A DNA stretch of 36,243 nucleotides from positions 1-36,243 of the forward strand of contig JAFUAO010000007.1 of the NCBI GenBank assembly GCA_017460665.1, in the 5' to 3' direction. The first letter of the stretch is position 1. The number at the start of each line of letters is the position of its first letter. The position numbers and the translations under genes are program-made. The stretch is from Ruminococcus sp. Its GTDB lineage: Bacteria; Bacillota; Clostridia; Oscillospirales; Ruminococcaceae. The notes under the pieces were generated by a model that did not search any database, had not been told where the DNA came from, and saw only the letters and a list, made by a program, of their open reading frames with translations. Below are positions 1 through 36,243 of the stretch, one piece after another.

Positions 1-10
1 AAGTTTCGGT

Positions 11-370
11 CAAGCCTTTTCAAAGGCTTGCGGAGTCCAGAGGCAGAGCCTCTGGTCGCCCTCCGCAGAGGGCGAAATACTCCATACGAAGGAGCTCCGC
101 AAGGGGTGAATTCCAAAACAGTCCAGTGGACTGTTTTGGAAGAGGGGAGGCCCTGCGATATAAGCAGCGCCCCAGATCTTTGATCTGGCTGGCGATGCTA
201 TATGCTTTAGCAGAGGGCGTCCCCTTCCACCGGTCCATTAGGTAGGCCTTGCCGCTCAGCGGCAACGAGGCAGGTGACGTCGAACGAGCCGACATTTCAA
301 AAACGGCCGGGCGCACAATGTGCGCCCCTACAAATAGCCTCCCCTGAAAGGGGAGGTGCCCCGAAGGGGC
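11..370. repeat. Array of short perfect hairpins (repeat element)
   Basis: At least eight perfect inverted repeats follow one another: 11-19/22-30 (CAAGCCTTT), 37-44/48-55 (CCAGAGGC), 57-63/68-74 (CGCCCTC), 112-125/127-140 (14-bp arms, one base between), 172-178/182-188 (CCAGATC), 249-256/258-265 (TTGCCGCT), 309-317/319-327 (GGGCGCACA), 338-345/349-356 (CCTCCCCT), plus 358-362/366-370. I see no credible gene; the reading frame at 20-316 on the minus strand runs through the hairpins and has no ribosome site. The first three hairpins resemble a repeat I recall from intergenic DNA of gut Clostridia, but I cannot confirm that here. Confidence 0.8.
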
Positions 371-380
371 GGAGGGGTAT

Positions 381-412
381 AATTCCGAATTCCGAATTCC
401 GAATTACGAATT
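381..412. repeat. Tandem 7-bp repeat (AATTCCG)
   Basis: Four copies of a 7-bp unit stand in tandem: AATTCCG three times, then AATTACG, then AATT. It lies between the hairpin array and the kinase promoter. Simple tandem repeats of this kind are often variable in copy number. Confidence 0.85.
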
Positions 413-453
413 GGCCGGACGGTGGGTGTCCGCCCCTGCTGCCCTAAGGGACC

Positions 454-482
454 TTGACAGCCGCTCGATAAAAGTATATGAT
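454..482 (+). promoter_or_regulatory. Sigma-70 type promoter of the two-component operon
   Basis: TTGACA at 454-459, a 17-base spacer and TATGAT at 477-482. It lies 41 bases before the kinase start and is the only good promoter match there. Confidence 0.75.
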
Positions 483-523
483 AGTTGATAGGATCAAAGT
501 TCCGGAAGAGATGAGGTGAGAGC

Positions 524-1906
524 GTGTCAGGGCTGATAGAGCGTGTGGGTATATCTGTCTTCGTGCAGATGATCCTTGAGAGCTGGAACGAGCTGTTCCT
601 GCTGCTGCTGATAATAGTCATGCAGGTCGGCAAGCACAGGGACAAGTCTAACGAGCTGGTGAGCAGGGTCAAGATCCCCCTCACAGATGAGCTGATCGTT
701 TTCTACTCAGCGATCTTCGTGTATAACCTTGCGAACATCATCACGCTCCTATACGGCGGACATGACATCGCAGGCGCCTATCATATCATGCGGATAGGCG
801 TGTTCTGCTATTATTTAGTGGGAGCGTTCCTGACGGTGTTCTTTCTTGACGTCATCAAGAGATATATCGCTCGGAAGAATAATGACAAAGGGCTAGAGCG
901 TGTCATCGTCGGCTTTCAGCTAATGGAGGTGCCGAACCTTTTCCTGCTTTTGGCGACGCCCTTTACAAATGCGCTGTATTCGATCGGATCGGCCAACGAA
1001 TATGAGCGCTCATGGGGCTATTATCTCTGGCAGGGTATAACGATGATCACGTTCCTGTTTATCGGCATAGCAGCGGTGCTTTACAGAAAAAAGACCGACC
1101 GCTTCATCAAGCAGGTGATCGCTGTGGCGTTCCTGTTCCCTATGGCAGGCTTTCTGATGAGCCTAACGTTCTCGGGCTTCAATTTCAACAATATCATGGT
1201 CTCGGTCTCGGAGCTGCTGATGTTCATGCTCTATGAGAAAAACAAGACCGACGTAGCGCTGAGATACGGCTATGAGCTCGAAAAGGCCAAGACCGAGCTC
1301 GCTCAGGCAAGGCTCGACCTCATGCAGGCCCAGATAAAGCCCCACTTTATAAACAACGCCATGACCGCCGTTCAGGAGGTATGCTATACCGACCCCGAAA
1401 GGGCGGCAGAGCTGATAGAGCATTTCGCAAGGTATCTCAGGAACAACATCAACGCCACGAACACCAGCCTCCCCATCGACTTCAAGGACGAGGTGCAGGC
1501 GGTGAGGGAGTACCTTGCTATCGAGTACGCCGATACGAACAAGCGCTTCCGGTTCGAGTTCGATATACGATGCGACAGCTTCAAGGTCCCTGCGCTCAGT
1601 ATCGAGCCGCTGGTGGAGAACGCTGTAAAGCACGGCATAGACCGCTATTCCGAGGAGGGAAAGGTCGTGCTCGCCTCGTTTGAGACAGAGGAGGCGTACC
1701 ATGTCGAGATACGGGACAGCGGCGAGGGCTTTTCCCTGGATCCTGAGACCCTCGGCAAGGGCGGCATAGGCCTCAAAAATACCGAGCAGAGACTAAAAAA
1801 GATGTGCGGCGGCAGTCTCGGGATAAGGCGTGAGAACGGCTGGACCGTCGCAGAGATAACGATCCCGAAGCCCCAGGAGGTAAGCTATGATAACAGCAAC
1901 ACTTGA
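524..1906 (+). CDS. LytS/YpdB-type sensor histidine kinase
   Basis: Membrane sensor kinase that should phosphorylate the regulator encoded next. The first ~245 residues hold about six hydrophobic segments (first near 19-36). The catalytic part is of the LytS/His_kinase type: phospho-acceptor His274 in QAQIKPHFINNAM, an N-box ending ENAVKHG, a G1 box DSGEGF and a G2 box GKGGIGLKN. The start is GTG at 524, four bases after AGGTGAG; no better ATG is available. Its 3' end overlaps the response regulator by 20 bases, so the two are translationally coupled. The stimulus cannot be told from the sequence. The hydrophobic N-terminus has no recognisable ligand-binding domain. Confidence 0.92.
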   Translation: MSGLIERVGISVFVQMILESWNELFLLLLIIVMQVGKHRDKSNELVSRVKIPLTDELIVFYSAIFVYNLANIITLLYGGHDIAGAYHIMRIGVFCYYLVGAFLTVFFLDVIKRYIARKNNDKGLERVIVGFQLMEVPNLFLLLATPFTNALYSIGSANEYERSWGYYLWQGITMITFLFIGIAAVLYRKKTDRFIKQVIAVAFLFPMAGFLMSLTFSGFNFNNIMVSVSELLMFMLYEKNKTDVALRYGYELEKAKTELAQARLDLMQAQIKPHFINNAMTAVQEVCYTDPERAAELIEHFARYLRNNINATNTSLPIDFKDEVQAVREYLAIEYADTNKRFRFEFDIRCDSFKVPALSIEPLVENAVKHGIDRYSEEGKVVLASFETEEAYHVEIRDSGEGFSLDPETLGKGGIGLKNTEQRLKKMCGGSLGIRRENGWTVAEITIPKPQEVSYDNSNT

Positions 1907-2666
1907 TGATGAGCAGTTAGCAGTCAATGCTCTTGTAAGAAAGCTCAAAAAGATAGACCCCAACGGTATCCACGAGGGCTTTGTCAGACTTGCGGATCTT
2001 ATGGACTTTGCGGACCATAACTATATCGACATAGTCTTTCTTGATATAGACCTTAGCAGCTCTATAAACGGCCTTGATCTGATCCGCCATTTGTATGATA
2101 AATACGGCGATATGAACATCATCATCTATACAGGCCACCCCGACCCCGAATACAAGGCGGCAGCCCTTGACAACAGCGTCTGCGGATATATCCTAAAGCC
2201 CGTTTCTGAGGAGGAGCTGAAGGCTGCGATCGCCCATATCCGCCGGCCTATAAGGGAGCTGAACATACAGTGCTTCGGACATTTCGAGGTGTTCTTCGGC
2301 ACCGATCCGGTCAGGTTCGAGCGCAGGGACAGCAAGGAGGTACTGGCTTTCCTCATCGACAAGAGAGGAGCTGCTGTGTCAGAGGAGGAGCTGAGGTATC
2401 TTCTGTTCGGTGAGGAGGACGACGGCGAGGAAAAGCGCAGCTACATCCGCAACGTGATCTACGATATACGCAAGACCCTGGGCAGATACGGCGTCCCTAA
2501 GGAGATGATCACTAACCTGAAGGGCGCATACAGCATCGACAGGTCCATGCTGAGATGTGACTATTATGACTATCTTGAGGGCAGGAACGTCCCGACTGCC
2601 CGGCTTGGGCAGTATATGGAGCAGTACCCTTGGGCGGCAGGTGTAAGGAGCCGGCTGTTCGGGTGA
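1887..2666 (+). CDS. Response regulator with SARP/winged-helix output
   Basis: Partner of the upstream kinase. Residues 1-120 form a receiver domain with the acidic start (DDEQ), the phospho-acceptor Asp in VFLDIDLS and the conserved Lys in LKPVSEEE. Residues from about 127 (IQCFGHFEVFF) match the winged-helix domain of SARP/BTAD-like activators common in Clostridia, which binds DNA. There is no LytTR or AraC domain, although the kinase is LytS-like. The start ATG at 1887 lies six bases after AGGAGG (1875-1880) and inside the end of the kinase gene. Targets are unknown; the diguanylate cyclase gene next door has its own promoter and could be one, but nothing shown proves it. Confidence 0.9.
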   Translation: MITATLDDEQLAVNALVRKLKKIDPNGIHEGFVRLADLMDFADHNYIDIVFLDIDLSSSINGLDLIRHLYDKYGDMNIIIYTGHPDPEYKAAALDNSVCGYILKPVSEEELKAAIAHIRRPIRELNIQCFGHFEVFFGTDPVRFERRDSKEVLAFLIDKRGAAVSEEELRYLLFGEEDDGEEKRSYIRNVIYDIRKTLGRYGVPKEMITNLKGAYSIDRSMLRCDYYDYLEGRNVPTARLGQYMEQYPWAAGVRSRLFG

Positions 2667-2751
2667 CGGCCTGCCTCCGGAAAATTTACAAAAAGTTCAC
2701 AGATCGGGGCCGGTCTTGGGCCGGCTCTGTGACAGGTTTGTGACTCCCGTA

Positions 2752-2760
2752 TGGTATAAT
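2752..2760 (+). promoter_or_regulatory. Extended -10 promoter of the GGDEF gene
   Basis: TGGTATAAT is an extended -10 (TGn plus TATAAT at 2755-2760). No convincing -35 sits 17 bases upstream. Transcription would start near 2767, which argues against translation starting at the ATG at 2772. Confidence 0.65.
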
Positions 2761-2858
2761 AAATATGTAAGATGTTATGGTGTGCTCCATGGGATAGATG
2801 TGCCCGTGAGTGCGCTTTGATCTGCATGATAGATCATGAAGAAATGGGGAGCGAGCGT

Positions 2859-3938
2859 ATGTTATTATCTGATTATCTATCCGATAACTGGGGCATACTG
2901 ATCCTGCTCACAGCCCTGGGGATCCTGCTGCGCTCAGACATACACCTTGAACGGAAGATGGTGCGGCAGATAGGCTTGACCTGCAGCTTGATCTTCCTGT
3001 ACTCAGTGTCCTGCTACATAGAGGCATACCTCGGGAAGCTGGAGACCTACACGGTGCTGCGCCCGATACTCAGCGCCGTGGACTACAGTCTGGCTACCCT
3101 TATCTTCGTAAGCGCAGCCATGATCATTTATCCCGGCCGCCGCAGGGCTCTTTTTCTGCCCTGGGCCGCAGAGACAGTGCTGTGCTTTATCTCGATCCCG
3201 ACGGGGATCATTTTCCTGATCGGAAAGGATAATTCCTTCGCTAGGGGGCCTTTGGGCTTTCTGCCATTCGTCATCGACGGTATGTATCTGCTGTTGCTGC
3301 TGTTCTGTATATTCCAATACAGAAGGTGGGAGAAAAATGAGTACATCATTTTAGGCTTCATGTTTTTCACCGCAGCCTCCTGCCTCTTCATGCCGCTGTA
3401 CTTCGACTCCCAGGCCGACCAATGGCTGATGCTCACTATCGCCGTCGATATACTGGTGTATTATGTTTTCCTTTTGCAGCAGTTCACTATCCGTGATCCG
3501 CTCACCGACCTGCTCAACCGCCAATGCTACTATGCGGATCTTGAAAAGCTGGAGGAGAGCCTTACTGCCCTTATCGCCATAGATATGAACGGCCTCAAGG
3601 AGATAAACGACACCAAGGGCCATGCAGCCGGAGACAAGGCCCTCAAGGACATCGCAAGGTGCTTTGAGAAGGCGGTCGACAGAAGGTATCACATCTACCG
3701 TATAGGCGGTGACGAGTTCAGCATACTCTGCACAGGGGCCGACGAGAAAAAGGTGAAGCTGCTGATACAGAGGATAGAGCTGGAGCTGGCAGAGAATGAC
3801 TATACCTGCTCGATAGGCTACGCCATGAACAGCAAGGACGTGTCCTTAGACGAGCTCTATCGTCAGGCCGATGCTATGCTTTATGAGAACAAAAGGGCCT
3901 TTTATTTGGCCTCCGGAAAGAACAGGCGCAAGCATTAG
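2859..3938 (+). CDS. Membrane-bound GGDEF diguanylate cyclase
   Basis: Predicted to make cyclic di-GMP from two GTP at the membrane. The first ~210 residues contain seven hydrophobic segments with short loops. A GGDEF domain follows, beginning DPLTDLLNR and carrying an intact active-site loop (YRIGGDEFSIL). The inhibitory RxxD site five residues before GGDEF is missing (the stretch there reads DRRYHIYRI), so product inhibition of the usual kind is not expected. I chose ATG 2859 because GGGGAG lies about seven bases ahead and because the mapped -10 puts the first in-frame ATG (2772) at the very 5' end of the message. ATG 2829 is an alternative. Confidence 0.88.
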   Translation: MLLSDYLSDNWGILILLTALGILLRSDIHLERKMVRQIGLTCSLIFLYSVSCYIEAYLGKLETYTVLRPILSAVDYSLATLIFVSAAMIIYPGRRRALFLPWAAETVLCFISIPTGIIFLIGKDNSFARGPLGFLPFVIDGMYLLLLLFCIFQYRRWEKNEYIILGFMFFTAASCLFMPLYFDSQADQWLMLTIAVDILVYYVFLLQQFTIRDPLTDLLNRQCYYADLEKLEESLTALIAIDMNGLKEINDTKGHAAGDKALKDIARCFEKAVDRRYHIYRIGGDEFSILCTGADEKKVKLLIQRIELELAENDYTCSIGYAMNSKDVSLDELYRQADAMLYENKRAFYLASGKNRRKH

Positions 3939-3955
3939 CAAGAGCCGGCACAAAA

Positions 3956-3990
3956 GAGCCCCGAGGCAATGTCTCGGGGCTCAGTTTTTT
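3956..3990. terminator. Bidirectional rho-independent terminator
   Basis: Perfect 10-bp stem GAGCCCCGAG (3956-3965) / CTCGGGGCTC (3973-3982), seven-base loop, then TTTTTT on the plus strand. On the minus strand the stem is followed by TTTT. It separates the convergent GGDEF gene and the GH16 gene. Confidence 0.9.
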
Positions 3991-3997
3991 GCGCTTT

Positions 3998-5929
3998 TCA
4001 GTTCTCGGTGAGCATATCTCTCATGAGCACAAGGTCGAACACATTGATCCTGCCGTCCTGACATAGGTCCCCGGCCTGCCAGTCTGCAAGCTCAGAGCCG
4101 GGCCTTGCAAGGAGCCAGCTCTGCATAGCCACGAGGTCGGCGATGCTGAAGGCCCCGTCTGCGTTCACGTCCCCCGGAAGAGAGCTCTTCTCCGGGAAAA
4201 AGGCCGCACCCAGCTCGTTCAGGTCAGTGTTCAGCTCGCTGAGGGGGAGGGCAGAGGTGCCGTCCCAGAGGTACAGGTCGTAGCTGCCGTTCTTGGTGCT
4301 GCTGAAGATCAGTCCCTCTCCGGCCGGGCAGGGGTCTGAGCAGTCGTAGTCCGGGGAGTTGAAGGGCATAGCCATTATCCGGCTGCCGTCGAAGCACATG
4401 ATCTGGTCGCAGCGGTCCTTCGTCGAATACCACTTGGCGAAGTACAGCTTCTCGCCGGAAACTGCCGGATAATAGGCGTCCACGCCCTCCTCGCTGTACA
4501 CTGTTATCAGCTCATCGGAGGCAAGATCCATGCGGCATACCGATCCGATCCTGTTCTCATACCGGGTGAAGTAGATGTACCTCCCGTCGGCGGAAAAGCA
4601 GGGCATGGCCTCCTCCGCCTCGTCATCGGTCAGCATTGCGGCCGCTCCCGATGCGATGTCCAGAAGGGCAAGGTCATAGACGAAGCCGCCGGCCTCATTG
4701 CTCCAATGGCCGGACTTGAACAGCACGCTCTTCCCGTCGGGGGAGAGCTTCGGGTCCTCGTTCCGGGAGCCGCTGTTCTTGGTAAGGTTTTTGATCACGC
4801 CCTTCTCCCGGAGGAAAATGTCCCACTCGTCGGCCTCCGGGTCGATCGCCATGAAGACGATCCTGTCGGGAGAGCTGCCGAAGCTGGCGTTCATGGGGTG
4901 TATGAAGCCGCCGGTGATCTCCTCTATCTCTCCCTCGGGGCTCCTCAGGAAGAGCCGGCTGTCCTTGGCGCCGTAGGAGGAGCAGCTGTGCCACAGGAGC
5001 CAGCCTTTGGGCAGCTCCGCCCTTGGCTGGGCCCAGCCGCTGTCCGGGTAGGACTCGTTCTGGGGAGTATCGCCGCTCTCGTGGAAGGGCGTGATCTTCA
5101 CATAGTCCACCTCCATTTCGGTCCGGTCGAAGTCAGGGGTCCCGGCCCAGTTTTTCGGGAACCACAGCCCCAGCCAGAACCGGCTTTCGTTGGTGGGGAT
5201 ATGCTGGAAGGAGGTGTAGGTCAGCTCCCCGTCGAAGTAGAACTCCACCCTCGGTGTCTCGGTGTCGCTGCCGGTGTGCCAGTCGAAGCGGTAGGTGTGG
5301 AACTGCCCGTCGGCCTGCTCCCCGCAGTCCACCGACTGTGTGAGATAGTCCTCCTCGGTGGTCCAGGTCGTGCAGAGGGCATGGCTAAGGGAAAAGCCGC
5401 CGCTCTCGTCCCTTCCGGGGAACTCGATGTCGATCTCATGGTTCGTGACGGAGAGCTCTCCGCCGGAATAGTCCTCCTCATACTCGAAGGTCCACATGGC
5501 CGAGCAGCAGCCCAGCTCCGGAGCGATCTTAGCCCGGATCTCGTAGCTGCCGGAGGCGGTGTAGTCTCTTGTTGCGACAGCGCCTCCGCAGCGCTTCCCG
5601 TCGGAGCGCCGGCTGCCGTCCCGGGCAATGCCCCGGAGCTCTCCGGTATAGTCGTTGCCCAGGCCGGTGAGAATCAGCCTGCCGTCCTCCACCCGGACGT
5701 TTTCTGCGGTCACGCCGCCGTTGTAGTCAACTGCCGTCCCGTTCTCAGTGACCGTTCCGCCCCAGTTCTTCTCGGCGATCAGCCATTTTTCCGTGTCAAG
5801 GGAGCTGCCGGAGAAGTCCTCGAAGAACACCTCCTCCGCAGCGCTCTCCTGTGTCGGCTGAGGAAGGGCGGTACACAGAGCCGCCGCTAAAGCTGCCGAC
5901 AACAGGCGTTTCATCGTATAAGCGGTCAT
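3998..5929 (-). CDS. Secreted GH16 glucanase with TolB-like propeller and C-terminal dockerin
   Basis: Likely endo-beta-glucanase (lichenase/laminarinase class) for assembly into a cellulosome. Residues 1-31 are a signal peptide. Residues ~35-281 form the GH16 jelly-roll with the active-site motif EIDIE at 165-169 (E165 nucleophile, D167, E169 acid/base). Residues ~315-580 carry PD40/TolB-type blades (for example LSPDGKSVLF and FSADGRYIYF). Residues 586-643 are a type I dockerin with two Ca-binding repeats (DVNADGAFSIADL and DLCQDGRINVFDL). The ATG at 5929 lies eight bases after GGGAGG. It is the last gene of a four-gene minus-strand unit, 15 bases after the preceding gene. The propeller between catalytic domain and dockerin is unusual; such modules bind ligand or protein, but its partner here is unknown. 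Confidence 0.93.
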   Translation of the reverse strand: MTAYTMKRLLSAALAAALCTALPQPTQESAAEEVFFEDFSGSSLDTEKWLIAEKNWGGTVTENGTAVDYNGGVTAENVRVEDGRLILTGLGNDYTGELRGIARDGSRRSDGKRCGGAVATRDYTASGSYEIRAKIAPELGCCSAMWTFEYEEDYSGGELSVTNHEIDIEFPGRDESGGFSLSHALCTTWTTEEDYLTQSVDCGEQADGQFHTYRFDWHTGSDTETPRVEFYFDGELTYTSFQHIPTNESRFWLGLWFPKNWAGTPDFDRTEMEVDYVKITPFHESGDTPQNESYPDSGWAQPRAELPKGWLLWHSCSSYGAKDSRLFLRSPEGEIEEITGGFIHPMNASFGSSPDRIVFMAIDPEADEWDIFLREKGVIKNLTKNSGSRNEDPKLSPDGKSVLFKSGHWSNEAGGFVYDLALLDIASGAAAMLTDDEAEEAMPCFSADGRYIYFTRYENRIGSVCRMDLASDELITVYSEEGVDAYYPAVSGEKLYFAKWYSTKDRCDQIMCFDGSRIMAMPFNSPDYDCSDPCPAGEGLIFSSTKNGSYDLYLWDGTSALPLSELNTDLNELGAAFFPEKSSLPGDVNADGAFSIADLVAMQSWLLARPGSELADWQAGDLCQDGRINVFDLVLMRDMLTEN

Positions 5930-5944
5930 AGGACCAGCCTCCCT

Positions 5945-6310
5945 TCATTTGGTCGTTTCTTTGTAGACTGCCTCCACGAAAAGACTTCGGCAGTCGTCAC
6001 GCCTGTCATAGATCACGCCGTCCACCACAGGCAGAAGGTGACAAAACTCCTTACGGTCGGAGCAAAGGACGCAGTATCTGCCCCTGTCAAGCTCCAGCTC
6101 CCCCAAGGTGATCCTCTCACGGACGCTTATCAGGCCAAAGCCTAGGCGCTCCAAAAAAGCGCCGAATACCCTCTGGTCGTTGTAGGTCTCGCAGCCCAGC
6201 TCCTCCGCCAGAGCCGTCAGCTCCGCCTTGACCTTGTCCTTGTAGAGCCCCTTCCGGCAGCTCTCCGGCTCACATTCATAGCAGCCGGCGATGCCAAGCT
6301 CCCGTTTCAT
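5945..6310 (-). CDS. Small Cys-containing protein of unknown function
   Basis: A 121-residue soluble protein that I do not recognise. It starts with a Cys cluster (GCYECEPESC) that could bind a metal, and has three more Cys in the second half (LGCETYN, YCVLCSDRK, EFCHLL). There is no signal peptide or membrane segment. GGGAGG precedes the ATG at good spacing. It sits between a YwqG-like gene (40-base gap) and the GH16 gene (15-base gap) on the same strand. Co-transcription is very likely, but the neighbours do not suggest a shared pathway. A DUF3795-like zinc-ribbon relationship is a guess from the Cys spacing. Confidence 0.72.
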   Translation of the reverse strand: MKRELGIAGCYECEPESCRKGLYKDKVKAELTALAEELGCETYNDQRVFGAFLERLGFGLISVRERITLGELELDRGRYCVLCSDRKEFCHLLPVVDGVIYDRRDDCRSLFVEAVYKETTK

Positions 6311-6350
6311 AAAGCTCCCTCCCTTCGGGCAGTTCTCTGTGAGAGCTCTC

Positions 6351-7190
6351 TCAGCAGCAGTCGTAGTTGTAGATCACCCTTGACATATCCAGAGCCTTTA
6401 GGCTCTCACGGGGGATGAAGAAGGCCCCTGTGCCGGAGTCTCCCCACATGATGTCGATGCCGTTCTCCCTGTCGTAGACGCTGTTCAGCTCGAAGAGCAG
6501 CGTATCAAAGCCGCCGAGGGCCTTGCAGCTCCGGGGATCCTCCTGAGTGAAGACCGGGTAGCCGCCCAAAACTGCGTCAGGGAACTCGGGACTGTACAGC
6601 TCGTCGCAGACCTCGTCCCCAAGGTCCCAGAGGGACTTTATCGGCTCCTCTGCCAGCTCATTGTAGCACCGGATAAAGACCTCCTCGAAGCGGAAGTCGT
6701 GGGCGTTGGGGTCCATGGTATCGGGCTTTGCCGGAACGAGCCTGTACTGGCCGGTGAAGGGCAGGAGCACCTCTCCGCCGCCGGTATACTGAGGGATCTC
6801 CTCCGCCGAAAGGAGCTGAGACTCGTCCCTTATGATGTTCTCGTGATAGATCACCCGGAAGTTGTCCTGAGCTCCCAGAGGCTCGCCCCAGCACTCGGAG
6901 GCCATGCTGTAGAGGTCGTCACCGGCGATGAAGAGCTGCAGGATCCCCTTTTCCGGGAAGTCCGGTATGTGGGGGAGCTCCTCGAAGTTGAGCTGTGCCA
7001 GCAGAGTGAGGGGCTGGTCCTTATAGGCGTTCTTCCGGCCTAGGGGGAACTCCATATCCTTGGGGAAATAGGGCGTTCCGCCCAGCTTGCTGCCAAAGAT
7101 CCCGGCCTCGCCCTTCTCCACTGTGAGCCTTACGCAGGGCTGAGGCGGGAGCTCCTTTCTGACCTTTTCCATTACTTTTTCGATGTCCAT
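6351..7190 (-). CDS. YwqG-like protein (DUF1963 family)
   Basis: A 279-residue cytoplasmic protein of the DUF1963/YwqG family. The family is known from Bacillus subtilis YwqG and its biochemical role is not established. Family hallmarks are SKLGGTPYFPKDMEFP near residue 34, LLAQLNFEELP near 62 and GILQLFI with following acidic residues near 80. The C-terminus has the expected MWGDSGTGAFFI. The start ATG at 7190 follows AAAGGAG by eight bases. It is second in the GNAT-YwqG-Cys protein-GH16 unit, 46 bases after the GNAT gene. Confidence 0.85.
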   Translation of the reverse strand: MDIEKVMEKVRKELPPQPCVRLTVEKGEAGIFGSKLGGTPYFPKDMEFPLGRKNAYKDQPLTLLAQLNFEELPHIPDFPEKGILQLFIAGDDLYSMASECWGEPLGAQDNFRVIYHENIIRDESQLLSAEEIPQYTGGGEVLLPFTGQYRLVPAKPDTMDPNAHDFRFEEVFIRCYNELAEEPIKSLWDLGDEVCDELYSPEFPDAVLGGYPVFTQEDPRSCKALGGFDTLLFELNSVYDRENGIDIMWGDSGTGAFFIPRESLKALDMSRVIYNYDCC

Positions 7191-7236
7191 GATAACTCTC
7201 CTTTACTGTGATATGCAACGCCCCAAAAACTCCCGG

Positions 7237-7737
7237 TCATTTTGGGATCCTGATGAAGTATTTGGTGCTGTCCTGGTGGTGGATCCTGCCGCCGCAGTTC
7301 TCCATGACCCTAAGAGAGGCGGAGTTGTCCTTGTTCACACGCAGATAGATCTCGTCCTCCGGCACGGCCTGTCTTATCTCATCGAGCAGGAGCCTTAGGC
7401 CCTTCGTCCCATAGCCCCTCCCACGGAACTGCGGAGCGATGTAGTAGCCGATATGTCCGGAGCCCTCCACAAGAGACGGGCAGAGATAGTGGCGGAAATG
7501 GAAGGTCCCCACGATCGTATCGCCGTCCCAAAGATAGTAGACCGTCTGCGGAACATAGCCCTCCGGCAGACAGCGGCCTTGGCTCTGGGCGATCATGGTC
7601 TCCAGAGCGCCGGTGAACTCCTCACGGCCGATACCGTGATACTGGTTTATAAAGCCGTTCTCGTCCGCAGGGATACTGCGCTGGAACAGCCATTCCTTTT
7701 CGGCGTCATCGAGGTCCGCCGGCTTTAGAAGGATCAT
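7237..7737 (-). CDS. GNAT-family N-acetyltransferase
   Basis: A 166-residue GCN5-related acetyltransferase that should transfer acetyl from acetyl-CoA to an amine. The acetyl-CoA-binding signature is RGRGYGTKGL at about residues 104-113, preceded by the beta-bulge stretch IGYYIAP. The C-terminal NKDNSASLRVMENCGG matches the RimJ/YoaA-like GNAT end. The substrate cannot be told. The ATG follows AGGAGGTGGGAGA. It is the first gene of the unit and directly follows a strong promoter at 7764-7792. Confidence 0.88.
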   Translation of the reverse strand: MILLKPADLDDAEKEWLFQRSIPADENGFINQYHGIGREEFTGALETMIAQSQGRCLPEGYVPQTVYYLWDGDTIVGTFHFRHYLCPSLVEGSGHIGYYIAPQFRGRGYGTKGLRLLLDEIRQAVPEDEIYLRVNKDNSASLRVMENCGGRIHHQDSTKYFIRIPK

Positions 7738-7763
7738 TCTCCCACCTCCTGATCGTTAGTTAT

Positions 7764-7792
7764 ATTATAGCACGGCGGTGTGCTTTTGTGAA
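7764..7792 (-). promoter_or_regulatory. Promoter of the GNAT-to-GH16 operon
   Basis: On the minus strand: TTCACA, 17-base spacer, TATAAT. It lies 27 bases before the GNAT start. No further promoter is obvious between here and 3998, so the GH16 gene should be read from it. Confidence 0.8.
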
Positions 7793-7814
7793 GCCCTCAC
7801 AGGGGGTTTTTGAC

Positions 7815-7841
7815 AAAAAAACAGCCCCCCGAGGGAGGCTG
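7815..7841 (-). terminator. Terminator of the 7862-8875 dockerin gene
   Basis: On the minus strand a stem CAGCC...GGCTG (7822-7826/7837-7841, extended by inner G-C pairs) is followed by seven T (7821-7815). It begins about 20 bases after the stop codon. Confidence 0.85.
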
Positions 7842-7861
7842 TGTGGAGATAATCGGATAAG

Positions 7862-8875
7862 TCAGTTGAGGCCGGCGTCCTTCATTTGGATCCAGAGGGC
7901 GTCCTTTCCGGTGATGCCCTCCTCGCCGTCGCAGTCTGCGTTGAACTGTCCCTGAGCAGTCAGGGGATATTTCTCAGGAAGGGCAACATATTGCAAGACC
8001 GCAACTGCGTCGTTCAGGTCGAGCTGGCTGTCGGCGTTGGCGTCGCCGAAAAGCTCCTTAGCGGTGTCATATATCGGATCTGCCGTCATGAAAGGATACT
8101 GGTCTCTGTAGCTGAAATTCGGCTCCACAGAAGTCAGGGCATAGAAGATCTTTGAGTAGTACAAGACGCTGTCCTGATCGATCTCTGTACACTCAGGAGC
8201 ATCGAACTCAACGAATACTCCGCCCCCGTCGATCGAAGGCGTGACCTTGAAGCCAAGAGTCTCGCCGAAGACCTCCTTTAGGCCCGAAATGAAGCTCACA
8301 GGCTCATATCCGCTTAGCTCAGCGTCTGAGCCGTCAAGATAAAAGACCGGCGTGATCTTGCCCATAAGGTAATAGACCGCACCGCTTGGATCCTCAGAAG
8401 CGTCCGGATAGGTATTGTCCTCGATGACAGCGTAAACAGGCTCGTCTTTGCCGTAAACATTCGTTACGCCAGCCACGGCGTTGATCGAAGAATAATAAGC
8501 CTCCAGATCCTCCTCGCTGTCGCCTGAGCAAACATGATACCTGCCAGACAGACCGATCTTCCAGGAGATCTCTTCGGTGTTTTTGAGCGTATCGTCTCCC
8601 CCGTAAGGAACAGTGATCCTGTCGCTGGAGCCGGAGAGTATCGCCGCTATAGAGCGGTACTTGTGTGTGATGAGCTGGCTGTAGACGATCCCCGGCTTAT
8701 CCTCGCCGTGGAAGCTGTCGAGCTCAATGAACTCATCGTCCGACATATCCAGGAGCTGGTCGAAAGTATACCTTTCATAGCTGTACCCGTTGTCCTCGGC
8801 AAAAGCGGCCGTCGGAACGGCAGCGCACATAAGTGCAGCGGCGCTTGCGAGAGCGATAAATGTTTTGTTTTTCAT
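7862..8875 (-). CDS. Secreted dockerin protein of unknown function
   Basis: A 337-residue exported protein with a signal peptide (residues 1-26, cut after AAFA). The central ~230 residues are acidic and match no catalytic family that I know; no glycoside hydrolase or peptidase motif is visible. The C-terminus is a type I dockerin: first repeat GDANADSQLDLNDAVAVLQ, second repeat NADCDGEEGITGKDAL. The second loop carries extra residues relative to the usual DxNxDG pattern. The dockerin implies docking to a cohesin scaffoldin outside the cell. ATG 8875 follows AAAGGAGG. It is a single-gene unit with its own consensus promoter and terminator. Confidence 0.88.
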   Translation of the reverse strand: MKNKTFIALASAAALMCAAVPTAAFAEDNGYSYERYTFDQLLDMSDDEFIELDSFHGEDKPGIVYSQLITHKYRSIAAILSGSSDRITVPYGGDDTLKNTEEISWKIGLSGRYHVCSGDSEEDLEAYYSSINAVAGVTNVYGKDEPVYAVIEDNTYPDASEDPSGAVYYLMGKITPVFYLDGSDAELSGYEPVSFISGLKEVFGETLGFKVTPSIDGGGVFVEFDAPECTEIDQDSVLYYSKIFYALTSVEPNFSYRDQYPFMTADPIYDTAKELFGDANADSQLDLNDAVAVLQYVALPEKYPLTAQGQFNADCDGEEGITGKDALWIQMKDAGLN

Positions 8876-8917
8876 GACTATTCCTCCTTTTATGAAGCGA
8901 TATTTCCCCTTGTACTA

Positions 8918-8946
8918 ATTATACCAAAACCGAGGGAGAGAGTCAA
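8918..8946 (-). promoter_or_regulatory. Strong promoter of the dockerin gene 7862-8875
   Basis: On the minus strand: TTGACT (8946-8941), 17-base spacer, TATAAT (8923-8918). One mismatch to consensus. Confidence 0.85.
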
Positions 8947-9012
8947 TTTTTTTTTGCGAAACGCCTGTTTTTCGGAAACTTTGTATACCTGCACAAAAGC
9001 GGCCCTTCTCAT

Positions 9013-9028
9013 TTGTGCGATCGCACAA
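9013..9028. other. Perfect 16-bp palindrome TTGTGCGATCGCACAA
   Basis: A perfect palindrome with a GCGATCGC core lies between the methyltransferase terminator hairpin and the dockerin promoter (67 bases upstream of its -35). It could be an upstream operator for the dockerin gene, or a second arm of the terminator region. No protein is assigned. Confidence 0.6.
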
Positions 9029-9031
9029 GAA

Positions 9032-9051
9032 CAGCCTCCCGAAGGAGGCTG
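9032..9051 (-). terminator. Hairpin after the LCM-type methyltransferase gene
   Basis: CAGCCTCC / GGAGGCTG, perfect 8-bp stem with a CGAA loop, 41 bases beyond the stop of the 9093-9890 gene. The following T tract is poor (TTCTTGTG), so termination efficiency is uncertain. Confidence 0.6.
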
Positions 9052-9092
9052 CATATAGAGATGATAGTAAGATCTGCCCTCCGCAAAGGCGC

Positions 9093-9890
9093 TCACCAGC
9101 AGAAGGTGGCCCAGCGGTCGTTCATATTCGGCAGCAGCAGGGCAAAGAGCTTCCCACGAATGGAGTACTTCCGCATCTCCTCGTTGAAGCTGTGCTCTGA
9201 GATCAGGCGGATCCCGTCGGTCAGATCGGCGATCTCCTGAGCGGTATCTGTGCCTGACAAGAAATGTGCGTTGGTCTTTTTGACGGTGTCGTGGTGCTTC
9301 TCGTTCTTCTGCAGGAGCTTGCTGTTCTGCTCGGCGATCAGCGTGCCGCCGCCGGGGAAGTTCCTCTTCAGTATCTCCAGGAAGGTCCTGATCTGGTCCA
9401 GGGTCAGGTACATGAACAGTCCCTCCGCCAGGAACACAGGCCCCGAGCTGCTTTCGGAGAGAGCCTCCTGCACCGCCGGGCACCAGTCCTCCTCAAGGGC
9501 GCTCCCGGGGATCATGGTGACACGGTCCTCTGGGGGGAAGGCCTTTTTCCTTGCGGCGATGGCGTCGGGGAGATCTAAGTCGAACCACCGGATCCTGCCG
9601 TTGTCAACTCTGTGGAAGCGGTCGTCGAAGCCGGCGCCCACGTTGACGATGACGCTGTCGGGAAACTTCCGGATGATCTCCTTTAGCTGGCGGTCCAGCA
9701 TTATCGTCCGGGCCACAACGCCCTCGTGGGACATAAATTTGTCGTACTGCTGAGTGTCGATGTCCAGCGCCCGAATGATCTCGACAGCCTTCTGGTCCCT
9801 GATCCTTGGGTCTTTCCGCAGGGTCTCGCTGGCCTTGCACGCCAGGGGGATCAGAGCCGTTGTCTGTACGTCGCCCAGTTTAAGTTCCAT
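9093..9890 (-). CDS. LCM-type class I SAM-dependent methyltransferase
   Basis: A 265-residue protein of the leucine carboxyl methyltransferase (LCM/PPM1-like) family. Bacterial members include polyketide O-methyltransferases, but the substrate here is unknown. The SAM-binding motif I is VIVNVGAGFDDRF at about residues 80-92. It is followed by the acidic FDLDLPD strand and by VFLAEGLFMYL, typical of the family. ATG 9890 follows AAGGAGG. The gene is divergent from a tetR gene 244 bases away. A near-palindrome (9917-9932) lies just after its transcription start, so repression by that TetR is plausible. Confidence 0.85.
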   Translation of the reverse strand: MELKLGDVQTTALIPLACKASETLRKDPRIRDQKAVEIIRALDIDTQQYDKFMSHEGVVARTIMLDRQLKEIIRKFPDSVIVNVGAGFDDRFHRVDNGRIRWFDLDLPDAIAARKKAFPPEDRVTMIPGSALEEDWCPAVQEALSESSSGPVFLAEGLFMYLTLDQIRTFLEILKRNFPGGGTLIAEQNSKLLQKNEKHHDTVKKTNAHFLSGTDTAQEIADLTDGIRLISEHSFNEEMRKYSIRGKLFALLLPNMNDRWATFCW

Positions 9891-9916
9891 ATCATATCCT
9901 CCTTGAAAGAAATTGT

Positions 9917-9932
9917 TAGTGTGTACAAACTA
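9917..9932. promoter_or_regulatory. Operator-like near-palindrome at the methyltransferase promoter
   Basis: TAGTGTGTACAAACTA is a 16-bp palindrome with 14 matching positions, located directly downstream of the -10 on the minus strand. The site and the adjacent divergent tetR gene fit a TetR-type operator; this is inference. Confidence 0.5.
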
Positions 9933-9939
9933 TGATACT

Positions 9940-9968
9940 ATTATAGCACAGCTTCCTCTTTTTTGCAA
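9940..9968 (-). promoter_or_regulatory. Promoter of the LCM-type methyltransferase
   Basis: On the minus strand: TTGCAA (9968-9963), 17-base spacer, TATAAT (9945-9940). Confidence 0.72.
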
Positions 9969-10066
9969 GCGGTTTCGGCTAGGCTGGGCGCTTCTGCTGT
10001 CTTGCACAAACTTTTCGCCCTCTGCGGTCTAAGATCATACAAAATACCAAAGTCGAGGCAAAGCCC

Positions 10067-10095
10067 TTGACAAACGTTAGAGAACAGTGTATCCT
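10067..10095 (+). promoter_or_regulatory. Promoter of tetR
   Basis: TTGACA (10067-10072), 17-base spacer, TATCCT (10090-10095). TTAG and CTAA half sites flank the spacer (10077-10080 and 10094-10097). GAACAGTG / CACCGTTC form a 7-of-8 inverted repeat around the -10, which would suit autoregulation. Confidence 0.75.
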
Positions 10096-10134
10096 AATAA
10101 AAGAGAACACCGTTCGCCAACTGGAGGTGATGTT

Positions 10135-10749
10135 ATGCCCAAAGATAAGACCGAGAGCCATGAGCGCATAACTCAGGCGGCCAAGGAGGAATTCCTGACC
10201 TATGGCTTCGAGAACGCTTCTATGCGCCGGATCGCCGCAAATGCCGGTATCACAGTCTCCGGGCTGTATAAGCACTTCCCCAGCAAGGAGGAGATGTTCG
10301 CCTCGCTGGTGCAGCCGATGCTGGACCAGTTCATGGTGCTCTACCGCCAAAAGGAGCAGGAGGAGAAGGACGCTATCGAGCGTGTCGGCGCAGCGGCGGC
10401 CTTCCTCAACGAGGATGCGGTCTATGTCATGGAGTACATCTACGACAATCTGGACGAGTTCCGGCTGCTGGTGTGCTGCTCGCAGGGCACAAGGTACGAG
10501 GACCACGTCCATGTCCTTGCGGAATTGGAGGAGGAGAGCTCTCTGAAGTTCATCGACGCCCTCCGCAGGCACGGCGACCACGTCCCGGAGTTCGACCGCC
10601 GGGAGTTCCACCTGCTGGTGTCGTCCAACGTAGAGGCTGTTTTGCAGCCGATCAGGCACGGCTTCACCCGTGAGGAGGCTATGCACTTCGCACAGACAGT
10701 GAACTCATTTTTCTCAAAGGGCTGGAAATGGCTCTGCGGAATGGAATAA
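10135..10749 (+). CDS. TetR/AcrR-family transcriptional regulator
   Basis: A 204-residue repressor. The N-terminal TetR helix-turn-helix spans about residues 10-52 (RITQAAKEEF, MRRIAANAGITVSGLYKHF). The C-terminal ~150 residues are the ligand/dimer domain, which is not diagnostic. I start at ATG 10135 (MPKDKT), four bases after GGAGGTGA; an in-frame ATG at 10087 would begin inside the -10 and is rejected. Neighbours are a divergent methyltransferase and the downstream feo operon. Operator-like palindromes occur in front of both, so either or both may be targets. Confidence 0.92.
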   Translation: MPKDKTESHERITQAAKEEFLTYGFENASMRRIAANAGITVSGLYKHFPSKEEMFASLVQPMLDQFMVLYRQKEQEEKDAIERVGAAAAFLNEDAVYVMEYIYDNLDEFRLLVCCSQGTRYEDHVHVLAELEEESSLKFIDALRRHGDHVPEFDRREFHLLVSSNVEAVLQPIRHGFTREEAMHFAQTVNSFFSKGWKWLCGME

Positions 10750-10756
10750 GGATCCG

Positions 10757-10776
10757 TATCGGCTCTCGGGCCGATA
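10757..10776 (+). terminator. Weak hairpin after tetR
   Basis: TATCGGC / GCCGATA, 7-bp stem with a six-base loop, followed by only a short TTTA tract. It may partly separate tetR from the feo genes. Confidence 0.45.
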
Positions 10777-10792
10777 TTTATCTGACATTAAG

Positions 10793-10806
10793 TTAGTATA
10801 TACTAA
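10793..10806. promoter_or_regulatory. Perfect palindrome TTAGTATATACTAA before the feo operon
   Basis: A perfect 14-bp palindrome that contains TATACT (a possible -10) and ends four bases before the ribosome site of the first feo gene. No good -35 is visible 17 bases upstream. It resembles a TetR-type operator and differs from the classical Fur box. The stretch TATaCTAATAAA also occurs, with one change, at the tetR -10. Confidence 0.55.
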
Positions 10807-10822
10807 TAAAGGAGGAGAGCTC

Positions 10823-10990
10823 ATGGCTTGGCTTTCGGATAATATCATGTCGGTGGTGCTGCTGGCGGTAGTGGCACTGATCGTGTTCCTGATCATCAGG
10901 AGCAAGCTAAAGGCCAAAAAGTCCGGCGGCGGCTGCGGCTGCGGCTGTGCAGGGTGCAGCGGCTGTGCATCAAAAAAACAGGACCGGTAA
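10823..10990 (+). CDS. FeoB-associated Cys-rich membrane protein
   Basis: A 55-residue protein: one membrane helix (about residues 9-25), a basic stretch, then a Gly/Cys tail with five Cys (CGCGCAGCSGC). This is the layout of the FeoB-associated Cys-rich membrane protein family found next to feoAB in Firmicutes. The Cys tail is cytoplasmic by the positive-inside rule and may pass Fe2+ on, but this is not proven. ATG 10823 follows AGGAGGAGAGCTC. The next gene, feoA, begins 40 bases on. Confidence 0.88.
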   Translation: MAWLSDNIMSVVLLAVVALIVFLIIRSKLKAKKSGGGCGCGCAGCSGCASKKQDR

Positions 10991-11030
10991 GTCTTTCTCA
11001 GTCTGCGGAATACATCTTAGGAGGAACGAT

Positions 11031-11252
11031 ATGAAGCTAACGGAAACGACTGCGGATATGCAGGGGCGGATCGCCTCTGTCAAGGGCGACGACCACTTTT
11101 TGAACCGGATCACGTCGATCGGGATCACTGAGGGCACGGCCTTCCAGACAGTCAGGAACGACAAAAAAATGCCTGTTCTGCTCTATCTCAGGGAAACTCT
11201 GATCTCTCTGAACAGGGCCGATGCAGAGAGGATCGAGGTGGAGAAGAGATGA
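11031..11252 (+). CDS. feoA: FeoA, ferrous iron transport accessory protein
   Basis: A 73-residue SH3-like FeoA protein that supports Fe2+ uptake through FeoB in the cytoplasm. Recognisable parts are the opening QGRIASVKGDDHFLNRI, the GITEGTAF turn and the closing RETLISLNRADAERIEV. I start at ATG 11031, which follows AGGAGGAACGAT; the longer reading frame from 10947 overlaps the previous gene and lacks a start signal. It overlaps feoB by four bases (ATGA), so translation is coupled. Confidence 0.9.
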   Translation: MKLTETTADMQGRIASVKGDDHFLNRITSIGITEGTAFQTVRNDKKMPVLLYLRETLISLNRADAERIEVEKR

Positions 11253-13087
11253 ACAGCATCGCACTTTTGGGACAGCCCAATTCCGGCAAGTCCACGATCT
11301 ATAACGAGCTCACCGGCTCACGCCAGCACGTCGGCAACTGGGCCGGAAAGACCGTCGAGAAAAACGAGGGCAGCTATACCTACAGCTCCGAGAGCTACAC
11401 CGTCACGGACCTTCCGGGAAGCTACGGCCTTTCGGGAAATTCCGACGAGGAGCTGATCACCACCGAGGTGATCAAGTCCGGCCAGAACGACCTGACCGTG
11501 GTGATCGTAGATGCGTCACAGCTTGAAAGAAGTATGTTCATGCTTGCGGAATTCGCAAGGCTGGACAAGCCGGCGCTGCTGGTGCTCAACATGATCGACG
11601 TGGCAAAGAGCATGGGCAAGTCCATCGACACAGACGCCCTTCAGGACAGGCTGGGGATCCCGGTGCTGCCCTTCAATGCCACCGATACCAAGGACTACGG
11701 AAGGCTGAAAAAGCTGATCGCTCAGGAGCTGAAAAGGCCCCATAAGCTGACCGTTCCGGCGCCTATGGAGCAGAAGGACGTGGGAGCCGACAGCAGAGAG
11801 AAGTTTCAGTGGGTCAGCCAGCTCCTGTCAGACGTCACCACCACCGGCGATGCCGTCTATAAGATGTCCCGGTTCGACAGGCTCATGACGAGGCCCGTCC
11901 TGGGAAAGCTGATCTGTATCGGCGTTGTGCTGCTGGCCTTTTTAGTGGCGATGCTGATCATGATGCCCTTCATGGGGATCGGCCAGATGATCCCTACCGT
12001 TCTCCACGACCCGGTGGATAAGCTGCTGACCGGCTGGAAGGTCCACCCGTGGATCGCTTCCATTTTCAGCACGATGATACCCAACGTCCTGTTCTTCACG
12101 ATCTCAATGGCCAGCTTCGTGTTCGGCGTGAACATCGTGTTCGGCTTTTTGGAGGAGATCGGCTTCCTGGCCCGTGCCGCCTATCAGTTCGACGGCCTGC
12201 TGTCGAAGCTGGGCTTGCAGGGCAAGGCGATCTGTCCCATGCTCATGGGCTTCGGCTGTACGATCGGCGGAGCCTGCGGAACGAGGGTAATGGACAACTG
12301 GGGCCAGAGGATGCTGGCCATGTCGGTCGTCTGGGCTATACCCTGCGCCTCGATCTGGTCTATAATACCGGTGATCTCGGGAATGTTCTTCTCCTGGTGG
12401 CAGACCATGCTGGTGTGCGTGGGGATCCTCCTGTATGTGGTTGTCACCATGACGGTAGTATCAAAGGTGTTCAGCCGGAAGCTGGCCCCCAAGGAAACAA
12501 GGAGCGGCATGATCATGGAGCTCCCACCCTACCACAAGGCACACTGGAAGCACATCATCAAGGAGGCCTTCTTCAAGGCCTGGGATATTTTCAGGCGTGC
12601 CCTGGGAACTGTCACCCTTGTATCGCTCCTGTTCTACATCCTGTCCTTCAGCAAGGACGGTAACGTGGACAACAGCCTGCTGTACCGTGTGGGCACCGCT
12701 ATCGAGCCGGTAACACGCTTCTTCGGCATGGGCTGGCAGACCTTCATGGCCTTCTTCAGCGGAGCCTTCGCAAAGGAGGCCGTTCTCGGAACTCTGAACG
12801 CCGTGTTCATGGGGGACAACTCCCTTATGGAGGCAGCCTTCTTCGCCAAGACCGCCAAGGCCGATACCTCGCTGCTGGGAAATGCCATGACAGCAGTGAT
12901 CCGGCCTGCGGAGGCCCTTGCCTTCATGTTCGCAACGACCTTCAATATCCCCTGCCTTATGGCGCTCTCCACTACCTATAAGGAGTCCCATTCACTGAAA
13001 TGGACGGTCAAGGTAGCGCTGTTCTACATCTGCAATGCGCTGGTGCTCTCCTGCATCGTGTATCACATTGCCGACCTGTTCATGTGA
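11249..13087 (+). CDS. feoB: FeoB, GTP-gated ferrous iron transporter
   Basis: Fe2+ permease of the inner membrane, 612 residues, toward the short end of the family. The N-terminal G domain has G1 GQPNSGKST (8-16), G3 DLPG (54-57) and G4 NMID (114-117). About eight to ten membrane helices follow from residue 217. The two Gate motifs are GFGCTIGGACGTR (334-346, conserved Cys337) and GAFAKEAVLGTL in the second half. The first gate normally reads like GCxVPAIxxTR; here the Pro-Ala-Ile part is Gly-Gly-Ala. That variant, together with the separate FeoA and the Cys-rich partner, suggests a Clostridia-specific FeoB branch. It ends the operon. Confidence 0.95.
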   Translation: MNSIALLGQPNSGKSTIYNELTGSRQHVGNWAGKTVEKNEGSYTYSSESYTVTDLPGSYGLSGNSDEELITTEVIKSGQNDLTVVIVDASQLERSMFMLAEFARLDKPALLVLNMIDVAKSMGKSIDTDALQDRLGIPVLPFNATDTKDYGRLKKLIAQELKRPHKLTVPAPMEQKDVGADSREKFQWVSQLLSDVTTTGDAVYKMSRFDRLMTRPVLGKLICIGVVLLAFLVAMLIMMPFMGIGQMIPTVLHDPVDKLLTGWKVHPWIASIFSTMIPNVLFFTISMASFVFGVNIVFGFLEEIGFLARAAYQFDGLLSKLGLQGKAICPMLMGFGCTIGGACGTRVMDNWGQRMLAMSVVWAIPCASIWSIIPVISGMFFSWWQTMLVCVGILLYVVVTMTVVSKVFSRKLAPKETRSGMIMELPPYHKAHWKHIIKEAFFKAWDIFRRALGTVTLVSLLFYILSFSKDGNVDNSLLYRVGTAIEPVTRFFGMGWQTFMAFFSGAFAKEAVLGTLNAVFMGDNSLMEAAFFAKTAKADTSLLGNAMTAVIRPAEALAFMFATTFNIPCLMALSTTYKESHSLKWTVKVALFYICNALVLSCIVYHIADLFM

Positions 13088-13114
13088 CGGGGAGGGAAGC
13101 TCCTCTCCCGTATC

Positions 13115-13990
13115 TCACGAGAAGTACTCTTCTGATCCCATTTGCTCACGCTTGTACTGATACCAGAGCAGGAACGCCGCACACATCACCATAGGCAGCA
13201 TGGCGATCAGCCCCACGTCAACGGGTCCGAATACCGAGAGCTCCGGGTGAGCGTCTGCCGAGACTATCCTGGGGCTGAGTGACCCGTTTATCATCGCATG
13301 GAATATCGCCGGCAGCCATATACTGCCCGACTTCACATAGAGGAAGTCTGCGATGATCCCCATTGCCGCTGTAAATAAGCAAAACACGGCCAGTCCCAGC
13401 AGCGGTGCTCCGATGTAATGCTTGCCGTACTCATAGCCAAAAAGGATCATTGCAGGGAAGTGCCATGCGCCGTGTATCACGCCGCCGATAAGGAGCCCCT
13501 TGGTCCTGCCGAATTTTTCTTTCAGCTCCGGGTACATATAGCCCCTCCAGCCGATCTCCTCGCCAAGCGCAAGGACTATGGCGATCGTTATGTCGAAGGA
13601 GGCCAGGGTGCTGAAGATCTCGTTTGCAACGACAGCTGCGTAAGGGCTGCCCTCGCTCAGGAACTGAGCATGATCCTCGGCCGGCATCCAGCGCTGAAAG
13701 GCCTCGGCCGGGGCGAAGTCCTCCGGGAAAACCAGGAAGTAGAACGCTGCTCCGATGAGCTGGAACACTGTAGGAGCAAGCCATGCAAAGGCGATGTATC
13801 TCCAGTTCTGAGAGAGCCTGAGCCTCCAGCCCATACCTTTTATATCGGCCTTTACGAGCAGTGCTCCCAGCGCAGGCATCAGCATACACAGTGCCAGAGC
13901 ATTTCCGAGACTGCCGCTGCGGGCCGGGATCCCTACGATTATCCACACGATGATGAAGGTGAACAGCAGGTATCTCATGAGCCTTGACAA
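13115..13990 (-). CDS. CPBP-family intramembrane metalloprotease
   Basis: A 291-residue membrane protein with about eight helices and the CPBP (Abi/CAAX protease-like) motifs. These are EEIGWRGYMYPEL (EExxxR), HGAWHFPA and the last motif HAMIN. Family members cleave substrates within the membrane; some act in bacteriocin immunity. The start is TTG at 13990, with GGAGATGAT nearly complementary to the 16S end and five bases of spacing; ATG 13978 is the alternative and lacks a good ribosome site. Convergent with feoB and not obviously linked to it. Confidence 0.85.
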   Translation of the reverse strand: MSRLMRYLLFTFIIVWIIVGIPARSGSLGNALALCMLMPALGALLVKADIKGMGWRLRLSQNWRYIAFAWLAPTVFQLIGAAFYFLVFPEDFAPAEAFQRWMPAEDHAQFLSEGSPYAAVVANEIFSTLASFDITIAIVLALGEEIGWRGYMYPELKEKFGRTKGLLIGGVIHGAWHFPAMILFGYEYGKHYIGAPLLGLAVFCLFTAAMGIIADFLYVKSGSIWLPAIFHAMINGSLSPRIVSADAHPELSVFGPVDVGLIAMLPMVMCAAFLLWYQYKREQMGSEEYFS

Positions 13991-14036
13991 GTAACATCAT
14001 CTCCGATCGAATAAAAAAACAGAAACTAACGAAAAG

Positions 14037-14062
14037 GGCACTTCCGATCTCTCGAAAGTGCC
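14037..14062. other. Hairpin upstream of the CPBP gene
   Basis: GGCACTT / AAGTGCC with inner CGA/TCG pairs; a short T tract follows on either strand. It could be a weak terminator for minus-strand transcription from the island, or part of the CPBP leader. The rest of 13991-14259 shows no gene. Confidence 0.5.
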
Positions 14063-14104
14063 TTTATATATTCTGCCGCCTTTTAGGAAGGCCTATTGAC
14101 AGCG

Positions 14105-14136
14105 AAAAAATGCGGCCCAGATAAACGGGACCGCAT
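14105..14136 (-). terminator. Terminator at the left edge of the AT-rich island
   Basis: On the minus strand ATGCGGTCC / GGGCCGCAT (one G-T pair) is followed by six T (14110-14105). It ends minus-strand transcription from the decayed nuclease gene. Confidence 0.78.
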
Positions 14137-14259
14137 CTGCGTGCGCCCGCTCGGCGCTGTGAAGGTGAAACAATATAGATATCCAAAATATTTGCCTAAA
14201 AATAGCCATTTTCGAGTTTTTTGCACAGAGCACATTCGATTTTCTGTTGAGTTATTATT

Positions 14260-15310
14260 TTACTTTTGCTTCAAATAAAGCATAGATTGCTGTGATTCAA
14301 TTTCTGCTCTTAATTCTTCCTCAGTCGGAAGGTACAGCTTATATTTTGAAGCAAAAAGCTGTTCGCTGCCATGCATTACTGAATATCTTGCAATATCCTC
14401 ATCTGTTTCGGAACAGAGTACAATGCCCAGTGTAGGATTATCACCCTCGCTGCGTTTAAGCTCGTCATACATACGAATATACATATCCATCTGACCAACG
14501 TCCTGATGAGTTATCTTTCCGGTTTTCAGGTCAATGAATACAAAGCACTTCAGAATGTAATTATAGAAAACGAGATCAATATAATAGTCCTCTTTTTCCG
14601 TGTGTATTCTTTGCTGACGTGCAACAAAAGCATAACCTTTTCCAAGCTCCATAAGAAATTTTTGCAGATTGGAAAGAATAGCACTCTCAAGCTGAGTTTA
14701 TGTCATGTCTATATCAGAGGACAAACCGAGAAATTCAGCAACAATAGGATTTTTCATATATTCATATTTATTGTGCTGATATTTTGCGGTTTTTCGACCA
14801 TTTCAGCGATAACAGGCTGCTGATCCTGAGATGACAGCAGTCTGTAGTAATACTGCGAGTCAATATTGCGCTGCAACGTCCGTACTGCCCATGTCTGTTC
14901 GGCAGCTTCTTTGGCATACCATTCTCTTGCAACTGGATCTTTAACTTGAAGCAGTACCCTATAATGTGTCCAAGAGAGAAGCTTTTCAGATTTTCCACTC
15001 GCTGAGTGGAAAATCTCCGGAAAGGTTTTATAAAAAGAATAAAAGCTGTATAGGTTTGTTTTAGTAAATCCTTTTCCGTACTCATCGGTAAGTGCTTTTG
15101 AAAGCTTTTTATTACTTCCATGCCATATTCGGCACGTTCACTGTTTTTAAGTTCTTCCTCGGATATTCTTTTGCCAAGCAGCCAGTTGCGTCTGACAAGT
15201 GCAAGATTGACCGCCTGATATGCACTTTCACGGGCAACATCTATTATAGCGCGAATGTCCTGAAGTATATCATCAGAATTTGTAAATGCATTCATTTCGT
15301 TATTATCCAT
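14260..15310 (-). pseudogene. Decayed DUF1016/YhcG-type PD-(D/E)xK nuclease gene
   Basis: Homologue of the YhcG/DUF1016 family (N-terminal DUF1016 domain, C-terminal PD-(D/E)xK nuclease). It is readable from ATG 15310 (MDNNEMNAF) to 14260 only across three lesions. The first is one base missing from the T run at 15106-15110 (A run on the coding strand), the second is one missing at 14790-14794, and the third is a GAA-to-TAA stop at 14698-14700. In the corrected frame the middle reads KYEYMKNPIVAEFLGL and QLESAILSNLQKFL, as in intact members. The nuclease core (IDLVFYN, FVFIDLKTGK) is preserved. The promoter and ribosome site are still good. Confidence 0.88.
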
Positions 15311-15341
15311 ACTTTTATCCTCACTATTGGACTGTACTATA

Positions 15342-15370
15342 ATTATATCATATCCACATTGTGCTGTCAA
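15342..15370 (-). promoter_or_regulatory. Promoter of the decayed DUF1016 gene
   Basis: On the minus strand: TTGACA (15370-15365), 17-base spacer, TATAAT (15347-15342). Perfect consensus, although the gene it drives is broken. Confidence 0.85.
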
Positions 15371-15383
15371 ATCATAAGCAAAT

Positions 15384-15521
15384 TTATTGTTTTTCACTGT
15401 TGCTGATTTCCTTATTAAGCCTGCTTATGACACGTCTTAGAGCCTGGATCATAACGACCATACTGCCGATAGTAAATCCTATTAGGAATCCCAATAGCAG
15501 TCCAATGAATAAATTTGCCAA
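15384..15521 (-). CDS. Small single-pass membrane protein
   Basis: A 45-residue peptide: a Gly-rich membrane helix (FIGLLLGFLIGFTIGSMVVM) followed by a basic/polar tail. The start is TTG at 15521, about six bases after AGGAGG; the longer upstream frame has no start signal. Its size and Gly-patterned helix recall the DUF3789 peptides carried by conjugative elements of Clostridia, but the match is by eye only. It lies between the recombinase pieces and the DUF1016 remnant. Confidence 0.6.
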   Translation of the reverse strand: MANLFIGLLLGFLIGFTIGSMVVMIQALRRVISRLNKEISNSEKQ

Positions 15522-15705
15522 AATATCGCCTCCTTTTTTACTTTTGTATCTTCTGAAAATGCCGCTTAATACGTTCCCATAGAGCCGCCACAAATCGCCT
15601 GTATCGGCTTTTGTCGCTCTCTATGGTATAACTTACCCTCTATCGACAATACCCCTCAAAGACCGCCTATATTTGCGCCGTTTCATTTCGTGTTTACCTG
15701 AGCGA

Positions 15706-15733
15706 AAAACAGCTTGCGACTGCAAGCTGTTTT
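15706..15733 (-). terminator. Terminator of the recombinase genes
   Basis: Perfect 12-bp stem AAAACAGCTTGC / GCAAGCTGTTTT with a GACT loop. On the minus strand the stem ends in five T followed by CGC. The stretch 15522-15705 shows no gene. Confidence 0.85.
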
Positions 15734-15744
15734 GCTATATATCG

Positions 15745-15852
15745 TCAGTTTTCAAGTTCAGCCCTGACCTCATATCCGCCCTTGAAAACAATTATTATTT
15801 CTTTCTTGCTGACTACCTTTACGCATTCAATGACCTTGCGTAATAATAGTTC
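15745..15852 (-). pseudogene. C-terminal remnant of another serine recombinase
   Basis: In a frame different from the 15827-16666 gene, and overlapping its end, the minus strand reads ELLLRKVIECVKVVSKKEI and then IIVFKGGYEVRAELEN before a stop. This is the usual end of large serine recombinases. No upstream part remains in this frame, so a third recombinase appears to be reduced to its last ~35 residues. Confidence 0.6.
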
Positions 15853-16666
15853 CGTTGATAAATTCAACCTCAATAACGCACGAATGGCTCACCACGATCC
15901 GCTTTACGCACGATCTCAGCAAGCCAGTATCAAGGGTATTAATTTTTTCTCTGCCAAGCAGCAGCGACTTTAACAGCTCCGTTTTCTGCGGAACATCGCT
16001 ATAAGTACAGCGGTTATATTTCAGCTCGGCAAGTCGGAGAATATCGTTTCTGATCTCGTCAGCACTTTTAGTGCCATTGTCAATGGCACGGTCAATATCG
16101 CTCTGCTTGCAGAGTATCTCCGATGTCGGTCTGTATTCGCTGACAAGAGCCTCGGCTTCAATAAGCGTCGGATTTGCAATTACTGTATTCAGAATATTGA
16201 GGATAGCACTTGTCAGCATTTCGTCAGTCAGCTTGAATAAATAAGGGTGGCAGTCATGATTGCGGCAGTCCCATAATTCAGCTTTAGTCCTGAACAGCCG
16301 TTTGCCGCATTCCTTGCATACCGTAAGACTGCGGACTGCTTGCAATTCGTCAGGAACTATGCAGAGCGAAGTTGCTTTTGCAGTCTTGCGCTCGTTGACA
16401 GCTCTGAGAACGTCCTCACTTATGAGCTGGGGATAAACGTCCGTACCGAGATATTTCTCGTTTTCAAGAACACGCTTGACCATGTTTTTATTCCATGCAG
16501 CTCCCTCGCTGTAGGGGACAGCCATTTCCCTTGCTATATCATTCAGGCTGCGTCCTGCCATGTACTCGCTGAAAATTGTAAACACAGCAAGTACCTCTGT
16601 CGGCTCAGTTTCAATAACGCCGTTCCGCATTGTATATCCGAATGGTATAGTTCTGTTTTTGCCCAT
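15827..16666 (-). CDS. Recombinase-family protein lacking the catalytic resolvase domain
   Basis: A 279-residue protein made only of the Recombinase and zinc-ribbon regions of large serine recombinases. It begins RTIPFGYTMRNG and contains the DNA-binding stretch SLNDIAREM. A zinc ribbon follows (CKECGKRLF...CRNHDCH, about residues 115-138), then a helical C-terminus. The N-terminal resolvase domain with catalytic Ser is absent, and there is no room for it because ATG 16666 follows GGAGGTGA at correct spacing. Catalysis-free companions of this kind occur beside full recombinases in integrative elements of Clostridia, as accessory proteins of unproven role. The reading frame is intact. Confidence 0.78.
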   Translation of the reverse strand: MGKNRTIPFGYTMRNGVIETEPTEVLAVFTIFSEYMAGRSLNDIAREMAVPYSEGAAWNKNMVKRVLENEKYLGTDVYPQLISEDVLRAVNERKTAKATSLCIVPDELQAVRSLTVCKECGKRLFRTKAELWDCRNHDCHPYLFKLTDEMLTSAILNILNTVIANPTLIEAEALVSEYRPTSEILCKQSDIDRAIDNGTKSADEIRNDILRLAELKYNRCTYSDVPQKTELLKSLLLGREKINTLDTGLLRSCVKRIVVSHSCVIEVEFINGTIITQGH

Positions 16667-16733
16667 ATTTCTCACCTCCGACACCACTATACCACAAAAG
16701 GTCTGTTTTTTCTATTCACCAACACCAACAAAA

Positions 16734-16762
16734 ATGCTCTCTGTTTTTCGTGCAGAGAGCAT
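16734..16762 (-). terminator. Terminator after the broken recombinase
   Basis: ATGCTCTCTG / CAGAGAGCAT, perfect 10-bp stem with a nine-base loop; TTTTT follows on the minus strand. It lies just beyond the stop of the recombinase fragment at 16772. Confidence 0.8.
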
Positions 16763-16771
16763 AAAGACGTA

Positions 16772-17197
16772 TTATATTTCTTCGGTAAATTTTAGACCCC
16801 CCATGATATGAAATTCAAGACTATTGCCATTGACAATTATTTTATCAACTAGGAATTCAAAAGCCTCCGCTTCAAAATCTACCATAATATGGTCACGCTT
16901 TTCAAAGTAGTCTATGAGAATTTTAATGTCCTTGAGCGTATCATCGCTGTTCTGTGATAGCATTCGTAAGTCCTTAGTGAGCTTATTTATTTTCACATTT
17001 ATCTCGGCAGTTTGCTCGTTAAACTTTGCTTCATTTAGAAATCCTTTAGTCCGCAACTCGGCTATTACTCGGAGCTGTTCCTTTAATTGGAATATGCTTT
17101 TTCGGAGCTCTATAACATTTGCATTTCCGACAGTCTGTTTAAGTTCAAGCTCCTGTAAGGAAGTGCGTATAGGCTCAAACAGATTCTTATATAAGGT
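16772..17197 (-). pseudogene. C-terminal fragment of a large serine recombinase
   Basis: The open frame can be read from about 17197 (TLYKNLFEPIRTSLQELE) through the coiled coil (ELRKSIFQLKEQLRVIAEL) to the typical end (DYFEKRDHIMVDFEAEAFEF and KIIVNGNSLEFHI). About 140 residues remain and there is no start codon at the front. Upstream the sequence changes abruptly into the end of a membrane-protein gene. The matching N-terminus (MDKTRTAAYCRVST...) lies 2.3 kb away at 19536-19688, so one recombinase gene was split, with its middle lost. Confidence 0.82.
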
Positions 17198-17837
17198 TGA
17201 GTATTCCTATCAGCCCGAACATTGAAAGTCCGAAGCTGGGCATGATAATTCCGGGGAGATCCTGAAACTTCACAGGATCAATTTTTCGGCAGGTAATGCC
17301 GAATATCAGAAAGACTATCGGATTAAGTATCACGCATATTTTCGGCACATCAAGTGCGCCGTTCAGAATGGCGATTATCACCAGTACTGTCGGCACTAAC
17401 AGCGAAATATAGCCCGCTGCAAATGTAGGCATTATCTGCTTGTACAGCTTTTCAAGAATGTCATCAGCAATTTGCAGATCACCATGTATCAATGCACCCT
17501 TGTAAATAAGTGCCTGTATGCAGACAAAGGAATGAATGAAAATTCCTGCCATTGAGCCGAAATATCCGAAGCCGATAGTCAGATAGCCGAGCAGCGAATG
17601 AGTTTCGGCGATCTGCATTCCGATGGAATAAAAACCAAGTCCCACCAATGCGTCACCTATCAGCGCAAGTGCAATGGAAAGACCAAATCTCCAGTCAGCC
17701 ATTTTTGTCCAGTTGCTGTCAATATTCTTCGATGTGCCCAGCTTTTCATTACCCTTGCCTTTAAGGTCAAATAGAACATCACCCACACAGCAAAGCAGAC
17801 CTCCGATAAGTCCTAAAATTGAGAAAACTAAATACAT
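17187..17837 (-). CDS. Polytopic membrane protein of unknown function
   Basis: A 216-residue protein with about six membrane helices. It starts MYLVFSILGLIGGLLCC and has a conserved-looking DADL-like loop (VGDVLFDLKGKGNEKLG) and SNWTKMADWRF after the first helix. It may belong to the DUF6796 group, recalled by pattern only. AAAGGAG precedes ATG 17837. Its stop lies at the breakpoint with the recombinase fragment, so the last few residues (GILNLI) could be altered by that junction. Last gene of the inserted minus-strand cassette. Confidence 0.75.
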   Translation of the reverse strand: MYLVFSILGLIGGLLCCVGDVLFDLKGKGNEKLGTSKNIDSNWTKMADWRFGLSIALALIGDALVGLGFYSIGMQIAETHSLLGYLTIGFGYFGSMAGIFIHSFVCIQALIYKGALIHGDLQIADDILEKLYKQIMPTFAAGYISLLVPTVLVIIAILNGALDVPKICVILNPIVFLIFGITCRKIDPVKFQDLPGIIMPSFGLSMFGLIGILNLI

Positions 17838-17886
17838 AAAAACTCCTTTATATAATAAAAATCAACGCAGGAAACATCTTTCCCGA

Positions 17887-18483
17887 TCATTTTTTATACC
17901 CCATAACTAAAAACAGATTTTCCTTCTTATTTACCGATATATCAGTAAATCCCACTGTTTTCAGCATTTCGGCTATCTGTTCTGACGTGTATCGTGTCAT
18001 GCAAGGTACCTTCTTCTCCCAATCCACATTGGGATCACCATAATTATTGATGATCGCGACACAGCCGCCATTTACAAGTGAACGGTATATTTCACCGAAG
18101 GACTTTTCGATTTTTTTCCAGAAAAATACTGTCTCAAAAGCCGTAACAAGGTCAACACTGTTATCCTTGAAAGGCAGCTTTTCAGCACTGCCCTTGATTA
18201 TCTTTACACGTCTGCCAAGTTCTTCTTTGTTGACCTTCTGTGCCTTTTTTACGCTTTCATCGGATATATCCACTCCTATGAACTTAGCTTTCGCACTCAT
18301 TTCCAGCATACGTCTGATATTATAGCCACCGCCGCAGCCCAGATCTGCGACCTTACCGTTAGCAGGTATTTTTATCTGCTCCAGTGCCCACTGAGCCATG
18401 GGCAGATGCTCCCTGTCCATGCTCACAAGCATCATTCTCCCAAGAATGCCTCTCGGATTTCCGAAATTATCTGTAAAACTCAT
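17887..18483 (-). CDS. Class I SAM-dependent methyltransferase (Methyltransf_11 type)
   Basis: A 198-residue soluble methyltransferase. Motif I is VADLGCGGGYN at about residues 45-55, followed by the acidic FIGVDISDES, the post-II stretch GSAEKLPFKDNSVDLVTA and a motif III-like SLVNGGCVAI. The substrate is unknown and could be a small molecule or lipid. AAAGGAG precedes the ATG. It is flanked by two membrane-protein genes on the same strand with gaps of 33 and 49 bases, probably one message from the promoter at 19318-19346. Confidence 0.85.
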   Translation of the reverse strand: MSFTDNFGNPRGILGRMMLVSMDREHLPMAQWALEQIKIPANGKVADLGCGGGYNIRRMLEMSAKAKFIGVDISDESVKKAQKVNKEELGRRVKIIKGSAEKLPFKDNSVDLVTAFETVFFWKKIEKSFGEIYRSLVNGGCVAIINNYGDPNVDWEKKVPCMTRYTSEQIAEMLKTVGFTDISVNKKENLFLVMGYKK

Positions 18484-18516
18484 GATCTTTCTCCTTTATT
18501 ATCAATTATTTTTTCA

Positions 18517-19011
18517 TCACAGTAATGCTGCAATGCCGGCAACAATAAGCCCCGTCATAGGACAAACAATGATCGGCCACATAAGTCCGTGTTCAGGAAC
18601 AGCCAGTTTCCACCAGCCTTTCCATTCCCAGTCAGGATGATCTTCAGCCCCTTTGATGAGTCCTTTGTCCTTGACGTATATTCGTGCAAGTACATCAAGG
18701 AGGAAGAAGTCACCGAAGTTCACGAACATCATCTCGGTGTAGCCCGTCCAGAACATTGCCTTGAAGCCGCTTACTCCAGCCAGATGTGCGCTGACAGCCA
18801 TATACAGGAACATAAGCAGGTAAAGCGGTATGAGGACGCAGTACATTTTCACCACCTCTGACTTCTCAACGTATGGCCTTGCCGCTTTCTTGATGCCACT
18901 TGGAAACATGGTACTGTAAGCCTGCGGAAACACAAAGAAAAACATTCCCACAACTGCGTTGAACACAACGCACATGACGATACCGTCCATAATAGTTCTT
19001 GACCAGTTCAT
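18517..19011 (-). CDS. Four-helix membrane protein of unknown function
   Basis: A 164-residue protein with about four membrane helices: residues 8-28, 57-78, 84-105 and 143-163. A polar loop (VKDKGLIKGAEDHPDWEWKG) is rich in Asp and Trp. No family is recognised. AGGAGG precedes the ATG. Its place ahead of the methyltransferase suggests a shared role, for example modifying or expelling a small molecule, but nothing in the sequence decides this. Confidence 0.75.
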   Translation of the reverse strand: MNWSRTIMDGIVMCVVFNAVVGMFFFVFPQAYSTMFPSGIKKAARPYVEKSEVVKMYCVLIPLYLLMFLYMAVSAHLAGVSGFKAMFWTGYTEMMFVNFGDFFLLDVLARIYVKDKGLIKGAEDHPDWEWKGWWKLAVPEHGLMWPIIVCPMTGLIVAGIAALL

Positions 19012-19051
19012 ATTTACCTCCTATAATTTTGTGTCAGATAATAAACGCAAC

Positions 19052-19242
19052 TCAGTATACGAATTTGATCCCTGCAAATATCAGCACGATCCCAAAAAAT
19101 GCGAGACCGATACCCATTGCTCCGCCAACTTTAATGTCAGCTTCCTTGCTATGAGCAGTATCAGCAGAGCACCGATGGGATCAAGCGATCCAAACCATTT
19201 CGGAACTTCGAGAGCGTTGGTCAGTATCGCAATTATGTTCAC
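19052..19242 (-). pseudogene. Frameshifted small membrane protein
   Basis: From a GTG at 19242 the frame reads VNIIAILTNALEVPKWFGSL, then DPIGALLILLIARK. A single missing base near 19140 moves the rest into another frame (DIKVGGAMGIGLAFFGIVL, then IFAGIKFVY and stop). With one base restored, this is a ~63-residue protein with two membrane helices. It is the first gene after the promoter at 19318-19346. Confidence 0.6.
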
Positions 19243-19299
19243 CTACATTCTATTTCTGAGGCTTTGATGTTTTAAGAACCTAAAATAATTTGAAATCAT

Positions 19300-19315
19300 G
19301 TTAGAAGCTGCTAAC
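19300..19315. promoter_or_regulatory. Operator-like near-palindrome at the cassette promoter
   Basis: GTTAGAAGCTGCTAAC: GTTAG/CTAAC arms around a GC centre (14 of 16 positions symmetrical). It covers the expected transcription start, immediately after the -10, a typical repressor position. Similar GTTAG/CTAA half sites occur at the tetR, feo and methyltransferase promoters. Confidence 0.5.
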
Positions 19316-19317
19316 TA

Positions 19318-19346
19318 ATTATAGCACAGTTTATCTCGTTTTGCAA
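19318..19346 (-). promoter_or_regulatory. Promoter of the membrane-protein/methyltransferase cassette
   Basis: On the minus strand: TTGCAA (19346-19341), 17-base spacer, TATAAT (19323-19318). The stretch 19347-19480 upstream shows no gene. Confidence 0.78.
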
Positions 19347-19483
19347 GATATTTTGTTATATTGTCCCTTTTCATTTATGTATCTCGATCATCCTTTGTGT
19401 GGGTCAAACTCCTGTCACACGGCTTAAAAGCCCCAACGTCATCCCCCTTTTTTGAAAGAGATCCTTTGGGATCCAGACAGCAA

Positions 19484-19507
19484 AAGATCCCGATATTTCG
19501 GGATCTT
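19484..19507 (-). terminator. Terminator after the recombinase N-terminal remnant
   Basis: Perfect 10-bp stem AAGATCCCGA / TCGGGATCTT with a TATT loop; TTTTGC follows on the minus strand. Confidence 0.75.
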
Positions 19508-19535
19508 CTGATACGCCATCGATCTTGTTATGCCA

Positions 19536-19688
19536 TCATGTCTGGGTATAACAAAATTGATGGCATTCATTTGCGTGGAAATCTATATCCAACATACGAA
19601 AATACTCGATCTGAATTTCAAGACTTGAATCCTGCTCTTCATATTCAGTGCTAACCCGGCAATATGCTGCTGTTCTGGTTTTATCCAT
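19536..19688 (-). pseudogene. N-terminal remnant of a serine recombinase
   Basis: A 50-codon frame from ATG 19688, preceded by GAGGTTGAT. The first ~30 residues (MDKTRTAAYCRVSTEYEEQ, then DSSLEIQIEYF) are the start of a serine recombinase with the catalytic Ser in CRVS. After that the similarity stops and a foreign 20-residue tail leads to TGA. It is the missing start of the fragment at 16772-17197. Confidence 0.82.
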
Positions 19689-19766
19689 ATTATCAACCTC
19701 ACATTTTAAATATCTGCAAATTATTGTATCATTTACAGCTAATCATGTAAAGTATAAAATGGAAAA

Positions 19767-19796
19767 AGCCGTATGTATCGGATAATACATACGGCT
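19767..19796 (-). terminator. Second hairpin downstream of the tRNA operon
   Basis: Perfect 12-bp stem AGCCGTATGTAT / ATACATACGGCT with a six-base loop; TTTTT follows on the minus strand. Confidence 0.8.
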
Positions 19797-19817
19797 ATCG
19801 TCATTGTATATAAAAGA

Positions 19818-19858
19818 AAAGCTACATTTTGTGCATTTAGCAACAAAAATGTAGCTTT
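19818..19858 (-). terminator. Terminator of the tRNA operon
   Basis: 13-bp stem AAAGCTACATTTT / AAAATGTAGCTTT starting five bases after the CCA end of tRNA-His, followed on the minus strand by TCTTTTAT. Confidence 0.75.
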
Positions 19859-19863
19859 CAACT

Positions 19864-19941
19864 TGGGGTGGGAGATGGGATTCGAACCCACGGTCTTCGG
19901 GACCACAATCCGACGCTTTAACCAGCTAAGCTACACCCACC
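19864..19941 (-). tRNA. tRNA-His (GTG)
   Basis: Cloverleaf on the minus strand with the extra 5' G (G-1 paired to C73), D-arm GCTT/AAGC, anticodon GTG in TTGTGGT, T-arm GTGGG TTCGAAT CCCAT and an encoded CCA. Two stem positions do not pair: U6-U67 in the acceptor and A31-C39 at the top of the anticodon stem. It is still convincing as tRNA-His. Last gene of the tRNA operon; the degenerate element begins beyond its 3' end. Confidence 0.93.
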
Positions 19942-19999
19942 ATATAAACAAGAACGAAGCTCTCCATTAAATGGAGACATATAACGGAGAGTTTCGGGA

Positions 20000-20076
20000 T
20001 GGCGCGCCTTGCTGGATTCGAACCAGCGGCTTACTGCTTAGAAGGCAGTTACTCTATCCAGCTGAGTTAAAGGCGC
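20000..20076 (-). tRNA. tRNA-Arg (TCT)
   Basis: Fully paired cloverleaf: acceptor GCGCCTT/AAGGCGC, anticodon loop CTTCTAA (TCT), T-loop TTCGAAT, discriminator G and encoded CCA. It decodes AGA/AGG, codons used often in this window. Confidence 0.97.
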
Positions 20077-20110
20077 ACAGAAAAAGATCAGCAGCCTACT
20101 GCTGCTTTTC

Positions 20111-20184
<74 letters not shown>

Positions 20185-20203
20185 ATGACATTCAACAGAA
20201 AAC

Positions 20204-20232
20204 ATTATACCACACAGAGGGCTCATTGTCAA
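20204..20232 (-). promoter_or_regulatory. Promoter of the tRNA operon
   Basis: Perfect TTGACA (20232-20227), 17-base spacer and TATAAT (20209-20204) on the minus strand, 20 bases before tRNA-Gly. Confidence 0.9.
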
Positions 20233-20318
20233 TAGCGGAGGGCAAAAAAAGTCATTTTGCACAAAAACGCCCTTCCTTCCTCTCTATCATTGCACAGCCC
20301 AGATCCGCTAAAATTCCC

Positions 20319-20369
20319 TGCAAAAAAATTGCAAAAGCTATTGACAAACCGGGGGAAGCGTGCTATCAT
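20319..20369 (+). promoter_or_regulatory. Distal promoter of the transporter operon with TGCAA boxes
   Basis: TTGACA (20341-20346), 17-base spacer, TATCAT (20364-20369). Two TGCAAA boxes lie upstream at 20319 and 20330. The 18 bases ending in the -35 (TTGCAAAAGCTATTGACA) recur, with three changes, at the proximal promoter. Confidence 0.7.
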
Positions 20370-20481
20370 ATAAGTGTAACAACTGTATTACTATCGTTAA
20401 TACACCGATACGATCCGAAGATCGGTCAAAAATTGCTCCAAATGACCAAATATTGCTGTGCAGCCCTGCCTGTTATTTTTT

Positions 20482-20541
20482 CGCAAAAATTGCAAATAAA
20501 CTGCAAGATCTATTGACAGAGCCCCGTTAAAGTAATATCAT
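20482..20541 (+). promoter_or_regulatory. Proximal promoter of the transporter operon with TGCAA boxes
   Basis: TTGACA (20513-20518), 17-base spacer, TATCAT (20536-20541). Boxes CGCAAA (20482), TGCAAA (20491) and TGCAAG (20502) precede it at about 10-base steps. The 18 bases CTGCAAGATCTATTGACA match the distal promoter at 15 positions. The two promoters look duplicated. The leader to the first gene is about 108 bases and shows no riboswitch that I recognise. Confidence 0.7.
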
Positions 20542-20655
20542 TGTATCAGAGGGCTTCCCCTCATTTATGTTAGATCAAAAAAATATATTTCGGCATCGTC
20601 ATTTTCCTTCCCCAGCGACACTAATATATAGAGCTATCCAGAAAAGAGTGATCCA

Positions 20656-21537
20656 ATGAAACGTTCCAATGACCCCTGCGGCAAGCGGCGAGAGCGCATC
20701 GCCAGCGACCTGTGCATACTGCCCAGCCTGCTGGGAGTCCTGATATTCTTCCTGATCCCCTTCGGGATCGTGGTGTACTATTCCCTTATCAGCAACCCGG
20801 TGACGAAGCAGTTCGTGGGGATAGAGAACTACACGAAGCTCTTTTCAAACAACGCCTTCATCACCGCAGTCAAGCACACGGCCCTGTTCTCAGTGATCTC
20901 AGTGCCGCTGGCGGTGGTGCTCTCCATGGCGCTGGCCGTCATGCTGGAGAGGAACATCCCCGGCAAGAGCGCCTTTCGGACGTTCTTCCTGAGCCCCCTG
21001 ATGGTGCCCACGGCCTCAGTAGTGCTGGTGTGGCAGGTGCTCTTCCACAACCACGGCACGATCAATCAGATCATCGAGCACTTCGGCGGCAGCGGCCCCG
21101 ACTGGCTCAAGTCCAACGCAGGACAGGTGGTAATAATACTCATGTTCCTGTGGAAAAACCTAGGCTACAACATGATACTCTTCATGGCGGCCCTTGCCGG
21201 CATACCCCGTGACATCATCGAGGTGGCCGAGCTGGAGGGCGCCGGAAGGATCTATCAGTTCTTCCATATAAAGCTCAGGTATCTCTCGCCCACGATCGTT
21301 TTCGTGACGATCCTGTCCATGATCAATTCCTTCAAGATCTTCCGTGAGGTATACCTCCTCACCGGCGACCACCCCTTTGAGCTGTATATGCTCCAGCACT
21401 TCATGAACAACACCTTCGCTTCGCTGGACTATCAGAAGCTCTCGGCAGCAGCCGTGATCTTTGCGGCGGTGATGATCGTGATCATCGCAGTTCTCCTGAT
21501 CTCGGAGAGCATCTTCGGAAAGGATGTGGAGAACTGA
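20656..21537 (+). CDS. ABC sugar importer permease, MalF/UgpA type
   Basis: A 293-residue inner-membrane permease of the CUT1 (MalF/UgpA) class with six helices. The loop that contacts the ATPase reads EVAELEGAGRIYQFFHI (EAA motif, about residues 193-209). Normally it pairs with a MalG-type permease, a solute-binding protein and an ATPase. The partner permease is the next gene, overlapping by one base. The start is ATG 20656 with only a weak ribosome site (GAGTGAT), perhaps a sign of translational control. First gene of a five-gene operon. Confidence 0.92.
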   Translation: MKRSNDPCGKRRERIASDLCILPSLLGVLIFFLIPFGIVVYYSLISNPVTKQFVGIENYTKLFSNNAFITAVKHTALFSVISVPLAVVLSMALAVMLERNIPGKSAFRTFFLSPLMVPTASVVLVWQVLFHNHGTINQIIEHFGGSGPDWLKSNAGQVVIILMFLWKNLGYNMILFMAALAGIPRDIIEVAELEGAGRIYQFFHIKLRYLSPTIVFVTILSMINSFKIFREVYLLTGDHPFELYMLQHFMNNTFASLDYQKLSAAAVIFAAVMIVIIAVLLISESIFGKDVEN

Positions 21538-22475
21538 TGACAATAAAAAAGCGCAGGCGCCGTGCAGACGTGGCCTTTACCGCTGTGGCAGTGATCGCAG
21601 CCTTCCTCTTCCTGATGCCGACGGTGCTCACTATCGCCAATTCCTTCATGACCTCCTCTGAGATCGCCGCCAACTACGGCGCAATGTTCGGCAATATGAC
21701 CGAGGACAAGAAGGTCTTCATCTCAGAGAACGTCAACCTGAAATTCATTCCCGACAAGGTCACTCTCGCCCAGTACAAGGCAGTGCTGCTAAAGAGCCCG
21801 GACTACCTGATGAAGTTCTGGAACTCAGTGATCCTGACGGTGCCGATCACGTTTTTCCAGCTCCTTGTGGCGGTGTTCGCCTCATACGGCTTCGCCCGGA
21901 GCAAGGGCAAGATCAAGGCTGTGATCTTTTTCAGCTACATAATACTCATGCTCATGCCATATCAGGTGACGCTGGTGCCGAACTTCCTGGTGGCGGACTT
22001 CATCAAGACCGCCGTGACCAACATCTTCTATCCCGACGGCGCTATCCCGAACGGCCTTGCGAATATGCGCTGGGCAGTGATCCTGCCGGGGATATTCTCG
22101 CCCTTCAGCATCTTTCTGCTGACCAAGGCCATGAAGAGGATCCCGATCGCCTACACCGAGGCCGCCCGTCTGGACGGCGCCGGAGAGCTTCAGATACTCT
22201 TCCGGATCTATCTCCCCCTTTGCCGGGGAGCGCTGGTGTCGGTGGCGATGCTGGTGTTCATCGACTTCTGGAACATGGTGGAGCAGCCCCTCATACTCAT
22301 GAAGGACGCCAACTACCACCCCCTTTCGGTATTCCTTTCACAGATAAATACAGGCGACGTCGGACTGGCCTTCGCCGTGGGAACGGTCTATATGGTGCCT
22401 ACCATACTCATGTTCCTCTACGGAGAGGACGATCTGGTAGAGGGCATCACCTACTCCGGCGGCATCAAGGGCTAA
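21537..22475 (+). CDS. ABC sugar importer permease, MalG/UgpE type
   Basis: A 312-residue CUT1 permease with six helices and the EAA motif EAARLDGAGELQILFRIYLP. The outer loop between helices 1 and 2 (about residues 36-88: ANYGAMFGNMTEDKKVF and beyond) is longer than the usual MalG loop and charged, which could be a docking surface for an extracytoplasmic partner. ATG overlaps the previous stop (TGATGA), with GGAG ahead of it. No ATPase gene accompanies the pair; a shared MsmX/UgpC-like ATPase encoded elsewhere is the usual solution in Firmicutes. Confidence 0.92.
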   Translation: MTIKKRRRRADVAFTAVAVIAAFLFLMPTVLTIANSFMTSSEIAANYGAMFGNMTEDKKVFISENVNLKFIPDKVTLAQYKAVLLKSPDYLMKFWNSVILTVPITFFQLLVAVFASYGFARSKGKIKAVIFFSYIILMLMPYQVTLVPNFLVADFIKTAVTNIFYPDGAIPNGLANMRWAVILPGIFSPFSIFLLTKAMKRIPIAYTEAARLDGAGELQILFRIYLPLCRGALVSVAMLVFIDFWNMVEQPLILMKDANYHPLSVFLSQINTGDVGLAFAVGTVYMVPTILMFLYGEDDLVEGITYSGGIKG

Positions 22476-22500
22476 CGACACATCAAAAGGAGATATACAT

Positions 22501-24195
22501 ATGAATGAAGAAAATCAGGTCCGTGATCCCAAGCGCAGACGTGAGATCATAAAGACCATACTCATAATTTTCCTGGCAGCGCTGCTGGTGCTGACCTTCT
22601 GCTCGAACACGATCATGAACAAGTCCCTGCCGGAGATCTCTACCGAGCGTGTCTCCAGCGGAAAGCTCACCGAGCGTGTGAGAGGCAGCGGCATGGTCAT
22701 CTCCAACCAGACCTACGACGTGACCGTGGACGGCAACAAGACCGTTGACACGATCATGGTCAAGACCGGCAAGGAGGTCAAGAAGGACGACGTGCTCTTC
22801 ACCGTGAGCAAGACCTCCAGCGATACCCTTGCAGCGGAGGAGGCGACTCTGGCGGAGCTGGACCTTGCTTACCAGAAGGCTCTTCTGGCGCCGCCGGCGG
22901 ATTACTCCACCGAGGACCAGAGCATCAAGAACGCAAGGGCCGACCTGAACGCAGCGATCGCAAGACGTGACGCAGCTATCGCCTCACAGGGCAGCGCTCA
23001 GGCTGAAAAGGCCGCCTACGACCAGAACAAGGCAGACCTTAGCTATCAGACCAAGCTCCAAGGGAAGCTCAGCGCTACGATCGCAGCGATCGACTCAGAC
23101 GAGTATTCCGCCGCCGCCCCTGAGTACACGGGAGCTCTGGTGGAGCTCCACACGAAGGCTGCTGAGGCCGAGGCCGACTACAACGCCGCCTTTGAGGTCT
23201 ACAGCCAGATCCTTGCGGAGGGCGGAGATGTCTCCGCATTGCAGGCAGATCTCGACCGCAAGCAGTCTGCAAGGGACTCAGCAAGAGATCAGTACGACAA
23301 CGAGAAGTTCTCCGTCCGGGCCGGCCTTGTGGACCAGCTCTCAGAGGCGGAGTCCCAGATAGACTGGCTCACCGCAGCCACCGCCGAGTATGAATCCGGC
23401 CTTGCCGCCGGCGAGGGGAGCTCCCTTGACGCTCTCGAGGCCGATGTGCTCCTCAAGCAGCAGAGCCTTGAGACCCTGATCACCGAGCTGAACAAGACCA
23501 AGACCGAGAACTCCAACCAGTCAAAGCTCAACGACCTTGACCTTCAGGCCGCAAAGCAGGCCGCCGACAAGCAGCGTGAAAAGGTGGAGAAGCTCAAAAA
23601 GGAGTCCGAGGTCACTGAGATCAAGGCCAAGTACAGCGGCGTCGTCAGCGCCGTAAACATAAAGCCCGGCGAGGAGACCGTCCCCGATATGCCGGCCCTT
23701 ACCATCGACATTTCCGAGGAGGGCTACACCCTTGAGGTCACCGTTGACGCTGAGAAGGCCAAGAAGGTCAAGACCGGCGCCGAGGCTGAGATCATCAACA
23801 ACTGGTACGGCGATATGCAAGCCGTTCTCAGCGAGATAAAGAGCGATACCGTCGCCGGCTCACGGAACAAGCGGCTGATCTTCAGCATCACCGGCACCGT
23901 CGAGCCCAATGCCTACCTTGAGGTGTCGATACCCTGCGGCAGCGGGAATTACGACGCTATCGTTCCCAACAGCGCCGTCCATGAGGACACGAAGGGCAAG
24001 TTCGTCCTGACAGTCACCTCCAAGAGCTCGCCTCTGGGCAACCGCTACTATGCAGAGCGTGTGGACGTGGAGGTGCTGGCCAAGGATGAGCTCTCCAGCG
24101 CAGTCAGCGGAGCGATCTACAGCGGCGACCACGTCATCACTACCTCCAGCAGCAATATCAAGCCCGGCTCGCAGGTCCGCATGAAGGACAACTAA
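22501..24195 (+). CDS. HlyD/RND-type adaptor (membrane fusion protein) with long coiled coil
   Basis: A 564-residue membrane-anchored adaptor. One N-terminal helix (about 17-35) is followed by the first lipoyl half (60-102). A very long alpha-hairpin/coiled coil, Ala- and Glu-rich, spans about 106-370. The second lipoyl half follows (YSGVVSAVNIKPGEE near 378-392), then a beta-barrel region (YTLEVTVDAEKAKKVKTG). Such adaptors usually serve efflux pumps (MacA, HlyD); here the gene lies inside a sugar-import operon. The hairpin, over 250 residues, could reach well through the cell wall. ATG 22501 follows AGGAGATATACAT; gap 25 bases from the permease gene. Confidence 0.88.
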   Translation: MNEENQVRDPKRRREIIKTILIIFLAALLVLTFCSNTIMNKSLPEISTERVSSGKLTERVRGSGMVISNQTYDVTVDGNKTVDTIMVKTGKEVKKDDVLFTVSKTSSDTLAAEEATLAELDLAYQKALLAPPADYSTEDQSIKNARADLNAAIARRDAAIASQGSAQAEKAAYDQNKADLSYQTKLQGKLSATIAAIDSDEYSAAAPEYTGALVELHTKAAEAEADYNAAFEVYSQILAEGGDVSALQADLDRKQSARDSARDQYDNEKFSVRAGLVDQLSEAESQIDWLTAATAEYESGLAAGEGSSLDALEADVLLKQQSLETLITELNKTKTENSNQSKLNDLDLQAAKQAADKQREKVEKLKKESEVTEIKAKYSGVVSAVNIKPGEETVPDMPALTIDISEEGYTLEVTVDAEKAKKVKTGAEAEIINNWYGDMQAVLSEIKSDTVAGSRNKRLIFSITGTVEPNAYLEVSIPCGSGNYDAIVPNSAVHEDTKGKFVLTVTSKSSPLGNRYYAERVDVEVLAKDELSSAVSGAIYSGDHVITTSSSNIKPGSQVRMKDN

Positions 24196-24207
24196 GGCGG
24201 TGGGCTG

Positions 24208-25335
24208 ATGAAACACAAGATAAGGCTATGGCAGGCGGTCCTTGCCGGCGCCAATGCAGTCTGCCTGACGGCGGCGCTGATCCTCACGGCCGTGGGGAGC
24301 TCCAGTGCAAGGAGCCGGAGGTACGACCGTGCGGCGGAGATCTGGTCCGGCGGAGAGGGCGGCTATGCTCAGATAAGCTGCTTTCTGGCGGAGGGATCCG
24401 GCTTCACGGAGAACTCCGTGGGGGGCGTCCGGTCAGGGCTCATGAGCAAGCTGAGAGAGGCCTCGGTCACTGCCGAGGAGGGCAGGACCCTTGTACCTGA
24501 CGCCTACAGCGCTGAGGTGGGCACATCTCAGATAAGGAGCAGCTCAGGCCGCTCCGAGGCCAAGATCACAGCCGTTGCAGGGCATTTCTTCCTGTTCCGC
24601 AGCTTTCGGCTCCTGAGCGGCGCATACCTCTCGGACGACCTTCTGATGCAGGACGGCGCCGTGATCGACAGCGAGCTGGCATGGGACCTCTTCGGCTCTA
24701 CGGACGCCGCAGGCATGGACATCTACATCGACGGGGCGAGGTTCTACGTTTCCGGCGTAGTGGAGGCTCCCTCCGACAAGACTGACAAAAAATGTGCCGG
24801 GAAAGCAAGGCGGGCCTACATCACCTACGACGGCGCCTCCGAGATCTACGGCGGCAGCGAGAGCTACGGCTATCCGGACTTGGGAGAGGGCTATGTCTCC
24901 TCCGGCTTCGACAAGGTGACCTGCTATGAGTGCATCGTCCCGGATCCGGTGAAGGATCTGGCCAAAAACAGCGTGACGGAGCAGTTCGAGCCATACAAGG
25001 AGCTCAGCGAGATCGTGGTCAACTCCACAAGGTACTCACCGAAAAGGCTGGCAAAGGCCTTCGGGGAGCTGCCCTCCATAGCGGTCAGAGACAAGCCGAT
25101 AGTTCTTCCCTTCTGGGAGAACGCCTCACGAATGACCGAGGTCAAGCTGGGCGCAGTCTACTTCGCAAGGCGCCTTACGCTGATCATTCCGGTACTTACC
25201 GCCGCCGGAGCTCTCATTTGGGGCTTCATAGTGTGGCGGAGAAATAAAGATAGGCTCCTGAAAAAGGCGGCCGGGGCAGTAAGAGGCCTCATGAGCCGGA
25301 TCAGAGCCAAAAAACAAAAGAAAGATAACATATAA
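24208..25335 (+). CDS. MacB periplasmic-core-like membrane protein without the permease part
   Basis: A 375-residue protein with one N-terminal helix (about 10-30), a ~290-residue extracytoplasmic domain, one C-terminal helix (about 322-343) and a strongly basic tail. The domain carries the MacB_PCD/FtsX-type signature IDSELAWDLFGSTDAAGMDI followed by RFYVSGVVEAP. True MacB/FtsX permeases have four helices and an FtsX core; here the last two helices are missing and there is no nucleotide-binding domain. It is therefore probably a scaffold or a receptor for the adaptor encoded 12 bases upstream. Start ATG 24208 after AAGGCGGTG. Confidence 0.78.
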   Translation: MKHKIRLWQAVLAGANAVCLTAALILTAVGSSSARSRRYDRAAEIWSGGEGGYAQISCFLAEGSGFTENSVGGVRSGLMSKLREASVTAEEGRTLVPDAYSAEVGTSQIRSSSGRSEAKITAVAGHFFLFRSFRLLSGAYLSDDLLMQDGAVIDSELAWDLFGSTDAAGMDIYIDGARFYVSGVVEAPSDKTDKKCAGKARRAYITYDGASEIYGGSESYGYPDLGEGYVSSGFDKVTCYECIVPDPVKDLAKNSVTEQFEPYKELSEIVVNSTRYSPKRLAKAFGELPSIAVRDKPIVLPFWENASRMTEVKLGAVYFARRLTLIIPVLTAAGALIWGFIVWRRNKDRLLKKAAGAVRGLMSRIRAKKQKKDNI

Positions 25336-25362
25336 CACCTCGCATCAAGAAAGGACAAAGCT

Positions 25363-27783
25363 ATGAAAAAAAACACATTCCGCCGTGCGGCGGCAGGCAT
25401 CCTTGCAGCAGCTCTTGTAGGGGCGTCGGCAGTTTCCTGCGGTGACTCAAAGCCCAAGGCCAAGCCCCAGCAGACCGCTGCTGAGGTGGTACAGCACTCC
25501 TACAGCGCAATGCCGCTGGATACTGACATGACCTTCAACTATGTGGAGCAGATGAGCTCCACCCCCGACGGCAAGGTGATGATCGTTGGCAGCACCGGCG
25601 AAAGCATGACCATGTACCTGACGGATACCGACTTCTCGGAGTTCACTGAGGTGGATATGCAGCTTGATCTGCCGGAGAACGCCGAGAGCTACTTCCGCTC
25701 CACCATGACCCCCGACGGCAAGATCCTTGCACTTGTTACGATCACCGAGTATTCCCAGAAGATCCCGGACTATGACTCGCCGGATTTCGACGCCGAGGCC
25801 TTCGACTGGGACAGCTTCTACAAGTCCGCAAAGACCAGCTACAGGGTAGTGACTATCGACAGCAGCGGCAATGTGCTCTCGAACTGTGAGGTGAACGGCC
25901 TTGAGAAGTTCAGCTCCGACGACGATGAGGGCGCCGGGCTCTATATCGACTCACTGATCCCCTGCTCCGACGGAAGGGTGATCCTCCAGATCAGCGGCGA
26001 TGAGTCAAGATGCGTCATTATGGACGAGGACGGCAAGATCGGCGATGAGGTCAACTTAGGGGAGGACATCTGGTTCTACAACTCCTGCGTCACCTCCGAC
26101 GGCCGCCTTGCCTTCGCCACATGGGAGGACGAGTCCAACGGCCAGGTGATCCGGTTCGTGGACACTGATGCCATGAAGATCACCGACGACAAGATCAAGG
26201 TCAAGGACACCAGCCTCAACAATATCGGCACCCTTCTTCCCGGCGCAGACGACTATATCCTCTACGCCTCGGGAGCCGAGGGCCTTTACGGGCTCCGTGA
26301 GGACGGCTCCGGCGAGGAGCTGATCAACTGGATCGACTCAGACCTCAACGGAGACTATATCCGTGGAGTGGTAGCCCTCGAGGACGGGGACTTCCTGATC
26401 CTTGAGCAGGACTGGTCCACCTCCAACGGCGTGAACTTCTACAGGATCACCGAGCGTGACATCACTGAGCTGGAGAACACGATCGTCATAACCCTGGGTC
26501 TTATGTACACCGATCCGGAGATAACTTCCAAGGTCAACGCCTTCAACAAATCCAGCGACAAGTACAGGATCCGCATCTCCGACTACAGCAAGTACGATGA
26601 GTGGGACTCTGAGAGCGACAAGATGCTCAATTCCTCCTCAAAGCAGCTCAAAATGGACATCGTTTCCGGCAATGCCCCTGACATGATCTACACCTACGAC
26701 CTTTCAGTGATAAAGACCCTGGCCTCAAAGAACGTTTTCACAGACCTTTACGGCTATCTGGGAACTGACGGCGCTGTCTCGAAGGACGACTTCGTTCCGG
26801 GAGTGCTGGAGGCAGGCGAGTCCAACGGCAAGCTCCTGAGCATATCTCCTACCTTTACGGTGAGCAGCCTTGCGGCCAAGAGCAAGTTCGCAGATCAGGA
26901 GAGCTGGGATCTTGACAAGCTGATCGAGACATACGAGAACCTCCCCGACGGCATGAAGCTCTTTAGCGACGCAAACACCAAGGAGGGCGTTTTCGGCCAG
27001 CTCAGCAACGGCTGCTCGGGCTATATCGACTACGACGCAGGCACCTGCTCCTTCGATTCGGACGAGTTCGTGAAGCTCCTTGAATTCTCCAACACCTTCC
27101 CCGAGGACGACGATACTCCCGACTGGGAGACAGCCTCTGATGAAGAAATGGATGAGTACTACAACGAGGTCCAGCTCGCCTGCCGCAACGACAAGGCCCT
27201 GCTCTACGGGATCAACCTATACACAGGAAGAGAATACGCTCAGGCCAAGTACGGCGCCTTCGGTGATGACATCACCATGGTGGGCTACCCCACCAACAAC
27301 GGCAGAGGCGGCCGGCTGAACCTTGGACAGAGCTTCGCTATATTGGAGAACGCCGCTGACAAGGACGCCTGCTGGCAGTTCATCAGCTCCTTCTTCACCG
27401 AGGACAGCTACAACACCGACGACAGGCGCATGGCCTACGGGCTCCCCTCGCTGAAGGCTCCCTTCGGGAAGCTCCTTGACGAGGCCACAGATAAGCCCTA
27501 CTGGACCGACGAGAACGGCAAGAAGGAGTACTACGACGACCAGTACTGGATAGGCAACGACCTTGAGCCCCTTACCATCGATCCTCTCACCAAGGAGGAG
27601 AGGGACGCCCTTGAAAAGTACGTTCTGGAGTCTGCCTCTGCGAGCACCTACATCTACAGCAGTGAGATCAGCGACATCGTAAACGAGGAGATCTCGCCCT
27701 TCTTCGCAGGTGAGCGCTCCGCACAGGAGACTGCTGAGATCATCCAGAACAGAGCCTCACTGATCCTCAGTGAGCAGTCATAA
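25363..27783 (+). CDS. Lipoprotein: beta-propeller-like domain fused to an extracellular solute-binding protein
   Basis: An 806-residue exported lipoprotein. The lipobox-like SAVSC has the acylated Cys at 26. Residues ~55-365 contain repeated blades (STPDGKVMIVGS, MTPDGKILALV, VTSDGRLAFATW) typical of a beta-propeller. Residues ~375-806 match a family 1 solute-binding protein (LMYTDPEITSKVNAFNKSS, SGNAPDMIY, YGAFGDDITMVGYPTNN, FISSFFTED). It should capture an oligosaccharide for the two permeases. A propeller in front of the binding domain is uncommon and makes the protein about twice the usual size. AAAGGA precedes the ATG. Last gene of the operon, followed by a strong terminator. Confidence 0.9.
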   Translation: MKKNTFRRAAAGILAAALVGASAVSCGDSKPKAKPQQTAAEVVQHSYSAMPLDTDMTFNYVEQMSSTPDGKVMIVGSTGESMTMYLTDTDFSEFTEVDMQLDLPENAESYFRSTMTPDGKILALVTITEYSQKIPDYDSPDFDAEAFDWDSFYKSAKTSYRVVTIDSSGNVLSNCEVNGLEKFSSDDDEGAGLYIDSLIPCSDGRVILQISGDESRCVIMDEDGKIGDEVNLGEDIWFYNSCVTSDGRLAFATWEDESNGQVIRFVDTDAMKITDDKIKVKDTSLNNIGTLLPGADDYILYASGAEGLYGLREDGSGEELINWIDSDLNGDYIRGVVALEDGDFLILEQDWSTSNGVNFYRITERDITELENTIVITLGLMYTDPEITSKVNAFNKSSDKYRIRISDYSKYDEWDSESDKMLNSSSKQLKMDIVSGNAPDMIYTYDLSVIKTLASKNVFTDLYGYLGTDGAVSKDDFVPGVLEAGESNGKLLSISPTFTVSSLAAKSKFADQESWDLDKLIETYENLPDGMKLFSDANTKEGVFGQLSNGCSGYIDYDAGTCSFDSDEFVKLLEFSNTFPEDDDTPDWETASDEEMDEYYNEVQLACRNDKALLYGINLYTGREYAQAKYGAFGDDITMVGYPTNNGRGGRLNLGQSFAILENAADKDACWQFISSFFTEDSYNTDDRRMAYGLPSLKAPFGKLLDEATDKPYWTDENGKKEYYDDQYWIGNDLEPLTIDPLTKEERDALEKYVLESASASTYIYSSEISDIVNEEISPFFAGERSAQETAEIIQNRASLILSEQS

Positions 27784-27827
27784 TTTTGCATTCTTCAATT
27801 TCATATACTCCACCTCCTTTTAAAGGG

Positions 27828-27862
27828 AAAACGTCAGGAAGAAATTCCTGACGTTTTCTTTT
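27828..27862 (+). terminator. Terminator of the transporter operon
   Basis: Perfect 13-bp stem AAAACGTCAGGAA / TTCCTGACGTTTT with a GAAA loop, then CTTTTT. It begins 45 bases after the last stop. It could also act weakly on the convergent minus-strand gene. Confidence 0.93.
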
Positions 27863-27897
27863 TGCGACTTATTTTTCGGAAAAAAGGGGGTATAATA

Positions 27898-28425
27898 TCA
27901 TAGGTCCTCTTCATCTATCACAGGAGGAGCAGGTGCGTTCTCCTTTTCAAGGCGGAGCTGCCGGCGGCGCCTTCTCTCGGCGGAGGCCTCCTCCGAGGAG
28001 AGCTGCAAAACGGCGATGATCAGTATGAGAGCCGCCGGGATCACGCAGGGGATCAGCCTCCCCTTGTACATATGGCTGACCGGCTCCATGGTGAACTTGT
28101 CGCTCCAGCCGGCACGGTCGGCGTGATCGCAGATCTTATAGACCATGGCCATGCAAAGGGCTATCCCCGGTATATCCAGTAAAAGCGCAAGGATATTAGG
28201 CAGGCTCTTCCGGGAGAGCGTCAGCAGCCCGGCCAATAGCACCGCCGCTCCCGAGATCAGCAGCAGCAGCCCCTGAGCCCAAAGCTCGTCGCCGTAGGTG
28301 TCCCTGTGGCTCATGATCCCGGCTCCGGCAGGGATCGCCATTGCTCCCGGGAAAACGACCGCCAAGATCACCGCAGCGGCCTTGACTGCCCCAAGAAGAG
28401 GGCTGTGTTTTTTTGTGTTTTTCAT
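27898..28425 (-). CDS. Membrane protein of unknown function
   Basis: A 175-residue protein with about four membrane helices (near 11-32, 50-68, 77-98 and 123-143) and a cytoplasmic tail rich in Arg and Glu (ERRRRRQLRLEKEN) ending in acidic residues. No family is recognised. AAGGAG precedes ATG 28425. It stands alone on the minus strand between the transporter operon and spoIVB, with an unclear promoter in the 130-base gap to spoIVB. Confidence 0.72.
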   Translation of the reverse strand: MKNTKKHSPLLGAVKAAAVILAVVFPGAMAIPAGAGIMSHRDTYGDELWAQGLLLLISGAAVLLAGLLTLSRKSLPNILALLLDIPGIALCMAMVYKICDHADRAGWSDKFTMEPVSHMYKGRLIPCVIPAALILIIAVLQLSSEEASAERRRRRQLRLEKENAPAPPVIDEEDL

Positions 28426-28555
28426 AGTTTTCTCCTTTTTTCGCAGGATATACGCTCTCTCAAAAATGCCCTCTCATTTCTGCCGGGCTTTTGCACATAA
28501 TAACAGCGGACCGGCTGACTTCCGGGTCTAAATGCAGTTGAAAGGAAGCAGATCA

Positions 28556-29746
28556 ATGCAAATTCGCAGACTTTTTACCCGGACTGCGGCAGCAGTCCTC
28601 TCCGCAGCGCTGATCGGGATGTTCGGTGCGGCGGAGTATTACTCCCGGCGAGTGCCCTCGGATCTGACTGCCGAGGCCGGCGCAGGGCTCAGTCTTGCCG
28701 GATTTCCGGAGCTGAGCTTCTCCGAGGCGGTCCCGGCCTCCGGACAGGCCACCCTTGCCCTTTTCGGGGCGATCCCCGTGAAGAACGTGGAGATCCACCG
28801 GGCTCAGGCTCCCGTGCTCACCGCAGGGGGCGAGCCCTTCGGCATAAAGCTCCTCATGGAGGGCGTCATGGTCACCGGACTTGGCGATGTTGAGCCTCCC
28901 GGCGGCTCTGGGAGCTGTCCTGCGGCAGAGGCCGGGGTGGAGGTCGGCGACGTGATAAAGCGGGCCGGCGGTCTCCCGGTAAGCTCCAACGCTGAGCTCC
29001 AGAGGATCATCAGCTCCAGCGGCGGCCGGGAGGTCTCTCTTGAGATCGACCGAGGCGGAGCGCAGCTAACTGCCAGTCTCCGGCCGGTCATGTCCGGGGA
29101 GGGCTGGCGTGGAGGTATGTGGGTCCGGGACAGCATCGCCGGGATCGGCACAGTGACCTTCATCGACAGGTCCACCGGGGCCTTCGCAGGTCTTGGCCAC
29201 CCGATCTGCGACTCCGACACAGGGGGGCTCGTGCCTCTGCAAAGCGGCGAGGCCGTGCCTGTGGAGATAACTGAGGCGCAGAAGGGCGAGCGTGGGCTCC
29301 CCGGGGAGCTCCGGGGAAAGTTCGGCAGCTCCGGCCCGATGGGAGTGCTCACGGAGAACTGCCATAGTGGTATCTACGGCACGCTGACCAAGGCCTCCTC
29401 CGAAGGGCTGACCGGCGAGGAGTACAAGCTGGCCTACCGGCAGGAGGTGACCAAGGGCGAGGCCTTTATCCGGACCACTGTTTCCGGCACAGAGCCCAGG
29501 CTCTACTCCGCACAGATCGAGAGCGTCGACTACTCAGACAGTGCCAGCCCTAAGAACATGGTGATCCGCATCACCGACCGGGAGCTCCTTGAGGCCACCG
29601 GCGGCATAGTACAGGGCATGAGCGGCAGTCCGATCATACAAAACGGCAAGCTGGTAGGGGCCGTGACCCACGTTTTCGTGGCTGACCCCACCCGTGGCTA
29701 CGGGATCTTTGCCGAGACCATGGCGGCTCCGCTGATGGGGGAGTAA
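28556..29746 (+). CDS. spoIVB: SpoIVB peptidase (S55), sporulation signalling protease
   Basis: Serine peptidase that in Bacillus subtilis is made in the forespore, crosses its membrane and triggers pro-sigma-K processing by cleaving SpoIVFA. One N-terminal helix (5-25), a PDZ domain (about 95-175) and the S55 catalytic domain with His215 (GLGHPICD), Asp341 (ITDREL) and Ser356 (QGMSGSPIIQNGK) are all present. The Asp-Ser spacing of 15 equals that of the Bacillus enzyme. I start at ATG 28556, which has AAAGGA in front; the in-frame ATG at 28532 has no ribosome site. The usual neighbours recN and spo0A are not here. No clear sigma-F/G promoter could be placed. Confidence 0.93.
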   Translation: MQIRRLFTRTAAAVLSAALIGMFGAAEYYSRRVPSDLTAEAGAGLSLAGFPELSFSEAVPASGQATLALFGAIPVKNVEIHRAQAPVLTAGGEPFGIKLLMEGVMVTGLGDVEPPGGSGSCPAAEAGVEVGDVIKRAGGLPVSSNAELQRIISSSGGREVSLEIDRGGAQLTASLRPVMSGEGWRGGMWVRDSIAGIGTVTFIDRSTGAFAGLGHPICDSDTGGLVPLQSGEAVPVEITEAQKGERGLPGELRGKFGSSGPMGVLTENCHSGIYGTLTKASSEGLTGEEYKLAYRQEVTKGEAFIRTTVSGTEPRLYSAQIESVDYSDSASPKNMVIRITDRELLEATGGIVQGMSGSPIIQNGKLVGAVTHVFVADPTRGYGIFAETMAAPLMGE

Positions 29747-29753
29747 ACAAAAT

Positions 29754-29785
29754 GGCCGTTACGCAATGTAACGGCCTGAGTTTTT
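29754..29785. terminator. Bidirectional terminator between spoIVB and HPr
   Basis: Perfect 9-bp stem GGCCGTTAC / GTAACGGCC with a GCAAT loop, followed on the plus strand by TGAGTTTTT and on the minus strand by ATTTTG. Confidence 0.88.
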
Positions 29786-29796
29786 GATGCGGTTTT

Positions 29797-30069
29797 TTAT
29801 CTGTTCTCCTCACTGAAGCCGCTCTCAACGAGCTCTACCAGAGCATCAACAGCAGCCTTCTCGTCAGCGCCGTCAGCGATGACCTTGATATTTGTACCGC
29901 CTACGATGCCCAGTGAAAGGATACCCAGGAGGCTCTTAGCGTTAACTCTGCGCTCTTCCTTCTCGATCCAGATAGAGGACTTAAACTCGTTAGCCTTCTG
30001 AATGAAGAAAGTAGCAGGTCTTGCGTGGAGTCCGACCTGATTTTTTACCATTACTTCTCTGACAAACAT
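29797..30069 (-). CDS. HPr-family phosphocarrier protein
   Basis: A 90-residue HPr that accepts phosphate from enzyme I for the sugar phosphotransferase system; in Firmicutes it also serves carbon catabolite control with CcpA. His15 lies in GLHARPA and Ser46 in NAKSLLGILSLGI, both at canonical positions, so both the PTS and the HPr-kinase sites are present; this excludes Crh, which lacks His15. I start at ATG 30069, eight bases after GGAG; upstream TTG 30075 would add two residues. No PTS enzyme gene lies nearby, so its role may be mainly regulatory. Confidence 0.93.
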   Translation of the reverse strand: MFVREVMVKNQVGLHARPATFFIQKANEFKSSIWIEKEERRVNAKSLLGILSLGIVGGTNIKVIADGADEKAAVDALVELVESGFSEENR

Positions 30070-30095
30070 ATTCAACTCTCCTATTCTCTAAAATG

Positions 30096-30121
30096 GGTCT
30101 CCATTGGGAGATCGGGAGACC
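30096..30121 (-). other. Hairpin in the HPr leader
   Basis: GGTCTCC / GGAGACC, 7-bp stem in the untranslated leader between the promoter at 30155-30183 and the ribosome site. It could affect message stability; no known riboswitch is recognised. Confidence 0.5.
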
Positions 30122-30154
30122 GTTCATGCGCAAATTTTTTCAATTGCTGATATC

Positions 30155-30183
30155 ATTATACATTCATTTTTTTTAATAGTCAA
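30155..30183 (-). promoter_or_regulatory. Promoter of the HPr gene
   Basis: On the minus strand: TTGACT (30183-30178), 17-base spacer, TATAAT (30160-30155). Confidence 0.85.
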
Positions 30184-30433
30184 CGGATTTTTATGCTAAA
30201 ATTCCTTGATTTCATGAAATTCTACATTTACATAGAATGACCGAGAGTTTTTTTCGGTTTGCTTGTGAATTATCACCACAAAAAAATGTTGATAGCCATT
30301 GTTGAAAGTGTATAGTTTTCAACAGTGTATTATGTTAAATATTGCTGAATGGAAAATCAAAGCCCGAGTATACAATTTGTTAACATCTCTTAGCAAGAAA
30401 CGGTCATTTACCGCAATATACCGCAATTTTTGC
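30184..30433. other. AT-rich gap with inverted and direct repeats
   Basis: About 250 bases without a convincing gene. It holds CCGA...TCGG around a T run (30241-30256), an 8-bp inverted repeat TGTTGAAA / TTTCAACA (30300-30307/30317-30324), and a 10-bp direct repeat TACCGCAATA / TACCGCAATT (30409-30428) just after the trmD stop. No clear terminator for trmD is present. The long plus-strand frame from 30299 is a shadow of trmD-rimM. Confidence 0.5.
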
Positions 30434-31132
30434 TTAGTCACTTTTTTTGATATACTTTTCGTACAAGTCAGGACGCTTTTCACGGGTCAGTCTCAGGCTC
30501 TCGTCGTGTCTCCACTGGGCGATGTTCTTATGGTGACCGGTAAGCAGCACCGGAGGGATCCCCTCGCCCTCCCAGATCTCGGGACGGGTGTAGTGGGGGT
30601 ACTCCAAAAGGCCGCCGTAGATGCTCTCCTCCTCGAAGCAGATGTCCGCCGAGAGCACTCCCGGGCACATTCTTGCGATACAGTCGGTGACCACCATTGC
30701 CGGGAGCTCGCCGCCAGTGAGGACGTAATCGCCGATCGAGATCTCTTCGTCCACGATCCTGTCGATGACACGCTGGTCCACGCCCTCATAGTGGCCGCAG
30801 ATGATCAGGATATCGTCCATTTTTGCCAGCTCAGCAGCCCGCTGCTGGGTAAAGACCTTCCCCTTGGGGGACATATAGATCGTATGGGGCTTAGTTCCCA
30901 GCTCCTCGCAGACCGCCCTGTAGCAGTCGTAGATCGGCTGGCACTGCATGACCATGCCCATTCCGCCGCCGTAGGGGTCGTCGTCCACTCGGCGGTGCTT
31001 GTCGGTGGAATAGTCCCGGATCTGGCGGCAGTGAACGTCGATCTTGCCGGCCTTACGAGCTCTACCCACGATGCTCTCCCCCAGGACAGCCTCGCACATC
31101 TCAGGGAAAAGCGTCATTATCTCTATTTTCAT
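30434..31132 (-). CDS. trmD: tRNA (guanine-37-N1)-methyltransferase TrmD
   Basis: Methylates G37 next to the anticodon of tRNAs reading CNN codons, using SAM, which prevents +1 frameshifting. It is an essential knotted SPOUT enzyme. Full length (232 residues) with the family start IMTLFPEMCEAV, DDDPYGGGMGMVM, the SAM knot LIICGHYEGVDQRV and GDYVLTGGELPAM, and the late EEESIYGGLLEYPHYTRP. AAAGG precedes ATG 31132; the gap from rimM is 12 bases. In many genomes rplS follows trmD; here an AT-rich gap does. Confidence 0.97.
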   Translation of the reverse strand: MKIEIMTLFPEMCEAVLGESIVGRARKAGKIDVHCRQIRDYSTDKHRRVDDDPYGGGMGMVMQCQPIYDCYRAVCEELGTKPHTIYMSPKGKVFTQQRAAELAKMDDILIICGHYEGVDQRVIDRIVDEEISIGDYVLTGGELPAMVVTDCIARMCPGVLSADICFEEESIYGGLLEYPHYTRPEIWEGEGIPPVLLTGHHKNIAQWRHDESLRLTREKRPDLYEKYIKKSD

Positions 31133-31144
31133 AAGTTACCTTTC

Positions 31145-31645
31145 TTAGTCGAACAGCCCCTCCAGCGGCCTGATCGTCATAGCTCCGCCGTCTATATCGG
31201 TGGAGACCACCACCTCTGCGATCGCCGGCACCAGGTACTCACGCTCCCCCTTGACGACGTAGACGTCGTTGGCGCCGGTCTGCATTACATCTATGATCTT
31301 CCCGTAGAGCTGCCCTGTGTCGGCGTCCTTCACCTCAAGGCCGATAAGGTCGGCCACGAAGTAGGTGTCCTGGTCCAGCTCAAGGTCGTCACGGTGCATA
31401 TACAGCATCTTGTTGCGGAGCTTTTCCGCCTCCTCGGGAGTATCCACGCCCTCGATCTTGGCGATAACGGTGTTCTTGAACGCTCTCGACCGGGTGATGA
31501 TCACCTCTTTGTGCTCCTTCCCCAGGAACAGCCTGTCGAACTCCGCCAAAAGCTCCGGAGAGTCGGTATACGGCATGATCTTCACCTCGCCCTTGATACC
31601 GTGGGTAGTGACGATCTTGCCTGCTTCAAGAAATTCCTTTTTCAT
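31145..31645 (-). CDS. rimM: Ribosome maturation factor RimM
   Basis: Assists late assembly of the 30S head near protein S19. Length 166 residues, as usual. The opening AGKIVTTHGIKGEVKI, the middle RAFKNTVIAKIEGVDTPEEA and the PRC-barrel end (DLIGLEVKDADTGQLYG, REYLVPAIAEVV) are all typical. It overlaps the upstream zinc-ribbon gene by four bases and is followed closely by trmD. The usual upstream partners rpsP and the KH-domain gene are not in this cluster. Confidence 0.96.
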   Translation of the reverse strand: MKKEFLEAGKIVTTHGIKGEVKIMPYTDSPELLAEFDRLFLGKEHKEVIITRSRAFKNTVIAKIEGVDTPEEAEKLRNKMLYMHRDDLELDQDTYFVADLIGLEVKDADTGQLYGKIIDVMQTGANDVYVVKGEREYLVPAIAEVVVSTDIDGGAMTIRPLEGLFD

Positions 31646-31878
31646 ACTGTAGCCTTTCCGCCCATATCTATGACTGGGTAGGCCTTCATGCAGCTCTTGC
31701 AGAGGAAGGCCGGTGTGCGCTGGAAGTTAAAGCCTGTGACAGAGTAGCTGCTGCGCTGGAAGAGGCCCTTGGTCATCTCCTCAGAGGGCGTAAATTCCAG
31801 CAAAAGGGGCGTTATGCCCATGCCGCTTACCGAGAAGATCCCGCTGATCGTCTCGCCGCTGCAAATAGGACAGTTCAT
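31642..31878 (-). CDS. Small zinc-ribbon protein (DUF6487-like)
   Basis: A 78-residue soluble protein with a CPIC pair at the start and CKSC near the end, most likely a four-Cys zinc site. The length and layout fit the DUF6487 group of Firmicutes, assigned by eye. AAAGGAGG precedes the ATG. It overlaps rimM by four bases, so translation is coupled and a ribosome-linked role is possible, but no direct evidence exists. No good promoter is visible in the 92 bases upstream, so part of its expression may come through the terminator behind purB. Confidence 0.72.
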   Translation of the reverse strand: MNCPICSGETISGIFSVSGMGITPLLLEFTPSEEMTKGLFQRSSYSVTGFNFQRTPAFLCKSCMKAYPVIDMGGKATV

Positions 31879-31936
31879 GGCAGTTCCTCCTTTTTTTCGC
31901 AGCGGACCGCCGTAGCCGCCGCTGCACTGTGATATG

Positions 31937-31961
31937 AAAAGGGGCGAACGCAGCCGCCCCT
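31937..31961 (-). terminator. Terminator of purB, built from a GGGGCG repeat
   Basis: AGGGGCG (31940-31946) / CGCCCCT (31955-31961), 7-bp stem with an eight-base loop, followed on the minus strand by TTTTC. The core GGGGCGAACG recurs as GGGGCGAACG near 36084, and the 300-330 region carries a related GCGCCCCTAC, so this is part of a dispersed repeat. Confidence 0.7.
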
Positions 31962-31970
31962 ACGTCTGTT

Positions 31971-33413
31971 TTAGTTCTTCATCTCGAAGCTCTCGCCCAG
32001 AAGATCGCTGTTCTCGTCAAGAATCGGCTTGATGCACTCAGCAAGGAATTCCTCCACCTGCTGGACGCTCCTGCCGACGTAGAGCTCCGGACGCAGCTTC
32101 TCCTCCAGCTCCTGGGGATCCTCGATCATGAACAGGGGGTCCTCCTCGATGAGCTGGCATAGGTTGTTATCAAGGCCCTTCTCCTTCACGTTGGCTCCGG
32201 CCTCCATGGACAGATCCATGATACGGTCGTGGAGTTCCTGACGGTCGCCGCCCTTCTTTACGGCGTCCATCATGATGTTCTCGCTGGCCATGAAGGGAAG
32301 CTCCGCCATGAGCCGGCGGCGGATCATCTGGGGATAGACCACGATGCCGTCGGTGACGTTCATCATGATGTTCAGTATAGCGTCGACGCCAAGGAAGGCC
32401 TCCGCCACGGAGATACGCTTGTTTGCCGAGTCGTCAAGGGTCCTCTCGAACCACTGTGTACCGGCAGTAAAGGCCGGATTGAGGCTGTCGATCATGACAT
32501 AACGAGCAAGTGAGGTGATCCTCTCGCATCGCATGGGGTTGCGCTTATAGGCCATTGCGGAGGAACCGATCTGCTTCTTCTCACGGGGCTCCTCCATTTC
32601 CTTGAAGGACTGGAGAAGGCGCATATCGTTGGAGAACTTGCTGGCTGTCTGAGCGATGCCGCTGAGCACGGAGAGCACCTGTGAGTCCATTTTTCTGGAG
32701 TAGGTCTGGCCGGAAACGGGAACTACGCTGTCGAAGCCCATCTCCTGAGCGATCATGGTCTCCAGCTCCTTGATCTTGGCGGAGTCGCCCTCGAAGAGCT
32801 CCATGAAGGAGGCCTGAGTGCCTGTGGTGCCCTTCGATCCTAAGAGCTTCAGGGTAGAGATCCTGTGCTCCAGGTCCTCAAAGTCCATGAGCAGCTCGTT
32901 GAGCCAGAGAGTCGCCCTCTTGCCCACTGTAGTAGGCTGGGCCGGCTGGAGATGAGTGTATGCAAGACAAGGCAGATCCTTGTACTTATCGGCGAATTTA
33001 GCCAGGTTGCTCATGACGTTCAGCAGCTTCCTGCGGACGATCTGGAGTGCGTCCCTCATGATGATCACGTCGGTATTGTCGCCGACGTAGCAGGAGGTAG
33101 CTCCCAGGTGTATTATACCGGCGGCGTCGGGGCAGGCCTGTCCGTAGGTGAAAACGTGGGCCATGACGTCGTGGCGTGTTATGCGCTCCCTCGCCTCGGC
33201 AGCCTCGTAGTCGATGTCGTCGATGTGCTCCTCCAGCTGCTTTACCTGAGCCTCGGTAACAGGCAGGCCCAGCTTCATCTCGGCTCTTGCAAGGGCCACC
33301 CAAAGGCGGCGCCAGGTGGTGAATTTCTTATCGGCAGAGAAGACGTACTGCATCTCCTCACTGGCATAGCGTGTGCAGAAGGGGCTCTCGTAGCTGTTTT
33401 TGTTTCCGCTCAT
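31971..33413 (-). CDS. purB: Adenylosuccinate lyase
   Basis: Catalyses two steps of purine synthesis: SAICAR to AICAR plus fumarate, and adenylosuccinate to AMP plus fumarate. Full length (480 residues). The fumarase/ASL signature GSSAMAYKRNP is at 283-293 and carries the catalytic Ser; His154 stands in THLQPAQPTT, and HLGATSCYVGDNTD is at 102-115. ATG 33413 follows GGAGGAAGAAC. Own promoter at 33464-33492; no other pur gene in the window. Confidence 0.97.
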   Translation of the reverse strand: MSGNKNSYESPFCTRYASEEMQYVFSADKKFTTWRRLWVALARAEMKLGLPVTEAQVKQLEEHIDDIDYEAAEARERITRHDVMAHVFTYGQACPDAAGIIHLGATSCYVGDNTDVIIMRDALQIVRRKLLNVMSNLAKFADKYKDLPCLAYTHLQPAQPTTVGKRATLWLNELLMDFEDLEHRISTLKLLGSKGTTGTQASFMELFEGDSAKIKELETMIAQEMGFDSVVPVSGQTYSRKMDSQVLSVLSGIAQTASKFSNDMRLLQSFKEMEEPREKKQIGSSAMAYKRNPMRCERITSLARYVMIDSLNPAFTAGTQWFERTLDDSANKRISVAEAFLGVDAILNIMMNVTDGIVVYPQMIRRRLMAELPFMASENIMMDAVKKGGDRQELHDRIMDLSMEAGANVKEKGLDNNLCQLIEEDPLFMIEDPQELEEKLRPELYVGRSVQQVEEFLAECIKPILDENSDLLGESFEMKN

Positions 33414-33463
33414 GTTCTTCCTCCATATATGCGCCTGAGCGCAGATTTATTCATTATAATAGT

Positions 33464-33492
33464 ATTATACCACGATCCCTGTCAAATTGCAA
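33464..33492 (-). promoter_or_regulatory. Promoter of purB (with an overlapping second one)
   Basis: On the minus strand: TTGCAA (33492-33487), 17-base spacer, TATAAT (33469-33464). A TTGACA just downstream (33485-33480) with TATTAT at 18 bases could form an overlapping second promoter. Confidence 0.75.
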
Positions 33493-33518
33493 GGGCGGAC
33501 CTTTTGTCAGGTGTGGGG

Positions 33519-35921
33519 TCATATGAGGGGGTGCCTCTCGAAGTCCCAGCTCGTCTCGAAGCTGTCCCAGTCCCGGCGGCTCAGCTCTATGCACTGCTCC
33601 GCCAGCTTAGAGGCCCTTTCCTCCTCAGCGCTGATGAAGGGCAGCAGCCCCAGATAGCCCGATGGGAAATTCATCGTCGGGTTGATCATGGAGAAGAAGT
33701 ACCTTGTGACGCAGGAGGAAAGGAACGCCAGCACATACAGCAGCCTTTCCCTGTCCTTGACCTCGCAGAGGGGACCGGCGGCGTCGAAGGTGCAGCCCGG
33801 CGGAGCGTATCTGCAAGTGAACCGTGAGGAGGATATGCTGTTCCAGGTGATGCCCTCCTTGAACTGCTGCTGGCCGTTGTAATTGTGGGAGCGGACCCTG
33901 CTGCCCATGAAATTGTCGTTTTTCAGCTCATAGCCGTCGTTCTCCCAGTTGACCACGAACCGGAGATCCCCGTACCAGAGCCTTCCGTCGCCGCCCTTTT
34001 GCAGGGGGTACCACTTTTTCTCCATGGGGTCGCAGCCGGGGCGTGCAGAGAACTCGATCTTTGAGAGGTCCACCTCGCTCCAGTACCGCAGGAACCTGTC
34101 GTTGTCGCCGGAGACCATGCCGATCCTTGCGTCGATAAGGCCGGCCAGCCTCTCCTGAGAGGCGAAAAGGTCGGATACCGCCTCTCCTGCCCAATATGCC
34201 ACCGGCATACCGGGGATCTGGGAGAAGTTATCTGAGCTCCTCTCATAGTAGAAACCGCACTTACGGTCTGCGATCGCTTCAAGGACCTTCTGCCGCTGGA
34301 CCTCCATGCCTCCCCTAAAGTCGGTCAGCCGGAAATAGCTGCCCTTCTTGTTCAAACGGCCCTTCCGCAGGACGAAGGAACAGATCGGCACTGTGGCCTC
34401 CTCGAAGGCCGAATACTCGAACTGGATCAGGGTCTCGATGGTCTGGCTGCTGTAGATGAAGCTCCGGAGCTTCTCGTAGGACTGTATGAACATCCACACA
34501 TAAGGCGTCAGAAATCCCGAAAGACCGCCGTTTTTCGTCAGCTCCGCACACTTGACCACGAAGGCAGAGAACAGGTCCGACTTATAGTCCGCAAACTTAT
34601 CCTTCACGAACTCCGCCAGCTTCCCGTTCATGCCGCTGCCGCCCATATACGGCGGATTTGTGCAGACCACGTCGTACCTCTGCCCCAAGATCCTGCAGAT
34701 CCTCAGCATGGTGTGGAGCTGCTCTCGGCTGAGCGGCGAGGAGCCCTCCAGCTCCGAGAGCTCCCGGTCAAGGCCCTCCGGGGCAGTCACGTCCATAAGG
34801 GAGCCGAAGATCTCGCCGTCCTTTAGCTGCTCCGCCAGCTCTCTGAGCCCCCCGGTCAGAGGCTCCGCATCGATCCGGGAAACGGTGTCGAAGCTGGCCA
34901 AATTCGGCATGATACCGGCATTTAGGATCTGATCGTCGAACTTCCTCGCCTTCATCATCAGCGAGAAATAGGCCAGCCGATAGGCTCGCCGGTCGATGTC
35001 CAGCCCGAACAGATTGTTCCGCAGGATCGACCGTGCGGCCTCACGCTCCGGCCAGCCGCAGGAGGTGTGGATCTCCATGAGCACGTCGAAGGCGTAGACG
35101 AGTATGTGTCCGGTGCCCATGCAGGGGTCAAGGAACCGGATCTGCTCCGGCCGGAGCTCCCGGTATTTTTCCCGGATCTTCGCCAGCTCCGCCTTGACGG
35201 CCTCCTCCTGCTCAGCCTCCTCGATGTAGTACATCCAGTCAGCAGCTTCGGGCTTGCCGTGGCCCTCGGTCCAGAGCCTGCCGAGAGAATTCTCCACCAT
35301 GTACCGCACGATCCAGTCCGGCGTGAAGAGCTGTGTGGCCGCCGGGATCGCCTCGGCAGAGATCTTGATGTTCCTTTTCAGATCCGCAAAGATCCGGTCC
35401 TTCTGCTCGGTGTTGTAGTATTGGTGGAGCCAGCCGACGATCTGGACCTGATCCTTCCAGTCCTCCTCCGGGATCTCCGCCGCCATTCGTTCGGTCAAGC
35501 TGTCATCATGCAGGAGGTCTCCGGGGAGGAGGAGCTCCGTCCAGCCGTCTGTCGTTCCGAACATCTCCGGAAGGCCCTCCCTCAGCAGGTCAGAGAGCTC
35601 CCCCTCGGTATCGGAGGAGATCCCTGTCCGGGAGGGCAGATAGCCGTTGACCTCCATGAAGCGCAGGGTGATCGACCTGCTGAACCAAGTGTAGGCGGCC
35701 TCCTCCATGGCCTGAGAGAAGCCCTTTTCCTTGACCGCAGCGATGAGCTGTGAGCGCTGAGCCTTTTCCTCGGCGGTCAGCAAGCGCCCGTTCACGGTCT
35801 CCTGAGCCGGGTCGTTCAGCCCGTCCTCTGTGACATCGTACTCAGACGCACGCTTGGTCACGGCGCTGATCAGCGCAGTTCTCGCCCAAACAGCGAAATT
35901 CTTGATAGCAGTCTTGTTCAT
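33519..35921 (-). CDS. pglX: Solitary PglX-like adenine-specific DNA methyltransferase
   Basis: An N6-adenine DNA methyltransferase like PglX of BREX-1 defence systems, which methylates the host chromosome at a non-palindromic site. The opening MNKTAIKNFAVWARTALI is characteristic. SAM motif I is LDPCMGTGHI (264-273); catalytic motif IV is NPPY (422-425). Target-recognition-like sequence follows, and the protein ends DWDSFETSWDFERHPLI. At 800 residues it is much shorter than the roughly 1,200 usual for PglX; that last motif normally sits well inside the protein. GAGGTGAGCC precedes the ATG. It has its own promoter, and no brxA/B/C, pglZ or brxL gene is visible. The window ends 320 bases upstream. 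Confidence 0.85.
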   Translation of the reverse strand: MNKTAIKNFAVWARTALISAVTKRASEYDVTEDGLNDPAQETVNGRLLTAEEKAQRSQLIAAVKEKGFSQAMEEAAYTWFSRSITLRFMEVNGYLPSRTGISSDTEGELSDLLREGLPEMFGTTDGWTELLLPGDLLHDDSLTERMAAEIPEEDWKDQVQIVGWLHQYYNTEQKDRIFADLKRNIKISAEAIPAATQLFTPDWIVRYMVENSLGRLWTEGHGKPEAADWMYYIEEAEQEEAVKAELAKIREKYRELRPEQIRFLDPCMGTGHILVYAFDVLMEIHTSCGWPEREAARSILRNNLFGLDIDRRAYRLAYFSLMMKARKFDDQILNAGIMPNLASFDTVSRIDAEPLTGGLRELAEQLKDGEIFGSLMDVTAPEGLDRELSELEGSSPLSREQLHTMLRICRILGQRYDVVCTNPPYMGGSGMNGKLAEFVKDKFADYKSDLFSAFVVKCAELTKNGGLSGFLTPYVWMFIQSYEKLRSFIYSSQTIETLIQFEYSAFEEATVPICSFVLRKGRLNKKGSYFRLTDFRGGMEVQRQKVLEAIADRKCGFYYERSSDNFSQIPGMPVAYWAGEAVSDLFASQERLAGLIDARIGMVSGDNDRFLRYWSEVDLSKIEFSARPGCDPMEKKWYPLQKGGDGRLWYGDLRFVVNWENDGYELKNDNFMGSRVRSHNYNGQQQFKEGITWNSISSSRFTCRYAPPGCTFDAAGPLCEVKDRERLLYVLAFLSSCVTRYFFSMINPTMNFPSGYLGLLPFISAEEERASKLAEQCIELSRRDWDSFETSWDFERHPLI

Positions 35922-35990
35922 GGCTCACCTCGGATGATGTGCAGGGCTCAAGGCCGCTGCGCTGGTCTTTACGGATCTGTTGATGATACT

Positions 35991-36019
35991 ATTATAACAT
36001 AGGGCGGAAGAGTTTTCAA
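35991..36019 (-). promoter_or_regulatory. Promoter of the pglX-like gene
   Basis: On the minus strand: TTGAAA (36019-36014), 17-base spacer, TATAAT (35996-35991). It shows that the gene can be transcribed alone. Confidence 0.8.
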
Positions 36020-36026
36020 TGCCGGT

Positions 36027-36090
36027 TATTAGTTAGTAGTTATTAGTGCTTAGTTTCAAGTTATAAGTGCAGAGTGCTTAGTAGGGGCGA
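36027..36090. repeat. Short direct-repeat tract (TTAGT units)
   Basis: TTATTAGTTAGTAGTTATTAG, GTGCTTAGT, TTATAAGTGC and GTGCTTAGTA follow each other, then GGGGCGAACG, the dispersed motif also seen at 31941. There is no gene here. Confidence 0.6.
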
Positions 36091-36156
36091 ACGTATCCAA
36101 AGCCACCGCCCTATATTTCTAGGCCAGCAGGCCCGAAGGGTCCTGCGAAGGATAGT

Positions 36157-36237
36157 CAAAAGCCGGCGGGGTGGGGTGTGAGGGAAAAGAGAGTGCAGAG
36201 AGGAAAACCGAAGAGAGGGGAGGGCCGCCGGCTTTTG
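36157..36237. repeat. 13-bp inverted repeat around a purine-rich loop
   Basis: CAAAAGCCGGCGG (36157-36169) and CCGCCGGCTTTTG (36225-36237) are perfect inverted copies separated by 55 bases that are almost only G and A on this strand. On the plus strand the right arm ends in TTTT, as in a terminator, but the loop is far too long for a simple one. Confidence 0.8.
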
Positions 36238-36243
36238 TACCAG

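Follow-up and report, generated by a model that had tools for sequence, protein, structure and literature searches.

The described systems closest to the locus studied here are CUT1-type ABC importers, MacAB-type pumps and transporter C of C. thermocellum. Periplasmic adaptors are assigned to export in the available parts of PMC4446572, PMC8277102 and PMC5768738; the last of these describes Spr0693 as a hexameric nanotube, with a modelled assembly that reaches ~154 Å above the membrane, and gives the Streptococcus MacAB-like pump a four-transmembrane (TM) domain. Transporter C of C. thermocellum was inactivated with normal growth on glucose, cellobiose and Avicel, and its binding protein CbpC bound none of the tested sugars, its pocket being blocked (PMC9601137, in the sections available). 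An earlier study, cited in the accessible text of PMC11212667 and PMC9601137, reported sugar binding by CbpC, and cbpC is up-regulated on xylose (PMC7471329, also a partial text). Among the sugar-transporter clusters, an AcrA gene is named in the legend to Fig 1 of PMC9601137; by deduction from this partial source the gene would be Cthe_2127 in transporter C, the only unnamed member of the cluster. As far as these excerpts go, transporter C is probably a relative of the system described below, with an AcrA-type gene. We found no description of a CUT1 importer with an HlyD/MacB pair in the open-licence PMC literature, of which coverage was partial, so that absence is unproven.

Here we describe an operon that we judge to be, with somewhat better than even confidence, one CUT1-type ABC importer with two exporter-derived membrane proteins built in. 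It lies in a 36,243-nt stretch of DNA from Ruminococcus sp., a gut bacterium, called the window. All five ORFs stand at the coordinates below (20656-27783). As a sequence-only reading had described, the genes are tightly spaced (a 1-nt overlap, then gaps of 25, 12 and 27 nt) and stand between one promoter region and one terminator, seen as promoter-like sites and a terminator-like hairpin that are pattern matches only. The features are as follows.

20341..20369, plus strand: promoter-like site, first of two (11/12 matches; pattern match only)
20513..20541, plus strand: promoter-like site, second of two (11/12 matches; pattern match only)
20656..21537, plus strand: perm1, MalF/UgpA-type CUT1 permease, 293 aa (PF00528)
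21537..22475, plus strand: perm2, MalG-type CUT1 permease, 312 aa (PF00528)
22501..24195, plus strand: HlyD-type adaptor, 564 aa (HlyD_3)
24208..25335, plus strand: MacB-like protein, 375 aa (MacB_PCD)
25363..27783, plus strand: binding lipoprotein (SBP), 806 aa (SBP_bac_1 in the C-terminal half)
27821..27864, plus strand: terminator-like hairpin, 20 pairs (pattern match only)

The second promoter-like site (20513-20541) is ~115 nt 5' of the first gene, and the first lies inside a 51-nt imperfect direct repeat (20319-20369 and 20491-20541). Directly upstream of the operon are three tRNA genes on the opposite strand; an Rfam scan of the window returned three tRNAs and no other RNA family. The operon itself contains no glycoside hydrolase gene, and its ORFs include no ATPase gene, as had been noted. 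A GH16-dockerin gene is found elsewhere in the window.

Both permeases carry PF00528 in Pfam (1.4e-16 for perm1, 6.2e-11 for perm2); they had been named as MalF-type and MalG-type. The first matches the UgpA model at 1.8e-33, yet under the model's cut-off, and its EAA loop was recognized by eye only. The second has an EAA-type loop and a WNMVEQPL motif, and the EAA residues A210, D213 and G214 are invariant in a 13-row alignment. That the permeases are of the importer type is supported.

The adaptor contains HlyD_3 (29.2 bits against a Pfam cut-off of 22.2) and matches MacA chains at E 5e-4. Its order is an N-terminal TM (a single segment, 16-34, by hydropathy), a half-lipoyl, a helical hairpin region, a second half-lipoyl, a barrel and a membrane-proximal region. 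The half-lipoyl matches lie at 83-102 and 374-466, with ~270 residues between. A coiled coil of over 250 residues had been proposed; the length holds, but the coiled coil may be interrupted, since P/G breaks include those at 131-132, 207 and 241-242. We rejected identity as an RND adaptor: the score against NCBIfam RND_mfp (6.8e-21, 74.6 bits) is under the curated cut-off of 94.9, and no ~1000-aa RND transporter lies beside the window adaptor, as one does in two other loci (L300, L301).

An adaptor-profile search gave matches in 34 of 323 genomes of the class; 32 adjoin permeases of the window type (loci read or adjacent coordinates) and two adjoin RND pumps (G510, G753). The motif F-F-S-x-T-I at the TM end, followed by L-P-x-V, holds invariant residues in 20 rows, and in the distant rows it was followed by eye. 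Lengths were collected for 146 adaptors and span 122-790 aa, with truncated ORFs and adaptors of ordinary pumps among them; in some deep-branching relatives the adaptor ORF has only 122-252 aa. Since the TM end is the steady part across the clade, we think that the adaptor's primary role is as a membrane subunit within the permease complex, which the window's branch has elaborated with a long hairpin.

The fourth protein matches MacB_PCD at 37 bits (Pfam cut-off 27) and, as its description as a two-helix protein had it, shows two TM segments by hydropathy, 11-29 and 319-337. Its layout is TM1, a MacB-type periplasmic core domain, TM2 and a basic tail, without an ATPase domain, and its family profile matches MacB structures at 1.3e-5. 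Two TMs are predicted by hydropathy in 108 of 117 strong members, and mostly four to six in distant hybrid proteins; a four-TM form without an ATPase probably came first, two helices having been lost in the window's branch. Weak matches served as control loci (n = 23), of which 17 adjoin an ABC ATPase ORF (223-325 aa) and lack CUT1 permeases; L333, L337 and L339 are further hybrids, and L329, L335 and L340 are unclassed and were left out of the MacB tree. In this quick tree, one branch with an SH-aLRT of 100 splits 40 hybrid from 17 ordinary proteins. An ordinary MacAB pump was rejected, there being no ATPase in the MacB-like protein or the operon and one in 17/23 control loci. Weak MacB-like matches also occur in four genomes (G714, G629, G880, G1148).

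The binding lipoprotein has SBP_bac_1 in its C-terminal half (30.4 bits, cut-off 26), and all 58 aligned sequences share its lipobox Cys26. Its N-terminal half repeats internally at intervals of about 45-50 residues (hhalign probability up to 90%) and may be called propeller-like on this basis. The closest structure to the C-terminal half is C. thermocellum CbpC (7x0o), at 9.6e-7 for the protein alone and 2.5e-31 with the family profile, for which the next-best match is 8.1e-14.

The lack of an ATPase gene had led to the suggestion of a shared MsmX-like ATPase, and the genome holds one stand-alone candidate. A motif scan of 86 loci found a MalK-like ATPase beside the block in seven, directly after the MacB-like gene in six (L112, L113, L114, L119, L123, L124) and directly before permease 1 in one (L111). 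That of L113 scores above the UgpC cut-off (455.8 against 432). An ATPase also follows the MacB-like gene in L167, L168 and L302; those of L167 and L168 have MalK OB and TOBE_2 domains, and that of L302 is above the UgpC cut-off (475.4), with a shorter ATPase in L307 below it (387). Of the 59 ABC_tran matches in the window genome, just one aligns with the L113 ATPase over nearly its whole length (57%). This UgpC-type gene (478.5, above the UgpC cut-off) stands alone between unrelated genes.

The block is clearly not peculiar to this genome, a case that the sequence-only reading had named as refuting its single-system idea. We found the MacB-like gene in 55 of 60 genomes of the window's genus, its own included, and the order permease-permease-adaptor-MacB-like in 54/54 same-genus loci. 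Of the 51 same-genus loci with a long enough contig, 49 have an SBP gene next to the block; two loci (L022, L034) have none nearby, and in another (L067) it lies upstream of the block. Among the five genomes without the MacB-like gene, one (G011) has the clade permease, with the adaptor cut by a contig end; the other four have neither a clade permease nor an adaptor of this type, three being only 73-81% complete (G029, G033, G059) and the fourth 98% (G013).

Further out, the MacB-like profile has matches at <=2.9e-23 in 30 of the 394 genomes sampled in the order, and 27 of these lie outside the genus. At 23 of the 27 loci (L075 included) the four genes stand in order; contig ends cut the other four. 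Among 20 loci drawn from other orders and from one further class, 18 keep the order and contig ends cut the remaining two. Among named loci (the best 80 of 548 confirmed relatives), it is kept in 74, including one with an SBP ORF between permease 2 and the adaptor (L207), and six are cut by contig ends; these counts overlap same-genus species, and the sets are not independent. The named relatives are mostly Ruminococcus, including R. flavefaciens FD-1, 007c and ATCC 19208, with some Oscillospiraceae, Lachnospiraceae and Clostridium bins. The four-gene block is thus present in many Clostridia families and one other class. Genes are rearranged in L291, L293 and L296, and no MacB-like gene was detected in four deep-relative loci (L307, L309, L311, L314). 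Chance co-location was rejected, as the order recurs in 54/54 same-genus and 74/80 named loci.

Permease scores and adaptor presence go together in the loci collected. An adaptor was detected near 135 of the 137 perm2 genes scoring at least 232 bits and near 0/19 below this cut, which was chosen after the data were seen; of the two exceptions, L306 is truncated by the end of its contig, and in L311 the profile missed an adaptor-like ORF of 252 aa. For perm1, with an arbitrary cut of 180 bits, 131 genes above it have an adaptor and 2 do not, and below it 4 do and 14 do not. In a perm2 tree of 69 rows, the 50 high scorers form one clade (support 100/98) and the adaptor label changes once; labels in this tree are set by score, long branches are present and controls number 19 only. 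Sequence and genome comparison show that both permeases travel with the adaptor and the MacB-like protein as one inherited block, and that the adaptor-linked permeases are one clade. The proposal that the five genes belong together is borne out by the kept order, the single adaptor-bearing permease clade and the joint presence and absence.

These results bear on two export readings. A CUT1 importer might merely share its operon with a separate MacAB/YknXYZ-like exporter, the adaptor and MacB-like protein of which use another ATPase; both belong to families known from exporters, and the genome offers 59 ABC_tran matches to choose from. We hold this to be unlikely, as the MacB-like protein has two TMs in most members (108/117) against the four-TM Streptococcus pump (PMC5768738, available part), as the conserved block yielded no MacB-type ATPase where 17/23 control loci have one, and as the one permease clade and the joint absence argue for dependence on the permeases. 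Alternatively, the CUT1-type permeases might run in reverse in a glycan exporter or secretion system, of which adaptor and MacB-type domain would be hallmarks. The SBP gene beside the block in 49/51 loci, the MalK/UgpC-type ATPases and the perm2 EAA loop are importer features that make such reversal very improbable, and we know of no CUT1 exporter.

Genome evidence gives good support to an importer that has adaptor subunits built in. In the single importer that we favor, the conserved TM end of the adaptor and the TM helices of the MacB-like protein would pack against the permeases. The MacB-type core domain may serve as a passive platform for the adaptor, because the MacB-like protein has no ATPase of its own. 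The adaptor ring and its hairpins would then form a scaffold that holds the binding protein and oligosaccharide over the permease, and in forms with long adaptors this scaffold is possibly a tube through the inner wall zone. Energy would come from the single UgpC/MsmX-type ATPase, the gene for which lies apart from the operon. Several observations weigh against this importer: the normal growth after inactivation of C. thermocellum transporter C and the blocked pocket of CbpC (PMC9601137), the two same-genus loci with no SBP gene nearby, the short adaptors of some deep relatives and the four loci with no MacB-like gene detected, the rearranged loci, and the lack of a glycoside hydrolase gene in the window operon.

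Beta-glucan oligosaccharides are the likely cargo in at least some relatives, because GH9-CBM3, GH5, GH94 and GH1 genes lie near their blocks; the normal growth of the transporter C mutant on glucose, cellobiose and Avicel (PMC9601137) counts against it. GH9-CBM3 occurs in L161 (39 nt after the MacB-like frame) and L165, and GH5 in L166 and L161; the Ruminococcus loci L223 and L226 carry relatives of this GH5 at 33-34%, that of L223 being confirmed as GH5. GH94 is found in L160, L164, L344 and L345, and GH1 on the same strand in L244, L249 and L250 and on the other strand in L241. In one genus, such an enzyme gene lies on the same strand within 11 kb in 7/12 loci, a raw count in which three of the seven genes are ~10 kb away; the search used four query enzymes only, and its counts carry no background rate. 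The beta-glucan link drawn earlier is partly supported, by cellulase, phosphorylase and beta-glucosidase genes near relatives and not by the window's own operon, for which beta-glucan oligosaccharides are a candidate cargo.

Some MacB/FtsX-like transporters act as sensors, and the permease-adaptor-MacB-like assembly might report on wall state or a glycan instead of importing in bulk. The SBP of L133 carries a fused BlaR1/M56 peptidase domain (PF05569, 5.4e-42), L136 has such a fusion by sequence look-alike, and response-regulator and kinase-like ORFs lie inside the L312 cluster (by eye); the failure of CbpC to bind any tested sugar, and the absence of a growth defect on inactivation in C. thermocellum, would also suit a sensor (PMC9601137, available sections). 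However, regulator and kinase-like ORFs flank ordinary CUT1 controls too (L317-L320, by eye), and uptake is the better fit to the UgpC-type ATPases that several operons contain and to the beta-glucan enzymes encoded near others. On balance, a sensor is quite improbable.

The favored importer could go further and span the wall, as the sequence-only reading had proposed. The adaptor ring of the long branch, standing on the MacB-like platform, would be a conduit that leads oligosaccharides, released at the surface by cellulosomes or anchored cellulases, from the cell surface to the CUT1 permease; we offer this tentatively, thinking it rather doubtful. The conduit would extend up to ~17-20 nm through the inner wall zone, an upper bound that applies if each arm (~110-135 residues) were one unbroken helix. 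A hairpin of this length could cross that zone, as has been put forward for the 154-Å Spr0693 assembly (PMC5768738, in the part available). Wall-spanning cannot be the adaptor's role in general, because some deep relatives have adaptors of 122-252 aa or no detected MacB-like gene.

A wall-spanning importer, if true, would be a tripartite-type machine run inward, and periplasmic adaptors would be placed outside export. The passage of oligosaccharides across the thick Gram-positive wall in cellulose degraders is usually treated as free diffusion. A CUT1 clade with a conserved adaptor and MacB-like platform, in some cases near cellulase or phosphorylase genes, makes an alternative to diffusion testable, and gives reason to re-examine C. 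thermocellum transporter C.

Transporter C (CbpC; clo1313_2783-6, Cthe_2125-2128) likewise has two permeases and an SBP, and among solved structures CbpC comes closest to the window SBP; unlike the window operon, transporter C comprises four genes with no MacB-like gene named in the partial sources, and CbpC has 438 aa without a propeller half, against 806 aa in the window. With the MacAB, YknWXYZ and Spr0693-0694-0695 pumps, the window system shares an HlyD-type adaptor with a hairpin and a MacB-type extracytoplasmic domain; in contrast to them, the window branch has no MacB-type ATPase, two TMs rather than four, and CUT1 permeases and an SBP instead. With the CUT1 importers MalFGK-MalE, MsmEFG-MsmX and UgpABCE, it shares two PF00528 permeases and a family-1 SBP; a UgpC/MalK-type ATPase is encoded in the operons of several relatives, and a stand-alone candidate in the window genome. 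To this common set, the window system adds an HlyD-type adaptor and a MacB-PCD protein, and the window branch adds a propeller-like extension on the SBP.

Upstream of the first gene of the operon at window 20656-27783, we found a 51-nt direct repeat with copies at window 20319-20369 and 20491-20541 (71% identity, spacing 172 nt), each of which holds one promoter-like site by pattern matching. An ORF in this region and two features elsewhere in the window were also recorded:

19971-20516, + strand: ORF antisense to two tRNA genes (20000-20076 and 20111-20184)
3998-5929, - strand: single protein in which a GH16 domain is combined with PD40 repeats (WD40-like) and a type I dockerin
14260-17056, - strand: split ORFs encoding two domains, a YhcG-type nuclease and a recombinase

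The antisense ORF is probably not a real gene, the GH16-dockerin protein is likely a cellulosomal beta-glucanase, and the split ORFs are apparently leftovers of mobile DNA.

Among relatives, one genome from the window's family carries a tandem pair of hybrid blocks (two CUT1 permease genes, an HlyD-type adaptor gene and a MacB-like gene; locus L305:3671-11934). The adaptors of this pair are short, and its MacB-like proteins are ~370 aa long. At locus L295:3078-4364, a single ORF resembles permease 2 at its start and then runs on into an adaptor, which is either a fusion or a frame fault. A Ruminococcus-like block also occurs in a record titled Alistipes senegalensis (locus L186), which is probably a wrongly labelled bin.

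In a distant family, the solute-binding lipoprotein has a BlaR1/M56 peptidase domain (PF05569, 5.4e-42) fused N-terminally (locus L133:958-3429), and, judged by eye, a fusion in the same family resembles it (locus L136:3914-6343). Both fusion genes adjoin permease, adaptor and MacB-like genes. The fusion is perhaps a sensor form.
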